Origin: Saprospiraceae bacterium
GTDB lineage: Bacteria; Bacteroidota; Bacteroidia; Chitinophagales; Saprospiraceae
Direction: 5' to 3'
Length of the DNA: 56,208 bases
Assembly (NCBI GenBank): GCA_027488135.1
Contig: JAIYCH010000066.1
Coordinates: 1-56,208, forward strand
Part shown: piece by piece, positions 1 to 56,208 of the stretch
Numbering within the stretch: the first letter of the stretch is position 1
Layout: each line of letters begins with the position of its first letter
Made by a program: the position numbers and the translations under genes
The notes under the pieces: generated by a model
Told to the model about the DNA's origin: nothing
What the model saw: only the letters and a program-made list of their open reading frames with translations
Database searches by the model: none

Positions 1-750
1 CTCATCTCTCCAGCTTTTGCCATTGCCCTTATTTATGTCGTTTATTCTTATTCTGGTTGGAATGCAGCAGCCTATATTACCAATGAATTTGAAAACCCTT
101 CAAAATCCCTGCCTATAGTACTCATTGGAGGTACCATTATAGTTACCATTTTATATACCCTATTACAGTATATATTTTTAAAACATTTGACCTTGGGAGA
201 AATGGAGGGGCAATTAAATGTGGCCGCTTTGGCTGCTCAAAAAATGTTTGGTAAAGCTGTTGGTAATCTTTTCGGCTTGGCCATCTCCCTCTCTCTCATT
301 TCAAGTGTAAGTGCTATGGTTTGGGTAGGAGCCAGAATAACTGCCAGTATGGCAAATGACCATTCTTTCCTTTCCTTATTTAAAATGCAGTCGAATCATT
401 TGCCTGTCAGAGCTTTATGGCTACAATTTGGAATTAGTAGTTTGCTAATCCTAACAGGTACCTTCGAACAAATATTGGTCTATTGTGGTATTCTAATTTC
501 TCTTTCATCGATGCTGGTGGTCATCGGTATCTATAAAATGAGAAAACAACCTGCTAATAAAGAGGAAATCGGATTTAAAAGTCCCTGGTATCCACTTTTT
601 CAAATTATTTTTGTGTTGTTAACTCTTTGGATGATTATTTTTACGCTCTATGATAAACCTTGGGAATCACTGGCGGGAATGATTAATCTGCTGATGGGTA
701 TGGCCACTTTTTATTGGGGTCATTTCAAACTAAAATATTTTCAAAAATGA
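1..750 (+). CDS. APC-family amino acid permease, C-terminal part
   Basis: The reading frame is open from the first base of the window, so this is the C-terminal ~249 residues of a longer protein. It belongs to the APC superfamily of amino acid permeases: the segment SGWNAAAYITNEFENPSKSL near the left edge matches the conserved loop after TM6 in LAT/APC carriers, and about six hydrophobic segments follow. It would import amino acids or polyamines across the inner membrane; the substrate cannot be read from the sequence. The stop TGA overlaps the ATG of the next gene (ATGA), so the two are probably translationally coupled. Confidence 0.85.
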   Translation, partial: LISPAFAIALIYVVYSYSGWNAAAYITNEFENPSKSLPIVLIGGTIIVTILYTLLQYIFLKHLTLGEMEGQLNVAALAAQKMFGKAVGNLFGLAISLSLISSVSAMVWVGARITASMANDHSFLSLFKMQSNHLPVRALWLQFGISSLLILTGTFEQILVYCGILISLSSMLVVIGIYKMRKQPANKEEIGFKSPWYPLFQIIFVLLTLWMIIFTLYDKPWESLAGMINLLMGMATFYWGHFKLKYFQK

Positions 751-1367
751 CACGGGATATAGAGACGTATTTTCTAGAAGGTTGCGGACGGTGTTCTCTG
801 GGTGGAACACCAGCATGTAAGGTTCATACATGGGCTAAAGAGTTGGAACTGCTAAGAAATATAGTGTTGGAATGCGGTCTTACTGAAGAAGTGAAATGGG
901 GACAACCTTGTTATACCCACCAAAATCATAATGTTCTTATCATTAGTGCATTCAAGGATAGTTGTATTATCAGTTTTTTTAAAGGAGCCTTATTAAATGA
1001 CCCACATAAGCTACTGGTTTCACAAGGGGAAAATGTACAGGGTGGTCGCATCATTAAATTTACGCATCCCAACCAAGTTTTAGCCATCGAAGCTACGCTA
1101 AAGGAATATATCTTTGAAGCTGTTGAAATAGAAAATGCAGGATTGAGGATTGAACTGAAAAAGACCTCCGATTACCCCGTCCCTGCGGAGCTTCAACAGA
1201 AATTTGAAGAAAATGAAGCCTTTAAAGAAGCTTTTTACGCATTGACTCCTGGAAGACAAAGAGGATATCTCCTTCATTTCGCAGCACCAAAACAATCTAA
1301 AACCAGGGAATCCAGGATAGAGAAATGTTTGCCTGATATTTTCAATGGTAAAGGTATGCATGACTAA
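747..1367 (+). CDS. YdeI/DUF1801-like protein
   Basis: About 206 residues from the ATG at 747, which overlaps the permease stop by four bases; the frame also extends upstream but that part lies inside the permease gene. The protein resembles the YdeI / DUF1801 family: a central region with VKWGQPCYTH and ISFFKGALL, and a C-terminal part with AFYALTPGRQRGYLLHF followed by a basic segment (SRIEKCLPDI) typical of the YdeI C-terminus. An N-terminal Cys pair (GCGRCSLGG) could bind metal. No signal peptide or membrane segment. The biochemical role of the family is unknown. Coupling to a permease is seen directly; a functional link is not established. Confidence 0.7.
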   Translation: MTRDIETYFLEGCGRCSLGGTPACKVHTWAKELELLRNIVLECGLTEEVKWGQPCYTHQNHNVLIISAFKDSCIISFFKGALLNDPHKLLVSQGENVQGGRIIKFTHPNQVLAIEATLKEYIFEAVEIENAGLRIELKKTSDYPVPAELQQKFEENEAFKEAFYALTPGRQRGYLLHFAAPKQSKTRESRIEKCLPDIFNGKGMHD

Positions 1368-1398
1368 ATGCCTCCCTCATTACTACTATGAATGCAGG

Positions 1399-2022
1399 TT
1401 ATTGAACAAATAGCAAATATTTTTCCTCAAAATAAGCTTCCTTAAAGTAGTTACTTAGCGGATGCTTTTCTGTGATTAAATGTCTGGGCAAATCCTTTAT
1501 TTCCCCATTTAATTGTCCACCTTTAAGGGCAAACATACCATTTGGAACAGCGTGCACACTTTCCTTTTTTATAAGATGCATACACCATTCGGCCAATTGA
1601 CCCAGGGGTGCCACCGCACGGCTCACCACAAAATCAACCTTTGTCTTACTTTCTTCCGTACGTCCATGAATAGCGGTAACATTGTCCAGTCCCAGGGCAT
1701 CGGCAACGGCTTGAACCACCTGAATCTTTTTTCCCGTGCCATCCATCAGAATAAATTGGGTCTCAGGAAAAAAAATGGCTAAAGGAATACCGGGAAAGCC
1801 CCCACCTGTGCCAAGATCCAGAACTTTTGCTTCTGGTTTAAATTGGATGTATTTTGCAATAGCCAATGAATGTAAAACATGGTGAGTCATAATTTCTGAA
1901 ATATCCTTTCTGGATATCACATTGATTTTACTGTTCCAATCAGCATATAAATCAGGAAGTTGTGCAAATTGACTTCGCTGATTTTCTGTAAGTCTTGGAA
2001 AATATTTATTTATTACCTCCAT
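1399..2022 (-). CDS. rsmG: 16S rRNA (guanine-N7) methyltransferase RsmG
   Basis: 207 residues, the usual length for RsmG (GidB). It methylates N7 of G527 in 16S rRNA (E. coli numbering) using S-adenosylmethionine. The SAM-binding loop VLDLGTGGGFPGIPLAI is at about residues 65-81, followed by FILMDGTGKKIQVV, where FxLxDSxxKK is usual, and the VVSRAVAPL segment. The start ATG at 2022 is preceded by an AT-rich region; a TAnnTTCG-like element further upstream on this strand could be the -7 box. It is convergent with the YdeI-like gene and divergent from the acyl-CoA dehydrogenase gene. Confidence 0.95.
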   Translation of the reverse strand: MEVINKYFPRLTENQRSQFAQLPDLYADWNSKINVISRKDISEIMTHHVLHSLAIAKYIQFKPEAKVLDLGTGGGFPGIPLAIFFPETQFILMDGTGKKIQVVQAVADALGLDNVTAIHGRTEESKTKVDFVVSRAVAPLGQLAEWCMHLIKKESVHAVPNGMFALKGGQLNGEIKDLPRHLITEKHPLSNYFKEAYFEEKYLLFVQ

Positions 2023-2106
2023 GTTTATTTCTATCGTTTTTAATAATTAGCGCGAAATTACTATCTTCCATCCATACTTTGTCCATATTTAACAGAACTA
2101 TTGGTT

Positions 2107-3330
2107 ATGAATACTATTTCTTCTCTTCCAGAAAATAATCAACTGAATGATTTACTTGTCAACCTGAAAGATTTTCTTCAAAAGGAAATTATTCCTCATG
2201 AGCAAAAATGGCTAAAAATGCCCTGGTTAGAGGTTGAAAAAGAAATAAGGACCCATAGAGATTTCCTAAAAGAAATAGGCGCCTGGAATCCTTATCTTTC
2301 TAAAAACCACGGTGGACCAGGCTACTCCTTAACCGAAGTTGCTCAGATAAGTGAAGTGCTCGGTGGATCATTTTTTGGACATTTTTCGTGTAATTGCCAG
2401 GCTCCTGATGCGGGAAACATCGAACTTTTACTGCAATATGCCAATGACGAGCAAAAGGAAAAATATTTATTTCCATTGTTAAATGGAGAAATTCGTTCTT
2501 GCTTTTCAATGACCGAACCCGATAACGCAGGGTCAAATCCAATTCTTTTGAATACCCTGGCAAAGAAAGAAAACGGACATTACCTCATTAATGGCAGAAA
2601 ATGGTTCACAACTGCCGCTGACGGAGCTTCTTTTGCTATCGTAATGGCAGTAACTAATCCTGACGCTGAAAATCCTTACCAAAGAGCAAGTATGTTACTG
2701 TCGCCCACCAATGCCCCTGGATTTAATCTTGTTAGAAATATTCCCATTATGGGACATGCTGGTACAGGATGGGCAAGTCATAGTGAAATCATTTATGATA
2801 ACGTAAAAATACCGGAAAGAGATTTAATTGGACCTGAAAATCAGGGCTTTAAACTGGCACAGGAAAGACTTGGCCCAGGTAGGATTCACCACTGCATGCG
2901 GTGGATTGGTATTTGTGAAAGAGCCTTTGATCTCATGTGCCAGCGGGCTGCCACCCGAAAAACGGGCCTAACATCATTTCTTGGTGAAAAACAGATGGTT
3001 CAGGAAATGATTGCCGATAGCAGAGCTGAGATTAATGCCGCCCGATTAATGGTTTTAAATGCAGCAAATAAAATGGATACATTAGGTCAAAAAGCTGCAG
3101 CATTAGAAATATCAACCATCAAATTTTTTGTAGCTGGCATTTTACATAAAGTGCTGGATCGTGCCATTCAAGTTCACGGGGCGCTCGGCGTGACCGATGA
3201 CACCATTCTGGCCTTATATTATAGGGAAGAAAGAGGGGCGCGCATTTACGACGGTCCCGATGAAGTGCATAAGGCTTCGTTGGCAAGAAAAATTTTACAA
3301 CAATATGGTTTAAAAGTACATAATGATTAA
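2107..3330 (+). CDS. Acyl-CoA dehydrogenase, ACAD11-like
   Basis: About 407 residues from the ATG at 2107; an in-frame TTG lies two codons upstream. Flavin-dependent acyl-CoA dehydrogenase. Visible signatures are CFSMTEPDNAGSNP (FAD/substrate loop, about residues 135-148), KWFTTAADGA, and the C-terminal QVHGALGVTDDT followed by RIYDGPDEVHKASLARKIL, which is characteristic of the ACAD10/ACAD11 branch. Five bases separate it from a downstream APH-type phosphotransferase. In animal ACAD10/11 these two domains are fused, and in Pseudomonas LvaA/LvaC they act together on 4-hydroxyacyl-CoAs. The same role here is an inference from branch and neighbour. Confidence 0.88.
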   Translation: MNTISSLPENNQLNDLLVNLKDFLQKEIIPHEQKWLKMPWLEVEKEIRTHRDFLKEIGAWNPYLSKNHGGPGYSLTEVAQISEVLGGSFFGHFSCNCQAPDAGNIELLLQYANDEQKEKYLFPLLNGEIRSCFSMTEPDNAGSNPILLNTLAKKENGHYLINGRKWFTTAADGASFAIVMAVTNPDAENPYQRASMLLSPTNAPGFNLVRNIPIMGHAGTGWASHSEIIYDNVKIPERDLIGPENQGFKLAQERLGPGRIHHCMRWIGICERAFDLMCQRAATRKTGLTSFLGEKQMVQEMIADSRAEINAARLMVLNAANKMDTLGQKAAALEISTIKFFVAGILHKVLDRAIQVHGALGVTDDTILALYYREERGARIYDGPDEVHKASLARKILQQYGLKVHND

Positions 3331-3335
3331 TTTTT

Positions 3336-4382
3336 ATGGCTGATATTTTAAATAACCCAAGAAAAGGCGAAGAATTACCCATTCCTGAACTGCTGGATTA
3401 CCTGAAAATGGTCCTCTCCGATGTTCACACCATACATCATGTAAAACAGTTTCAAGGTGGATATTCTAACTTAACCTACCTGCTGGAAACAAATACAGGC
3501 TCATTTGTACTTCGCCGCCCACCCATTGGTGCAAATATTCAAAGCGCACATGACATGTCAAGGGAATTCAAGGTTCTTTCCTTACTTTATCCCTTATTTC
3601 ATAAAATACCCAAACCCATCCATTTTTGCTCTGACACAACCATTATAGGTGCGCCCTTTTACCTGATGGAAAAAGTGGAAGGGCTCATTTTAAGAAATGC
3701 TCTTCCTACGTCCATTTCCCTAGACGAAAAAACGATGTCAGCGCTGTCAGATTCCTTTGTAAAAAATCTGGTTGATTTACACGCCATCGATTGCACTCAA
3801 CCCAATGTATCCACTTTAGGCAAACCCGAAGGTTATGTGCAAAGGCAAGTTTCTGGATGGATAGACCGATATCGCAATGCAGAAACTTTTCATATTCCAA
3901 GCATGCATTTCCTTATGGAATACCTGCCTTTGTCCATGCCTTCAACCAACGATATTTCCCTGATCCATAATGACTACAAATTTGACAATCTCGTTCTCAA
4001 TGAATCCAATCCCGCTGAAATATTAGCCGTTTTAGACTGGGAAATGTGTACCATTGGAGATCCATTAATGGATCTGGGTACCTCTTTAGCTTATTGGTTT
4101 GAGGCGACTGAAATGAATCCTCTGGTAAAAAGTTTCGCCAATTTAACCTGGCTTCCCGGGAACAAAACGAGGCAGGAAATATGGGATCATTATATTCAGT
4201 TAAGTGGCAGGAATCATACGGACAGTGCCTTTTATTTTGCCTTCGGCTGTTTCAAAGTAGCTACCATTATTCAGCAAATATATGCCCGTTATGCTAAAGG
4301 CATTACCAATGACCCTCGCTTCGCTCATTTAGATAAATTAGTCCTGGCATTTGGCGATCGTGGAAAATTAGCTGTCCCGTAG
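3336..4382 (+). CDS. APH-type phosphotransferase (ACAD11 N-domain-like)
   Basis: 348 residues with the aminoglycoside-phosphotransferase/choline-kinase fold. N-lobe: QFQGGYSNLTYLLE and FVLRRPP (nucleotide-binding lysine replaced by Arg, as is common in the ACAD10/11 kinase group). Catalytic loop LIHNDYKFDNLVLN (about residues 211-224) and metal-binding LDWEMCTIGDPLMDLG follow. The short spacing from the acyl-CoA dehydrogenase gene points to an operon. The likely reaction is ATP-dependent phosphorylation of a hydroxyacyl-CoA, making it a substrate for phosphate elimination by the neighbour; this is inferred from the LvaA and ACAD10/11 precedent. Resistance to an aminoglycoside is unlikely. Confidence 0.85.
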   Translation: MADILNNPRKGEELPIPELLDYLKMVLSDVHTIHHVKQFQGGYSNLTYLLETNTGSFVLRRPPIGANIQSAHDMSREFKVLSLLYPLFHKIPKPIHFCSDTTIIGAPFYLMEKVEGLILRNALPTSISLDEKTMSALSDSFVKNLVDLHAIDCTQPNVSTLGKPEGYVQRQVSGWIDRYRNAETFHIPSMHFLMEYLPLSMPSTNDISLIHNDYKFDNLVLNESNPAEILAVLDWEMCTIGDPLMDLGTSLAYWFEATEMNPLVKSFANLTWLPGNKTRQEIWDHYIQLSGRNHTDSAFYFAFGCFKVATIIQQIYARYAKGITNDPRFAHLDKLVLAFGDRGKLAVP

Positions 4383-4384
4383 AG

Positions 4385-4400
4385 ACGCGATGCTTCGCGT
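4385..4400. repeat. Short perfect hairpin ACGCGA-TGCT-TCGCGT
   Basis: A six-base stem with a four-base loop directly after the phosphotransferase stop codon, in GC-rich sequence within an AT-rich genome. The text AGAGACGCGATGCTTCGCGT resembles half of the palindromic GAGACGCGATGC-type dispersed repeat found in several Bacteroidota and cyanobacteria. It may work as a terminator but no T-run follows. Only this one copy was seen in the window. Confidence 0.4.
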
Positions 4401-4438
4401 ATTCCCATAAAAGGCAGGTCTTCAAATATCAAAAATGA

Positions 4439-4446
4439 TATCTTTG
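4439..4446 (+). promoter_or_regulatory. Bacteroidota -7 element TATCTTTG
   Basis: Perfect match to the TAnnTTTG consensus, upstream of the glucosaminidase gene. Transcription would start near 4452. This leaves a ~100-base leader to the preferred ATG at 4557; an in-frame ATG at 4455 would be almost leaderless. No clear TTTG -33 box is present. Confidence 0.5.
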
Positions 4447-4556
4447 CGTTCTTTATGAACTTTTGGATTGAATCGAAAAGGATGGGAACGATTTATAAAC
4501 ACGTGAAATATTTTATATTTAAGTTGACTGAAATCAACTTTATTAGCCAAAACAGA

Positions 4557-5600
4557 ATGGCAGCAGTCACCTTAAACAGAATAGAAAAATGTTTTTTCTA
4601 TCTCTTATTTACTATTATCATTTCATCTCCAGGAATGGCTCAAGGAGATATTGACGTAAAAAAGAAATACATAGAACAATTTAGGTGGATAGCCTTAAAA
4701 GAAATGGAACTTACAGGCATTCCCGCTGCGATAAAACTTGCACAGGGTTTATTGGAATCAAATGCAGGATTTAGTACGCTCGCGACCGAGGCAAACAATC
4801 ATTTTGGCATGAAATGTCACAATGACTGGACCGGTTTAACCTTCTTTAAAGAAGATGACGACCGAGATGATAAAGGTCGGTTAATTCCCTCTTGTTTTCG
4901 TAAATTTTCTTCCCCGGAAGAAAGTTATCATGCTCATTCTCTTTGGCTTACACAAAGACCAAGATATAGTAATTTGTTTACATTAGCACCAGATGACTAT
5001 AAAGGCTGGGCTCATGGTCTTAAAAAGGCTGGCTACGCTACCGATCCATCTTATGGAGACAAACTTATTTCCATTATTGAAAAATTTGACCTACATAAAA
5101 TACAGCCGGATCAGAAACCACCGGTAGAACTCAGCTTTAATGTTCAAACAGAACCTACAAAAAGTGAAAAAATCATACTTAAGGAATCTGTAAAAACAGC
5201 CGCTGTCGTTGACCATTCCCAAACGGGCGTTTGGGTAATGAATGAGGTTCGATTTGTTTATGCAAAACCAGGAATTAAGCTTACTGATATTGCAAAAATG
5301 TATGATATCCCCCTAAAAAAACTCCCCAAGTTTAATGCTCCCTTATTGAATAAGTCTTTGGAGCAGCTTCCTGAAAAACAACGTATTTTTCTTGAACCAA
5401 AAAGAAAAGAATTTCATGGTGAGCAAAAATGGCATGTCGTTCAGGCCAACGAGACATTACAACGTATTGCAGACTATTATGCCATTCAAACAGAGCCTCT
5501 CCGCAAGAGAAACAGACTTTTCGAAAAGGAAGAACCAACTATAGGTACAAAATTGAAACTAAATGGTAAAAAAATTAAAATGATTTCGTTACGTAAATAA
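4557..5600 (+). CDS. Secreted glucosaminidase with LysM repeats
   Basis: Peptidoglycan hydrolase of the mannosyl-glycoprotein endo-beta-N-acetylglucosaminidase (FlgJ/LytG-like) family. The start at 4557 gives a signal peptide ending in SSPGMAQ; the frame is open back to an ATG at 4455 but those 34 residues do not look like a secretion signal. The catalytic domain has GIPAAIKLAQGLLESNAG (catalytic Glu in LLES) and NNHFGMKCHNDWTG, about residues 40-180. Two LysM-like segments follow near the C-terminus (IKLTDIAKMYDIPLKKLPKF and WHVVQANETLQRIADYY). It would cleave the glycan strand in the periplasm during wall growth or division. Confidence 0.88.
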   Translation: MAAVTLNRIEKCFFYLLFTIIISSPGMAQGDIDVKKKYIEQFRWIALKEMELTGIPAAIKLAQGLLESNAGFSTLATEANNHFGMKCHNDWTGLTFFKEDDDRDDKGRLIPSCFRKFSSPEESYHAHSLWLTQRPRYSNLFTLAPDDYKGWAHGLKKAGYATDPSYGDKLISIIEKFDLHKIQPDQKPPVELSFNVQTEPTKSEKIILKESVKTAAVVDHSQTGVWVMNEVRFVYAKPGIKLTDIAKMYDIPLKKLPKFNAPLLNKSLEQLPEKQRIFLEPKRKEFHGEQKWHVVQANETLQRIADYYAIQTEPLRKRNRLFEKEEPTIGTKLKLNGKKIKMISLRK

Positions 5601-5606
5601 TAACAA

Positions 5607-5639
5607 TTTGTGCTAATTTATCTCTTCATTTTATTTTTG
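5607..5639 (+). promoter_or_regulatory. Promoter TTTG-N21-TATTTTTG
   Basis: A -33 box TTTG at 5607-5610 and a -7 box TATTTTTG at 5632-5639, close to the Bacteroidota consensus spacing of 19-20. The predicted transcript starts near 5645, about 42 bases before the ATG at 5687. Confidence 0.55.
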
Positions 5640-5686
5640 TTTACCTTGTACCTGTCATTTATCTAACTACACAAAAGTTACATGTT

Positions 5687-6436
5687 ATGAGAAATATTAT
5701 CCTTTTTTTCTTATTCATCTTGTTCTCTGTTAATACATACGCGCAAAGTTCTGCTTTTGGATTTAAAGGAGGTCCGTTAATGGGTTTGCAACGATGGGAC
5801 AATAGCTTTCAGACCGAACCTCTTTTTCGTTACCAAGGCAGTGTTTTCATAGAATCGTATGAAGAAGACAGCCCTTTTTCTTTGTTTGCTCAAGCTGGTT
5901 ACCACATAAAGGGCAGTTCTCTGCGAACTTATTCTACGGTTTTTATTCGACCCGATGGATCTCAACAGACCTTACCCAGCCAATTCACTCCTTTAGAATT
6001 CAGGAATGTATCCTTGATTGTTGGTGCAAAACAGAGAGTTGGAAGTGGTTTCATGGGAGGGCAACCTTACTATATGTTTGGTGTTAGAGGGGATTATACC
6101 GTAAATACCAAATTTGGATTTGGAGATCCGTCCATAAATCCATTTTACGCTTATATTTACCCTTTTGAGGGCTTCGTCCGTAAATTTAACTATGGCTTTT
6201 CTGTAGGTGGCGGTATGGAGCTACCTTTTTCAAAACTAATAGGTATGATCGTCGAATTGTCCGTTAATCCCGACCTTTCTCAACAATATAACCAACCTGC
6301 CATACCTAATATTCGAAATCCAAATCCTTATGGATCTTCCTCATTGATAACTATTCCCGAAAGAAAAATAGCTAATTTGACCATTGAACTTTCTGTTGGA
6401 TTCCGTTTTATACACAAAGTCATTCTTGTTGATTAA
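5687..6436 (+). CDS. Outer-membrane beta-barrel protein, function unknown
   Basis: 249 residues with a clear signal peptide (MRNIILFFLFILFSVNTYAQ). The rest is rich in Gly and aromatic residues in alternating patterns typical of an 8- to 10-strand barrel (for example FGFKGGPLMG, FAQAGYHIKG, YGFSVGGGMELPF) and ends with LSVGFRF, an aromatic terminal strand. It resembles the PorT / outer-membrane beta-barrel group of Bacteroidota but I do not recognise a named member. It has its own predicted promoter. The following lptB gene starts 31 bases later, so it may be co-transcribed. Confidence 0.65.
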   Translation: MRNIILFFLFILFSVNTYAQSSAFGFKGGPLMGLQRWDNSFQTEPLFRYQGSVFIESYEEDSPFSLFAQAGYHIKGSSLRTYSTVFIRPDGSQQTLPSQFTPLEFRNVSLIVGAKQRVGSGFMGGQPYYMFGVRGDYTVNTKFGFGDPSINPFYAYIYPFEGFVRKFNYGFSVGGGMELPFSKLIGMIVELSVNPDLSQQYNQPAIPNIRNPNPYGSSSLITIPERKIANLTIELSVGFRFIHKVILVD

Positions 6437-6467
6437 TTAGGTTTCATACGAACACAATTTTAATATT

Positions 6468-7220
6468 ATGTTATTACAGTCAACATCGCTGGAAAAATAT
6501 TACGGTAAAAGACCCGTTGTGAAAAAAGTTTCCATCGAAGTTAATAGAGGGGAAATTGTTGGGTTACTAGGTCCAAACGGCGCAGGAAAAACTACCACTT
6601 TTTATATGCTCGTTGGTTTTATAAGACCCGATGCTGGTAAAGTATTTTTAGGAGAGGACGAAATTACTTCTTTACCCATGTTTCGGAGAGCTCAAAAAGG
6701 AATAAGTTATCTGCCACAGGAGGCCTCCATTTTTCGTAAATTAAGTGTTGAAGACAATATCAAGGCTATTCTCGAGATGACTTCTCTTTCTTCGCATCAG
6801 AGAAATGAAAAATTAGAAAGTTTATTAGATGAATTTGGCTTAACAAAAATAAGAAAAAATCGAGGCGATACTTTATCCGGTGGAGAACGTCGTCGCACAG
6901 AAATTGCCCGCGCCCTTGCGGTAGATCCTTACTTTATTTTACTCGATGAACCCTTTGCTGGCATTGACCCCATTGCCGTGGAGGATATTCAAGGTATCGT
7001 AGCGCGACTGAAAACTAAAAATATTGGCATCCTCATTACTGACCATAATGTTCAGGAAACCCTCTCCATAACCGACCGGGCTTATCTGATGTTTGAAGGT
7101 AGTATATTAAAAGCAGGAACCGCACAGGAACTTGCTGACGATGAAATGGTAAGGAAAGTTTATCTCGGAAAAAATTTCGAGCTGAGGAAAAAACGTAACG
7201 TTGATATTATTAATCCATGA
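6468..7220 (+). CDS. lptB: Lipopolysaccharide export ABC transporter ATPase LptB
   Basis: 250 residues, normal for LptB. This ATPase powers the LptFG transporter that extracts LPS from the inner membrane. Walker [15 protein letters not shown] is at about residues 35-48, Q-loop [13 protein letters not shown], signature [15 protein letters not shown], Walker [20 protein letters not shown] and the H-loop Asp-His (ITDHNV). The [11 protein letters not shown] sequence is characteristic of LptB rather than of LivF/G proteins. Its stop overlaps the next gene by four bases (ATGA). LptF/G are not in the window. Confidence 0.93.
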
Positions 7221-7522
7221 CAAACCTATTTATACGAAAATCCGATTTTTTGTCTTTTTCTAAATATCTATGCTTTCTGTGGATATTTATGACGTTTATT
7301 GCCTGCTCTAAACCTCCTCCTTTAAAACTTACTTCCACCCAAAGAACAGAAGTTGATACCTTGTATTTAAGAATAGTCAATCCGTTAGGAAAACAATTAG
7401 ATTCAACCTGTGAAGCGAACAAAGTAAAAAAAATTCAGGTTCTTCTGGATTCCATGCGAAATGTTCGACTTTCCGAGGAGGAAAATTTAAGGCTAAAGTA
7501 TTTGCAGAATGAAAATAAATAA
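7217..7522 (+). CDS. Small lipoprotein, unknown
   Basis: 101 residues. The N-terminus is a hydrophobic segment ending in a lipobox (FIAC, about residues 26-29), so a lipid-anchored periplasmic or outer-membrane protein is likely. The mature part is short and charged ([42 protein letters not shown]) and probably helical. No known family recognised. It starts inside the lptB stop codon and its 3' end overlaps the next lipoprotein gene by 14 bases, so the three are one translationally coupled unit; a role in envelope biogenesis is an inference from that. Confidence 0.75.
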
Positions 7523-7877
7523 ATCCTTTCCTTTTTTATTTATGGCTTACCTGCTTTTCTTTACTTGCAGCTGTCTCAATAATGAAGAATATTCTCCTGA
7601 TGAGATTCAGCAACTTATTCAAAATGAAGTAGATGAAAGGGTAAATGAATATGTTGCCATTCGAAAAGCTCAATGTGAAGAAGGTTTACTTACCGAAGCT
7701 ACCCGTTTGCTCGATTCAATATTAATTGCAGAAGCAAGAGAAATGCGAGATACGCTCTTTCAACCAGCAAAACCAGAAAGACCAGAAACGCCAACCTTTA
7801 AAAAACTAGATGAAGATATTCCCCTAAAGCCTCTTTTTGAAAAGAGAGATTCTCTTTCTAAAAAACAACCATTTTAG
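7509..7877 (+). CDS. Small lipoprotein, unknown
   Basis: 122 residues with a signal peptide and lipobox (FFTCSC; acylated Cys probably residue 20 or 22). The mature part is a predicted amphipathic helix (PDEIQQLIQNEVDERVNEYV) followed by a Pro-rich C-terminus. No family recognised. It overlaps the previous lipoprotein gene by 14 bases and closes the lptB unit. A promoter for the Bat operon begins right after its stop. Confidence 0.75.
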   Translation: MKINKSFPFLFMAYLLFFTCSCLNNEEYSPDEIQQLIQNEVDERVNEYVAIRKAQCEEGLLTEATRLLDSILIAEAREMRDTLFQPAKPERPETPTFKKLDEDIPLKPLFEKRDSLSKKQPF

Positions 7878-7880
7878 TTG

Positions 7881-7911
7881 TTTGCACTCTTGGAAAAAAT
7901 CTGCATTTTTG
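7881..7911 (+). promoter_or_regulatory. Promoter TTTG-N19-CATTTTTG
   Basis: TTTG at 7881-7884 and CATTTTTG at 7904-7911 with the ideal 19-base spacing; the -7 box has one mismatch (C for T) to TAnnTTTG. It would drive the moxR-Bat operon with a start near 7917 and an ATG at 7943. Confidence 0.5.
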
Positions 7912-7942
7912 TAAACTATTTTTAAAAATAAACGTGTTTATT

Positions 7943-8941
7943 ATGCAAAATATTGATATTGAAGCGATTAATGCGCAAATACGTATTGATAGCGCTTTTT
8001 TAGAAGATTTAAAAAGGGAAACGCAAAAAGTTATTGTCGGTCAGGAACAAATGATTGACCGGCTTCTTTTAGGCCTTTTGACAAATGGACATGTTTTATT
8101 GGAAGGCTTACCTGGTTTAGCTAAAACTATGGCCATTAAAGCTTTATCGAAAGCTATTAATTCAAAATTTAGCCGTATTCAATTTACTCCAGACTTACTA
8201 CCCGCCGATATCATCGGCACCATGATATATAACCCCAGCCAAAATGAATTTACCGTTAGAAAGGGACCCATTTTTGCCAATTTTATCCTCACTGATGAAA
8301 TAAACAGAGCCCCGGCTAAAGTGCAAAGTGCCTTACTGGAAGCTATGCAAGAAAAACAAGTGACCATTGGCAATGAAACCTTTTTTCTCGAAGAACCTTT
8401 TCTGGTTTTGGCCACTCAAAACCCTATTGAGCAAGAGGGTACTTATCCTTTGCCAGAAGCTCAGGTAGATCGTTTTATGCTAAAAGTGAAAATTGGTTAT
8501 CCAACCTTACTGGAAGAAAAAGAAATCATTCGACGCAGTTTACTTGAGGAAAATCCAGAAAACACCATCCGTGCCGTCGTTCAACCTGCTGATATATTAA
8601 AAGCCAGACAGTCCGTTAAAAGAATATATATGGACGAGAAAATCGAAAGATATATCCTCGATATTGTTTTCGCTACCCGTTTTCCACAAAATTATGGGCT
8701 TGGGGATTTGTCCAATCTTATTCAATACGGTGCTTCTCCCCGCGCCAGCGTTAATCTGGCCATAGCAGGTAAAGCAAACGCCTTTCTTCACAGACGTGGT
8801 TTTGTCATCCCGGAAGATATTCGGCAGATTTGTCCCGATATTTTAAGGCATCGTATTGGTTTAACCTACGAGGCAGAAGCAGAAAATGTAACACAAGAGG
8901 ATATCATTACTAAGATCCTTAATAAAATAGAAGTTCCCTAA
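7943..8941 (+). CDS. MoxR-type AAA+ ATPase of the Bat operon
   Basis: 332 residues from the ATG at 7943 (an in-frame GTG at 7934 is possible). MoxR-family AAA+ chaperone: Walker A is degenerate but positioned as in the family (LLEGLPGLAKTMAIKAL), Walker B is FILTDEINRAPAKVQSALLE, and the sensor region LATQNPIEQEGTYPLPEAQ is the standard MoxR signature. MoxR proteins act with VWA-domain partners in complex maturation or envelope stress. It is the first gene of a run with a DUF58 gene, batD-like, batA, batBC and batD, the arrangement described for the Bacteroides aerotolerance operon. Confidence 0.92.
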   Translation: MQNIDIEAINAQIRIDSAFLEDLKRETQKVIVGQEQMIDRLLLGLLTNGHVLLEGLPGLAKTMAIKALSKAINSKFSRIQFTPDLLPADIIGTMIYNPSQNEFTVRKGPIFANFILTDEINRAPAKVQSALLEAMQEKQVTIGNETFFLEEPFLVLATQNPIEQEGTYPLPEAQVDRFMLKVKIGYPTLLEEKEIIRRSLLEENPENTIRAVVQPADILKARQSVKRIYMDEKIERYILDIVFATRFPQNYGLGDLSNLIQYGASPRASVNLAIAGKANAFLHRRGFVIPEDIRQICPDILRHRIGLTYEAEAENVTQEDIITKILNKIEVP

Positions 8942-8953
8942 TTTATATCTTCT

Positions 8954-9823
8954 ATGGAAACTGCAGAATTACTTAAAAAGGTTCGTCGTATCGAATTGAA
9001 AATTAAATCTCTGAGCAAAAATATTTTCTCAGGTGAATATCATAGTGCCTTCAAAGGCCGAGGTATGTCTTTTAGTGAAGTTCGCAGTTATCAATATGGA
9101 GACGATATTAGAAATATTGATTGGAATGTTACCGCAAGAGCAAATGAGCCATTCGTCAAAATATTTGAAGAAGAACGGGAACTGACCATTATGATTTTAG
9201 TGGATGTTAGTGGTTCTTCCTCTTTTGGAAGTAAATTACAGCGAAAATCAGAGGTTTTTACGGAAATTTGTGCCATGCTTGCCTTTTCTGCCAGCCAAAA
9301 TAACGATAAGGTAGGGGTTATCCTCTTTTCTGACAAAATTGAAAAATTTATTCCCCCTAAAAAAGGCAAACAACATACCCTTAGAATTATTCGGGAGTTA
9401 TTGGATTTTACACCTGATACCTCTGGTACTGATATAGCCCTCGCCCTTCAATATCTGACCAATATCCTCAAGAAAAAGGCTATTTGCTTTATTTTAAGTG
9501 ATTTTCAGGCGGATAATTATGAAACAGCTTTGAAAATAGCCGCTAAAAAACATGATATTATCGGATTCAGGGTTTCCGACCCTCGAGAAGCAGAACTCCC
9601 TGATGTCGGACTATTACAAATTAGGGATCCTGAAACAGGTGAAACAGGGTGGATTGACACCCATGACCGTGATGCTATTGCTTCCTATTCCCTTACCTTC
9701 AGAAAAAATAAAGATACTTTTTATCGACTTTTTAAAAAAAGTAAAACGGGCGTTATAGATATGAGTATTCAAGATTCCTACGTTCTTGCTCTCCTGCAGT
9801 TTTTCAAAAAAAGAGCCTCTTGA
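8954..9823 (+). CDS. DUF58 domain protein (VWA-like, MoxR partner)
   Basis: 289 residues. The DUF58 hallmark GRGMSFSEVRSYQYGDDIRN and DWNVTARANEPFVKIFEEER lie in the first third, followed by a VWA-like domain with MIDAS-type LVDVSGSSSFGS at about residues 82-93. DUF58 proteins nearly always sit next to moxR and are presumed metal-binding partners. It begins 12 bases after moxR and its stop shares one base with the start of the next gene (TGATG), consistent with coupled translation. Confidence 0.9.
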   Translation: METAELLKKVRRIELKIKSLSKNIFSGEYHSAFKGRGMSFSEVRSYQYGDDIRNIDWNVTARANEPFVKIFEEERELTIMILVDVSGSSSFGSKLQRKSEVFTEICAMLAFSASQNNDKVGVILFSDKIEKFIPPKKGKQHTLRIIRELLDFTPDTSGTDIALALQYLTNILKKKAICFILSDFQADNYETALKIAAKKHDIIGFRVSDPREAELPDVGLLQIRDPETGETGWIDTHDRDAIASYSLTFRKNKDTFYRLFKKSKTGVIDMSIQDSYVLALLQFFKKRAS

Positions 9824-10776
9824 TGAATACCAAACGAGTTTATTATTTTATTGGTTTCTTGTTGTTCCTCTCTTTTACGCTGAATGCACAAAAGACGATG
9901 TCAATATCATCAGACAAACAACAATTAATTATTGGCGACCCTCTTTCTGTTAAAATTAATGTAACTTATGGTTTGGAAGAAAATATTTCTTTTCCTTCTT
10001 TTAAACAAATAATAGGTGACAGTCCTTTCGAACTGTTAAAAACGGTCTCCACTGATACCATTTCACTTGATAACGGAGAACAACAATTCATTCGAGAATT
10101 ACTGCTAACTTCCTTTGAACCAGGACAATATACCTTAGGTCCTGTTAAATTTCCGGCAACAAATAACCAAACACCTTTTGACTCCATTTCTTCGAATAGT
10201 ATTAAGGTTAAGGTCTTGCCTCTCGCAATGAAAAAAGACTCCTCAGAAATAAAACCAATCAGAGACATTTGGAACGAAAATAAAAACTGGCAAGATTGGT
10301 TACCGTTAATCTATGTTTTATGTGGACTTTTTATACTGTTTTTAATTGTTTTATGGCTTAGAAAAAGAAGAAAAATCAAGATTACTACTCCTGAAGTTCC
10401 GCTTGAAATAGTTTCCCCTGTAAAAGAGGCGCTTGAAAAAATGAACTGGTTGTCTAAGCAAAATTTCCTTGAACAAAAAGATTTTGTCAATTATCATTAT
10501 GAATTGGGTGTCATTTTTCGGGCCTTCTTGGAAAAACAATATGAGGTTAATTTACTGGATTTACCCACCGCGGAAGTATTGGAAAAAATACAGCATTTAC
10601 CCATAGCATCTCTTCTCTCTGAAAAAATGATAACCTGGATGAAAACCGTAGATTTAGTGAAATTTGCAAAATATGAACCTACTTATTCTTTCCATGAAGA
10701 AGCGTTTCAAGAGGTGAAACAATTCTTAACCCAATTTCTGTCAGAGGAAAGTTCAATCACATCTGATGATAAATAA
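9823..10776 (+). CDS. BatD-like membrane protein of the Bat operon
   Basis: About 317 residues from the ATG at 9823, which shares one base with the DUF58 stop. Signal peptide to LNAQ, an N-terminal Ig/BatD-like beta domain (MSISSDKQQLIIGDPLSVKI, then LLTSFEPGQYTLGPVKF), one membrane segment near residues 160-180 (LIYVLCGLFILFLIVLWL) followed by basic residues, and a cytoplasmic helical C-terminus. This layout is a short version of BatD. It probably places a periplasmic domain next to the MoxR/VWA components in the inner membrane. Confidence 0.75.
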   Translation: MNTKRVYYFIGFLLFLSFTLNAQKTMSISSDKQQLIIGDPLSVKINVTYGLEENISFPSFKQIIGDSPFELLKTVSTDTISLDNGEQQFIRELLLTSFEPGQYTLGPVKFPATNNQTPFDSISSNSIKVKVLPLAMKKDSSEIKPIRDIWNENKNWQDWLPLIYVLCGLFILFLIVLWLRKRRKIKITTPEVPLEIVSPVKEALEKMNWLSKQNFLEQKDFVNYHYELGVIFRAFLEKQYEVNLLDLPTAEVLEKIQHLPIASLLSEKMITWMKTVDLVKFAKYEPTYSFHEEAFQEVKQFLTQFLSEESSITSDDK

Positions 10777-10789
10777 TTAACCTGGTATT

Positions 10790-11800
10790 ATGATTGAACT
10801 AATCAAAGAATTATCGTTTAGAAATCCATACTATCTGCTCTTATGGGCTATTATTCCGCTTATTTATTTTATCTTAAAGAGGTATTACAAACAACAAATC
10901 GAAAGTATTAATTTACCTGAAAGTGGTAGTCTTTTAAAATTTAAAAAAAACTGGCGGGTTACCCTTTTGCCTTATCTGATTATTTTTCGCTTGTTTGCTT
11001 TACTTCTTTTCATTTTAGCACTGGCAAGACCTCAATTAGCATTGCAAGAAGAAAAAGTCAATGCGGAAGGTATTGATATCATGTTGACGGTGGATCTTTC
11101 AAGTAGTATGCTGGCTCAAGATTTTAAACCTGACCGCCTGGAGGTGTGTAAGCGGGTAGCTGCCCAATTTATTGACAAGAGAAAATATGACCGCCTTGGA
11201 CTGGTAAGTTTTTCAGGAGAAGCTTTTACCCCTTGTCCACTAACAAGTGACCACGATATCTTAAAAGAGTATTTAGCCAATTTGCAATGCGGCCTTTTAG
11301 AAGACGGAACTGCCATTGGCATGGGTTTGGGTACGGCAGTAAATAGGATTAAAGATAGTGACGCTAAAAGTAAAGTTGTTATTTTACTTACCGACGGAGT
11401 CAATAATGCAGGTTATTTGAAACCTATAACGGCCGCTGAAATTGCCCTAAAGTACAATATTAAAGTATATACTATTGGTGTGGGAACTTCCGGTGCTGCT
11501 TTAACACCTGTTAGCCGAAGAAGCGATGGGGAATATATTTTCGGTTTGGCTCAAGTTGAAATTGATGAACCTTTATTGCGTGAAATGGCTTCGCTTACCG
11601 GTGGAAAATATTACAGGGCAACGAATGAACGTTCCCTGGAAAATATTTACGCTGAAATTGATAAATTAGAGAAAACTACGTTAGAAGTAACCCGATTTAA
11701 AAGATTTAAAGATCTTTATATTTGGTTTGCCGGTTTTGCACTCTTCCTTTTATTAATGGAAAGATTGCTAAAAATAACCGTGTTTCGAAGTACTCCATAA
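10790..11800 (+). CDS. batA: BatA, VWA-domain membrane protein
   Basis: 336 residues. Two N-terminal hydrophobic segments, a von Willebrand A domain with MIDAS motif TVDLSSSMLAQDF (about residues 94-106), KVVILLTDGVNNAGYL and GVGTSGAALTP, and a C-terminal membrane helix (LYIWFAGFALFLLLMERLL). This is the classic BatA architecture; such proteins display the VWA domain on the periplasmic side for protein interaction. It abuts batBC with no spacer. Confidence 0.9.
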   Translation: MIELIKELSFRNPYYLLLWAIIPLIYFILKRYYKQQIESINLPESGSLLKFKKNWRVTLLPYLIIFRLFALLLFILALARPQLALQEEKVNAEGIDIMLTVDLSSSMLAQDFKPDRLEVCKRVAAQFIDKRKYDRLGLVSFSGEAFTPCPLTSDHDILKEYLANLQCGLLEDGTAIGMGLGTAVNRIKDSDAKSKVVILLTDGVNNAGYLKPITAAEIALKYNIKVYTIGVGTSGAALTPVSRRSDGEYIFGLAQVEIDEPLLREMASLTGGKYYRATNERSLENIYAEIDKLEKTTLEVTRFKRFKDLYIWFAGFALFLLLMERLLKITVFRSTP

Positions 11801-13453
11801 ATGTTTTTTATGTTTAGATTCGAACATCCTGCTTTTTTATTTGGCCTCTGTATTTTGCCCATTTTAGGGCTCATCCGATACCTTGTCTTACGGAAAAAGA
11901 AAAAGGAATTGGCGCGTATTGGCAGCGCTTCTTTATTATTAACCGACAGTCTTACGGTTAATAAGTTGAACAAACGCAAGATAGTCTTCTTTACCCTTGG
12001 CATATTTTTTATCCTCATCTCTTTGGCTAATCCTCAAATGGGTACCAAATCGGAGGTCGTAAAAACCAATGGTTTTGATGTTTTTCTTGCGCTGGATATT
12101 TCAAAATCAATGCTGGCGGCTGACATGCCTCCCAGTAGGCTCGACCGTTTAAAACGTCTTTCCGAGGAACTTATCCGATCTTTGACGGGAAACAGAATCG
12201 GACTCATCGTTTTTGCTGGCAATGCCTATCTTCAAACGCCCTTAACAACTGATTACAGAGCCCTCCTGCTTTTTCTTCAAACACTTTCTCCTGACATCGT
12301 AAGTAATCAAGGCACCAATTTTTCTTCCGCTATTTCCGTCGCCCTCCGTTACTTTTCTTATCAAAAAGCCAATGGCAAAGCATTGATTATTTTGAGTGAT
12401 GGGGAAAATCATGAACCTGGTTTAGAGGACGCAGCCAGGCAAGCTGCTCAAAAAGGAATTTCTGCGTTTACTATCGGTATTGGTACGCTTGAAGGAGCAA
12501 AAATTCCTGATTATTCCAGTGGCTTTAATTCATTTAAAACAGACGAAAATGGTAATCCTGTCATTTCTAAACTGCAGGAAGAAAATTTACAAACCATAGC
12601 CAGAATTACCCGGGGAAATTATTATGCTTTAAGTATGGATCAATCGTCAACGTTGAATAGTTTACTGTCAGATTTGAATCGTTTTGAAAAAACAGGCTTA
12701 GAAACACGGGTTTATTCAGAATATAGGTCGTTCTATCAACTTTTTCTGGCCATTGCCTGTTTTTTTCTGCTCTTCGAATTTTTCTTTTCCTATAAAAAAA
12801 TGAGCGTTACCCTGATCTTAGCTCTTTTTTCAATTTCCCTTTTTTCCCAAAATGACCATAAAGACCTCAGGGAAGGTGATCGCTTATACAGACAAAAAGA
12901 AACAGTAGCCGCAGAGGAAGCTTATAGAAAAGCTTTAGAGAAAAAGGCTACGCCAAAGGCCTGGTATAACCTTGGAAATGCTGTGTATAATCAAGGGAGA
13001 TTCGAAGAATCAGCAAATAATTATCAGCAATCTATTGATAAATTAAATCCATCAGGACAAAAAGCAAATGCTTACTATAATTTAGGAAATGCACTCTACC
13101 AAAAAGGAAATTTTAAAGGTAGCATTGATGCCTATAAACAAGCGCTTAGAATTAAACCAGGAGATCAGGAAACGCAGCACAATCTCTCCGTTGCATTAAA
13201 AAAACAGCAGCAGAAAGAACAACAACAGCAACAAGAAAACAAACAAAAACAAGATCAGCAAAAGCAAAATCAAGATCAAAAAAATAGTAACCCAAATAAA
13301 AATCAACAAGAGCAGGGTGAGAATTCTCAAAGAAAATTATCAAAGGAAGAAGCAGAAGCTCTTCTAAATATTATGGATGAAGAAGAAAAAAAAGTGCAAT
13401 CAAAACTTAGACAAGCTGGAAAAACAAATAGTCAAGTCAAAAAAGATTGGTAA
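11801..13453 (+). CDS. BatB-BatC fusion: VWA domain plus TPR
   Basis: 550 residues starting at 11801, directly after the batA stop (a second in-frame ATG at 11810 is possible). Residues 1-325 are BatB: membrane helices, VWA MIDAS ALDISKSMLAADMPPSRL, LIILSDGENHEPG, and a helix near residue 310. A second hydrophobic segment (MSVTLILALFSISLFSQ, about residue 334) looks like the signal peptide of a separate BatC and is followed by TPR units (AWYNLGNAVYNQGRFEESAN, AYYNLGNALYQKGNFKGSID) and a Gln/Lys-rich tail. In many Bacteroidota batB and batC are separate genes; here one continuous frame joins them. Confidence 0.87.
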   Translation: MFFMFRFEHPAFLFGLCILPILGLIRYLVLRKKKKELARIGSASLLLTDSLTVNKLNKRKIVFFTLGIFFILISLANPQMGTKSEVVKTNGFDVFLALDISKSMLAADMPPSRLDRLKRLSEELIRSLTGNRIGLIVFAGNAYLQTPLTTDYRALLLFLQTLSPDIVSNQGTNFSSAISVALRYFSYQKANGKALIILSDGENHEPGLEDAARQAAQKGISAFTIGIGTLEGAKIPDYSSGFNSFKTDENGNPVISKLQEENLQTIARITRGNYYALSMDQSSTLNSLLSDLNRFEKTGLETRVYSEYRSFYQLFLAIACFFLLFEFFFSYKKMSVTLILALFSISLFSQNDHKDLREGDRLYRQKETVAAEEAYRKALEKKATPKAWYNLGNAVYNQGRFEESANNYQQSIDKLNPSGQKANAYYNLGNALYQKGNFKGSIDAYKQALRIKPGDQETQHNLSVALKKQQQKEQQQQQENKQKQDQQKQNQDQKNSNPNKNQQEQGENSQRKLSKEEAEALLNIMDEEEKKVQSKLRQAGKTNSQVKKDW

Positions 13454-13454
13454 G

Positions 13455-15128
13455 ATGCGCCCATTTTTATGTAGTCTAATCCTTTTGGTAAGTAGCTTCC
13501 TTAACGGACAAACTTCCTTTTTTGCCGTTGCCGATGCTGAAAAAATACGACCTGGAAATTTGGTGGAAGTCTCCTTTATCTTAAAAAATGGGGAAGGGGA
13601 AGATTTTATTTCACCAGACTTTTCAAACGATTTTTACATCCTTTCCGGACCCAACAGAGGACTGAGTACGGTAATTCAAAATGGTCAAATGCAAAGGGAA
13701 ATGAGCTTCTCCTATACCTTGCAGCCGAAGAGAATTGGAAAACTAACCATTCGTCCTGCCAGAATTAAAGTGAAGGGAAAAACATTGAAAAGTAATTCCC
13801 TGACCATTTTAGTGACATCAGATGGAAAGCAGGAAAATAATGACCAGGATTTTTTTATCCGCGCTGAACTTGCTCAAAATACGATTTATCTGGGCCAACA
13901 GGTTCGACTTGATTATAAAATCTATACCAGAAAAGAAATTCAAAACTATAGTATCCTTCAAGAAAGTGATTACGGAGGCTTTTATGCAGCAGATATTCAA
14001 AGAATGGATAATATGGTGCAAACCACCAATATAAAGGGTAAAACGTATTATACAAAAATACTAAGAAGCGTTGCCCTTTACCCACAACAAACAGGAAAAC
14101 AGCGTATTTCTCCCCTCGTGTTACAAGTAGGTCTTTTGGAAGAAGAAGATCCTCAAAGACCCAGTTCTCTTTTTTTTAACGGAGATGTGAACTACGTAAA
14201 TGTAGAAAGTAATGTCTTAAATGTTACCGTAAAAGATCTCCCAAAACCTGTTCCTTCCAATTTTAATGGTGGAATAGGAAACTTTTCAGCATTTGGGTCC
14301 ATAGACAAAACGTCGGCAACAACAAATGAAACGTTTTATTTAACCATTACCATTTTAGGCGATGGTGATGCCAAAAGAATAAAAAGTCCAAATCTCAACT
14401 TACCACCATCCTTTCAATTATATGACACCAAGTCTGAAGAAGAGGAAAGAGGTGAAAATGAGGGTAAAAAATTTAGTCAGAAGTCATTTACCTATGTTAT
14501 TCAGCCGCAAAAAGAAGGAGAATTCTCATTTCAACCCTCTTTTACTTATTTTTATCCGTTAACAGGTAAATATGAAACAAAATCATTAGATCCTTTTTTA
14601 ATAAAAATAACAGCCGGTCAATCTAATAGTATTCCTCTAAAAACAGATACGGATCAATTTGTTTCATTATCTGCAGAAGACTTCAAAAAACCTTCCATTT
14701 TTACCAATATTTTATGGATAGCTGGCTTTACTATCCCTTTCCTGGGTATCGCATTTTTCTATTTATTTACCTATTTCAAACAACAGAAAAAGGTGAAGTC
14801 CCCTTCTGAAGTGACCACAGACCATCTACAGCAGGCAAAAATATTTGGAGATCAAGGTGATTATGAAAATAGTTTTATTGAACTGAGTTTTGCCTTAAGA
14901 ACTTTTCTTTTTCACCAGTTTGATATTCCAAAAGAAAATTTTTCCAATGAACAAATTATTGATAAACTAGACCAGTCAGGTCTTTCAAACCCGGAGTTAA
15001 CTCAGCAATTAAGACAACTGCTAAACCGTTTTGAAATGGTCTTATATGCTCCTTCACTGAAAAAAGATCAATGGAAATTAACCTGGGAGGAGGTTTGCAA
15101 TTGGATAAAACAATTCGATAAAGGTTAA
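13455..15128 (+). CDS. batD: BatD, Ig-like membrane protein
   Basis: About 557 residues from the ATG at 13455, chosen because it gives a signal peptide (MRPFLCSLILLVSSFLNGQ) and follows the batBC stop by one base; the frame is open further upstream inside batBC. Large beta-rich periplasmic region with the BatD pattern (FSYTLQPKRIGKLTIRPARI, FTYVIQPQKEGEFSFQPSF), a membrane helix near residues 420-445 (ILWIAGFTIPFLGIAFFYLF) and a cytoplasmic helical tail. It is the last gene of the Bat operon. The family's role in aerotolerance or envelope integrity is known only genetically. Confidence 0.88.
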   Translation: MRPFLCSLILLVSSFLNGQTSFFAVADAEKIRPGNLVEVSFILKNGEGEDFISPDFSNDFYILSGPNRGLSTVIQNGQMQREMSFSYTLQPKRIGKLTIRPARIKVKGKTLKSNSLTILVTSDGKQENNDQDFFIRAELAQNTIYLGQQVRLDYKIYTRKEIQNYSILQESDYGGFYAADIQRMDNMVQTTNIKGKTYYTKILRSVALYPQQTGKQRISPLVLQVGLLEEEDPQRPSSLFFNGDVNYVNVESNVLNVTVKDLPKPVPSNFNGGIGNFSAFGSIDKTSATTNETFYLTITILGDGDAKRIKSPNLNLPPSFQLYDTKSEEEERGENEGKKFSQKSFTYVIQPQKEGEFSFQPSFTYFYPLTGKYETKSLDPFLIKITAGQSNSIPLKTDTDQFVSLSAEDFKKPSIFTNILWIAGFTIPFLGIAFFYLFTYFKQQKKVKSPSEVTTDHLQQAKIFGDQGDYENSFIELSFALRTFLFHQFDIPKENFSNEQIIDKLDQSGLSNPELTQQLRQLLNRFEMVLYAPSLKKDQWKLTWEEVCNWIKQFDKG

Positions 15129-15143
15129 ATTAATTATTTAACC
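15123..15143. terminator. Bidirectional hairpin between convergent genes
   Basis: GGTTAAAT-TAATT-ATTTAACC is a perfect 8-bp stem with a 5-base loop. It covers the stop codons of both batD (+) and the DUF5916 gene (-), the position expected of a shared terminator. Confidence 0.5.
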
Positions 15144-17331
15144 AATAGTTAATTTTAAGAACTATCGCTCTGTTTTTATTACTAAAAGATTCAGGGTAAT
15201 AATTATCGGTATATACTAAAAATATATCCGAAACTGGTTTAAACCTCCATTGAAGTCGTGAATTTATATTCAAATTTTCAATTTGAGAGTTATACTGAAT
15301 AAACGTAGTCCAGAATAAGTTTTTGGTGAAAGTTATATCTAACCTAGGGCCAATCAGAAATAGGTTTACGTCTTTATAAGGCTCTGGAAAACGCAATATG
15401 TTAATGCTGCCCACCATTGATAACAGCGCATAAGGCTGCATTCTCAAATTTACAGCTCCATCTAGATTCCATCTATTCCCATTGAAATATTGTCCTGACC
15501 TGGAGCTAATATAATAGTTAATCTTCTTTCTGGTATTGGATGTATAGCGTAAAATAAATAAATTGTAGGCATACCCTCTTCCCTCTTCCAGACTTAGACC
15601 ATCTCCACCACTTGGGTTAAAAGGGCTAAATAAATACACAAACTCCCTTCTCATTCTGAACTCTAAATTGGCTGTACTTCTAAATAAAACCCTATACATA
15701 AGATTTACATCGAAGTCGGTCAGACCATACTTTTCATTTCCAAGTTGATCAAAATCAATACCCGGTCCATGCTTATTTAATTTTCCGCCGGTGGGATAAA
15801 AATTGTACCAAAGGGAGGATGCTACCCTTTTATAATTCGTTCTCCTTGCAAAACCTACTTCTGGATTATAATTTTCACCTACCGACTGGCCGGTGAAGGA
15901 AAACTCCCAACGATAAGTATTGTACGCAATATCGCCACCAAAGACGCCGGAATTCCCTTTATTTTCCTCATCAAAAGAATAATGATAAAAAGCCTTTCCT
16001 GCCCATTTATTATCTGCGGTGGCAAGGTTATAGTCAAAACCAAGAACACGATTATAATTTTTTCTATTAAACCCTATCACATTTTCGTCATAAAAAGGCT
16101 CTTTATTAACAAAAATAACACCCACGTTAGATCTGCTAAATATTTTTCTTTGCACTGCAGCCACACTATAATTTACTGAGGGCTGATTAATGGACAAATC
16201 TCTTGCCGTCTGCATGCTGAGTAATCCAATCCTCCAGTTGTTATCCAGTTTACCACTTAATCTGGCACCGAAATAAATAGGATTTTGAATATTTTGTCCC
16301 GTTTCCTCATCTCTGGCAATCCCGATTCTTCGAGAGAAGAAAGGCCTTAATCTTTCCTGACCAAAGGAGGCGAATAAATCGGCATTTTCTAAAAAAAACT
16401 GCCTCCTTTCCGGAAAAAATATTTCAAATCTATCCAGGTTGGTAACCTGTTCATCAACTTCTACCTGTGAAAAGTCAGGATTTACTGTCAAATCTAAATT
16501 TAAGGCTGGCCCTACGCTAATTTTAGCATCGCCACCAATATTGACCTTATTGGTAACGGGTACATTATTGAGTTTATCCACCTGAGTGTTTGCCAATACA
16601 TAGGGAATAACAGCGAAATTAGTATTTTTTTTAACCAATGGTTCATCCCAAACCCCTCTGCACATACTTACCAGATTTAGAATCTGAAATTGTCGGGGAA
16701 GCCTTGGATAAACGACCCTTTCTGAAGATTCACTATCTATCCTGTAAAACTTAAAATTCCAATATTTAGATCCCGGTTTAAATCTTAGTGTGCTAAATGG
16801 AATGGCACCTTCTGCCACCCAGTAACCTTCAAATTGTTTTGCATCAGCATACCATTTATTATCCCAGCTTAAACTTAAATCAGTACCTTCTGAACCTCCA
16901 TTGGACACCAAACCCTCTCTTTGTACACCAAAAGGGTTCACACCAAATTGAAAACCATTCGTTTGATCCTGAAATGGATCGATAATTAGAGAAAATCCAT
17001 CATTTGCTTCTCCACGAAAATCCCTTCTTAAGGAAGGGGTAATATACGTTCTGTCAAGCTTCCTATTTTTCATGACAGCGAGAAAATAAATATGCTGGTC
17101 ATCATAAGCTATTTTCACAGAAATGCCTTGTTGTGCTGGTAATGTGTCGGTAGGAAAATACTGCCAAAAATCCTTAATTTCAGGTATGTTTTTCCAAGCT
17201 TCGTCGTCTGGAAGGCCATCAATTTTGATAGCAGAGATTACTTTTTGTAGTTTAAACTCACTTAGTTCCTGTGCATTTACAAGAAGTGGAGAAAACAGAG
17301 CTAGAAGCCCAATGATAAATTTTTGGAGCAT
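15130..17331 (-). CDS. DUF5916 outer-membrane protein with CBM9-like domain
   Basis: 733 residues with a signal peptide (MLQKFIIGLLALFSPLLVNAQ). An N-terminal carbohydrate-binding family 9-like domain (about residues 28-220: IDGLPDDEAWKNIPEIKDFW, YDDQHIYFLAV, WNFKFYR) is followed by a DUF5916 beta-barrel. The conserved junction DLTVNPDFSQVEVDEQVTNL and FEIFFPERRQFFLEN is typical of the family. It sits in the outer membrane; the ligand is not known. The gene is single, convergent with batD, and divergent from the OmpA-like lipoprotein gene across 140 AT-rich bases. Confidence 0.87.
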   Translation of the reverse strand: MLQKFIIGLLALFSPLLVNAQELSEFKLQKVISAIKIDGLPDDEAWKNIPEIKDFWQYFPTDTLPAQQGISVKIAYDDQHIYFLAVMKNRKLDRTYITPSLRRDFRGEANDGFSLIIDPFQDQTNGFQFGVNPFGVQREGLVSNGGSEGTDLSLSWDNKWYADAKQFEGYWVAEGAIPFSTLRFKPGSKYWNFKFYRIDSESSERVVYPRLPRQFQILNLVSMCRGVWDEPLVKKNTNFAVIPYVLANTQVDKLNNVPVTNKVNIGGDAKISVGPALNLDLTVNPDFSQVEVDEQVTNLDRFEIFFPERRQFFLENADLFASFGQERLRPFFSRRIGIARDEETGQNIQNPIYFGARLSGKLDNNWRIGLLSMQTARDLSINQPSVNYSVAAVQRKIFSRSNVGVIFVNKEPFYDENVIGFNRKNYNRVLGFDYNLATADNKWAGKAFYHYSFDEENKGNSGVFGGDIAYNTYRWEFSFTGQSVGENYNPEVGFARRTNYKRVASSLWYNFYPTGGKLNKHGPGIDFDQLGNEKYGLTDFDVNLMYRVLFRSTANLEFRMRREFVYLFSPFNPSGGDGLSLEEGRGYAYNLFILRYTSNTRKKINYYISSRSGQYFNGNRWNLDGAVNLRMQPYALLSMVGSINILRFPEPYKDVNLFLIGPRLDITFTKNLFWTTFIQYNSQIENLNINSRLQWRFKPVSDIFLVYTDNYYPESFSNKNRAIVLKINYWLNN

Positions 17332-17471
17332 TTTCAGTAAAATAGATTTCGTTCAGGTGCTATTACCATAAAAATTGGCAGTCCAAAATAGACAATTTTT
17401 TAATATATTTTCGTTACTTTTAAGGTGTTAATTAATATCTACTTGTTTTTCATTTTTTCAATATACCTTGT

Positions 17472-18395
17472 ATGAAGCCTTATCTTTTTCTTCTTTCCCT
17501 TGTCTTATTTGGATCTTCCTGTGTAACAAAAAAGAAATACTTAGCCTTTCAGGGTGAACAACAGGCATTGGTTAAGGCGGCTGAACAGAATTTGGCAGAT
17601 TGCCAGTTTCAGCTTAGTCAACTAAAAAGTCAGCTACAGATAAAAGAAACAGAATTACAAAGTCGCCTGCGTGAAATGCAAAATAAGGATGGCGAACTAA
17701 CCGATAAAAGAAACCAGGTGCGTCTCTTAGAAGACCAGATTGCTTTATTAAAAGGTACAAACGCCAGTTTATTGGACCGACTTTCTGATCTTTCCGTAAT
17801 AAGTAAAAGTGGGGCAGAAAGTATCAATAAATCGCTACAGGCCATAAGCGAACAGAGCAAATATATACAGGACCTTACGGGTCAGATGCAAAAAAAGGAT
17901 TCTTTAAGTCTTTCTTTAGTAAATACTTTAAAAAGGTCTTTATCTGATATCAATGATCAGGATTTAACCATTGAGGTAAAAAAGGGCGTTGTTTATGTCT
18001 CTATTTCTGATAAACTGCTTTTCAGAAGTGGAAGTCATGACATCAACGATAGAGCTCAAAGTGTTTTAGGTAAGGTTGCATCTGTTCTAAATGATCATAA
18101 TGATATTGATGTTTTAGTTGAGGGTCATACCGATAATTTATCCATTTCTAATTCCTGTACCATCGATAACTGGGACTTAAGTGTTCGCAGAGCTACCTCC
18201 GTTGTTCGCTACCTGCAACAAAAACATCAAGTAGATCCTAAAAGAATGACCGCTGGAGGAAGAGGTGAATTTTCTCCTAAAGTGGACAATGATTCCGCAA
18301 CAGGAAGACAAGCTAACAGAAGAACTGAAATTATTATAACCCCTAAATTAGATCAGTTTTTCAATTTACTATCTTCGCCTGAAAATAAAAAATAA
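17472..18395 (+). CDS. OmpA-family lipoprotein with coiled coil
   Basis: 307 residues. Signal peptide with lipobox GSSC, then a long coiled coil (about residues 25-150; LVKAAEQNLADCQFQLSQLK and heptads after it), then an OmpA C-terminal peptidoglycan-binding domain: LLFRSGSHDINDRAQSVLGK, VLVEGHTDN and a C-terminal NRRTEIIITP, with Asp and Arg positions that bind diaminopimelate. It probably anchors the outer membrane to the wall (Pal-like). A TATTTTCG element at 17406-17413 may be its -7 box, but no well-spaced -33 box was seen. Confidence 0.88.
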   Translation: MKPYLFLLSLVLFGSSCVTKKKYLAFQGEQQALVKAAEQNLADCQFQLSQLKSQLQIKETELQSRLREMQNKDGELTDKRNQVRLLEDQIALLKGTNASLLDRLSDLSVISKSGAESINKSLQAISEQSKYIQDLTGQMQKKDSLSLSLVNTLKRSLSDINDQDLTIEVKKGVVYVSISDKLLFRSGSHDINDRAQSVLGKVASVLNDHNDIDVLVEGHTDNLSISNSCTIDNWDLSVRRATSVVRYLQQKHQVDPKRMTAGGRGEFSPKVDNDSATGRQANRRTEIIITPKLDQFFNLLSSPENKK

Positions 18396-18401
18396 GCATC
18401 A

Positions 18402-18860
18402 TTGAATAGATTAATCTATGATTCTCCTTTTGGATTATTACAAATAATTACAAAAGACGAAAAGTTGGTATCCCTAAAATTAGTGGACGCACTACTTGAA
18501 GATGATGCATTTTCTCCCCCGGATGATATTGCTTTTGAAACGGCAAATCAACTAAAGCAATATTTTGAAAAAACGCGGATTGATTTCGATTTGCCCATTT
18601 CATTTGGAAATGCATCCCCTTTTCAAATAGCAGTATGGAAATCTTTACAACGCATTCCTTACGGAGAAACCGTAAGTTATAGTGAATTAGCACACATGGC
18701 AGGTAGCGATAAAGCATTTCGGGCTGTTGGAAATGCCAATAGGAATAATCCCATTGCTATCGTTATTCCCTGCCATAGATGTATTGCAAAAAATGGCGAC
18801 CTTCACGGATATTTCTATGGCCTGGAAAAAAAGAAATATTTATTGGACTTAGAAAAATAA
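18402..18860 (+). CDS. ogt: Methylated-DNA--protein-cysteine methyltransferase
   Basis: 152 residues with an apparent TTG start; no ATG fits the family N-terminus (LIYDSPFGLL aligns with the usual xYYDSPIGxL). Suicidal O6-alkylguanine repair: the acceptor Cys lies in VIPCHRCI, preceded by the helix-turn-helix FQIAVWKSLQRIPYGETVSY and the Arg-finger region FRAVGNANRNNP. The C-terminus HGYFYGLEKKKYLLDLE corresponds to the family GYxxGxxxKxxLLxxE, with FY replacing the usual Gly residues. It starts 6 bases after the OmpA lipoprotein gene. Confidence 0.92.
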   Translation: MNRLIYDSPFGLLQIITKDEKLVSLKLVDALLEDDAFSPPDDIAFETANQLKQYFEKTRIDFDLPISFGNASPFQIAVWKSLQRIPYGETVSYSELAHMAGSDKAFRAVGNANRNNPIAIVIPCHRCIAKNGDLHGYFYGLEKKKYLLDLEK

Positions 18861-18869
18861 AAATCTGCG

Positions 18870-19106
18870 CTAACCTCCACTCACTGGAGGGATAATCACA
18901 ATCTCCGCGCCTTCTGTTAAGAGCATTTCATCGGTTGCATACGATTGATTTACAGCAATGGCCATGGTTTTTAGTTTAACCATTTCTGGATAATTTTCAA
19001 ATAAATATTCCTTCAATTGACCAACGGTTAAAACCGTATCCGGCTCAATTTCTATGCTTGAATTTCCTAAAATTTCTTTTGCTATACCAAATGCTTTGAC
19101 CCTCAT
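18870..19106 (-). CDS. moaD: MoaD/ThiS-like sulfur carrier protein
   Basis: 78 residues ending in VSGG, the C-terminal Gly-Gly that is adenylated and thiocarboxylated in molybdopterin synthase small subunits. The fold pattern MRVKAFGIAKEILG ... AIAVNQSY ... LTEGAEIVIIPPVSGG matches MoaD better than ThiS. No other molybdenum-cofactor gene is in the window, so the partner MoaE must be elsewhere; a sulfur-carrier role in another pathway is possible. Divergent from the aminopeptidase gene. Confidence 0.85.
   Translation of the reverse strand: MRVKAFGIAKEILGNSSIEIEPDTVLTVGQLKEYLFENYPEMVKLKTMAIAVNQSYATDEMLLTEGAEIVIIPPVSGG
18874..18890 (-). terminator. Possible terminator hairpin at the end of moaD
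   Basis: CCTCCA-CTCAC-TGGAGG, a 6-bp GC-rich stem that overlaps the last codons of moaD (PPVSGG). On the minus strand it is followed shortly by a T-rich stretch (ATTTTTATTTTT), as in an intrinsic terminator. The coding constraint on Gly-Gly and Pro-Pro codons may alone explain the symmetry. Confidence 0.35.
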
Positions 19107-19179
19107 TTTTCGCTTTTCTTGTTTAACTTCTAAAATTACCTTTTTTTTATATTAACTTTCGCCATTAAAGTTAAAAATC

Positions 19180-19938
19180 TTGATAGTTCAGACAGATGCA
19201 GATTTATTGGGCATGCAGGCAGCCAGTGATGCAGTGGCCCTTACCCTAAAATCAATGATTGGATATGCCAAACCAGGAATGAATACCTTGGAATTAGATG
19301 AATATGGTGCATCCTTACTTAAAAGTTATGGTGCCACCTCTGCTCCAATAAAAGATTATAAATTTCCTGGTTATACCTGTATTTCACTAAATAAGGAGGC
19401 AGCTCACGGTATTCCATCAAAATCTAAAATTTTAAAAGAGGGTGACTTAATTAATATTGATGTGTCAGCGGAACTTAACGGTTATTATGGAGATAATGGA
19501 TTTTCATTTATCCTGGGAAATGACCTGACGGGTTTACAGCCCTTAGTTTCGGCCTCCAGAGAAATACTATTAGCAGCCATAAAGGAAATTAAAGCCGGTG
19601 TAAGAATCGCTGTAGTCGGCAGATTTATACAGCAAAAAGCCGCCGAAAGAGGTTTTAAAGTGATTAAAAATTTAGTAGGTCACGGCATTGGTAGAAAATT
19701 ACACGAAGATCCAGACGAAATTCCCTGTTTTTACGACCCTTACAATAAAGCTGTTTTTAAAAAAAATAGTGTCATAGCATTAGAAACCTTTATATCCACC
19801 AAAACTTCTTTTGTTAAGGAAGATACCGATGGTTGGACAATGATTACAAGGGATGGAAGTTACGTTGCTCAACATGAACACACCCTTATTGTCACCAATG
19901 AAGAGCCTACCATCCTAACCTGGCAAAATGGAATCTGA
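19180..19938 (+). CDS. map: Type I methionine aminopeptidase
   Basis: 252 residues with a TTG start at 19180, chosen because MIVQTDADLLGMQAASDAVA aligns with the usual N-terminus of MAP. M24 metallopeptidase that removes the initiator Met. Metal ligands visible: Asp in NIDVSAELNGYYGDNG (two Asp), His in VGHGIGRKLHEDP, Glu in ALETF and Glu in QHEHTLIV. The fragment HGIPSKSKILKEGDLINID matches the substrate His loop. No SH3-type N-extension. First gene of a tight run with an APH-like kinase and a HAD phosphatase. A paralogue elsewhere is likely because map is usually beside ribosomal genes. Confidence 0.88.
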   Translation: MIVQTDADLLGMQAASDAVALTLKSMIGYAKPGMNTLELDEYGASLLKSYGATSAPIKDYKFPGYTCISLNKEAAHGIPSKSKILKEGDLINIDVSAELNGYYGDNGFSFILGNDLTGLQPLVSASREILLAAIKEIKAGVRIAVVGRFIQQKAAERGFKVIKNLVGHGIGRKLHEDPDEIPCFYDPYNKAVFKKNSVIALETFISTKTSFVKEDTDGWTMITRDGSYVAQHEHTLIVTNEEPTILTWQNGI

Positions 19939-19939
19939 T

Positions 19940-20983
19940 ATGCACTATATCGACTTTACAACTATTGTGAACCATGCTTGGGCTGCTTATGACAGTAGCA
20001 GACCCATTAAGTCTATCTCTGATATAAGTGCAAGGGTTTCAACCAATCATGTTTATAAAATTATTTTTCCAGAAGGTGATTTTGTTATAGCCAAGCTTTC
20101 CTATTTTGGAAAATATGACCATTTTGTTGAGGATCATTCCATCATAAATGTCCTCGCCAATAATCTAAATACGCCTTTTAATCATTTCCTGGCTCGCTCT
20201 CTTATAAAAGGAAATCAACTTTTTGTGCATAGATATAAAGATTCCTTGATTGATGCCTGGGTTGTTTTTTATAATCCAGTCACCATTGATCAAAAATTAC
20301 CAGCCCGATTAAATCATTCGCAAATTGAACGATTGGGAGAAGAATTTGCTGCCTTTCATAAAGCTTGTTCCCGAGTATCGAATACCTTGCCACCATCCTC
20401 AAAAACACTTAAATCAGATCTTTATCATTTGCTGGACATCTTATCAACGGATTTCGGCCAATTTGAGCACAGATTATATGCTTCAGTCATTCAAGAACAA
20501 TGCGACCGGTTTTTTACAAACAGTGATTTATTAAGAATTGATAAATTACAGAAATTACCTGTTTTTGTAGACTGGAATATCGGAAATTTTTCTGTAACGA
20601 ATCAAACCAGTCTATTTTCCCGTTGGGACTACGATTGGTTTAGAATGGCTTCCCGAATTTTAGATTTTTATTTCCTTAGTCGCATTGTGTCTGATGCTGG
20701 TGACAGAACCGTATTCAGCTACAATATTTCTACCTTAATGGAAGACCGATTTATGATATTTCTTAAAGCATACCATCGCGTTTATCCACTCACTGAAACG
20801 GAAATTAGGTTTATACCAGAAGTATATAGATTTTTTATTCTTAACTATGTTATCAAAGATGGCCGATATTTCTTCCACGAAATATATGCTACAAAATTAC
20901 AAAAGGAAGCCTACAGCAGCTATTTACCAAGCATTGAAAAAGAATTTAATGCCGATAAATTACTTCGGGCACTAGCACTATAA
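19940..20983 (+). CDS. Aminoglycoside-phosphotransferase-like protein
   Basis: About 347 residues from the ATG at 19940, one base after the map stop; an in-frame ATG at 19928 inside map is the alternative. The C-lobe shows an APH-like catalytic stretch KLPVFVDWNIGNFSVTN followed by FSRWDYDWFRMASRILDFYF, where WDYDW corresponds to the metal-binding Asp motif. The canonical HGDxxxxN loop is altered to VDWNIGNF, so the catalytic Asp is preserved but not the His. The N-lobe is hard to match. Substrate unknown. Between the aminopeptidase gene and a HAD gene in one operon. Confidence 0.65.
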   Translation: MHYIDFTTIVNHAWAAYDSSRPIKSISDISARVSTNHVYKIIFPEGDFVIAKLSYFGKYDHFVEDHSIINVLANNLNTPFNHFLARSLIKGNQLFVHRYKDSLIDAWVVFYNPVTIDQKLPARLNHSQIERLGEEFAAFHKACSRVSNTLPPSSKTLKSDLYHLLDILSTDFGQFEHRLYASVIQEQCDRFFTNSDLLRIDKLQKLPVFVDWNIGNFSVTNQTSLFSRWDYDWFRMASRILDFYFLSRIVSDAGDRTVFSYNISTLMEDRFMIFLKAYHRVYPLTETEIRFIPEVYRFFILNYVIKDGRYFFHEIYATKLQKEAYSSYLPSIEKEFNADKLLRALAL

Positions 20984-20992
20984 TTTGAATGT

Positions 20993-21841
20993 ATGACTAA
21001 AATATCTTCCTTTGCAAATGTTATTCAACATTATGATGCTATATTTTTTGATGCCTTTGGCGTATTAAAAAATTATAATGGCTTAATTGAAGGCGTAGCA
21101 GAAACCATTTATAAGCTGCATAATAGCCAAAAACAAATTTTTATTCTTACCAACGATTCTTCCCGAAGTCCTTTTGAATTAGCAAAAAAATATCAACAGC
21201 AGGGTATTGATTTAATTACCGAGGAAAATATGATTTCTTCGGGCATGCTCGCCAGGGAATACCTTCAATTAAAAATAAAAAATGGTACCATAGCTTATTT
21301 AGGAACTAAAAATTCTGCTCATTATGTTGAAAATTTAGGCCTTCCAACCTTACCCATCAGCGAGGTGCAGCCTGAAAATTTTTCTGACATTTCTGCTTTA
21401 GTGCTTTTAGATGAAGAAGGATTTAACTGGGAAAGTGATTTGAGTAAATCAATTAATTTGCTTAGACACAAAAATATTCCCGTCGTAGTGGCTAATACAG
21501 ATAGGACCTACCCAGTTAGTAATCATCAAATTAACATAGCTATAGGTGGTATTGCCAATATGCTGGAAGATATTGTTGGCAAACGTTTCATACGTTTTGG
21601 AAAACCAGACGTTCCCTTATTTATCTATGCTTACGAAAAATTATCTGCTATAAAGAGTATTCCAAAAGATAAAATACTCATGGTAGGTGATACGCTGCAT
21701 ACAGATATTTTAGGGGGAAATAAATTTGGCATACATACCGCCCTAGTTTTATCTGGTAATACGCTTCCTGAACAACATCATTTTCTGATTAATTCCAGTG
21801 GTATCATACCCGATTATGTATGCCATTCCGTGGCTCTTTAA
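20993..21841 (+). CDS. HAD-superfamily hydrolase, subfamily IIA
   Basis: 282 residues. HAD motif I is FFDAFGVLKNYNG (the second acidic residue of DxD is replaced by Phe, as in the TIGR01459-type IIA proteins that have DVWG); motif II is FILTNDSSRSP; motifs III/IV are RFGKPDVPLF and MVGDTLHTDILGGNKFG. Cap domain in the middle. It would dephosphorylate a small metabolite; substrate unknown. It follows the APH-like gene by ten bases and its 3' end overlaps the convergent bcp gene by four bases. Confidence 0.85.
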   Translation: MTKISSFANVIQHYDAIFFDAFGVLKNYNGLIEGVAETIYKLHNSQKQIFILTNDSSRSPFELAKKYQQQGIDLITEENMISSGMLAREYLQLKIKNGTIAYLGTKNSAHYVENLGLPTLPISEVQPENFSDISALVLLDEEGFNWESDLSKSINLLRHKNIPVVVANTDRTYPVSNHQINIAIGGIANMLEDIVGKRFIRFGKPDVPLFIYAYEKLSAIKSIPKDKILMVGDTLHTDILGGNKFGIHTALVLSGNTLPEQHHFLINSSGIIPDYVCHSVAL

Positions 21842-22302
21842 CTTTTTAATAAAGCTATTATCTGCTCTGCATGAGCTTTTGTATCGACTTTAGTAATTAC
21901 ATGAGCTACTTTACCTTCCTCGTTTATGATGAAAGTACTTCTTAGTACGCCAAAATACTTTTTTCCATACATAGATTTCTCCCCCCAGGCACCTAAAGCA
22001 CTTAATAACTTGGCTTCTGTGTCAGCAATAAGCGGAAAAGGCAACTGATATTTGTCTTTAAATTTCAAATGCTTCTTTTCATTATCCGGACTTACACCAT
22101 AAATAAGATACCCCATGTCTTTTAATGTGGCATAATGATCTCTTAAACTACAGTTTTCTGCAGTACAACCTGGCGTATCGTCTTTCGGGTAACAAAATAA
22201 AATATACTTTTTACCCATTAATAAGGTAGAACTTACTACCGTACCTTGCTCATCTTTTTCTTCAAAGGAAGGAACGTCGTCCCCAATAGTCAAATGGCTC
22301 AT
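21838..22302 (-). CDS. bcp: Thioredoxin-dependent peroxiredoxin (Bcp/PrxQ)
   Basis: 154 residues. Atypical 2-Cys peroxiredoxin of the BCP/PrxQ group: FCYPKDDTPGCTAENCSLRD carries the peroxidatic Cys (PGC) and the resolving Cys five residues later. It reduces peroxides and is recycled by thioredoxin. The C-terminal GVLRSTFIINEEGKV matches the family. The gene is convergent with the HAD gene and sits 51 bases after the M23 peptidase start on the other side. Confidence 0.95.
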   Translation of the reverse strand: MSHLTIGDDVPSFEEKDEQGTVVSSTLLMGKKYILFCYPKDDTPGCTAENCSLRDHYATLKDMGYLIYGVSPDNEKKHLKFKDKYQLPFPLIADTEAKLLSALGAWGEKSMYGKKYFGVLRSTFIINEEGKVAHVITKVDTKAHAEQIIALLKS

Positions 22303-22353
22303 TTTTTATTATTTTTATAGGAAACAAGTTAGGCAAAACTTAGTTCATTAAAA

Positions 22354-24060
22354 TTATTTCCATACGGTGAATGACTTTTTTAAATGATTTATGTTATTCA
22401 TTTTGTCCCAACTCGTTACTTTAATTTCATATTTACCCTTTTTAAGATCAACGGGTAAATATCCGGAAATGATACCGCTTTTGCTATCAGAACGCATTCT
22501 AATCCATTGTCCATTCAACGTAACTTTAAAAAAGGGATAATCCATTCGCTCCGGCAAATCTACGTTATCTGAAAGATGAAACTGTAAGACTCCCTTTTTT
22601 CCCCTTCCCGCTAATGATAAATCTTTGATAGCAGGAGGTATGGTATCGATCATAATTGAAAACTCTCCGAACTGATTGACCTGTCCCTCAAGAAAATTTT
22701 TCCTCCATTTACCCCCATAATTAATATACTTTCCCTGTTGATTACAACCTGAAATAAATGCCTTTTCTCTTAAGTAATCAGGCATAATCCCTGAACGAAT
22801 GGACAAAAAAATGTCATTATGTAAAGGTTCCTTATCATTATGAACCGAGTGAATTCTTGAAAAAGTCTCTATTCGCCTTTCATTTATCTCGCGATACATA
22901 AAAGGAATATTTTGATAAACTGCTCCTTTAGGAATAATTACCTCTATAAAATAGGTCTTTAACTGGTTATCAACATTTCTATACACATACTTATTATGTA
23001 AAGGGAGAGAGGGTAAATAACCTTTTATGCCTCTAATAGCTATTCTTTTCCGACTATAATTTCCAGCATAATCTAAAGCTTCTACTTCTATATTAGTTAT
23101 TTTACCATATTTCACATTGAAATATCCATCATTTTGAAGATGTTTAAAAGACTTAAGATTATTTCCCGGAAGCCGGTAACACCTATAAAAAATATCCTTT
23201 GATAACTTATTTTCTTTATAATCAATCATAGCATTGGCATATTTAGACTCCTCCAAGGCTATCTTGCCAGCTAAAAAATGAAAATGAAGTTTTCCATCTA
23301 CGTACATTTTTAACTGATAAACTCCATTTCTATTATTGTTTCCCTCCATGCCATCAAAAACCTGGACAGCTAAAGCAGATTTGCCAATTAATAAATCCAA
23401 TGTATCTACTTTAAAATATTCATTTTTATTAAGCTTAACAAATTTTTCACTTCTGGAAACCCTGTTTTCATCAACGTTAATCAGTTTTAATGCGGTCCAT
23501 TCAGGTGCAGAACAATCCTTTACATTTACACTAAAAAATAAAGGATTAACCAGTTTATTGTGTTTTAAATCACGAATTTCATAATGAAGATGTGGACCGA
23601 ATGAGAAACCAGTATTACCAATTTCACCTATTTTATCCCCTTTTTTAACCAGAATTTCATCCTTCTTGAAGTAAACAGAAAAATTCGACTTCTTATATTT
23701 TTTAGCTTCTTTATAATAGTGTTCTTCGAATGGAGTGTTAAAGACAGATAAGTGGCCGTAAACAGACATATATCCATTTTTATGTTTAATGTAAATAACA
23801 TTACCATACCCCGTTCCCTTTGATTCCAATTTGTGAAGAAATCCATCTTCCACTGCATAAACGGGTGTTCCCACAACTCCTTTTATATCTATTCCACCGT
23901 GAAAATGATCTGAACGTAATTCTGCGAATGTCCCTGAAAGAGAAACAGGAATTTTTACAGGTTGACCAAGTTTTGTTAAAGAAAACAAGGCCATAAAACT
24001 TAAAGCATAAAAATTAATGATTAAAATAGTTCTCCCAGGAACCAATATAAGTTTCCTCAA
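22354..24060 (-). CDS. M23 family metallopeptidase, secreted
   Basis: 568 residues counted from a TTG at 24060, which overlaps the end of aat by 47 bases; no ATG gives a full signal peptide (the first downstream ATG would leave a very short one), so the start is uncertain. LytM/M23 domain at about residues 45-165 with zinc-ligand motifs SDHFHGGIDIKG and GPHLHYEIRD, and VYGHLSVF. The remaining 400 residues are beta-rich, Ig-like (for example IPPAIKDLSLAG), ending in KKSFTVW. It probably cleaves peptide crosslinks in the periplasm. The long C-terminal region is characteristic of Bacteroidota homologues. Confidence 0.82.
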   Translation of the reverse strand: MRKLILVPGRTILIINFYALSFMALFSLTKLGQPVKIPVSLSGTFAELRSDHFHGGIDIKGVVGTPVYAVEDGFLHKLESKGTGYGNVIYIKHKNGYMSVYGHLSVFNTPFEEHYYKEAKKYKKSNFSVYFKKDEILVKKGDKIGEIGNTGFSFGPHLHYEIRDLKHNKLVNPLFFSVNVKDCSAPEWTALKLINVDENRVSRSEKFVKLNKNEYFKVDTLDLLIGKSALAVQVFDGMEGNNNRNGVYQLKMYVDGKLHFHFLAGKIALEESKYANAMIDYKENKLSKDIFYRCYRLPGNNLKSFKHLQNDGYFNVKYGKITNIEVEALDYAGNYSRKRIAIRGIKGYLPSLPLHNKYVYRNVDNQLKTYFIEVIIPKGAVYQNIPFMYREINERRIETFSRIHSVHNDKEPLHNDIFLSIRSGIMPDYLREKAFISGCNQQGKYINYGGKWRKNFLEGQVNQFGEFSIMIDTIPPAIKDLSLAGRGKKGVLQFHLSDNVDLPERMDYPFFKVTLNGQWIRMRSDSKSGIISGYLPVDLKKGKYEIKVTSWDKMNNINHLKKSFTVWK

Positions 24061-24700
24061 TGTTATTATGGTTTAGAATATCAATAAAATCCTTTCTTTT
24101 TATGGCATTAGCGCCCAAACTTTCTAAATGTTTTGTTTCTTGTTGACAATCGATAAGAAGGAACCCCTTTTGTTTTAATTGATTTACTAAGGAAATAAAC
24201 CCAAATTTTGAAGCATTCGAAACCTTAGCAAACATAGACTCACCAAAAAACACCTTTCCCAAAGAAATACCATATAGGCCACCAACCAATTCATTGCCCA
24301 TCCAGACTTCAACAGAATGTGCATAACCCTTTTTATGCAATTGAATATAAGCTGCCAACATTTTATTGGTAATCCACGTTCCTAGCTGATCTTCTCTATC
24401 AATTTTTTGACAATTTTTAATAACGTCCTCAAAATTTTGGTCCCAGGTAACCTTGAATTTATTTTGATTAAAATAAGGTCGCATACTTTTTGAAACAATT
24501 AAATTTTCAGGAAAAAGGACAAACCTAGGATCAGGTGACCACCATAAAATAGGACTTTTGTCAGAAGAATACCAAGGAAAAATTCCTTTACTATATGCCA
24601 ATATAAGGCGTTCCGCTGATAAATCTCCGCCCATAGCAACTATGCCCTCTTCTGTACTTTCTTCCACATCAGGAAACCATAAATCTGTTTTTAACATCAT
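24014..24700 (-). CDS. aat: Leucyl/phenylalanyl-tRNA--protein transferase
   Basis: 228 residues (two adjacent ATG codons at 24700 and 24697). N-end-rule enzyme adding Leu/Phe to proteins with N-terminal Lys or Arg. Family signatures: GIVAMGGDLSAERLILAYS, GIFPWY, WWSPDPRFVLFPE, YIQLHKKGYAHSVEVW and GGLYGISLGKVFFGESMF. Full length. Just upstream of its start lies the first copy of the TTTTCCACA-bearing repeat of the AT-rich region. Confidence 0.95.
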   Translation of the reverse strand: MMLKTDLWFPDVEESTEEGIVAMGGDLSAERLILAYSKGIFPWYSSDKSPILWWSPDPRFVLFPENLIVSKSMRPYFNQNKFKVTWDQNFEDVIKNCQKIDREDQLGTWITNKMLAAYIQLHKKGYAHSVEVWMGNELVGGLYGISLGKVFFGESMFAKVSNASKFGFISLVNQLKQKGFLLIDCQQETKHLESLGANAIKRKDFIDILNHNNIEETYIGSWENYFNH

Positions 24701-24712
24701 TTTTATTAAATT

Positions 24713-24739
24713 TCGTTTTCCACATTGTTATTAACATTT
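24713..24739. repeat. 27-bp direct repeat, copy 1
   Basis: Starts TCGTTTTCCACATTGTT and ends TTAACATTT. It matches 25320-25346 in 26 of 27 positions (A versus G at position 18). It contains one TTTTCCACA box and lies just upstream of aat. Confidence 0.85.
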
Positions 24740-25319
24740 TTAAAAAAAATTAAAGAACGCTTAACAGCTATATTCTTCAACCTTTGACAAGAAAAAGTAG
24801 AAGAAATTACTATTATATATACCAATATATCACAATTTATAAATTTAGATATAAACATTTTGCCGCAAGTTTAAAATTTATTAACATAATTACCAACAAG
24901 AAATTTTTCTTTCAAACATTTTATTTTGTAAAATATTTTAAAAAAAATAATTTATAAAATTATGAATATCAATAAATTAAAAAAATAAATTAGAAATGTT
25001 ATTTTTATATATTTTATAATTCACTTAAAATAAAACACTTAGAAATTGCTCATAAATTGGAAAAGCCTCAAAAAATTAAAACAATTTATTAATAATCGCT
25101 GGGGATTAATCATAAAATTAAAAACCTGTTTTTAACATATCAATAAGATAATAAAATATAATTTTAATGCCATAAAAATGCTAACAAATAAATTAAAACA
25201 TGTGGAAAACATGTGGAAAATGATAACTGCTTGTTTACATTGCCCATAACCAAAAGAAACGATAACGACTTTAATAAAATCGTTTAAAAATTTAAATAAA
25301 TGACAATTATTTTATAAAA

Positions 25320-25346
25320 TCGTTTTCCACATTGTTGTTAACATTT
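25320..25346. repeat. 27-bp direct repeat, copy 2
   Basis: Second copy of the repeat at 24713-24739, in the same orientation and immediately after the stop of the heme A synthase gene. The two copies bracket the AT-rich origin candidate. This copy contains the palindrome GTTAAC. Confidence 0.85.
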
Positions 25347-25351
25347 AATCT

Positions 25352-26422
25352 TTATAACTTCTTAGTTTGAGCGGAAAATAACATTACCAACATAGTAGTT
25401 AGTAACAATAAAGCTACAGCCTGATGTGCTACACCAAGGTTAACTGGTATATGATAAATACTATTTTTTAAGGTAAAAATGCCTAATAATACCTGAGTTA
25501 TTAACAAACTCGCCAATACTACTAACCATAGCTTGTAGGAAGCGATGTCCACCCTTTTCCAATAGAATAATATAAAAGATAAAATACTGAAAGACAATAT
25601 ATAAGCCACATTTCTATGCAGAAATTGTATCCACGCACTGAAGTATGGATTTTTATCATAATCTATAAAATTATCTATCTTAAAAGAGCCTTTTTCAACC
25701 ATTACATCAGGTATATACTGTCCATTCATATCAGGCCAGGTTGGATAAAACAAAGCCGCTTTTGAACCCGAAACGATACCCCCTAAAATGATTTGAAAAG
25801 CCAATAAAAAGAGTAAACATTTTGTCCACAACCTAATGTTTAGAATGTTGGTAACATGTGGAAAACTTTTAAAAGTCAATAAAAACGTCCATAGTAAATA
25901 AGAAAACAGGACTAAAGCTAAGGAAAGATGTAAAGTCAGTTTGTAGGCATTTACCCATGGACGCTCAATAAGTCCGCTCGCCACCATGATCCAGCCAAAG
26001 GATGCAACCGTCGCCGCAAGAAGAACCACAATTCCCAGTCTTTTAAAAAGAAAAGAATCTATCCATCCCTTTCGTAAAAAATAGAGAAAAGGTAAAATGA
26101 AAACGAAACCCATAGTTCTTGCCCATAATCTGTGGAAATACTCCCAGAAATAAATGAACTTGAAATCTTTCATTTCCATTCCCTCATTTATTTTTTTGTA
26201 TTGTGGTGTTTCCTTATATTCCGCAAATGCCGCATCCCAGGTAGCCTCATCCATGGGGGGTAAAGTTCCTGTGACTATTTCCCATTTGGTGATCGAAAGA
26301 CCCGATCCAGTTAAACGGGTTATGCCTCCTATAACCACTTGAAAAAAAATCATTACTAATCCTAAGCCAAGCCATAAGGTAATAATCTTGGGATAATTTC
26401 CAACCAAGCTTTCTTTGCTCAT
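25352..26422 (-). CDS. ctaA: Heme A synthase (COX15/CtaA)
   Basis: About 356 residues from the ATG at 26422. An in-frame ATG at 26458 is rejected because a Bacteroidota -7 box (26442-26435) lies between the two. Eight membrane segments. The four heme-binding His are visible in FWEYFHRLWARTMG, KLTLHLSLALV, FLHRNVAYIL and GVAHQAVALLLL. It oxidises the C8 methyl of heme O to make heme A for cytochrome oxidase. No other oxidase gene is nearby. Its 3' end abuts the origin candidate, and the coding region itself contains DnaA-box-like 9-mers (25822-25830, 25857-25865, 26131-26139). Confidence 0.93.
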   Translation of the reverse strand: MSKESLVGNYPKIITLWLGLGLVMIFFQVVIGGITRLTGSGLSITKWEIVTGTLPPMDEATWDAAFAEYKETPQYKKINEGMEMKDFKFIYFWEYFHRLWARTMGFVFILPFLYFLRKGWIDSFLFKRLGIVVLLAATVASFGWIMVASGLIERPWVNAYKLTLHLSLALVLFSYLLWTFLLTFKSFPHVTNILNIRLWTKCLLFLLAFQIILGGIVSGSKAALFYPTWPDMNGQYIPDVMVEKGSFKIDNFIDYDKNPYFSAWIQFLHRNVAYILSFSILSFILFYWKRVDIASYKLWLVVLASLLITQVLLGIFTLKNSIYHIPVNLGVAHQAVALLLLTTMLVMLFSAQTKKL

Positions 26423-26434
26423 ATTTTTTTTCTG

Positions 26435-26442
26435 CAAAAGTA
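26435..26442 (-). promoter_or_regulatory. -7 element TACTTTTG of ctaA
   Basis: On the minus strand the text reads TACTTTTGCAG, a perfect TAnnTTTG box, 12 bases before the ATG at 26422. This fixes the ctaA start. The -33 region is weak. Confidence 0.6.
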
Positions 26443-26458
26443 CATTCTTTTTGAGCAT

Positions 26459-26907
26459 TTGTAAATGAAGGTATTCAGTGATTATTATTGTTATTATTTT
26501 TCTTTTAAAAAAAAATCATACTCATCATTACCCATGTTGGTATGTTGGTAATAACAATGTTATACAAATATTTTTTTTTATAATCCAACGTTTTCAACCT
26601 TTCTATACAGTTGTTTTTATATACTCTTATTGATTTTTGTTTATTTATTAACATTACTGTATATCCATACTGTTTATTTCTTTTTACTTTTAATCGCTGT
26701 TAAGCTATCTATTTTTTATGTTGGGCTAGTTAGTAAATTGGTTGATTCATTGTGGAGAGATTGGGTGATCCTTGTTATTTGAATGAGCTATGTTTATAAG
26801 CCACACTTTCTCCCCAGTATTTTAGTGTTTTTTGTGGAGAAATAAAGAATAACTATTATTGTTAATCAGTATTTTATACATGTTATTAAATTTAATGTTT
26901 GTAAATT
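26459..26907. other. AT-rich intergenic region, second half of the origin candidate
   Basis: No coding sequence. It divides the minus-strand ctaA from the plus-strand SRAP gene. Contains TGTGGAGAG (26751-26759) and TGTGGAGAA (26833-26841), degenerate relatives of the TGTGGAAAA box, and T-rich stretches. From about 26,640 the + strand is noticeably richer in G than C. No promoter with a perfect -7 box was found for the SRAP gene. Confidence 0.5.
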
Positions 26908-27585
26908 ATGTGTGGAAGGTACTCTTTTAATGTAAAAAAGGACGTTTTGAAGGTTCAACTGCCAGGCGTTTCTCTTCCTGATGATTGGATTGAAAATTTA
27001 AATATTTGTCCAACGGAGAAGGCTTTAACTATTCATAAGATAGATACTATGGCATTATCTTTTATGCAATGGGGTTTTCAACAGAAAAAAAAAAAAAAAA
27101 AGGATTTACCACTATATATAAATGCCCGTTCTGAAACTATTTTTGAAAAAATAAACTTCAAAGGATCTATAATAAATAGAAGATGTATTATACCTGCTGA
27201 TAGTTTTTACGAATGGAAGACCTATGGTAAATCAAAAATACCTTATAGAATCTTGCCTTCTAAAGATCCTGTTTTGTTTATGGCAGGAATATGGCAGACT
27301 TTTGAATCTAGTAATAATACCTTTTCTTCTTTTGTTATTGTTACCACTGAATCAAATGAGGATATTGCCTTTTTGCACAACAGAATGCCTGTGATATTGG
27401 AAACTGAGGATAAGCGGGAAAACTGGCTTTCTGATGGTGCATCAAAAGTGGAATTAGTGAAAATTATGGTTCCTTCTCCCTCTACTTATCTAACGAGTTA
27501 TCCAGTAGCTCCTCTTGTTAATAAAATAAGAGTGAAAAATGGTGCTCTTCATGACAAAGGACATTCACCCTTAACTTTATTCTAA
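26908..27585 (+). CDS. SRAP domain protein (YedK/HMCES-like)
   Basis: 225 residues. SOS response-associated peptidase fold that crosslinks to abasic sites in single-stranded DNA: the catalytic Cys2 is exposed after Met removal (MCGRYSF), the active-site Asn/Arg are in YINARSETI, Glu in CIIPADSFYEWK, and His in FLHNRMPVIL. The family usually has about 220 residues. A run of 17 A at 27085-27101 encodes six Lys (residues 60-65) between MQWGFQQ and DLPL, where relatives have a Trp- and Pro-containing loop. It is the first + gene to the right of the origin candidate. Confidence 0.92.
   Translation: MCGRYSFNVKKDVLKVQLPGVSLPDDWIENLNICPTEKALTIHKIDTMALSFMQWGFQQKKKKKKDLPLYINARSETIFEKINFKGSIINRRCIIPADSFYEWKTYGKSKIPYRILPSKDPVLFMAGIWQTFESSNNTFSSFVIVTTESNEDIAFLHNRMPVILETEDKRENWLSDGASKVELVKIMVPSPSTYLTSYPVAPLVNKIRVKNGALHDKGHSPLTLF
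27085..27101 (+). repeat. Homopolymer A17 inside the SRAP gene
   Basis: Seventeen consecutive A followed by GG. The frame is intact at this length. Such a run is prone to polymerase slippage in replication and transcription, and to sequencing error. Confidence 0.9.
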
Positions 27586-27596
27586 CACCTTTATAT

Positions 27597-28049
27597 ATGA
27601 GAGTAGTAATTCAAAGAGTGCTTGAAGCCTCGGTTAAAGTAAACAATGAAGTCGTTGGGAATATTGATAACGGCTTATTGGTTTTTGCCGGATTTGAAGA
27701 GGATGATAATAATGAGGACATTGATTGGATCGTAAGGAAGATTATTGGCTTACGTATTTTCAATGATGCTCAGCAAATAATGAATCTTTCTATTTTGGAA
27801 ACTGGGGGTAATATGTTAGTTATTTCTCAATTTACCCTACATGCTTCAACCAAAAAGGGAAATAGGCCTTCTTATATAAAGGCTGCAAAACCACAAAGTG
27901 CTTTGATTAAATATGAAAGCACCCTTTCATTGCTCTCTGATGCATTAGGGAAAAAAGTTGAAAGGGGTATTTTTGGTGCCGATATGAAGGTGTCTCTGAT
28001 CAATGACGGACCGGTTACCATTTTAATGGATTCTAAAAATAAAGAGTAA
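27597..28049 (+). CDS. dtd: D-aminoacyl-tRNA deacylase
   Basis: 150 residues, exact family length. Hydrolyses D-aminoacyl-tRNA. The signatures are MRVVIQRVLEASVKV at the N-terminus, the catalytic SQFTL (about residues 77-81), RPSYIKAA and the cross-subunit cis-Pro motif NDGPVT near the C-terminus (Gly-cisPro usually). It follows the SRAP gene by 11 bases and precedes the MazG-like gene by 3 bases, forming a likely operon. Confidence 0.97.
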   Translation: MRVVIQRVLEASVKVNNEVVGNIDNGLLVFAGFEEDDNNEDIDWIVRKIIGLRIFNDAQQIMNLSILETGGNMLVISQFTLHASTKKGNRPSYIKAAKPQSALIKYESTLSLLSDALGKKVERGIFGADMKVSLINDGPVTILMDSKNKE

Positions 28050-28052
28050 ATA

Positions 28053-28391
28053 ATGGAGATTACTAAAGCACAGGAAATTGTTGATCAATGGATTAATACG
28101 CTGGGCGTCAGATATTTTAATGAGTTGACTAACACCGCTATTTTGATGGAGGAGGTCGGTGAAGTGGCGAGACTTATGGCCAGAATGTATGGAGAGCAAT
28201 CTTTTAAAAGTACGGAGATTGAAAAAAATAGTAAAGAAGCATTAGCTGACGAATTAGCCGATGTTTTTTTTGTGTTAATTTGTATTGCTAATCAAACAGG
28301 TATAAACTTAGAGATGGCGCTAGAAAAAAATTTGCAAAAAAAATCAGATAGAGACAATAAAAGACATTTTGATAATATCAAGCTAAAATAA
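28053..28391 (+). CDS. MazG-like nucleotide pyrophosphohydrolase
   Basis: 112 residues. All-alpha NTP pyrophosphohydrolase: metal-binding pattern ILMEEVGEVARLMAR (ExxE) and ADELADVFFVLICIANQ (ExxD). The length fits the single-domain MazG-like group found next to dtd in many Bacteroidota. It probably removes non-canonical dNTPs. Three bases separate it from dtd. Confidence 0.9.
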   Translation: MEITKAQEIVDQWINTLGVRYFNELTNTAILMEEVGEVARLMARMYGEQSFKSTEIEKNSKEALADELADVFFVLICIANQTGINLEMALEKNLQKKSDRDNKRHFDNIKLK

Positions 28392-28427
28392 GAATTTTTA
28401 ATATTCGTTTTTTTTAAAAGATAATGA

Positions 28428-29705
28428 ATGAATGAATTAGGAGGTATAAGCAAACATCTTACAGCATTAACTACTTTGGAGAAGTCATTGCATCTCAAAC
28501 AAATGCAAATTTCCGGTCTCCTCGCCATAACTAAAGGAATAGGCATGAATCACCCTGCCGCAGATCTTTTTTCCGAATATAAATCTTTTCTTGATTGGGT
28601 TTTGGGTGTAAAATCTATGCTTTTATTTGTTCGTGAAAATGATAAATGGGAACTGGCTAGTTCTCTTCGTGTGCCTGAAACTCTTTTGCACATGGATATT
28701 GTTGATAAATTATCCTCTTATTTGGAATTACATAATATTGAGGGTGACGATCACCCCTTAATAAAATACTTTGATGTGGCTATTCCTATAAACCACAAAG
28801 ATCAACAAATTGCCTACGTCTTTGTCGGTGGCTTTCTTAGTGAAGATGATGATATTTTTGATAAGGTTCAAATTATCACCGCTATTACGCAAATAATTGC
28901 CGTAGCTATTGAAAATAAAAGATTGTTTAAATCGCAGATTGATAGGGAAAGGTTAAATCATGAAATGGAACTTGCTGCAGAGGTTCAAAAGATGCTCATT
29001 CCTAAAAAATTGCCTATCTCAAAAAATTATGAATTTGATAGTATTTACAAACCAAAATTAGGTGTTGGTGGTGATTATTTCGATTATATTCAGTTTGATG
29101 ATGGAAAATTAGTCTTTTGTGTTGGTGATTTTACGGGTAAAGGTGTATCTGCCGCTTTGTTAATGTCTAATTTTCAAGCTAATTTTCATACTTTAATTAA
29201 TAAGCGTACCGCTTTAGATCCTTTTATAAGAGATTTAAATAGTACCGTGTTCAGGTTAACAGAAGGTGAGCGATTCATTACTTTTTTTATCGCGGAATAT
29301 GATATTTATTCACACTCCTTAACTTATATTAATGCAGGTCATAATCCTCCTTTTTTGTTGAATGGAAACCGTTTAATAGAGTTGAAGGATGGTTGCATTT
29401 TATTGGGACCTTTTCCTGAAATTCCGCACATAGATACTGGTTTTGTGGAACTGGATAAAGATGTTCCATCCATGATCTTAACCTACACAGACGGAATTAC
29501 CGATATAATGAATGAAGAGGGGGAGTATTTTAATGAAACCTATCTTAAAGAATTTTTGTTAAAAAACAAAAATATGGATGTTTCAAACTTTAATGAACAA
29601 TTGAATATTTTTATTGATACTTTTAAGGGAACTGAATCTTATCCGGATGATTTTACCGTTCTTACGGGAAAATTTATGTCTCCAAAAGCATTACTAAATA
29701 GTTAA
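28428..29705 (+). CDS. GAF-domain PP2C phosphatase (RsbU/SpoIIE type)
   Basis: 425 residues. N-terminal GAF-like sensor (about residues 20-165), a short coiled linker (RERLNHEMELAAEVQKML) and a C-terminal PPM phosphatase domain. Metal-binding and catalytic motifs are GVGGDYFDYIQF, VGDFTGKGVSAALLMS, YINAGHNPPFLLNG, LTYTDGITDIMN and DDFTVL. RsbU-type enzymes dephosphorylate anti-sigma antagonist proteins. No anti-sigma partner is adjacent. 12 bases before the TM2 gene. Confidence 0.9.
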   Translation: MNELGGISKHLTALTTLEKSLHLKQMQISGLLAITKGIGMNHPAADLFSEYKSFLDWVLGVKSMLLFVRENDKWELASSLRVPETLLHMDIVDKLSSYLELHNIEGDDHPLIKYFDVAIPINHKDQQIAYVFVGGFLSEDDDIFDKVQIITAITQIIAVAIENKRLFKSQIDRERLNHEMELAAEVQKMLIPKKLPISKNYEFDSIYKPKLGVGGDYFDYIQFDDGKLVFCVGDFTGKGVSAALLMSNFQANFHTLINKRTALDPFIRDLNSTVFRLTEGERFITFFIAEYDIYSHSLTYINAGHNPPFLLNGNRLIELKDGCILLGPFPEIPHIDTGFVELDKDVPSMILTYTDGITDIMNEEGEYFNETYLKEFLLKNKNMDVSNFNEQLNIFIDTFKGTESYPDDFTVLTGKFMSPKALLNS

Positions 29706-29717
29706 AATGGATTCTAT

Positions 29718-30455
29718 ATGAGCCAGTTAAAAAAAGAAAAGGATATTGCAGGTATTCTTGCCTTAATCTTTGGCTTCATTGGCCTACACCGTTTCTATCT
29801 TGGACAAAGAGGAAAGGGAATCCTTTATTTGTTATTAGCTTTCACAGGTATCTCGGCTATTTTAGGATTAATTGATGCTTTTACTTTCTTTTCAATGGAT
29901 AATAAAACTTTTGACATCAAATATAATAGAGATTTTTTGAGGGTATTACCTAAAAAAGAATTTGAAACATCAGGAAAAAGGAATCTTGACAATGCTAAGC
30001 CTAATAAAAAAGGTAATTTTTCTTTGGATAATGGAAATATTCACGTTAAAAGTGGAAAATCAAAATTTCTTTCCTATGATTATGATGGGGCCATTTTGGA
30101 TTTTTCAAAAGCATTGGACATAAATCCTCGTGAAATTGCCGCTCACTTTAATATTGCTTGTGCTTATTCGTTGAATGAAAATATTGAGAAAGCTCTTTTT
30201 CATTTAGATAAAGCTGTTCTTTACGGTTTTGATGATTTTGAAAAAATAAAAACGCATGATGCCCTTGCTTTTCTAAGGGTCCAACCCGAGTTTATGCTTT
30301 TTTTGAACAATAATTTTCGTCTTTCTGGACAAAATATAAAGGATGAACCTTTATTGAATTCAGAAAATATTGAAAAATTGGAGCAACTTCGTTTAAGGGG
30401 TTTATTAACAGATGAAGAATTTAATGTTCAGAAAATGAAAATTTCTCGCTTATGA
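29718..30455 (+). CDS. TM2 domain protein with TPR and SHOCT
   Basis: 245 residues. The TM2 domain (about 10-70) shows two membrane helices with AGILALIFGFIGLHRFYLG and GILYLLLAFTGISAILGLID. A TPR-like repeat region (about 105-185) has FLSYDYDGAILDFSKALDIN and AHFNIACAYSLNENIEKALF. The C-terminus IEKLEQLRLRGLLTDEEFNV is a SHOCT domain, common at the end of membrane-proximal proteins. Function unknown. The stop overlaps the CBS gene by four bases. Confidence 0.8.
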   Translation: MSQLKKEKDIAGILALIFGFIGLHRFYLGQRGKGILYLLLAFTGISAILGLIDAFTFFSMDNKTFDIKYNRDFLRVLPKKEFETSGKRNLDNAKPNKKGNFSLDNGNIHVKSGKSKFLSYDYDGAILDFSKALDINPREIAAHFNIACAYSLNENIEKALFHLDKAVLYGFDDFEKIKTHDALAFLRVQPEFMLFLNNNFRLSGQNIKDEPLLNSENIEKLEQLRLRGLLTDEEFNVQKMKISRL

Positions 30456-31108
30456 TGGCATCAGCCTTTATTGACCCTTCCATTGTTCCTTTAAAAATTT
30501 CAGATTCAGTGGCTATCGCTATTGATTTTTTTAAAGAATTTTCTGTAAGGCAACTTCCTGTTGTTCAGGATAATATATGTATTGGCATACTTTCTTTAGA
30601 TGAAATAGAAGAAGAATTGGCAGATATCCCCGTTTTGGATTTTATAAATTTAAGTTATTCATTTGCATCAACTTATGACCATATTTATGAGGTTATGAGA
30701 GCTATTTCTGAACAATCAGTTACCCTTTTTCCCATTATCGATGAAAACAATAACTACTTAGGTTGTATTACTTTAGCCTCCCTGTTTAAAAATTATGTTA
30801 ATTGTGCCGCTTTTTCTCAACCTGGTTCTATTTTAGTATTGGAAATGGATAAAAAAAATTATTCACTCGCAGAAATAGCCAGAATTGTAGAATCTGAAAA
30901 TAAAGTTATTTTAAGTTCATTATTAAGCTCAAATGCGGAGAGTGATCGTCTCGAAATTACGCTAAAGTTAAATAGTGCCCAAATTCAAAATTTATTATCT
31001 ACTTTTGAAAGATTTGGATATAATATAAAGGCTACATTCGACGAAGAGGATGTCAAGGACACCTTAAAAAACAGGTACGAATCCTTGATGACCTATCTAA
31101 ATGTCTGA
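30452..31108 (+). CDS. CBS domain protein
   Basis: 218 residues, starting at ATG 30452 inside the TM2 gene stop (another ATG follows at 30455). Two CBS motifs in the first 130 residues (SVAIAIDFFKEFSVRQLPVV; LFPIIDENNNYLGCITLASL) and an ACT-like C-terminus (LVLEMDKKNYSLAEIARIVE, LKLNSAQIQNLLSTFERFGY). Such proteins bind adenine nucleotides. In many Bacteroidota a CBS gene of this size precedes NAD kinase; here an outer-membrane gene lies between. A nucleotide-sensing regulatory role is inferred. Confidence 0.85.
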   Translation: MMASAFIDPSIVPLKISDSVAIAIDFFKEFSVRQLPVVQDNICIGILSLDEIEEELADIPVLDFINLSYSFASTYDHIYEVMRAISEQSVTLFPIIDENNNYLGCITLASLFKNYVNCAAFSQPGSILVLEMDKKNYSLAEIARIVESENKVILSSLLSSNAESDRLEITLKLNSAQIQNLLSTFERFGYNIKATFDEEDVKDTLKNRYESLMTYLNV

Positions 31109-31114
31109 TCTTTT

Positions 31115-32527
31115 ATGTTAAAATCATTACTGCCTTTTCTTTTTTTTTCGCTGGTTTCGGCTGCTTTATTTGGTCAGTCCGATAGCGCTGTTTTAGTAAA
31201 ATTAGTTTCCATAACAGGCTATAAACATATAAAAGTTCAAATTATAAGCAGGCAATTAAGTGTGCATGACGGAGATGTTTTTGTTAATAAAAAGGCACTT
31301 GATGACGCATTGCGTTTTTCAGAGCAAATACTGATAAATACAGGACTTATAAGAGAATTAACATTTGAACTCGTCGAACTACAAAAAAATGTTTTTGTAG
31401 TTTACCTTGACGTAAAGGAATCCTGGAATTTTTATCCTATTCCATATTTCAATTTAGCAGATCGTAATTTTAATGTCTGGTGGGTTGAGCAAAAAAGAGC
31501 GTTAAACAGAGTAAACCTCGGTGTGAAATTATATCATAGAAATGTTTTGGGTTATGCTGATGCATTAAAAATTACATTATCAGATGGTTACAACAGAACC
31601 TACAAATTAGAGTATAAATTTCCTTATTTAGATAAGGCTATGAAATGGGGCGTTTTTGGTAAACTTTCCTTTCAGCAATGGAGAGAAATTAATTATGATA
31701 CTAGGGAAAATAAACAACTTTTTTATAGAAAGCCTGATAATTCTTTCTTGTCAAATTATTTTCTTACCGAGGCAGGTGTAACTTTTAGGCCCGCTTTTCA
31801 AAGTGTTCATACTTTTCTTTATGGCTTTCAAAGTAGAACGGTAGATGCAGTCATTTCTAAAAATCTTAATCCAGATTATTTGCTTAATGGTGATGAAAAG
31901 CAAAATTTCTCTTTCTTAAGGTATTCCTATCAATTTGATAACAGAGACAATCGTTTTTATCCCCTGGATGGTTACTTTTTTCAGTTTGAAGCTGAAAAAT
32001 CGGGTTTATTGAAAAAGGATGACAGAAATGCTTTAACGATAATGGGACTTACAGATATTTATAAAGCTATAAATCCGGGTCTAAGTTTGTCGGTAGGTGC
32101 CAGAGGAAAATATTCATTTATAAGAAATAAGCAGCCTTATTACGATAATAGAGCGCTTGGATTTTCAGAATTTACCACCCTCCGTGGTTATGAATATTAC
32201 CTGGTTGATGGTCTCGATTTAGCTATGTTGCAAACTACTGCCAGACTATTACTTTTTCAAGGTGTTAATAATTTTGGAAAATTAGTTTTTATTGATGCTT
32301 TTCGTGTGCAACCTTATAAAGTTTATTTAACCTTGCATAGTGATTGGGGAATAGTTAATAATCCTTTTTCTGTGGAAAATATTAATCCATTGGATAATAA
32401 ACTGTTGTGGAGCTATGGGGTTGGAATCAATATAAAATTGTATTTTGACATGGTAGCCAGAATAGAGTATAGTAGGAATATTGAAAAAGGGGATGGTATT
32501 TTTTTAAATTTTAACGCTTCTTTTTAA
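31115..32527 (+). CDS. Outer-membrane POTRA/beta-barrel protein (Omp85-like)
   Basis: 470 residues with a signal peptide (MLKSLLPFLFFSLVSAALFG). One POTRA-like domain at about residues 25-105 (LVSITGYKHIKVQIISRQLS, INTGLIRELTFELVEL, VFVVYLDVKESWNFYPIPYF) and a barrel with repeated aromatic strands. The conserved LRGYEYYLVDG (LRGY motif of the Omp85 barrel loop 6) and a terminal Phe (NFNASF) support BamA/TamA-type membership, but only one POTRA is visible, far fewer than in BamA. Probably an outer-membrane assembly or export pore. NAD kinase follows by two bases. Confidence 0.8.
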   Translation: MLKSLLPFLFFSLVSAALFGQSDSAVLVKLVSITGYKHIKVQIISRQLSVHDGDVFVNKKALDDALRFSEQILINTGLIRELTFELVELQKNVFVVYLDVKESWNFYPIPYFNLADRNFNVWWVEQKRALNRVNLGVKLYHRNVLGYADALKITLSDGYNRTYKLEYKFPYLDKAMKWGVFGKLSFQQWREINYDTRENKQLFYRKPDNSFLSNYFLTEAGVTFRPAFQSVHTFLYGFQSRTVDAVISKNLNPDYLLNGDEKQNFSFLRYSYQFDNRDNRFYPLDGYFFQFEAEKSGLLKKDDRNALTIMGLTDIYKAINPGLSLSVGARGKYSFIRNKQPYYDNRALGFSEFTTLRGYEYYLVDGLDLAMLQTTARLLLFQGVNNFGKLVFIDAFRVQPYKVYLTLHSDWGIVNNPFSVENINPLDNKLLWSYGVGINIKLYFDMVARIEYSRNIEKGDGIFLNFNASF

Positions 32528-32528
32528 T

Positions 32529-33410
32529 ATGCAAGTGGCTATTTTTTCAAAAGTTTATAAACCTAAAGATCATGCTGCCATAGAGATGTTGATTCATGCA
32601 TTACATGCTGAAGACATAACTTCTTATTGGTATAAGCCATTTTTTGAGGACATAAAAAATGAATTTACTTTTCCCAGAGATGTAGGATTATTTGAAAATC
32701 ACTTAGATTTTATTTTAAAAAAATTTGACTTTCTTATAGCACTGGGTGGTGACGGAACCATGCTAAATGCCTTGTTATATACCAGAGAAAGTGGCGTGCC
32801 ATTGGTTGGTATAAATTTAGGTAGAATGGGTTTTTTAGCAACGATTGAAAAAAAAAGAATCACTGAAGCTATTCATTTAATGGCTTTGGGTCGATTATTG
32901 CGTGAAGAAAGACAAATGTTGTTTCTGGAAAGTAATCAGCCCATTTTCGATAATGTTCGTTTTGCGTTGAATGATTTTACCATTCTAAAAAGGGATACTT
33001 CCTCCATGATCACCATTCATACCTATATCAACGGAGCTTACCTAAATTCCTATTGGGCAGACGGTATCATCGTTTCTACGCCTACAGGTTCTTCTGGATA
33101 TTCTCTCAGCTGCGGTGGTCCTGTTATATTTCCTCAATCTGGAAACTTCGTTATAACCCCTGTTGCTCCACATAATCTTAATGTTCGCCCGGTAGTCATT
33201 TCAGATGATTCCATTATTTCATTTGAAATAGAAGGCAGAACAGATAATTTTTTGTGTACCCTGGATTCGAGGCATGAAATGGTTACTTCAAATCATCAAT
33301 TAGCGGTAAGAAGAAACAAATTTCCTGCTTATTTGGCACATTTACCTGACATTGGGTTCTTAGATACGCTTCGTGACAAGTTATCCTGGGGTATTGATAC
33401 CCGAAATTAA
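32529..33410 (+). CDS. nadK: NAD kinase
   Basis: 293 residues. Phosphorylates NAD to NADP. The GGDGTMLNAL motif (about residues 73-82), NLGRMGFLATI, the NxxD-like NDFTI region, and DGIIVSTPTGSSGYSLSCGGP are all present. Length normal. Two bases downstream of the Omp85-like gene, so very likely co-transcribed with the CBS gene and the barrel gene. Confidence 0.96.
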   Translation: MQVAIFSKVYKPKDHAAIEMLIHALHAEDITSYWYKPFFEDIKNEFTFPRDVGLFENHLDFILKKFDFLIALGGDGTMLNALLYTRESGVPLVGINLGRMGFLATIEKKRITEAIHLMALGRLLREERQMLFLESNQPIFDNVRFALNDFTILKRDTSSMITIHTYINGAYLNSYWADGIIVSTPTGSSGYSLSCGGPVIFPQSGNFVITPVAPHNLNVRPVVISDDSIISFEIEGRTDNFLCTLDSRHEMVTSNHQLAVRRNKFPAYLAHLPDIGFLDTLRDKLSWGIDTRN

Positions 33411-33427
33411 TCATTAAACTTTTATCT

Positions 33428-33868
33428 ATGACTTTCTTGCCTTTCCACAGACAGTTGTTTTTCTTATCTTTTATATTCATAACAGTTACCTTTTTATTTG
33501 AATCTCAAACATTTACCTTTTCTGCGGGTTCACTAAAAATTAGTAGCGAAACTCACCCTCTGTTCATTATTAGTGCTGGTTTAGCTTTTCTTCAGGGTAT
33601 ATTTATCTGGATTTTAAGGGTTAAAAAAAATATTCTTTTTCCTGAACCAATAGGATATTTTCACTTTTTTTTTTTTTTTTTTTCTTTATTTGGTTTAAAT
33701 TTTCTTTCAAAAAGGATTCCTTCCACTTTATTTTTAACAGCTGAAGAATCAAAATGGCTACCTTTTTTCAATGGGGCAGTCTGGTTTGTTTGTTTTCTAT
33801 ATATCTCCAGTTTTATATTGTTTTTGAGTACTTCCTTTATTCTGCTCACGAAAAGGGAAGAGCAATAA
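33428..33868 (+). CDS. Four-helix membrane protein, unknown (DUF4293-like?)
   Basis: 146 residues with four hydrophobic segments (about 8-26, 45-63, 75-93, 112-135). This topology and length fit DUF4293-type small Bacteroidota membrane proteins, but I do not see a diagnostic motif. A run of 19 T at 33665-33683 encodes six Phe (YFHFFFFFFSLFG); the frame is intact at this length but such runs are slippery. Its 3' end overlaps the convergent GHMP kinase gene by 23 bases. Confidence 0.6.
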   Translation: MTFLPFHRQLFFLSFIFITVTFLFESQTFTFSAGSLKISSETHPLFIISAGLAFLQGIFIWILRVKKNILFPEPIGYFHFFFFFFSLFGLNFLSKRIPSTLFLTAEESKWLPFFNGAVWFVCFLYISSFILFLSTSFILLTKREEQ

Positions 33869-34739
33869 TATTTAAATTCGGGTATAGCAAAGAAACCTGT
33901 TTTTCTTTAAGGGTTGATAGCCCCAATAAATATCCGCCACCACCTGCACCACAAAGTTTTAGATGGGTGTGTCCTTCATTATTTCCTTTATGCCAATACT
34001 CAATAAGATTTTGAGGAATCATGGCTTTAAAAAAATGTGTTTGTAATTGGCTTAATTCCAACCACTGTTTTTTTAATTCTGTAAATCTGCTGTCTAAATG
34101 TTCCTGAATTGTTTGATCAACAACCGGAACATAATGGTTTTCAAAATCAGATGTATAGTTTTTGTTGTTCTGTATTTCATGTAGAAAGGTGGAAACCAGC
34201 GGTTCTGTTTTTCTCGCTATGCCGCAGTCCAATAGAAAGAAAAACAGTTCATCGGGTGGGGAAGGAACATTGATTTTATCTATTTTATCATTTGCCAATA
34301 AGAGGGAATGTTTTAAATAGGAAACAAGAGGATCAGTTCCTGAACTGTTTCCATGAAAGTAGGATTCCAAGACACCTAACTCTTTTTTTAACTCCTGTAA
34401 ATTCGTAATTGAAGGATTTGTAATGGCTGAGATTGAAAAATGAGCATAAAAGGCAGCGACTAAAGCGCCAGAACTACCTGCACCATATCCTTGAGGAATG
34501 GAAGATTCAAAAAATAAGCCACTGTATAGTTCCTGTTCAAAATGCACCAAATTATAGTCGGCAGCTTGGGGTAATTTTTTTAGATATTCAAGCCATCCAA
34601 AGAGGGATATATTATCTGCACCATTCACATGCTCCCAACTTCCACTTTGAGAAATTAATGGAATGGCCAATGCTTTATTTTTTAAAACAATAGAATATTC
34701 ACCATATAGTAAAATTTTTCCAGGATAGAAGTTGCGCAT
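33846..34739 (-). CDS. GHMP kinase, mevalonate-kinase-like
   Basis: 297 residues. ATP-dependent kinase of the GHMP superfamily: N-terminal YPGKILLYGEYSIVLKNKAL, the ATP loop PQGYGAGSSGALVAA (about residues 87-101) and the C-terminal LCGAGGGGYLLGL. The segment ESYFHGNSSGTDPLVSYL matches the mevalonate-kinase-like group of Bacteroidota, which often sits with isoprenoid genes. Mevalonate as substrate is an inference; no other mevalonate-pathway gene is nearby. It is the only minus-strand gene between 26.9 and 40.9 kb. Confidence 0.8.
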   Translation of the reverse strand: MRNFYPGKILLYGEYSIVLKNKALAIPLISQSGSWEHVNGADNISLFGWLEYLKKLPQAADYNLVHFEQELYSGLFFESSIPQGYGAGSSGALVAAFYAHFSISAITNPSITNLQELKKELGVLESYFHGNSSGTDPLVSYLKHSLLLANDKIDKINVPSPPDELFFFLLDCGIARKTEPLVSTFLHEIQNNKNYTSDFENHYVPVVDQTIQEHLDSRFTELKKQWLELSQLQTHFFKAMIPQNLIEYWHKGNNEGHTHLKLCGAGGGGYLLGLSTLKEKQVSLLYPNLNIIALPFS

Positions 34740-34741
34740 AA

Positions 34742-34770
34742 TTTGAAATATAAGAGCTAAATTACTTTTG
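34742..34770 (+). promoter_or_regulatory. Promoter TTTG-N17-TACTTTTG of the Nramp-like gene
   Basis: TTTG at 34742-34745 and a perfect TAnnTTTG box at 34763-34770. The predicted start near 34777 leaves a leader of about 29 bases to the ATG at 34806. Confidence 0.6.
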
Positions 34771-34805
34771 TTTTTTTAAATTCTTACTTTACTAAAGCTT
34801 ATTTA

Positions 34806-36083
34806 ATGGCAAAAAGGATTACCTGGAAAGGAGGACTTGGTAGTGTGCTACTTTGGTCAGTTATTTCAGCTGCATTTATAGGGCCAGGAACGGTTACTAC
34901 GGCAGCGAATGCAGGGGCTCTTTTTGGCACTAAGTTGTTGTGGACTTTACTTTTTTCCACCTTTGCGACGATTCTTTTACAAGAAGGTGTCGTCAGATTA
35001 ACTTTAGTATCAGGTAAAAGTTTTGGTGAAGTCATTCGATTAAAATTTGGTTCAGAAAAATCAAACTGGATTCCATATTTAGTCTTTTTTGCCTTATGGC
35101 TAGGTTGTTCCGCTTATGAGGCAGGTAATATTGTTGGTGCAGCGGCAGGAATAAAACTTTTTGCCCTTTTTCCACAATGGGTAATTGTCCTTGTTATTGG
35201 AAGTGCTGTTTTTTCACTCTTATGGATAAATAATCCAGTTATTCTGGCAAGAATATTAGGCTTAATCGTGGCTATAATGGGTGTCGTTTTTTGTTGGATA
35301 GTCTTTAAAATCCCACTCGATTATACCCTTGTTTTAAAGGATTCTGTTATTCCATCCATGCCTGATTCCAGCGCGTTACTTGTTATTGGATTAATAGGTA
35401 CTACCATTGTGCCGTATAATCTTTTTCTTGCGTCTGGCGTAACAAAGGAACAGGAAATGTCTGAAATGAGATTGGGAATTTCAATTGCCATATTATTTGG
35501 GGGGATTATATCAATGGCTATTTTATTGGTAGGAACTCAAATATCAGGTACTTTTTCCTTTGAAGCTATTGCTTTGGCACTAAGTAAATATATGGGTAAA
35601 CTGGGTGCTTACTTTTTTGCCATCGGTTTATTCGCTGCAGGTTTTTCAAGTGCCATTACTGCTCCTATGGCAGCCAGTTTAGCGGGTTCTAAATTATTGG
35701 ATAATAAAATTTCTGCTAAATTTATTTGGTTTAGTGTGCTTTTGATTGGTTTAGCTTTTGGCTTACCTGACATAAAACCCATTCCTCTAATTATTTTTGC
35801 ACAAGCGCTGAATGGCCTGCTTTTGCCGCTAATGACTACCTTATTATATTTTTTATTGAATGATCCTTCCTTAATGGGTTCAAGATGGATCAATAATAAA
35901 CTTAATAATGTCTTGTTTATGTTGGTTGTTGCAATTACTTGCTGGATTGGTTTGTACAATTTAACTCAGGCTTATCTAAAAATTTTCGATAATCCCTCCC
36001 ATTTTTCAAATTATCACGCATCTGGCATTACTATTTTCACCTTAGTTTATATCATTTGGGTTTTATTTAAAACGGGTAAGTAA
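34806..36083 (+). CDS. Nramp-family transporter with altered metal site
   Basis: 425 residues, about eleven membrane helices, LeuT fold. TM1 reads AAFIGPGTVTTAANAGALFG and TM6 LIGLIGTTIVPYNLFLAS. In canonical MntH these are DPGN and MPH(N/H); here Asp and Asn of DPGN are Gly and Thr, and the Met of MPH is Val. The family assignment is supported by the rest of the helices (GANxxG pattern, LEEG-like LLQEGVVRLTLVSG). The substrate is therefore unlikely to be the usual Mn/Fe coordinated by D/N/M; another ion or a coupled solute is possible. Own promoter upstream. Confidence 0.85.
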   Translation: MAKRITWKGGLGSVLLWSVISAAFIGPGTVTTAANAGALFGTKLLWTLLFSTFATILLQEGVVRLTLVSGKSFGEVIRLKFGSEKSNWIPYLVFFALWLGCSAYEAGNIVGAAAGIKLFALFPQWVIVLVIGSAVFSLLWINNPVILARILGLIVAIMGVVFCWIVFKIPLDYTLVLKDSVIPSMPDSSALLVIGLIGTTIVPYNLFLASGVTKEQEMSEMRLGISIAILFGGIISMAILLVGTQISGTFSFEAIALALSKYMGKLGAYFFAIGLFAAGFSSAITAPMAASLAGSKLLDNKISAKFIWFSVLLIGLAFGLPDIKPIPLIIFAQALNGLLLPLMTTLLYFLLNDPSLMGSRWINNKLNNVLFMLVVAITCWIGLYNLTQAYLKIFDNPSHFSNYHASGITIFTLVYIIWVLFKTGK

Positions 36084-36137
36084 TTACATATTAACAGATT
36101 TTTTTATTAAATTGAGAATGAAATAAATTCATTTTAT

Positions 36138-36767
36138 ATGAAATCTATTGTTTCATTCATTTACCTGTTTGCATTGCTACTCCTGAGTATAGATCAATAT
36201 CCTAAGGAGGTTAGCCTTTTTGATGGTTTTACTTTCAATGGCTGGGAGGGAGATACGTTAAAAACATGGCGTATTGAAGATAATATGATTATAGGTGGCT
36301 CATTTAAAAAAAATGTTCCAGAAAATAATTTCTTGTGCACTTCTCGCTCATACGGTAATTTTATATTAAAATTTAAAATAAAATTAGTTGGACAAGAGGG
36401 GTTTATAAATGCTGGGCTTCAATTTAGAAGCGTTAGAGCTACTAATCCTTCTAATGAAATGATTGGTTATCAAGCAGATTGGGGAAATGGCTATTGGGCA
36501 AGTTTATATGATGAATCCCGACGAAATAAAACACTGGAATCTCCCGATTCAGCTAAAGTTCTTACCTGGATAAATCAAAATAATTGGAATGATTATGTGA
36601 TTCGAGCGGAAAATAACAGAATAAGGTTATTTATAAACGGTCATAAAGCTGTAGATTATTCTGAATCAGATGCTTCAATTCCATTATCTTGATTGATTGG
36701 ATTACAAATTCATGGTGGGGGAAAGGCAGAAGTTTACTTTAAAGAACTATATATTAAAGAATTATAG
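36138..36767 (+). pseudogene. DUF1080 (3-keto-disaccharide hydrolase) gene with in-frame TGA
   Basis: A secreted DUF1080 protein (signal peptide MKSIVSFIYLFALLLLSID; motifs EVSLFDGFTFNGWEG, INAGLQFRSVRA, YQADWGNGYWASLYDESRRN, IRLFINGHKAVDYSE). The first stop is TGA at 36690-36692, which truncates it to 184 residues. The same frame continues to TAG at 36765-36767 with LIGLQIHGGGKAEVYFKELY, the normal end of the family (consensus GxIGLQIHGG). The TGA sits where Gly (GGA) is expected, so a single G-to-T change explains it. The final strand of the beta sandwich is lost. Other genes here use TGA as a normal stop, so code reassignment is not supported. Confidence 0.8.
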
Positions 36768-36793
36768 TTCTTTTTTTAATAACAGATCATCCT

Positions 36794-39661
36794 ATGGAAA
36801 CTTTAAAATTCTTTATTCCTCTTTTTTTGCTTTTTGGATTTTACTCCGGTAAATCCTATAAGTTGTATGATGTAAAAAGTACAAATATTCCAGATACAGT
36901 GAAAATAGATCAGCACTTTTATCTTGAGGCAACCATGCTGGGATATTTTGACAAAAATGGTACCAGAAATCCAGTAATTAAAGTGAATAAAGGAAATCGT
37001 ATTAGAATTACGATGACTAATGGCGAGACAATGACCCATGATATTTCATTAGAAAAATCAGGTGTTAAAAGTGCTTCTATTATTGAAAAAGGAGCTACGA
37101 CCAGTATTGATTTTACTGCTGAAGCCGATGATATTTATTTCTGTACAGTACCCGGGCATCGTGCAGCTGGTATGGTTGGAAAAATTCAGGTGGTTAAAGG
37201 TTCTACAGCGCAAAAGGAAGTGGTTGGAAAATTGCCCGTTTCAAAGGGTACTAAATTAAATTTTGACTTTGAATCAGGTGATTTGACAGATTGGGTTGCT
37301 ACCGGTAATGCTTTTAGTCAAGCTTTAAAGTCTTCTGATATTACTTCTCACTTTGAAAAAGGTCAGCAAGTTGGTAATATTGGACAGTATTTTATAAGTA
37401 GCGGAGGTACCACGCAATATAAAAATATAGGGACTTTAGTGTCAAAACCTTTTCAGGTTAATTATCCTTATGCCAGCTTTTGGGTTTCTGGTGGTGCTTT
37501 ACTCGATACCAGAGTGGAGATAGTTCTGGCTGATAAACAGGAAGTTATTTTCCAGTCGACAGGTCAGGGACGTTCAAATTTACAGCCTGTGGTAGTCGAT
37601 TTAAAGGCTTATAAGAATAAAAGTATATTCATCAGAATAGTTGACAATGAAAATGGAATTTCTCAGATTCCTTATATTCCAAATGATAAATGGGCGCATA
37701 TTAATTTTGATCATTTTCAATTTCATACCAAAAGACCCTATTTTGAAAATGAGCTTTTTCAAAAAGATATCATTATTTTGCCTCCTTTAGATCCAGTTCT
37801 TAATGAAGGTCTTTCTGGGGAAATGGCCGCAAAAGCTATGACCTTACCTGAAGGTTTTAATATACAATTAGCAGCAAGCGAACCAGATATCGTTCGTCCT
37901 ATCAGTTTTACCTTTGATGCAAGAGGCAGACTCTGGGTGGTTGAAGGGCATACCTATCCAATTCCAGCTGCAGAAGGGAAGGGTAAAGATCGTATTTTAA
38001 TTTTTGAAGATTCTGATGGAAACGGTTCGCTGGATAAGCGTAAGGTTTTTATGGAAAATCTTAACCTGGTCAGTGGTATTGAAGTGGGAATGGGAGGTGT
38101 ATGGCTTTGTGCTGCTCCTTATTTGTTGTTTATTCCAACAGATTTTGAAAGGGATGTTCCTACAGGCGGAATCCAAAAGATTTTGGATGGTTGGGGGACG
38201 CAAGACACCCATGAAGTGCTAAATAATCTTCGTTGGGGACCTGATGGCTGGCTTTATGGGGTTCATGGCGTATTTACCCATTCTAAAGTTGGAAAACCAG
38301 GTACACCTGAGAATGAACGCATCAAAATAAACGCAGGTGTTTGGCGATTACACCCGTCAACCCATCAATTTGAAGTATTTGCAGAAGGTACCAGTAATCC
38401 CTGGGGTATAGATTTTAATGATTATGGACATGCTTTTATTACGGTTTGCGTTATTCCACACATGTATCATGTAATTCAAGGAGCAAGATATGAACGGCAA
38501 GCTGGAAAAAGTTTTAATCCTTATACCTATGATGAGATAAAAACAATTGCTGACCACAAACATTATGTGGGTGAAAGAGGGCCGCATGCCGGAAACTTTC
38601 GCTCTGCTTCAGCAGGTGGTGGACATGCCCATGCCGGTGCAATGATCTATCTTGGAGGTTCCTCCTGGCCTGCTGAATATCGAAATGTTATTTTTATGAA
38701 CAATATAAATGGTGCCCGACTAAATAATGACTTGCTTACCCGAAAAGGCTCCGGATATGTTGCATCACATAAAAATGACTTTTTGGCAATGAATGATTCC
38801 TGGTCTCAATGGCTCAATATGAAGTATGATCCGAGTGGCTCTGTTTTTGCCATTGACTGGTATGACAAAAATCAATGTCACAGCACAAATCCTGATGTTC
38901 ACGATAAAACAATGGGTAGAATTTTTAAAATATCATATAAAAGTGATTCTTCCATAAAGGTTAACTTGTATAAAGCTTCTGACATGGCATTGGTTAATTA
39001 TCAGTTACATGACAATGAATGGTTTGTACGAAATGCAAGAACCATTTTACAAGAAAGAGGGGCAAATGAAGCCGTGCATAGTGCTTTAATTCAAATAATC
39101 AATAATCATCCGGATATTACCAGAAAACTGCGTGCTTTGTGGACACTTCATGTAACAAAAGGGGCAAAGGAGTCTATTTTGCAAAATTTGCTCTCTCATG
39201 AAAATGAAAATATCAGAAGTTGGGCCATACAGTTATTATTAGAAAAAAAGGAGGTTTTGCCTAGCATTTTAGTTGAGCTTGAAAATATGGCTAAAATGGA
39301 GCATTCGCCCTTAGTAAGGTTATATTTAACAGCTGGATTAATGCGAATGCCATTGGAGCAAAGATGGAAAATACTGGATATTCTTGTTAAAAAGGAGGAA
39401 GATATGAATGATCATAATCTGCCTATCATGCTTTGGTATGCTGCAGAACCTTTAGCTGAAATAAGCATGGAAAAGTTGATTGGTTTGGCAGAATCCGCTA
39501 AAATGCCTCATTTTTTGAAATACACTATTCAGAGAATAGGGGCAAAGAATACCGACGATGCTAAGAAATTATTAAGAGAATTAGCCTCACGGTTAGGTCA
39601 TAAACATGAAAATCATGAAAATGTCCTGTTGATTGAGAAATTAATCTCGCCAAAGTCTTAA
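36794..39661 (+). CDS. Cupredoxin + PVC-type dehydrogenase, secreted
   Basis: 955 residues with an N-terminal signal segment. Residues 30-135: cupredoxin/plastocyanin-like domain with type-1 copper ligands His (TMTHDIS) and Cys-His-Met (YFCTVPGHRAAGM). Residues 150-310: a galactose-binding-like beta sandwich (FDFESGDLTDWVATG, FWVSGGALLDTRVEIVLADK). Residues 345-715: a PVC-type membrane-bound dehydrogenase propeller (LPEGFNIQLAASEPDIVRPI, WVVEGHTYPIP, RWGPDGWLYGVHG, SNPWGIDFNDYG). The rest forms HEAT-like helices. Related proteins oxidise sugars or polyols and often carry a C-terminal cytochrome c; here no CxxCH motif is seen, so the cupredoxin may be the electron acceptor. Confidence 0.8.
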   Translation: METLKFFIPLFLLFGFYSGKSYKLYDVKSTNIPDTVKIDQHFYLEATMLGYFDKNGTRNPVIKVNKGNRIRITMTNGETMTHDISLEKSGVKSASIIEKGATTSIDFTAEADDIYFCTVPGHRAAGMVGKIQVVKGSTAQKEVVGKLPVSKGTKLNFDFESGDLTDWVATGNAFSQALKSSDITSHFEKGQQVGNIGQYFISSGGTTQYKNIGTLVSKPFQVNYPYASFWVSGGALLDTRVEIVLADKQEVIFQSTGQGRSNLQPVVVDLKAYKNKSIFIRIVDNENGISQIPYIPNDKWAHINFDHFQFHTKRPYFENELFQKDIIILPPLDPVLNEGLSGEMAAKAMTLPEGFNIQLAASEPDIVRPISFTFDARGRLWVVEGHTYPIPAAEGKGKDRILIFEDSDGNGSLDKRKVFMENLNLVSGIEVGMGGVWLCAAPYLLFIPTDFERDVPTGGIQKILDGWGTQDTHEVLNNLRWGPDGWLYGVHGVFTHSKVGKPGTPENERIKINAGVWRLHPSTHQFEVFAEGTSNPWGIDFNDYGHAFITVCVIPHMYHVIQGARYERQAGKSFNPYTYDEIKTIADHKHYVGERGPHAGNFRSASAGGGHAHAGAMIYLGGSSWPAEYRNVIFMNNINGARLNNDLLTRKGSGYVASHKNDFLAMNDSWSQWLNMKYDPSGSVFAIDWYDKNQCHSTNPDVHDKTMGRIFKISYKSDSSIKVNLYKASDMALVNYQLHDNEWFVRNARTILQERGANEAVHSALIQIINNHPDITRKLRALWTLHVTKGAKESILQNLLSHENENIRSWAIQLLLEKKEVLPSILVELENMAKMEHSPLVRLYLTAGLMRMPLEQRWKILDILVKKEEDMNDHNLPIMLWYAAEPLAEISMEKLIGLAESAKMPHFLKYTIQRIGAKNTDDAKKLLRELASRLGHKHENHENVLLIEKLISPKS

Positions 39662-39694
39662 ATTTTTATTTTGAAATCCTGTAACGCTTGTCGT

Positions 39695-40861
39695 ATGAAA
39701 ACATTTTGTAGTATCCTCCTTTTACTTTGTAGTTCAAAGACTTTCCTTTTCAGTCAATCTTCTGCATTTCTTAAAACGGTTATAACAAGAGATTTTTTAT
39801 CGGAAGGGGTGGCAGCTGCTGATCTAAATAAGGACGGGCAACAAGATATCATCGCTGGTTACTATTGGTTTGAAGCCCCATTATGGAAAAGGCATGAAAT
39901 GGCTCCTTCCAGAAAGTTTGAACCAAGAAAGGAGTATAGTGAATCTTTTTTGAATATGGCTCTCGATGTGAATTTAGATGGCTGGGAGGACGTTATTATC
40001 ATTGATTACCCGGGAAAAGCTGGGTTTTGGTTTGAAAATCCTCAAAATAAAGGGGTCACCTGGCAGAAACATATCATTGCTGATTCCATGGGAATTTCTA
40101 ACGAATCACCTGGGTTTATAGATATGAATGGGGATGGACGCCTGGATATACTCTGTGGGGATTATGCAAAAAGGCAGATTGTTTGGTTACAGGCCCCTAC
40201 TAAAAAGGGTGATTTGACATGGACCCGTCACCCTATTAGTGTAGCTGGTGTAAAAGGTACAGACCGATTTTCACATGGCATTGGTTATGGAGATATTAAC
40301 ATGGATGGTCTTAAAGATGTGGTGATTACAAATGGATGGTTTGAGGGTAAAGCTAATCTGTCGTCGGGTGACTGGATTTTTCACGAAGCTTCTTTGGGTG
40401 AACCTTGTTCTCACATGCAGATTTTTGATGTAAATGGAGACGGGAAAAATGATGTTGTTTCTTCATCTGCTCATGCACTGGGCGTTTGGTGGCATGAACA
40501 AGTCTTAATCAATGGCAATATTGATTTTAAAACCCATTTGATTAGTAACACTACGGCACAAACGCACGCAACCATAATGGCCGATTTAGATGGCGACGGA
40601 AAGGAGGAAATGATAACGGGAAAACGATTTTTAGCACATAATGGCAATGATGCCGGTGATGGAGACATCCCTATCTTAATGTATTTTAATTTTGATTCTT
40701 CTACAACGCCTTATTTTGGCGAGCATATTATTGATAATGATTCTGGTGCTGGTCTGAATATAGAAATAAAGGACATGAATAAAGACCAAAAAAAGGATAT
40801 CATTATTGCAAATAAAAACGGGGTATTCTTGTTGATAAATCAGATAACGCCTATAAAATGA
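39695..40861 (+). CDS. Secreted FG-GAP/VCBS repeat protein
   Basis: About 388 residues from the ATG at 39695, chosen because it gives a signal peptide (MKTFCSILLLLCSSKTFLFS); the frame is open 24 bases upstream. At least five FG-GAP/VCBS repeats with calcium-binding DxNxDGxxD loops (AADLNKDGQQDIIAGYYWFE, FIDMNGDGRLDILCGDY, YGDINMDGLKDVVITNGWFE, IFDVNGDGKNDVVSS, MADLDGDGKEEMITGKRF), making an integrin-alpha-like propeller. The gene follows the PVC-type dehydrogenase by 33 bases; together with the DUF1080 gene they look like one sugar-processing cluster. Confidence 0.85.
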   Translation: MKTFCSILLLLCSSKTFLFSQSSAFLKTVITRDFLSEGVAAADLNKDGQQDIIAGYYWFEAPLWKRHEMAPSRKFEPRKEYSESFLNMALDVNLDGWEDVIIIDYPGKAGFWFENPQNKGVTWQKHIIADSMGISNESPGFIDMNGDGRLDILCGDYAKRQIVWLQAPTKKGDLTWTRHPISVAGVKGTDRFSHGIGYGDINMDGLKDVVITNGWFEGKANLSSGDWIFHEASLGEPCSHMQIFDVNGDGKNDVVSSSAHALGVWWHEQVLINGNIDFKTHLISNTTAQTHATIMADLDGDGKEEMITGKRFLAHNGNDAGDGDIPILMYFNFDSSTTPYFGEHIIDNDSGAGLNIEIKDMNKDQKKDIIIANKNGVFLLINQITPIK

Positions 40862-40875
40862 ATTAGGGTATTTCT

Positions 40876-40883
40876 TACTTTTG
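40876..40883 (+). promoter_or_regulatory. Orphan -7 element TACTTTTG
   Basis: The text TTACTTTTGCAGCC on the + strand is an excellent Bacteroidota -7 box, but no + strand gene follows: the next gene (VOC lipoprotein) is on the - strand and convergent. It marks the junction between the conserved-looking segment and the accessory region. Confidence 0.5.
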
Positions 40884-40932
40884 CAGCCAATAAAAGTATA
40901 TCGTCCATTTATAGTACTTTATTTTTTTGTCG

Positions 40933-41424
40933 TTATTCTTTTGATTGAAACAAAGCTATTCTATTGCCTTCAGAGTCTTCAAATTCTGCAACATATCCAA
41001 TTCCGTTGTCTGTTTTTGGATATAGTATTTGTCCACTATTTGCAGTTGCTAATTTCAATGTTTCATCAATGTTTTCTGTCTTGAAGTATATCAATACGCC
41101 TTCCTTAGTCGGTTTATAAATCTCTCCTTTTGCCAGTGCGCCTGAAATCCCCAAATTCTCGTCAGCAAAAGGAAATAATGCCATTTCATTTTTGTCAATA
41201 TTTTCTTTGTCGAATTCAAAACCGAAGACTGCGGTATAAAACTTGATTGCTCTGTCAATTTCGGTGACAGGTATTTCAAAATAAACAACAGGGTTTGAAT
41301 TTGATGTCTTAGTATTTTTATCAGTTTGATTAATTGGTATTTTTGAATCATCACCGCACGAAGTTAATAGGTGAATTAAAAGTCCAATGATGGATGCTGG
41401 AAATATGTTCTTTATAAAATTCAT
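40933..41424 (-). CDS. VOC/glyoxalase-fold lipoprotein
   Basis: About 163 residues from the ATG at 41424, which gives a proper signal sequence with lipobox (LLTSC); an upstream ATG at 41448 is in frame. The mature part is a vicinal-oxygen-chelate domain: VVYFEIPVTEIDRAIKFYTA, GVLIYFKTENIDETLKLATA, and VAEFEDSEGNRIALFQ with the metal-binding Glu positions. Most VOC proteins of this type are cytosolic, so a lipid anchor is unusual. First gene of the accessory region. Confidence 0.8.
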   Translation of the reverse strand: MNFIKNIFPASIIGLLIHLLTSCGDDSKIPINQTDKNTKTSNSNPVVYFEIPVTEIDRAIKFYTAVFGFEFDKENIDKNEMALFPFADENLGISGALAKGEIYKPTKEGVLIYFKTENIDETLKLATANSGQILYPKTDNGIGYVAEFEDSEGNRIALFQSKE

Positions 41425-41491
41425 TCTTTTTCTATAATTGTTAACCAAGTTAAGTGGCAGATTTAGAAGTATAAATATTAAATTTTGGGTC

Positions 41492-41959
41492 TTACTTTCC
41501 TTTTTGTGTTGTCCTTTTTTTTGCTTCTTTGGTTATTGCAAAACTTTCACGTCTTGTAATGGTCTTTATAAATTCAACTTTCCTAAATCGCAATGCACTA
41601 AAATCATCATCAATGGAAACTTGTCTTACGGGTTCTAAATTATATTTCCCTAAACTGGTCCATCCAGAATCTCGGTTAAAGTCACATTTATAGTTTTTTG
41701 AAGTCATTTTAGGATAGCATAACCATATTACAGCATCCCCTTTTAGTTTTTGATCAATGGAGGATATAAATTGTTCAATTTCTACTTGGGTTGTTACAAA
41801 ACATATTACAAATTCTATCTCTATTACTTCCGTTAAGTTTTTAATAATGGTTGCCTTAGCTGACATTTCTTCAAGTTCGTTGTCAAACGCTTTTGGACTA
41901 TTAATGGCAACAATATTTGTTTGTTCCTTGTAGTTCAATTTTTTAAAAAGAGGTGTCAT
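41492..41959 (-). CDS. DUF3052-like protein
   Basis: 155 residues, no signal peptide. The pattern MTPLFKKLNYKEQTNIVAIN, then VIEIEFVICFVTTQVEIEQF, AVIWLCYPKMTSKNY and DSGWTSLGKYNLEPVRQVSI followed by WSGLRFR-like SALRFRKVEFI matches DUF3052-like proteins. Function unknown; those proteins are small, soluble and often near stress genes. A short basic tail (AKKRTTQKGK) ends it. Confidence 0.65.
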   Translation of the reverse strand: MTPLFKKLNYKEQTNIVAINSPKAFDNELEEMSAKATIIKNLTEVIEIEFVICFVTTQVEIEQFISSIDQKLKGDAVIWLCYPKMTSKNYKCDFNRDSGWTSLGKYNLEPVRQVSIDDDFSALRFRKVEFIKTITRRESFAITKEAKKRTTQKGK

Positions 41960-42057
41960 GAGTATGCGGGTAAATTAAATCTAATTTGAAAAACAAAAAT
42001 AATCAAGAAATATATATCTATCAATAGGAAACCTCTTCATTATTGTGGTAAAATGTA

Positions 42058-42585
42058 TCACTCAATATCTATATCTCCTGCTCTGAAGGACCATTCTATA
42101 TGTTTATTGATATCTTGTCGTAACAGCATATTAAGTTGTGCAGCATGATGTTGGGTATGTCGCATATTATAGAGTAGTATTTCCAAAATGGGGTAATTCA
42201 TGTCATTTGGATGGTCTCCTTCTTTAAATCTGCTATTTAATTTTTCATTATTCAGTGCATAGATTATCTGTTTACCCTTTTCTCTGCTTTGTTTGAGATA
42301 TGCTACAATTTCTCGTTTGTCATAAATTTTGTCAGGGATTAAATCGTCTATTGCTTCTTCTGGTCTGTCTTTATTCTCCGTTTGTGTAAAGGAAAGCATG
42401 GGTGAAAAGTCGCTGGGTGGAATGGTCATATAATAGTCTAAAAAAATGGTACTATGGAAAGCCAGGTAATAAAATCGTTTGTGCGTTGTAAAATAGTCAT
42501 CAGGACAATTCGAGATAACATTTATCAGCATATCGATGCTTGCTCCAAATTGATTCCACAATATTTCAAGGATAGATTTGTCCAT
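42058..42585 (-). CDS. DinB-family protein
   Basis: 175 residues. Four-helix bundle of the DinB/YfiT superfamily: metal-ligand His are visible in LAFHSTIFLDYYM and in NMRHTQHHAAQLNMLL. Members include thiol-dependent transferases, but many have no assigned reaction. Its gene is next to a Reg_prop lipoprotein gene 35 bases away. The ATG at 42585 fits the family N-terminus. Confidence 0.85.
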   Translation of the reverse strand: MDKSILEILWNQFGASIDMLINVISNCPDDYFTTHKRFYYLAFHSTIFLDYYMTIPPSDFSPMLSFTQTENKDRPEEAIDDLIPDKIYDKREIVAYLKQSREKGKQIIYALNNEKLNSRFKEGDHPNDMNYPILEILLYNMRHTQHHAAQLNMLLRQDINKHIEWSFRAGDIDIE

Positions 42586-42619
42586 ATTTTTACGTAACAG
42601 TTTGTCTGTTGTGTTGCGT

Positions 42620-43768
42620 TTAATTGTTTTTATTAGAAAATGTTGTGAAATTTTTACCGTTGTAACGGCTTAACCCTAAATATTTTGTTCCAAACCACAA
42701 GTTTCCATCTTTATCTTTTAATACATTCATAACAGCATTATTTACAAGTCCATCTTTTGTATTAAAATTTTTAAAGTTTTTACCGTCATAATACCAAACA
42801 CCACTATCAAAAGTAGTAATCCAAAAATGATTCTTTTCATCTTGAATCATGGCGGTTGCTCCTCGAGCATTAAAGCCTTCATTTTTACTAATGCTTTTGA
42901 ATGTTTTACCATCGTATCTACAAATTCCATGGTCTCTGGTTGCGAACCAGATATTTCCCAAATGATCTTCTGTCATAGAAAAAATCATATCATCGTTAAT
43001 ATAATCTTGCGCAGACCTTAAATCATTAGTCAGGCTATTATTCAAAATGTTTTGAATATTGCTTATTCCGGTCTTGTCTTGGTTAGTTATATAGTAATTC
43101 GCAGAAGGAATATAATTTTTAAATTCTTTTCCGTCGTATTTCCACACACCACCGCGATTCCAGGAACTAAACCATAAATTGCCATTTCTGTCTTGCAGAA
43201 TATCGAGAATAAACTGATGGTAGTTTCCAAGATTAAATTTAGGTTCGTTACCGTTTAAAAAATTATCCAATGATTTTCCGTTATAGCGGTAAATCCCATG
43301 ATTTCTAGTCCCGAGCCACAAGTTGCCATCTTTATCTTCCAGCATACAAGTAATAAATAAGGTATCTGGGATAAGATATTTTGAAAATTTATTACCATGA
43401 TATATACATATTCCTTTATTTGTTCCGAATAGAATATTCCCAGATCTGTCTTGAACAATGGAACTTATATGATTGGAGCACAGGCCGTTTTTTTCATTAA
43501 AGTTGGTAAATGTTTTCCTGTCATAACGGTACGCTCCTTCTCCGTTTATACTGAACCACAAATTGCCCTCTTTATCAAGGAGTTGACATACCACAACTTC
43601 GCTTGAAGTCTTGTTTTTCAGAACTATTTGAAGTGGTTGTTCAGATTTATTGACTGAATTTTCTTCTGTTATGTTTTTGTTTATTAAAGTCTGTCCGTTA
43701 CAGGAGATTAAAAATATGGGGACCAATAGCGCGATGAAGAGGCAATGTTTAAATTCCAACGTTTTCAT
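42620..43768 (-). CDS. Reg_prop seven-repeat propeller lipoprotein 1
   Basis: 382 residues. Signal peptide with lipobox (FLISC), then seven repeats of the two-component regulator propeller type (Reg_prop), each near (D/E)DxxGNLWFGTxxxGxxRYDGKxFxxF, for example DKEGNLWFSINGEGAYRYD and DKDGNLWLGTRNHGIYRYNG. Seven repeats fit one seven-bladed propeller. In hybrid two-component sensors the extracellular part has about fourteen repeats plus Y_Y_Y and a kinase; none of that output is present. One of four paralogues in the region. A TACATTTTG element upstream may be its -7 box. Confidence 0.88.
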   Translation of the reverse strand: MKTLEFKHCLFIALLVPIFLISCNGQTLINKNITEENSVNKSEQPLQIVLKNKTSSEVVVCQLLDKEGNLWFSINGEGAYRYDRKTFTNFNEKNGLCSNHISSIVQDRSGNILFGTNKGICIYHGNKFSKYLIPDTLFITCMLEDKDGNLWLGTRNHGIYRYNGKSLDNFLNGNEPKFNLGNYHQFILDILQDRNGNLWFSSWNRGGVWKYDGKEFKNYIPSANYYITNQDKTGISNIQNILNNSLTNDLRSAQDYINDDMIFSMTEDHLGNIWFATRDHGICRYDGKTFKSISKNEGFNARGATAMIQDEKNHFWITTFDSGVWYYDGKNFKNFNTKDGLVNNAVMNVLKDKDGNLWFGTKYLGLSRYNGKNFTTFSNKNN

Positions 43769-43847
43769 TTTTTTTCTTTGTTAAATGGAATGAACCTTAA
43801 ATTAAGTTTGCAAAATGTAAACATTTAATTAAAATTGTAGAATTAGA

Positions 43848-44088
43848 TTGCTCGTCAGGAAAATAATTTTAAATTACATTGACAAATATCCAACGGCAAA
43901 AACTTAATTTCAATGAACTCAAACCAGTTTATGGAAATGCAAGCATCGTAAACGACGAAAAAGTTGTTTACAATATTAAAGGTAATGATTTTCGATTGGT
44001 AGCTTTAATAAACTTTTCACAAATAGCTTGCTATTTCATTTGGTTTGTTAAACACAAAGAATATAATAAGATTAATGTCAAAACGAGG
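43848..44088 (+). pseudogene. HigB-type toxin remnant
   Basis: The N-terminal HigB pattern NYIDKYPTAKT is encoded in one frame up to 43904. After that the next frame encodes NFNELKPVYGNASIV, VVYNIKGNDFRLVALINFSQ and a HigB-like end HKEYNKIN. In intact HigB toxins about a dozen residues containing a Trp-Tyr segment separate these two parts. A deletion of roughly 37-40 bases with a frame change at 43904-43906 explains the break. The intact C-terminal frame then runs on into the WYL gene region. HigA antitoxin is not seen. Confidence 0.65.
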
Positions 44089-44992
44089 CTATATATCCAG
44101 ATACCTGCTTATTCTAAAAAAGTTAAAAGTAAAACCTTTTTCAACTTATGAGGAATTACAAGCCTATATTGAAAATCAATTTGACTATTTGCAAATGCAA
44201 GATGAAAATTTACAAATAGGTTTTTCAAAACGAACATTTCAACGTGATATAAAGGAAATCAGTAATGTTTTTGGCATTGACATTGAGTATTCAAAATCCC
44301 AAAAAGGTTATTTCATCAGCCAGAACGAAAATGAAAACATGAATTTTCAAAGGATGATGGAAGCATTTGATATGTTTAATTCTTTAAACCTTGCACATGA
44401 TTTAACCTCTTTTATTCATTTAGAAAAACGCAGACCTAAAGGAACGGAAAATTTATACGGATTGCTGCATGCCATCAAAAACAGATTTATTATTAAATTT
44501 AATTATCAGAAATTTTTGGACGAAGAATTAAGCTATCGTTTGGTAGAACCTTATGCTTTAAAGGAGTTTAAAAACCGTTGGTATATTATGGCTAAAGAAA
44601 CTACAGGCAATAATATCAAAAGTTTTGCTCTTGACCGTTTGACAAATCTTGAAATTACAAATCAAACATATCAGTATCCTGACAATTACAGTATTGAACA
44701 AAGCTACCGTTATTGCTTTGGAATTATAAGCCCGAATGACCATGAACCTCAGGACATCATTCTATCCTTTGACCCATTTCAAGGTAAATATATCAAAACA
44801 CTTCCATTACATGACACTCAACAAGTATTGGAGGACAACGACGAAGAAATGAGAATAAAACTTAAACTTTACCTGACACATGACCTGGTAATGGAACTAC
44901 TTTCTTTCGGTGACCACATGAAAGTTATAGAACCTAAATCATTGGCTGACCAGATTAAACAAGCACATGAAAAAGCATTTAGACAATATTAA
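44075..44992 (+). CDS. WYL-domain transcriptional regulator
   Basis: About 305 residues from the ATG at 44075 (frame open upstream to 44045). N-terminal winged HTH with FSKRTFQRDIKEISNVFGID, then a WYL ligand domain: GLLHAIKNRFIIKFNYQKF, YRLVEPYALKEFKNRWYIMA, and the C-terminal extension SFGDHMKVIEPKSLADQIK. WYL proteins sense nucleic acids or nucleotides and often control defence or repair genes. Its start overlaps the 3' end of the HigB remnant. It is the only intact plus-strand gene in the accessory region, convergent with the AAA ATPase gene. Confidence 0.88.
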   Translation: MSKRGYISRYLLILKKLKVKPFSTYEELQAYIENQFDYLQMQDENLQIGFSKRTFQRDIKEISNVFGIDIEYSKSQKGYFISQNENENMNFQRMMEAFDMFNSLNLAHDLTSFIHLEKRRPKGTENLYGLLHAIKNRFIIKFNYQKFLDEELSYRLVEPYALKEFKNRWYIMAKETTGNNIKSFALDRLTNLEITNQTYQYPDNYSIEQSYRYCFGIISPNDHEPQDIILSFDPFQGKYIKTLPLHDTQQVLEDNDEEMRIKLKLYLTHDLVMELLSFGDHMKVIEPKSLADQIKQAHEKAFRQY

Positions 44993-45047
44993 GGGCCATC
45001 TCACAGAGGAGTAAACATCTTTACAGTTCATGAATTCATTCATGTTC

Positions 45048-46742
45048 TCAATTAAAGCCAATTGATTTTTTTGAAAACTGATTAGTTAAAGTTTCCTCTT
45101 TACAAAATTCTAGAAGCGTATTTACATCTACTGCACTTCCATAAAGTATTTCATTGATTTCGTTTTTACGAACTATATTATCAATCTGTCCACCTGAAAA
45201 ATCAAACTTTGTAGCCAGTATTTCACAATCTTCATTTGATAAATGAGGCATTTTTAATTTCCATATTTTTATTTTAGCTGAAACGGCCGGCTTTTGAAAT
45301 TCAATTTTGAAAAGGAATCGTCTTTCAAATGCCGTATCCATATTGTTAACTAAGTTCGAAGTCGCTATTAAAATTCCTTCAAAGTTTTCCATTTCTTCAA
45401 GCAAAATATTCTGTATGCGATTTTCAGTATCACTTGTATTCGAAGAATTTGCCTCTTTACGTTTAGCGATTATAGCATCAGCTTCATTGAAAAATAAAAT
45501 AGGCGCAAGTGTTTGCGACTTCGCATAAGATTTGTAGTCCTTAAAAACTTGTTTAATAATTTTTTCACTTTCTCCAAACCACATTGAACGTGAAGCGCTA
45601 ATATCAATTTTCATTATTTCACGATTTGTAGCTTTAGCTATTTGTAAAACACTTTCTGTTTTTCCAGTGCCAGATGCACCATATAACAATGCTGTAACGC
45701 CTTTGGGTAAGGATTTTTGTACCAGGCGTTCTTGTGTTTTTTTGAAATTCTCTTCTAATAAGAGATTTTTCAATAACGCTAATTGATTTGCTTCCTTTTC
45801 ACTGAAAATTAATTCACGAAAGGGGAGGTCTTGGGGTTGAATTACGTTCTCTTTTTTCTTTTTGTCTACATCTTTTTTGAATAGTTTAATATCACACTCC
45901 GTTAATAAGTCTAAAGCTTTTTCAGTGAGCTGCATTCTGGCATCATCAAAAAATGCTGCATCTACGATTTCTAACAAATCTTCCTTAACCAGATTATTTT
46001 CCTTAGCTAAAAATCTTTGTATTTGAGTAAATCTTTCCTTTGGCTTGTCATAAATCTCTTTGAAACTTCTTTCAATCCAAGGATCTCTGTCCCCTTCAAG
46101 AAATTTCCATACTACGTATAAAAACAAATATTTTTCTTCCATCGATGTTCCTAAGAACCTGGCTTTTTCAATAAGCGGAAAATGTCTATTTTCTTCCAAC
46201 AAGCATTGAGTTTGCTCAAATAATTCAAATGTTGAAATTTCTTCATTGTCTCTTTGATTACCTATTTCATTTATTTTTTCCAGTAAAGTAAAAATATCTT
46301 CATACTTTATGGCATCAACTAAGACATCAGGAATTGGTTCGCTTTTTAATATTTTTTCAGAAACGATTTGATTAATATAAAACTCTTCATCTGCACCTTT
46401 AAGATTTATGCTTCTATGTCGATTACTTTTATTATTTTTCCGTAGCAAACGCTTATTGTACAAATCAACAAAGTCATCACTGAATTCAAGTAGTTTCATT
46501 GGGTTACAATCAAAATGAGAATTCAAGTCATCTAAATCAACTTTCCGACCTTTGTAGTTTAAGGTAAAAATAACAGCAACAAAAAGGGCTTGTGTTTGTG
46601 TAATATGGAAGTATTCAGCTAGAAAGGAAAGTTCTTTTTTGGTTTGCTCAAAAAAGGAATTGTTTAGTTTACTATCTTCTGATAAGTTAAATACTAATGT
46701 AATGTTGTCCAGTATTTCTTGTTTTAATGTTGTGTTTGCCAT
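45048..46742 (-). CDS. AAA family ATPase with N-terminal helical domain
   Basis: 564 residues from the ATG at 46742 (a further in-frame ATG at 46778). The first ~310 residues are helical, without recognised motifs. A C-terminal AAA domain (about 330-540) has Walker A LLYGASGTGKTESVLQIAKA, Walker B PILFFNEADAIIAKR, sensor LIATSNLVNNMDTAFERRFL with arginine finger Arg-Arg. The Walker B has Asn instead of the usual Asp. This AAA group occurs in Bacteroidota mobile and accessory regions; function unknown. Neighbour of Fic and WYL genes on the same island. Confidence 0.8.
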   Translation of the reverse strand: MANTTLKQEILDNITLVFNLSEDSKLNNSFFEQTKKELSFLAEYFHITQTQALFVAVIFTLNYKGRKVDLDDLNSHFDCNPMKLLEFSDDFVDLYNKRLLRKNNKSNRHRSINLKGADEEFYINQIVSEKILKSEPIPDVLVDAIKYEDIFTLLEKINEIGNQRDNEEISTFELFEQTQCLLEENRHFPLIEKARFLGTSMEEKYLFLYVVWKFLEGDRDPWIERSFKEIYDKPKERFTQIQRFLAKENNLVKEDLLEIVDAAFFDDARMQLTEKALDLLTECDIKLFKKDVDKKKKENVIQPQDLPFRELIFSEKEANQLALLKNLLLEENFKKTQERLVQKSLPKGVTALLYGASGTGKTESVLQIAKATNREIMKIDISASRSMWFGESEKIIKQVFKDYKSYAKSQTLAPILFFNEADAIIAKRKEANSSNTSDTENRIQNILLEEMENFEGILIATSNLVNNMDTAFERRFLFKIEFQKPAVSAKIKIWKLKMPHLSNEDCEILATKFDFSGGQIDNIVRKNEINEILYGSAVDVNTLLEFCKEETLTNQFSKKSIGFN

Positions 46743-46896
46743 ATTTGCATATTGATAAGTTTGATAATTTTTATACAAAACTATTTAGGTAGAACGCCAA
46801 GATGTGTCGCTATGAAAATTTCTTTTGTATGGAGACAACTTCTGTGCTCTTCGAGCTGCACGAAAGATTAGCAATTATTGCCAATGGTTAATCCAG

Positions 46897-47994
46897 TTAA
46901 AAATCTACCAGTTCGTAATTTACATTTCGTCCGCCTTCGCCAGTCTGTTTTAAAATTCCTTTTTCTACTAAGTCTTTAATATCCCGTAAGGCAGTATCTG
47001 ACGATGATTTATTGATTTTCGCCCATTTGGAACTTTGTAATTTTCCTTCAAAGTTTTCAAATAACAGATTCAATACTTTTCTTTGTCTTTCGTTTATGGT
47101 CGTTTTTTCATGCAATTTCCAGAATTCTGCTTTTCTTAAAATTTGTTGAGTAGTCTTTTCTGTTGCAAGCATTGCATTTTTAAAACAATGTAGAAACCAT
47201 TTGAGCCATTCTGTAATATCGTTTGAACAGTGTTGCACTTTTTGTAAAACATCATAATACTGTTTTCGCTCTTCCAGTATTTGGCTGGACATACTATAAA
47301 AGCGTTCTCTACTTCCTTCAGAACGTGCCAGTAGCATATCTGAAACGGCACGTCCAATACGACCATTTCCGTCGTCAAAGGGATGAATAATGATAAACCA
47401 AAAATGGGCTATTGCAGCTTTTAGAACCGGATCCAGGGAATTATCGTTATTGAACCAGTGTAAGAACTTCTCCATTTCCGAAGGAACAAACGCAGGCTTT
47501 ATCGCTTCAAAATGTACTTTTTCTTTATCCATCGCACCTGAAACTACTTGCATTTCACCTGTTCGATAACATCCAACCTCAATTTTATATGGTCCGCTAA
47601 ATCCAGTAGGGAAAAGAGCTGCGTGCCAGCCAAATAAACGTTTTTCTGTTAGAGGTAAATCAAATCGTTGTGTTGCATCCAGCGTCATTTCTACAATTCC
47701 TTCAATATGGCGGCTACTTTTGACAAGGCCTGCTGAATTAATACCCAATCGTCTGGCAACGGAAGAACGTACTTGTTCATAGTTGAGCAACTCGCCCTCT
47801 ATTTCAGAAGATTTTACAACATCGAGTGTTAAAGCATTAAGAGTGGCTTCTTCTTTTGCAAAGAACCCTAATGCATTCATCTGCCCAATGATTTTACCTT
47901 GCATCCATCGTACCTCTCCGAAAATTGAATGAATGAGAGCGTTTTCCCAGGTAAAATCAGTCCAATTTTTATATTCGTAGATATATTTTGCCAT
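46897..47994 (-). CDS. Fic-domain AMP-transferase, self-inhibited (class II)
   Basis: 365 residues. N-terminal DUF4172-like region with the inhibitory helix VKSSEIEGELLNYEQVRSS (SxxxEG), the Fic core with HPFDDGNGRIGRAVSD at about residues 200-215 (catalytic His, complete HxFxDGNGRxxR), and a C-terminal winged HTH (INERQRKVLNLLFENFEGKL). Class II Fic proteins transfer AMP to target proteins and are kept inactive by the Glu of the SxxxEG helix. All key residues are intact. It may act as a toxin or regulator; no separate antitoxin is needed. Confidence 0.92.
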   Translation of the reverse strand: MAKYIYEYKNWTDFTWENALIHSIFGEVRWMQGKIIGQMNALGFFAKEEATLNALTLDVVKSSEIEGELLNYEQVRSSVARRLGINSAGLVKSSRHIEGIVEMTLDATQRFDLPLTEKRLFGWHAALFPTGFSGPYKIEVGCYRTGEMQVVSGAMDKEKVHFEAIKPAFVPSEMEKFLHWFNNDNSLDPVLKAAIAHFWFIIIHPFDDGNGRIGRAVSDMLLARSEGSRERFYSMSSQILEERKQYYDVLQKVQHCSNDITEWLKWFLHCFKNAMLATEKTTQQILRKAEFWKLHEKTTINERQRKVLNLLFENFEGKLQSSKWAKINKSSSDTALRDIKDLVEKGILKQTGEGGRNVNYELVDF

Positions 47995-48031
47995 AGATTG
48001 AATGCTTTGCGGTAAATATATAAAATAAACG

Positions 48032-48045
48032 CCGCATAATTGCGG
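48032..48045. repeat. Hairpin CCGCA-TAAT-TGCGG
   Basis: A GC-rich 5-bp palindrome with a TAAT loop in the gap between Fic (start 47994) and the second propeller gene. It may terminate the upstream minus-strand transcript coming from 48118. Confidence 0.4.
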
Positions 48046-48117
48046 TGAATAATCTAACTTTTCTCCGTAAGGTTAAAATACAATGTTTTCATTCTTAGCT
48101 ATTTGCCTTCGTATTTT

Positions 48118-49236
48118 TCAAAATTGCCTTTCAAAAGTCTTTCCGACAAACTTATAAACGCCACCTTCTGCCATTCCAAAAAGCAAATTATTATTATGGT
48201 CTTTATATATGGACCAAATCATAGGTGTAGAAAGTTTGTTATCAATAATATAGTTTGTCATTGAATTGCCATCATATTTCCAGGCTCCAGTATCTCTGTC
48301 TCCAAACCAAATATTTCCTTCCCTATCTTCTTCGATGGCAAATACGTGTTCAAGAGTGCCAGCTTTTGACTTATCTCCTCTTCTTGTACTTGTGGGATGA
48401 ATTAAATTATTCTTTTCAGAAAAATGAATGGTAACGTCTCCTTCCATGAGCAAAACCCCAATGCCATTATTTCCTATCCAAATCCGACCTTTTGAATCTG
48501 CTAATACACTTCTTATATGCAAATGCTCATTATATTTAAGGTTTAAATGTTCATGACTAAATATATTCACTATTTTCCCATCATAGTTGTAAAGGGCGGA
48601 ATAAGTTGCTATCCAAACCTTACCGTATTTATCTTTTGATATATCAGTGACACCATAAGAATTGTCAGGATTTTCATTTCTTGGTTGTGTGAAAATTAAA
48701 AAGTTAGCACCATACGAATTACCCGGATTTTCATTTTTTGGTTTTGGAAAAATTAAATAATGCATATTTTTTCCGTCAAAACGGTTAATTCCGCCTTCCT
48801 CGCCGGCATAAAACCATTCATCGCCATTTGTTTCATTCCATTCAAATATTGGATTGTTAGTTTGGGTTGAATAATTTGTAAACTTTTGCCCGTCATAAAT
48901 ACTTAATCCCTTTGCCGTGCCAATCAATATATTTCCATGTTTATCCTCTTGTATGGAGCGGATTTGGTTGTCCAATAAACCATCTTTTGTTGTAAGATAT
49001 TTAAATGTATTTCCGTCATAACGACTTACACCTGCATTATGAATGCCAAACCAATAGTTGCTTTTACTATCCTGAAAGATAACACGTATTCCAGAACCAA
49101 ATTTTAAAGTATCGGTTTTTGAAACACTTTGTAATTCAGATGTACTATTTTCTTTCCCGGTTGATTTCTTTTCAACACATGACAAGTTGAGTATCAACAG
49201 GACTATTAAGTACATCAAATTAAAAAGTTTTTGCAT
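48118..49236 (-). CDS. Reg_prop seven-repeat propeller lipoprotein 2
   Basis: 372 residues with a lipobox (ILNLSC). Seven Reg_prop repeats (for example DSKSNYWFGIHNAGVSRYDG, DREGNIWFGDRDTGAWKYDG, NNNLLFGMAEGGVYKFVG). The third blade is divergent (NGDEWFYAGEEGGINRFDG) in the same way as in the adjacent paralogue, so genes 2 and 3 arose by tandem duplication. After that blade a 19-residue unit, (L)IFPKPKNENPGNSYG, is duplicated in tandem. No transmembrane or output domain. Eight bases separate it from the next propeller gene. Confidence 0.88.
   Translation of the reverse strand: MQKLFNLMYLIVLLILNLSCVEKKSTGKENSTSELQSVSKTDTLKFGSGIRVIFQDSKSNYWFGIHNAGVSRYDGNTFKYLTTKDGLLDNQIRSIQEDKHGNILIGTAKGLSIYDGQKFTNYSTQTNNPIFEWNETNGDEWFYAGEEGGINRFDGKNMHYLIFPKPKNENPGNSYGANFLIFTQPRNENPDNSYGVTDISKDKYGKVWIATYSALYNYDGKIVNIFSHEHLNLKYNEHLHIRSVLADSKGRIWIGNNGIGVLLMEGDVTIHFSEKNNLIHPTSTRRGDKSKAGTLEHVFAIEEDREGNIWFGDRDTGAWKYDGNSMTNYIIDNKLSTPMIWSIYKDHNNNLLFGMAEGGVYKFVGKTFERQF
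48651..48764 (-). repeat. 57-bp imperfect tandem duplication in propeller 2
   Basis: Two adjacent units of exactly 57 bases (48651-48707 and 48708-48764). Each begins with CACCATA and carries GGATTTTCATTT. They encode two 19-residue copies ending in ENP(G/D)NSYG. The frame is preserved. It adds a loop between two blades. Confidence 0.85.
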
Positions 49237-49244
49237 TTATGGAT

Positions 49245-50288
49245 TTATTTTACAAATTTTTCAAACGTATGACCATTAAATGTATAAACGCCTGCATTAT
49301 GCGTTCCAAGCCAAAGAACCCCTTTGTTGTCTTTATAAATGGTAAAAAGCAAAACATCAGTCTCACCATCTTTGACAGGGTAATGAATAAGTTCTTTTCC
49401 ATTGTACTTCCACACCCCGTTTTCATAAGTCGCCATCCATAGATTGCCCTTATTATCTTCGGTTATGGAGAGGAAAAAAGGAAATTCCATTTTATTGGTT
49501 TTGTTAAGGTAACCAATGCCACTCTCTTTTTTAAAGGTTACGGATTCATAGCCATCCGTTTCTATGACATAGCGAAAACGAGTATTATTTATCCAAAACT
49601 TACCATTTTTATCTTCAAAAATGGCACGTGTTCCAAAATCACCTCCATTTGGCGTTGTTTGTAATTGTTCTTCATAATGCCAGCTCAGGGCTCTGCCATC
49701 ATATCGACACACCCCTAAGCTGGCTGTTCCGAACCACATATATCCTTTACGATCTTTGTAGATGGTATAAAGTCCATAAGGTTTTAAGCTGGTATTTGGA
49801 TTTTTCATGTAAAACATATTTTCCTGGGGTGATGTTGGAAATTTTAAGTAGTGTAAATATTTCCCATCAAATCTGTAGGCTCCACTTTTTGTAGAACCCA
49901 TTCTGAACCATAAATCATCAGGTTTTAAAACCCAATCATTCAAAGGTGATGCCGGGTTAGCGATTTGCAATGTTTTAAACGTACGACCATCAAATTTACT
50001 AACCCCTTTTTCTGTATCAAAGTAAACATTCCCATTAGCATCTTCCTGAATACCTCGTATTTCATTGCTAACTAAGCCATTTTCGGTAGTTATATGTTTT
50101 AATCGTTGCCCATTGTAATAATATACCCCATTTTCTTTACTTCCGAACCAATAATTTGATTTCTTATCCTGATAAATAGTCCAGATTGTTTTATCAAGTT
50201 GAGTAACAGTTACACCGGTGTCTATACTATTACTTACAAAGAAACTTACCAGAAAAATGGTGAGTAGTGTCAATTTCATTTTATTCAT
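49245..50288 (-). CDS. Reg_prop seven-repeat propeller protein 3
   Basis: 347 residues. Signal peptide MKLTLLTIFLVSFFVSNSID (from the fourth codon); unlike its three paralogues there is no lipobox Cys, so it should be released into the periplasm or secreted. Seven Reg_prop repeats (DKKSNYWFGSKENGVYYYNG, DRKGYMWFGTASLGVCRYDG, DNKGVLWLGTHNAGVYTFNG). Closest to propeller 2, sharing the degenerate third blade (LHYLKFP versus MHYLIFP). Probably in one transcript with propeller 2. The function of single-domain Reg_prop proteins is unknown. Confidence 0.87.
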   Translation of the reverse strand: MNKMKLTLLTIFLVSFFVSNSIDTGVTVTQLDKTIWTIYQDKKSNYWFGSKENGVYYYNGQRLKHITTENGLVSNEIRGIQEDANGNVYFDTEKGVSKFDGRTFKTLQIANPASPLNDWVLKPDDLWFRMGSTKSGAYRFDGKYLHYLKFPTSPQENMFYMKNPNTSLKPYGLYTIYKDRKGYMWFGTASLGVCRYDGRALSWHYEEQLQTTPNGGDFGTRAIFEDKNGKFWINNTRFRYVIETDGYESVTFKKESGIGYLNKTNKMEFPFFLSITEDNKGNLWMATYENGVWKYNGKELIHYPVKDGETDVLLFTIYKDNKGVLWLGTHNAGVYTFNGHTFEKFVK

Positions 50289-50794
50289 TTTTCAATGGTA
50301 GTGTTTCAAAGGATTTGCTGTCTTACAATACAAATAACTATAGACTGTGGAAAAACTACGGCCCTTCAGTTCATAAATATAGTCATTAAATGGGTTAGGT
50401 CTTGGGCAAACTTTAAACGTTTTTTGGATGCATTTTTAGATTATCAGGGGCGGAGTGTTACGAAGATAGCTGTGGTATGTCCCTGAGCGTTTATAAGAAA
50501 TACATCTGCGAATAACATTATGCTTAAACAATAACGCTATCTAAAATCTGTGATTCATAACCGAGTGTTAGGGGTAAATTTCAACTATATAATCTATCGT
50601 AAAAAAGCTAATATCCAAGGGTATAATCTTGGAAAACTATCTATTTTATCCTTGACCATCATAAATGCCTATTTGGCCAATGTATAAAATACTATAAATA
50701 CAAGAGGCTATCTTTTTAGACAGCCTCTTGTGTTTTCAGGGTAGTGCAGGTATCACAATAAATTACTCATGCAAGAAATTTACTATGAAGAGAA
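50289..50794. other. Intergenic region of 506 bases
   Basis: No supportable gene. A possible degenerate GTTAGGGGTA (50567-50576) resembles the GTTAGTGGTA motif at 55415. The text is of mixed composition and its right end holds the terminator at 50700-50731. Probably the residue of a former gene or insertion; nothing identifiable remains. Confidence 0.4.
50700..50731 (-). terminator. Strong terminator hairpin after the SPFH gene
   Basis: ACAAGAGGCT and AGCCTCTTGT form a perfect 10-bp stem around a 12-base loop; two more pairs can form inside after one A/C mismatch. On the minus strand it lies 64 bases beyond the SPFH stop and is followed by AT-rich sequence, so it is a good intrinsic terminator for that gene. 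Confidence 0.7.
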
Positions 50795-51562
50795 TCATTC
50801 GATTAAAAACGGAACCTTACCATTCGTAATGATGATTTTACTATTATTGGTCTTAGATAACTCCAGAAAAGCTTCAATACTGCGTATTTTGATGATATTA
50901 TCTGTCAAACCTTCTGAAAGTATTTTTTGTGCGTCTTTAGTTCCTGTGGCTTCAATAATTTTTCTTTCAGCTTCTAATTTTTCCTGTTGTAGAATGAACT
51001 CCATTCTCATTGCATTTTGTTCTGCTTGTAATTTCTGTTCAATGGAACTTGCCAATCCGGCAGGCAATTGAATACTTTTCATTAATACAGAATTTACAAT
51101 AATTCCTTGTTGTTCAAGCGTTTCACTCATTTTTCCTTTAATCGCTGTTTCTATTTCTGCTCTCATACCAGAGTGCATGTCTTTAGCAAAGTACTTAGAA
51201 CAAACATCTGCCGATGCAGAGCGAAAGACGTTAGATATGATTGTTTCATATCCTTGACCCAGGTTTCGAATAACTTTAGGCACACTGTTTTCATCTACTC
51301 TGTAAAGAATAGAAATCTGTGCAACAATACTTAAGCCTTCTTTGCTGGGCAAACTCAAACTCAGCTCGATATTATTGATCTGTACATTCGTTCTGATCAC
51401 TTTAGTAACGATGGGGTTATACAGTACCGTGCCTTGTTTGTAAACACTTTCTGAAAGTTTACCAAGTTTTTGTTTTAGCCCAACTTCCCCTGGTCTGATA
51501 ATAGCACAGCTGGAGACTAGTAATGGGAATAATAAGAGGTAAAAAATTTTTGATGTTTTCAT
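50795..51562 (-). CDS. SPFH/prohibitin-family lipoprotein
   Basis: 255 residues. Signal peptide with lipobox (LLVSSC), then an SPFH/prohibitin domain (about 22-185): AIIRPGEVGLKQKLGKLSES, IELSLSLPSKEGLSIVAQIS, LYRVDENSVPKVIRNLGQGY, GIIVNSVLMKSIQLPAGLAS. It ends in a coiled segment (EQKLQAEQNAMRMEFILQQE). SPFH proteins oligomerise into rings at membranes; a lipid anchor instead of a transmembrane helix is less common and would put it on the periplasmic side. No NfeD partner gene is adjacent. Confidence 0.85.
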   Translation of the reverse strand: MKTSKIFYLLLFPLLVSSCAIIRPGEVGLKQKLGKLSESVYKQGTVLYNPIVTKVIRTNVQINNIELSLSLPSKEGLSIVAQISILYRVDENSVPKVIRNLGQGYETIISNVFRSASADVCSKYFAKDMHSGMRAEIETAIKGKMSETLEQQGIIVNSVLMKSIQLPAGLASSIEQKLQAEQNAMRMEFILQQEKLEAERKIIEATGTKDAQKILSEGLTDNIIKIRSIEAFLELSKTNNSKIIITNGKVPFLIE

Positions 51563-51869
51563 GATTTTATTTGGTTAAGATACCACCTCAATTTTAAGAT
51601 AGTATTACTATCAAAGTTACGGTATAATTTAGTCCAATGCAAGTGTAGTATCCTGACCTGGCACCTATTTTTATAGAAATGGTCTTTTTAGATTTAGGGT
51701 AAAAAATGAGACACAAAGAAAGCCGGCGACGGAAATGTATAAAGGAGGTTGGTTTAGAATTGTCTTTTTACATTGTCACTTACTGGTTTGTGGAACGGCA
51801 TATACTTACATTGTTATTCCCTCTGTCCAACTTGTACAAATCCAAATAATAAATACGTGTTCGTATTTA
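51563..51869. other. Intergenic region of 307 bases
   Basis: No supportable gene. A possible 47-codon open frame begins ATGAGACACAAAGAAAGC at 51702 on the + strand; it has no recognisable motif and is not called. The left end is probably the promoter region of the SPFH gene. Confidence 0.4.
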
Positions 51870-51875
51870 TTATTT
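51844..51875 (-). terminator. 14-bp perfect hairpin at the end of propeller 4
   Basis: AAATAATAAATACG and CGTATTTATTATTT flank the loop TGTT, an uninterrupted 14-bp stem. It overlaps the stop codon of the propeller 4 gene (51870-51872). It should stop minus-strand transcription, although no long T-run follows; it could also protect the mRNA 3' end. Confidence 0.65.
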
Positions 51876-52934
51876 CCAAGGTCCTTTTGTCGTTACGTTC
51901 ATAATTTCGTCCCTCTGATTAATTCTATATAATCCACCGGCTCCGCCCAACCAAAAATTTCCTTTTCTATCTTCCAGTATTCCCATGATTGAAATTGGAA
52001 TATCATAGTGCTTAAAGGCTACTCCATCGTATTTATATACTCCATTCTTTACGGTACCTATCCATATATTATCAGATTTGTCTCTATAGATTTTGTACAC
52101 ATCACCATCATTAAATCCTTTTATTTCTGGAAATGAAATAATCTCATTCCCTATTATTTTATTGATTCCACCCTTTCCAAACTGCTTTTTGGGGTCAATA
52201 TCATCTCTTTCAGCAACTCTGGTTCCGATCCAAACACTTCCATCTTTGTCAAATTCAATTTGGGTAACATTATTAGAGTGTAATCCATCTTTTTTCAGAA
52301 AATGAGTAAACGAATTTACATCATATTTACAAACGCCATAACCGTCTCTGAGAAACCAGATATTACCATTGGCATCTTCACTTATACCCATTATCCAATC
52401 CTTGGTATCTTCATTTATTTTGGTATCAACTTTTGGGTAAGGAACTGAAAAATGATGAAATGATTTTCCATCAAATTTATAGACACCATTCCAAGTACCA
52501 ACCCAAAAAACGTTCTTACTATCAATAAGTAAATTTGCAATCATATTGCTAATAAAGTCGTCTCCTACTAAAAAATTCGTAAAATTCTTACCATCATATT
52601 TTGTTAAACCCTCACCCGTATTTAACCAAAAGATACCGGTTGAATCCTCTTTTATGGCAGTTACTCTATCAGATGGTAACCCATCCTTTGTTGTAAAATA
52701 TTTTAATTTTTCACCATCATATCTTGCTATTCCATTTCCATTTGTTCCAAACCACAAATTTCCTCTGGAATCTTCGAATATGCTGGTTACATATTCTCCA
52801 ATTTGAGCTTCAATTTCTATGTTATCGGAATCTCTTTTTTTAATAGGGTTCACTTTCTTTTCCTGTGAGTTACAAGAAGTTGATAAAATCGATAAAATTA
52901 TTAATATAATCAGTTTAATTTTTTTTCTGTTCAA
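51870..52934 (-). CDS. Reg_prop seven-repeat propeller lipoprotein 4
   Basis: 354 residues with a TTG start at 52934; no in-frame ATG lies upstream before the hairpin. Signal peptide with lipobox (LSTSC). Seven Reg_prop repeats (DSRGNLWFGTNGNGIARYDG, DSKNVFWVGTWNGVYKFDG, DKSDNIWIGTVKNGVYKYDG, DRKGNFWLGGAGGLYRIN). The fifth blade contains a 15-residue insertion (AERDDIDPKKQFGKG). No output domain. Farther from the other three paralogues in sequence than genes 2 and 3 are from one another. Confidence 0.87.
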   Translation of the reverse strand: MNRKKIKLIILIILSILSTSCNSQEKKVNPIKKRDSDNIEIEAQIGEYVTSIFEDSRGNLWFGTNGNGIARYDGEKLKYFTTKDGLPSDRVTAIKEDSTGIFWLNTGEGLTKYDGKNFTNFLVGDDFISNMIANLLIDSKNVFWVGTWNGVYKFDGKSFHHFSVPYPKVDTKINEDTKDWIMGISEDANGNIWFLRDGYGVCKYDVNSFTHFLKKDGLHSNNVTQIEFDKDGSVWIGTRVAERDDIDPKKQFGKGGINKIIGNEIISFPEIKGFNDGDVYKIYRDKSDNIWIGTVKNGVYKYDGVAFKHYDIPISIMGILEDRKGNFWLGGAGGLYRINQRDEIMNVTTKGPWK

Positions 52935-52944
52935 ATATGATGCA

Positions 52945-52989
52945 CAACTTCCATATAGGCGAAATAAACTTTTGCCTATATGGAAGTTG
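52945..52989 (-). repeat. 16-bp inverted repeat upstream of propeller 4
   Basis: CAACTTCCATATAGGC and GCCTATATGGAAGTTG flank a 13-base loop, an exact 16-bp stem. The right-hand end of the minus-strand transcript start region lies here; the stem ends about ten bases before the TTG start codon of propeller 4. It could be a terminator of the upstream gene, a 5' leader structure or an operator. Confidence 0.7.
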
Positions 52990-53143
52990 GGATGTATTAG
53001 CGAAAGATTGTTTCGTTTTATTTCTGACTCAAGGTAAACTATTTAATCTATAAACCATCAAATGGACTTTTAATCTGATGGATGCTCGCGGTTAGCTTTA
53101 ATGTTTTATGTCAAATAACTTTGCGTATGAGTTAAATTTGGAT

Positions 53144-53584
53144 TTATATTTTGTGTTCATCGTTGATATTTACATTAGTCTTTTCCGCTTGTCTTTGGTT
53201 AATAATGAAGTCTTTTCCAAATGTTAGTTTTTCTGATAGCGTCGAGTTTGGTTCTACCACCCTCCAAAATGGAGTGATGTTTTTTATTGAATTAGTTTGT
53301 TGGTATTTTTCAAAATTTGCTTCTGCCACTATTCGTAAAAATATTCCTGTCGTAACCGGGCAAGTATAGTCAGCTTTGTTTTCAATAGCAAGGTCTTTCC
53401 TCATTGTTTGAACTGACACAATTTTACCTTTTGGTATTTGCTTGATGTAATTGTCAATTATTTGCGGTGTCGCTATAAACATATTGCAGTTTGCCGGAAT
53501 GTCTGCAAAATTAAAATCTATTCGTTTAATTTTTGGCTCTTTGTCACAATGCAATTTCTCAGTCCAAGTCTTTTTTGATGCCAT
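53144..53584 (-). CDS. MGMT-fold family protein without the PCHR motif
   Basis: 146 residues. The overall pattern MASKKTWTEKLHCDKEPKIK ... FIATPQIIDNYIKQIPKGKI ... ENKADYTCPVTTGIFLRIVA ... KNITPFWRVVEPNSTLSEKL matches small proteins annotated as MGMT-family (methylated-DNA methyltransferase fold). The active-site PCHR is replaced by CPVTTG, so alkyl transfer by the usual Cys is doubtful; binding of alkylated DNA (as in ATL proteins) is possible. It starts one base after the SRPBCC stop, implying translational coupling. Confidence 0.72.
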   Translation of the reverse strand: MASKKTWTEKLHCDKEPKIKRIDFNFADIPANCNMFIATPQIIDNYIKQIPKGKIVSVQTMRKDLAIENKADYTCPVTTGIFLRIVAEANFEKYQQTNSIKNITPFWRVVEPNSTLSEKLTFGKDFIINQRQAEKTNVNINDEHKI

Positions 53585-53585
53585 T

Positions 53586-54080
53586 TTATTCGTCTAATTT
53601 TTGTTTTAAGTTTTGAAGGTATAAGTCCATTGTCTTATCCAAGTCTACAAAAAAGTATGATATTGTTCTAAAAAACGGATTTGAGATTGTTACTACTTCT
53701 TTAAACTCAATTGCTGTTTGATTTTCCTTAGTTTGCTTAAAAGTACCGACCCAATATCCATTAAAGTTTTTTGGTTCAATGATTTCAATTTCAAATATTT
53801 CGTTTTCTATTTTCTGCTTCACTTTAAAAGTTATAGCTGTTCCTTTTTTGGGAACTTCTGTCCAAGTATTTTCGTCAATTCCAATGATTTCTTTTACATC
53901 ATTTCTCCAAGTGGTTTGATTTTTAAAATCTGATACTAAGTTGAATACTTTAGTTACATCTGAATTAAGCACAGCCGTTTTTGTAAATGTTCTTTCTTTG
54001 GGTAGAAACAACCCAATTATCAATACGATTGCAATGAGTGCAACAACAAAAACTAGCAAATAAGTCATCATTTTTTTCAT
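53586..54080 (-). CDS. Membrane-anchored SRPBCC protein
   Basis: 164 residues. A hydrophobic N-terminal anchor (MMTYLLVFVVALIAIVLIIG) then a START/SRPBCC ligand-binding domain (VLNSDVTKVFNLVSDFKNQT, TTWRNDVKEIIGIDENTWTE, YFFVDLDKTMDLYLQNLKQK). This family binds hydrophobic ligands in a deep pocket. It lies between an AraC/GyrI-type regulator gene and the MGMT-fold gene and is tightly coupled to the latter. Confidence 0.8.
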   Translation of the reverse strand: MKKMMTYLLVFVVALIAIVLIIGLFLPKERTFTKTAVLNSDVTKVFNLVSDFKNQTTWRNDVKEIIGIDENTWTEVPKKGTAITFKVKQKIENEIFEIEIIEPKNFNGYWVGTFKQTKENQTAIEFKEVVTISNPFFRTISYFFVDLDKTMDLYLQNLKQKLDE

Positions 54081-54142
54081 TTTAAAGATTTTTATTTTTG
54101 CAAATTTCTATTTCACTTTCAAAAGTTTTTTGACGTTTTTTG

Positions 54143-55012
54143 CTATTTTATAGGAACATAAAAATCAGTTACCAAATTTTCAGGCTTGTAAAAGGGTGGT
54201 GACTTTATATACCATTCAAGTGCTGGTTTGTCCGCTAAGTCAAATTTGTTTTCAAACAAGCAAACATTATAGATGTAGTCGTAAACGGGATAAAATCCTT
54301 CATAAGCTCCTTTATAAGTGAACACCGCAAACTTTCCGCCTTCAATTTTTTTGTAACCAATTTCTCCACTTGGTTTTATTTCTTTTGAAAGTAGAATACA
54401 AGCGTCAAAACGAATATTTTGTTCTGCTGTTAGGTCGGGATTGTCGTGAACAATGCCAATAGTTGCTGGCTTTAATTTTAAAACTAAATGAGTTGCGGCC
54501 CAAAACATTAGTCGTTGAAATGAACTACCAACTTTGTCATACGAACCTGTGTGTCTTATGTAAGCAAGATATTGGTCTGGAATTGTTTTAATAATTGGAC
54601 CCTGAACATTGAGAGCATTTAAATCAATTTTTGCTTCTCCATATTCATTTTGTTTATTTGTCGTTAGTTCTGCAATAGAGTTGCGATACTCAATTGGTGT
54701 CAGTCCAAAATAATCTTTAAATGCTCTTGTAAATGTTTCGTGATTTTGATAACCACATTCAAAGGCTATTTGTCCAATGTCGTTTTGAGAATGTTTAAGT
54801 TTTAAAGCCGATTTTTCAAGTCGGATTCTTGTCAAAAAGTCTTTTATGGTGTTTCCTGTAATCGATTTGAAAACCCGATGAAAATGATACTGCGAAAGAT
54901 TAGCTTGTATAGAAATGTCTTTGAGTTGAATGTCAGTTGTCGAATTACTTTCTATATAAGCAATTGCCTTATTTATTCTTTCAAGATATGAATTTTTGGT
55001 GCCTGTTCTCAT
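54143..55012 (-). CDS. AraC-family regulator with GyrI-like effector domain
   Basis: 289 residues. N-terminal AraC-type double HTH (about residues 8-108: IQLKDISIQANLSQYHFHRV, IGQIAFECGYQNHETFTRAF, YFGLTPIEYRNS), then a C-terminal GyrI/effector-binding domain (about 125-289: IIKTIPDQYLAYIRHTGSYD, YKKIEGGKFAVFTYKGAYEG, ALEWYIKSP). The layout is that of Rob-like multidrug regulators, which bind small amphipathic ligands. It probably controls the SRPBCC/MGMT-fold genes downstream. Confidence 0.9.
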   Translation of the reverse strand: MRTGTKNSYLERINKAIAYIESNSTTDIQLKDISIQANLSQYHFHRVFKSITGNTIKDFLTRIRLEKSALKLKHSQNDIGQIAFECGYQNHETFTRAFKDYFGLTPIEYRNSIAELTTNKQNEYGEAKIDLNALNVQGPIIKTIPDQYLAYIRHTGSYDKVGSSFQRLMFWAATHLVLKLKPATIGIVHDNPDLTAEQNIRFDACILLSKEIKPSGEIGYKKIEGGKFAVFTYKGAYEGFYPVYDYIYNVCLFENKFDLADKPALEWYIKSPPFYKPENLVTDFYVPIK

Positions 55013-55430
55013 TCTGTAAAAATACCATTGTCATTAAATTTTCGCTTGATGTTTCTTGCTCGTTTCGAGGTCGTCGTACCATTACCACTAACGTTTGGCG
55101 GCTTGGTGAAGGTGGCGATTTACCGCAAATGTTCAAACGAAGCTCACACTTTAAATTTACGAAAATCCTTCATATGAGTCAATATACCGCCAAATTTGCC
55201 AAACTCGTGTTGAACGAAACCTTCGGTAGCTACCTATCTAAAAAACAGTTACCTTACCAAAACTAAAAATTTAAACGTCATGGTAACAAAAAAAAGAGAA
55301 CCTTCAAGAGTCATCGACAAAAATTTAAAATCAATTCACTACAACCCCATAAAAACCGGTCACGTTCAACGGGAGTATCATGGCATGCCCGCTTGGCGCC
55401 ACGAAACTCTAGCTGTTAGTGGTAGTTTTT
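55013..55430. other. Intergenic region with inverted 10-mers and gene scraps
   Basis: TACCACTAAC at 55083-55092 and its exact reverse complement GTTAGTGGTA at 55415-55424 bracket about 320 bases. Inside are two short + frames: 55174-55266 (30 codons) and 55280-55447 (55 codons). The second contains KSIHYNPIKTGHVQREYHGM, which faintly resembles the IHxNPVKAGxV motif of REP-associated (RayT/IS200-like) transposases. Neither is a convincing intact gene; a decayed mobile element is the likely content. Confidence 0.4.
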
Positions 55431-55730
55431 TTATTCATTTAATCTGATTTTCAAATCCATTCTTTCGTGCAATATTCTGATAACTTCAATTTCGAATTTA
55501 TCAATAAATTGATAGAATATTATATGTCTTCCTGAATGTAATCCGAATAAATTTTTGTTAATTTCATCATATTCTATTCCAATTTCAGGATTTTTTCCGA
55601 TTTCCTTACAAGAAAGTTTCAGCATTGAATAATATTTGTCTGCTTGCGATTCAGACCATTTTTCAAAAGTATATTCCCAAATATTATTCAAGTCATCAAT
55701 GGCTTCTTGTCTTAAAACAATTTTAGCCAT
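55431..55730 (-). CDS. parE: RelE/ParE-family toxin
   Basis: 99 residues. ParE/RelE toxin fold: MAKIVLRQEAIDDLNNIWEY, YSMLKLSCKEIGKNPEIGIE, HSGRHIIFYQFIDKFEIEVI and RILHERMD at the end (the usual C-terminal motif). Without antitoxin such toxins poison gyrase or cleave mRNA. Its start overlaps the antitoxin gene by eight bases, so the pair is translationally coupled with the antitoxin first. Confidence 0.9.
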   Translation of the reverse strand: MAKIVLRQEAIDDLNNIWEYTFEKWSESQADKYYSMLKLSCKEIGKNPEIGIEYDEINKNLFGLHSGRHIIFYQFIDKFEIEVIRILHERMDLKIRLNE

Positions 55731-55971
55731 TTTTTCTTTTTTCGGCTTTTAGTTGTATTAAATTTTCGTCAAAGTTAAAGTTTTCGACTCTTGGGCTTTC
55801 TAATCCTTTTTGAATCGCGTTTTTCAAAGCAATAGCTTTACTTTCTTCATTCTCTAAAAGTCGGAGTCCTGCCCGTATAACTTCACTCACATTTTTATAA
55901 CGCCCTACCGATACTTGGTTACTCACAAACTGGTCAAAATAATTCCCTAATGATATTGATGTATTTTTCAT
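55723..55971 (-). CDS. parD: ParD/CopG-family antitoxin
   Basis: 82 residues. Ribbon-helix-helix N-terminus (TSISLGNYFDQFVSNQVSVG, RYKNVSEVIRAGLRLLENEE) and a C-terminal toxin-binding tail (GLESPRVENFNFDENL). ParD-type; it neutralises ParE and autoregulates the operon. Upstream are about 210 bases without a gene containing another ACCACTAAC (56086-56094) that may mark the edge of the module. Confidence 0.9.
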   Translation of the reverse strand: MKNTSISLGNYFDQFVSNQVSVGRYKNVSEVIRAGLRLLENEESKAIALKNAIQKGLESPRVENFNFDENLIQLKAEKRKNG

Positions 55972-56105
55972 TTCATTTAAAGTTTAAATAAAGTTACCAA
56001 AAATTGGTAAATGCACAAATTTTTAATTCAAATTTTTGAGATTGATTTTGAAATTTTTGTCTGTCTCTGTACTCGATCGAAAATGACCACTAACGTCAGT
56101 CTGTG

Positions 56106-56127
56106 AAAAAACCAAACTAGGTTTTTT
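56106..56127. terminator. Hairpin AAAAAACC-AAACTA-GGTTTTTT
   Basis: A perfect 8-bp stem with a 6-base loop, followed on the + strand by CTT and A-rich sequence; A-run before and T-run after make it symmetric, so it can end transcription in either direction. It lies upstream of a frame that begins near the right edge. Confidence 0.5.
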
Positions 56128-56182
56128 CTTAAAAATACAAAAAATTCCTTTCAAACCACCTCACAATTTTGTATCTTCAAGG

Positions 56183-56208
56183 ATGAAACACAAACAAGGT
56201 ACAGCAAG
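56183..56208 (+). CDS. Start of a possible gene cut by the window end
   Basis: ATG at 56183 opens a frame of eight full codons (MKHKQGTA) to the last base. A weak TATCTTCA -7-like element is just upstream at 56172-56179. The start faintly resembles the N-terminus of IS1182-type transposases, but eight residues cannot prove this. Confidence 0.25.

Follow-up and report, generated by a model that had tools for sequence, protein, structure and literature searches.

A very probable chromosomal replication origin around ctaA in a Saprospiraceae bacterium

Here, we examined a stretch of 56,208 nucleotides from a Saprospiraceae bacterium (the window, meaning the whole stretch that was analysed). Judged from its sequence, the locus at approximately 24.7-26.9 kb around ctaA is very probably the chromosomal oriC of this organism. 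It is a DnaA-type oriC and not a new system. This reading is drawn from the cluster of DnaA boxes, the conservation of these boxes and of a degenerate box pair, an AT-rich core, the flip of GC skew in the window and the ctaA-linked boxes found at the skew flips of two relatives (G067 and G062). The origin appears to reach into the coding sequence of ctaA and probably takes in the spacer between ctaA and the adjacent SRAP-domain protein gene; an element made of weaker boxes also belongs to it.

Boxes, AT-rich core and GC skew in the window

The features of the locus, in window coordinates, are as follows.

24014..24700, minus strand: aat, the left neighbour (PF03588)
24713..24739, plus strand: DnaA box TTTTCCACA at 24716-24724 followed by TTGTTATTAACATTT, together the left copy of a 27-bp repeat (exact match, repeat)
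24878..24898, plus strand: degenerate pair TTATTAACA-TAA-TTACCAACA in the aat-ctaA spacer, counterpart of the element embedded in ctaA of relatives (element search)
24900..25199, no strand: candidate DNA-unwinding element, an extremely AT-rich core with a minimum of 5% GC per 100 bp
25201..25220, minus strand: tandem DnaA boxes TTTTCCACA-TG-TTTTCCACA, with a 2-bp gap and starts 11 bp apart (exact match)
25320..25346, plus strand: DnaA box TTTTCCACA at 25323-25331 followed by TTGTTGTTAACATTT, together the right copy of the 27-bp repeat (exact match, repeat)
25352..26458, minus strand: ctaA (heme A synthase, COX15/CtaA), which hosts embedded boxes (PF02628, E 2.9e-88)
25857..25865, minus strand: DnaA box TTTTCCACA in ctaA, 502 bp from the ctaA 3' end (exact match)
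26459..26907, no strand: spacer between ctaA and SRAP, holding degenerate sites (ACCAACA at 26535 and 26543; CTCTCCACA at 26751; TTCTCCACA at 26833)
26908..27585, plus strand: SRAP-domain protein gene, the right neighbour (PF02586)

An exact word search places TTTTCCACA at 24716(+), 25201(-), 25212(-) and 25323(+) in the aat-ctaA spacer (24701-25351), and a fifth copy lies inside ctaA at 25857(-). The five boxes span 1.15 kb (24716-25865). A first-pass annotation, made from the letters alone, had described a very AT-rich non-coding stretch of some 650 bases with four exact boxes, two of them 11 bases apart; the spacer measures 651 bp at 19.0% GC, and all four positions, including the pair at 25201 and 25212, are correct. 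The 27-bp direct repeat said to bracket this stretch was also found, its two copies differing by one mismatch. Likewise, the further box reported in ctaA is the one at 25857, and the close variants in and after the gene were located at 25822 (TTGTCCACA), 26131 (ATTTCCACA), 26751 and 26833. However, single variants weigh little, because such words are common: 88 that differ from TTNTCCACA at no more than one base occur in the window, against 73.6 expected. The ctaA-SRAP spacer of the window holds zero exact copies of TTTTCCACA; relatives have boxes on this side of ctaA.

The window contains 9 copies of TTTTCCACA against 1.47 expected, a count reached by 0/100 shuffles. For the aat-ctaA spacer, local dinucleotide shuffles give a mean of 0.017 against the 4 observed, with at least 4 in 0/2000. 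Across the draft genome (156 contigs, 4,207,763 bases) the word occurs 110 times compared with 92 for the reversed-word control. Thus, it is hardly enriched genome-wide and its clustering at the locus is the unusual part. Among the 100 places listed out of 110, more than two boxes per 1.5 kb occur only at the ctaA locus; equal density elsewhere, which the first-pass annotation had named as counting against an origin, was not observed among them. Moreover, the tandem is the sole match in this genome to TTWTCCACAN{0,4}TTTTCCACA. At the 100-bp scale, GC content in the window is lowest in the spacer (5% GC, from 24918), and the 100-bp and 300-bp stretches of lowest GC in the window both lie within or overlap the candidate unwinding element. 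We rejected TGTTNNTAACA as a separate motif, with 56 occurrences genome-wide against 30 for the reversed control; all 6 strand matches in the window start within 24686-25846, and it reads better as a degenerate box plus its neighbours.

By Pfam, the genes run in the order aat, ctaA, SRAP, dtd and a MazG-domain protein gene. The locus is not adjacent to dnaA, which sits on another contig (C61:239408), in keeping with the earlier suggestion of an origin away from that gene. The DnaA protein of this genome (protein of L052) is full-length and has DNA-binding domain IV (PF00308 and PF08299). gidB (rsmG), which in other bacteria often neighbours the origin, is found at 1399-2022, ~23 kb from the present locus. 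The SRAP gene contains a run of 17 A at 27085-27101, corresponding to a lysine stretch, and between 42620 and 52934 several minus-strand genes share, by eye, a recurring 'GNLWFGT'-like repeat.

Raw GC skew over the 56-kb window reaches its cumulative minimum at 26695, in the ctaA-SRAP spacer. We rejected raw skew alone as proof, as it tracks gene orientation past ~41 kb, where it turns negative again. Therefore, third codon positions were used, over 51/54 ORFs (leaving out the two left-edge ORFs and an antisense one); for the genome of the window itself, the skew analysis covers the 56-kb contig. To the left of ctaA, plus-strand skew at third positions is -0.126 for plus genes and -0.149 for minus genes, and it is -0.215 in ctaA itself. 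From ctaA to 41 kb it is +0.126 and +0.146, respectively. Past 41 kb, minus genes give +0.064 and one plus-strand gene gives -0.124, and the third-position curve is flat after 44 kb. Raw skew reverses over the stretch of the repeat-bearing genes (42620-52934), where the third-position skew of minus genes remains positive. By gene, G3<C3 holds in 19/22 genes to the left (plus 14/17, minus 5/5) and G3>C3 in 19/28 to the right (plus 10/14, minus 9/14). The contrast between left and right has a Fisher p of 2.6e-14. The cumulative minimum lies at 26252 and the best change point at the end of ctaA, with a contrast reached by 0/5000 gene-order shuffles.

The locus in the genus and the family

All five boxes are kept in 6/6 genus relatives, in two of them (G002 and G004) across a contig break, and the tandem at 25201-25220 is kept in 6/6. 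Across the 5 genus sequences covering the whole spacer, 58/59 columns of the strong boxes and degenerate pair are invariant compared with 399/592 in the rest of the spacer. Columns 24715-24739 are invariant throughout. The AT-rich core (201/300) is not above the remaining spacer, and in the ctaA-SRAP spacer 372/449 columns are invariant. The assemblies of G004 (L090, L054 = C60, C123) and G002 (L246, L058 = C51, C91) break within the AT-rich spacer, so that the origin lands at contig ends.

Beyond the genus, 65 genomes carrying the same family label in the collection searched were examined. A ctaA match was present in 56, and after weak partial matches in G033 and G069 were dropped, 54 loci remained. 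Counted over ctaA together with 800 bp beyond its 3' end and 900 bp beyond its 5' end, these loci (5/54 with flanks cut by contig ends) hold 178 TTWTCCACA boxes versus 2 for the reversed pattern. The boxes are unevenly spread, with at least three in 27 loci, at least two in 33, fewer than three in 27 and none in 9. For some genera, a different origin or different boxes must be assumed. Outside the family, 58 ctaA loci (the best 30 of 38 order-level matches together with 28 of 71 class-wide matching genomes) contain 6 boxes in 229 kb, at most one each, versus 3 for the control. Judged by box density within 1.5 kb, a link between ctaA and the origin was not found in these 58 loci, and the boxes thus belong to the locus in this family and not to ctaA generally. 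The largest number among the ctaA loci examined is in G028 (L147:4520-8168), with 26 TTWTCCACA boxes over ~3.7 kb, in ctaA itself and in both its flanks.

SRAP is near ctaA in 25/54 family loci, and either SRAP or dtd in 39/54. In the genus, aat is found at the origin, whereas in G037, G063 and G070 it has tandem boxes nearby. We rejected aat alone as a family marker, as it is near ctaA in 5/54 family loci and far from the origin in G067 and G062. The tandem pattern occurs in 32/118 genomes and is absent from 86/118, with 0 matches to the reversed control in all. It was also rejected as a diagnostic by itself, since of its 40 places 21 are at ctaA or in the genus spacer and 19 are away from ctaA. 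Tandems of the form TTWTCCACA-TTTTCCACA with no ctaA match in the stretch examined are found in the family relatives, at L144, L150, L152, L154, L155, L156, L158, L160 and L161.

Two relatives allow the skew to be followed over much longer distances. G067 is complete as a single contig of 7,507,556 bases, and its skew was taken from 40 sampled 20-kb windows. Coarse windows are negative in 6/6 cases at 0.1-2.1 Mb, positive in 10/10 at 2.5-5.7 Mb and negative in 3/4 at 6.1-7.3 Mb. Fine windows are negative in 9/11 cases at 2.12-2.34 Mb and positive in 8/8 at 2.36-2.54 Mb, placing the flip at 2.34-2.36 Mb. Seven boxes lie at 2,347,678-2,350,690, with ctaA at 2,347,732-2,348,757, and this is the only cluster seen in the fine-sampled interval. 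Two copies of TTATCCACA with starts 10 bp apart sit directly past the ctaA 3' end, more boxes follow in ctaA and beyond, and ctaA and SRAP flank boxes at the flip. The reading of the locus as oriC, first made from the letters of the window, is thus supported both by the third-position flip at ctaA and by this sampled flip at ctaA-linked boxes.

For G062, the contig of 4,345,237 bases is one of two. Sampled skew is negative in 8/10 windows before 2.052 Mb and positive in 8/10 after, the windows meeting there giving -0.042 and +0.064, and 11 boxes occupy the ctaA-SRAP spacer at this flip. A second cluster of 9 TTWTCCACA boxes is found in L132:12974-13362 (~2.045 Mb), ~7 kb from the first, which suggests that the origin of G062 has two box clusters. 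Among contig-level family loci with ctaA, skew in the 6-kb flanks changes from minus to plus in 7/11 and does not in 4/11.

Clusters of DnaA boxes alone can mark datA- or DARS-like sites. The locus might then titrate or recycle DnaA close to the origin without being the origin itself, and the second cluster of G062 would fit such a site. We consider this very unlikely. The skew change point falls on the locus in the window and on ctaA-linked boxes in G067, the AT-rich core adjoins the tandem pair, and no other cluster of more than two boxes is seen in the genome among the 100 of 110 places listed. An alternative is that DnaA or another factor controls transcription of aat, ctaA or SRAP here without origin function. 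Boxes do lie upstream of aat, and relatives also have them in the interval from which ctaA and SRAP diverge. However, they are also found at the 3' end of ctaA and within its coding sequence, and regulation would leave the skew flip unexplained, making this account highly improbable. That the origin belongs to a plasmid, a chromid or an integrated element and not to the main chromosome is hardly credible, for although the contig of the window is short and its replicon not directly visible, the housekeeping genes gidB, nadK, aat and dtd (by Pfam) surround the locus, and ctaA and SRAP flank the boxes at the flip of a single 7.5-Mb contig in G067.

A degenerate box pair and its place in ctaA

The chromosomal origin that we favour appears to contain a second element, TTATYAACATAMTTACCAACA, which consists of two degenerate boxes 12 bp apart and is found in ctaA of a number of relatives. 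There, within the coding sequence, it reads TTATCAACATACTTACCAACA on the antisense strand. The counterpart in the window is the spacer pair at 24878-24898, for which 21/21 columns are invariant in the 5 genus sequences. Both half-sites are kept in 7/7 aligned rows, L004 differing in the 3-bp spacer. Searching 118 genomes for the 21-bp element with up to 2 mismatches places 18/25 matches at the ctaA locus, including 6/6 of those with 0 or 1 mismatch; 10 of the 18 are within ctaA, 2 directly past its 3' end and 6 in the spacer of the genus. Allowing up to 3 mismatches gives 75 matches versus 26 for the reversed control, and therefore the matches with 3 mismatches are largely chance. The second half-site of G022 is itself a genuine TTATCCACA, suggesting that the half-sites are DnaA sites.

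At the place of the element, TGTTG[GA]TAA is present in 20/53 family ctaA genes versus 0/54 outside, and the amino acids differ between these groups too. Conservation of synonymous codons in ctaA gives mixed peaks, several of which also occur outside the family. The claim of conservation at the DNA level therefore rests on the pattern counts. An embedded strong box on the plus strand is present in 15/53 family genes versus 0/54 outside, a comparison that cannot separate DNA from protein constraint because no outside gene encodes [VI]EN there.

In G067, G043, G012 and G022, strong and degenerate sites recur in steps of about 170-175 bp, near -60/-50, +110, +283 and +457 relative to the ctaA 3' end, with G012 lacking the outer box of the pair. 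As these are homologous positions in one gene, the steps count as one instance. In a number of other genera, ctaA holds a box on the minus strand, roughly at +425 to +491. For the 25857 box of the window, the aligned codons carry a box in just 2/53 family genes and fall in a loop with indels. Box 25323 starts 29 bp from the end of ctaA, approximately the position of the ctaA-proximal tandem in other genera.

Part of the origin of the family thus seems to be written into ctaA. A more specific proposal, which we advance tentatively and with slightly more doubt than belief, is that the 21-bp degenerate tandem TTATYAACATAMTTACCAACA and strong boxes are kept in ctaA at the DNA level across genera, with a near-regular 170-175-bp spacing that starts at the tandem by the 3' end of ctaA, and that they shape the CtaA protein. 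In the genus of the window, the element would stand in the aat-ctaA spacer as a relocated origin module, the copy in ctaA having decayed.

Possible mechanism, known origins and meaning

We envisage that DnaA-ATP would bind the tandem at 25201-25220 cooperatively, then fill the adjacent strong and degenerate boxes and spread along one strand of the AT-rich core (~24.9-25.2 kb). The duplex would open and helicase would be loaded in both directions. The box inside ctaA and the sites in the ctaA-SRAP spacer may be flanking sites for DnaA, with a role in nucleating or timing the complex.

In one cyanobacterial study, TTTTCCACA boxes are given for oriC of Cyanothece ATCC 51142, Synechococcus PCC 7942 and Anabaena PCC 7120, a pair of boxes 2 nt apart in Cyanothece is functional with a geometry that favours DnaA binding, and TTATCAACA is listed as an imperfect box of the origin of a linear chromosome (PMC4674748). 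The present locus shares with these origins the exact box word, the 2-nt pair (as at 25201-25220) and AT-rich surroundings, and TTATCAACA also occurs in the second element of the family. In contrast, cyanobacterial origins usually lie beside dnaN, whereas here the neighbours are aat, ctaA and SRAP and boxes enter a coding gene. The first-pass annotation had called the box the cyanobacterial consensus; the word is indeed common to both, but the link to cyanobacteria is limited to that word.

The basal unwinding system (BUS) of Bacillus subtilis oriC also has tandem boxes, no more than 3 bp apart (2 bp here), beside an AT-rich stretch (PMC8287927). It differs in that DnaA-trios are not recognisable with confidence at our locus. 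Against the BUS criterion of at least 3 trios within 16 bp of a box, the tandem shows a run of 3 behind a 1-bp spacer, and 24716 and 25323 show runs of 3 and 4; such runs may also arise by chance in DNA this AT-rich, and they depend on the strand convention used. Predictions by Ori-Finder and in DoriC use like criteria, namely a skew minimum, a cluster of DnaA boxes and indicator genes, and the same source accepts DnaA-type oriCs distant from dnaA (PMC10225481). Ori-Finder 2022 scores intergenic sequences (PMC10225481), and boxes inside ctaA would therefore not count.

Among the titles and abstract openings listed from the literature on oriC of Bacteroidetes/Bacteroidota, Haliscomenobacter, Saprospira and Cytophaga hutchinsonii, on ctaA and on DoriC, none describes this origin. 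Predicted origins of family members may be present in DoriC. The embedding of origin elements in ctaA is possibly a new feature.

Taken together, the locus provides this lineage with a testable origin whose gene neighbourhood is defined: aat - origin - ctaA - SRAP - dtd - mazG within the genus, and ctaA-SRAP in many others. Its location helps to orient fragmented metagenome assemblies and to estimate growth rates from coverage. Moreover, the family offers a natural series of origins, from at least 20 boxes to few and overlapping a coding gene, in which the evolution of DnaA-site architecture under protein constraint can be followed.
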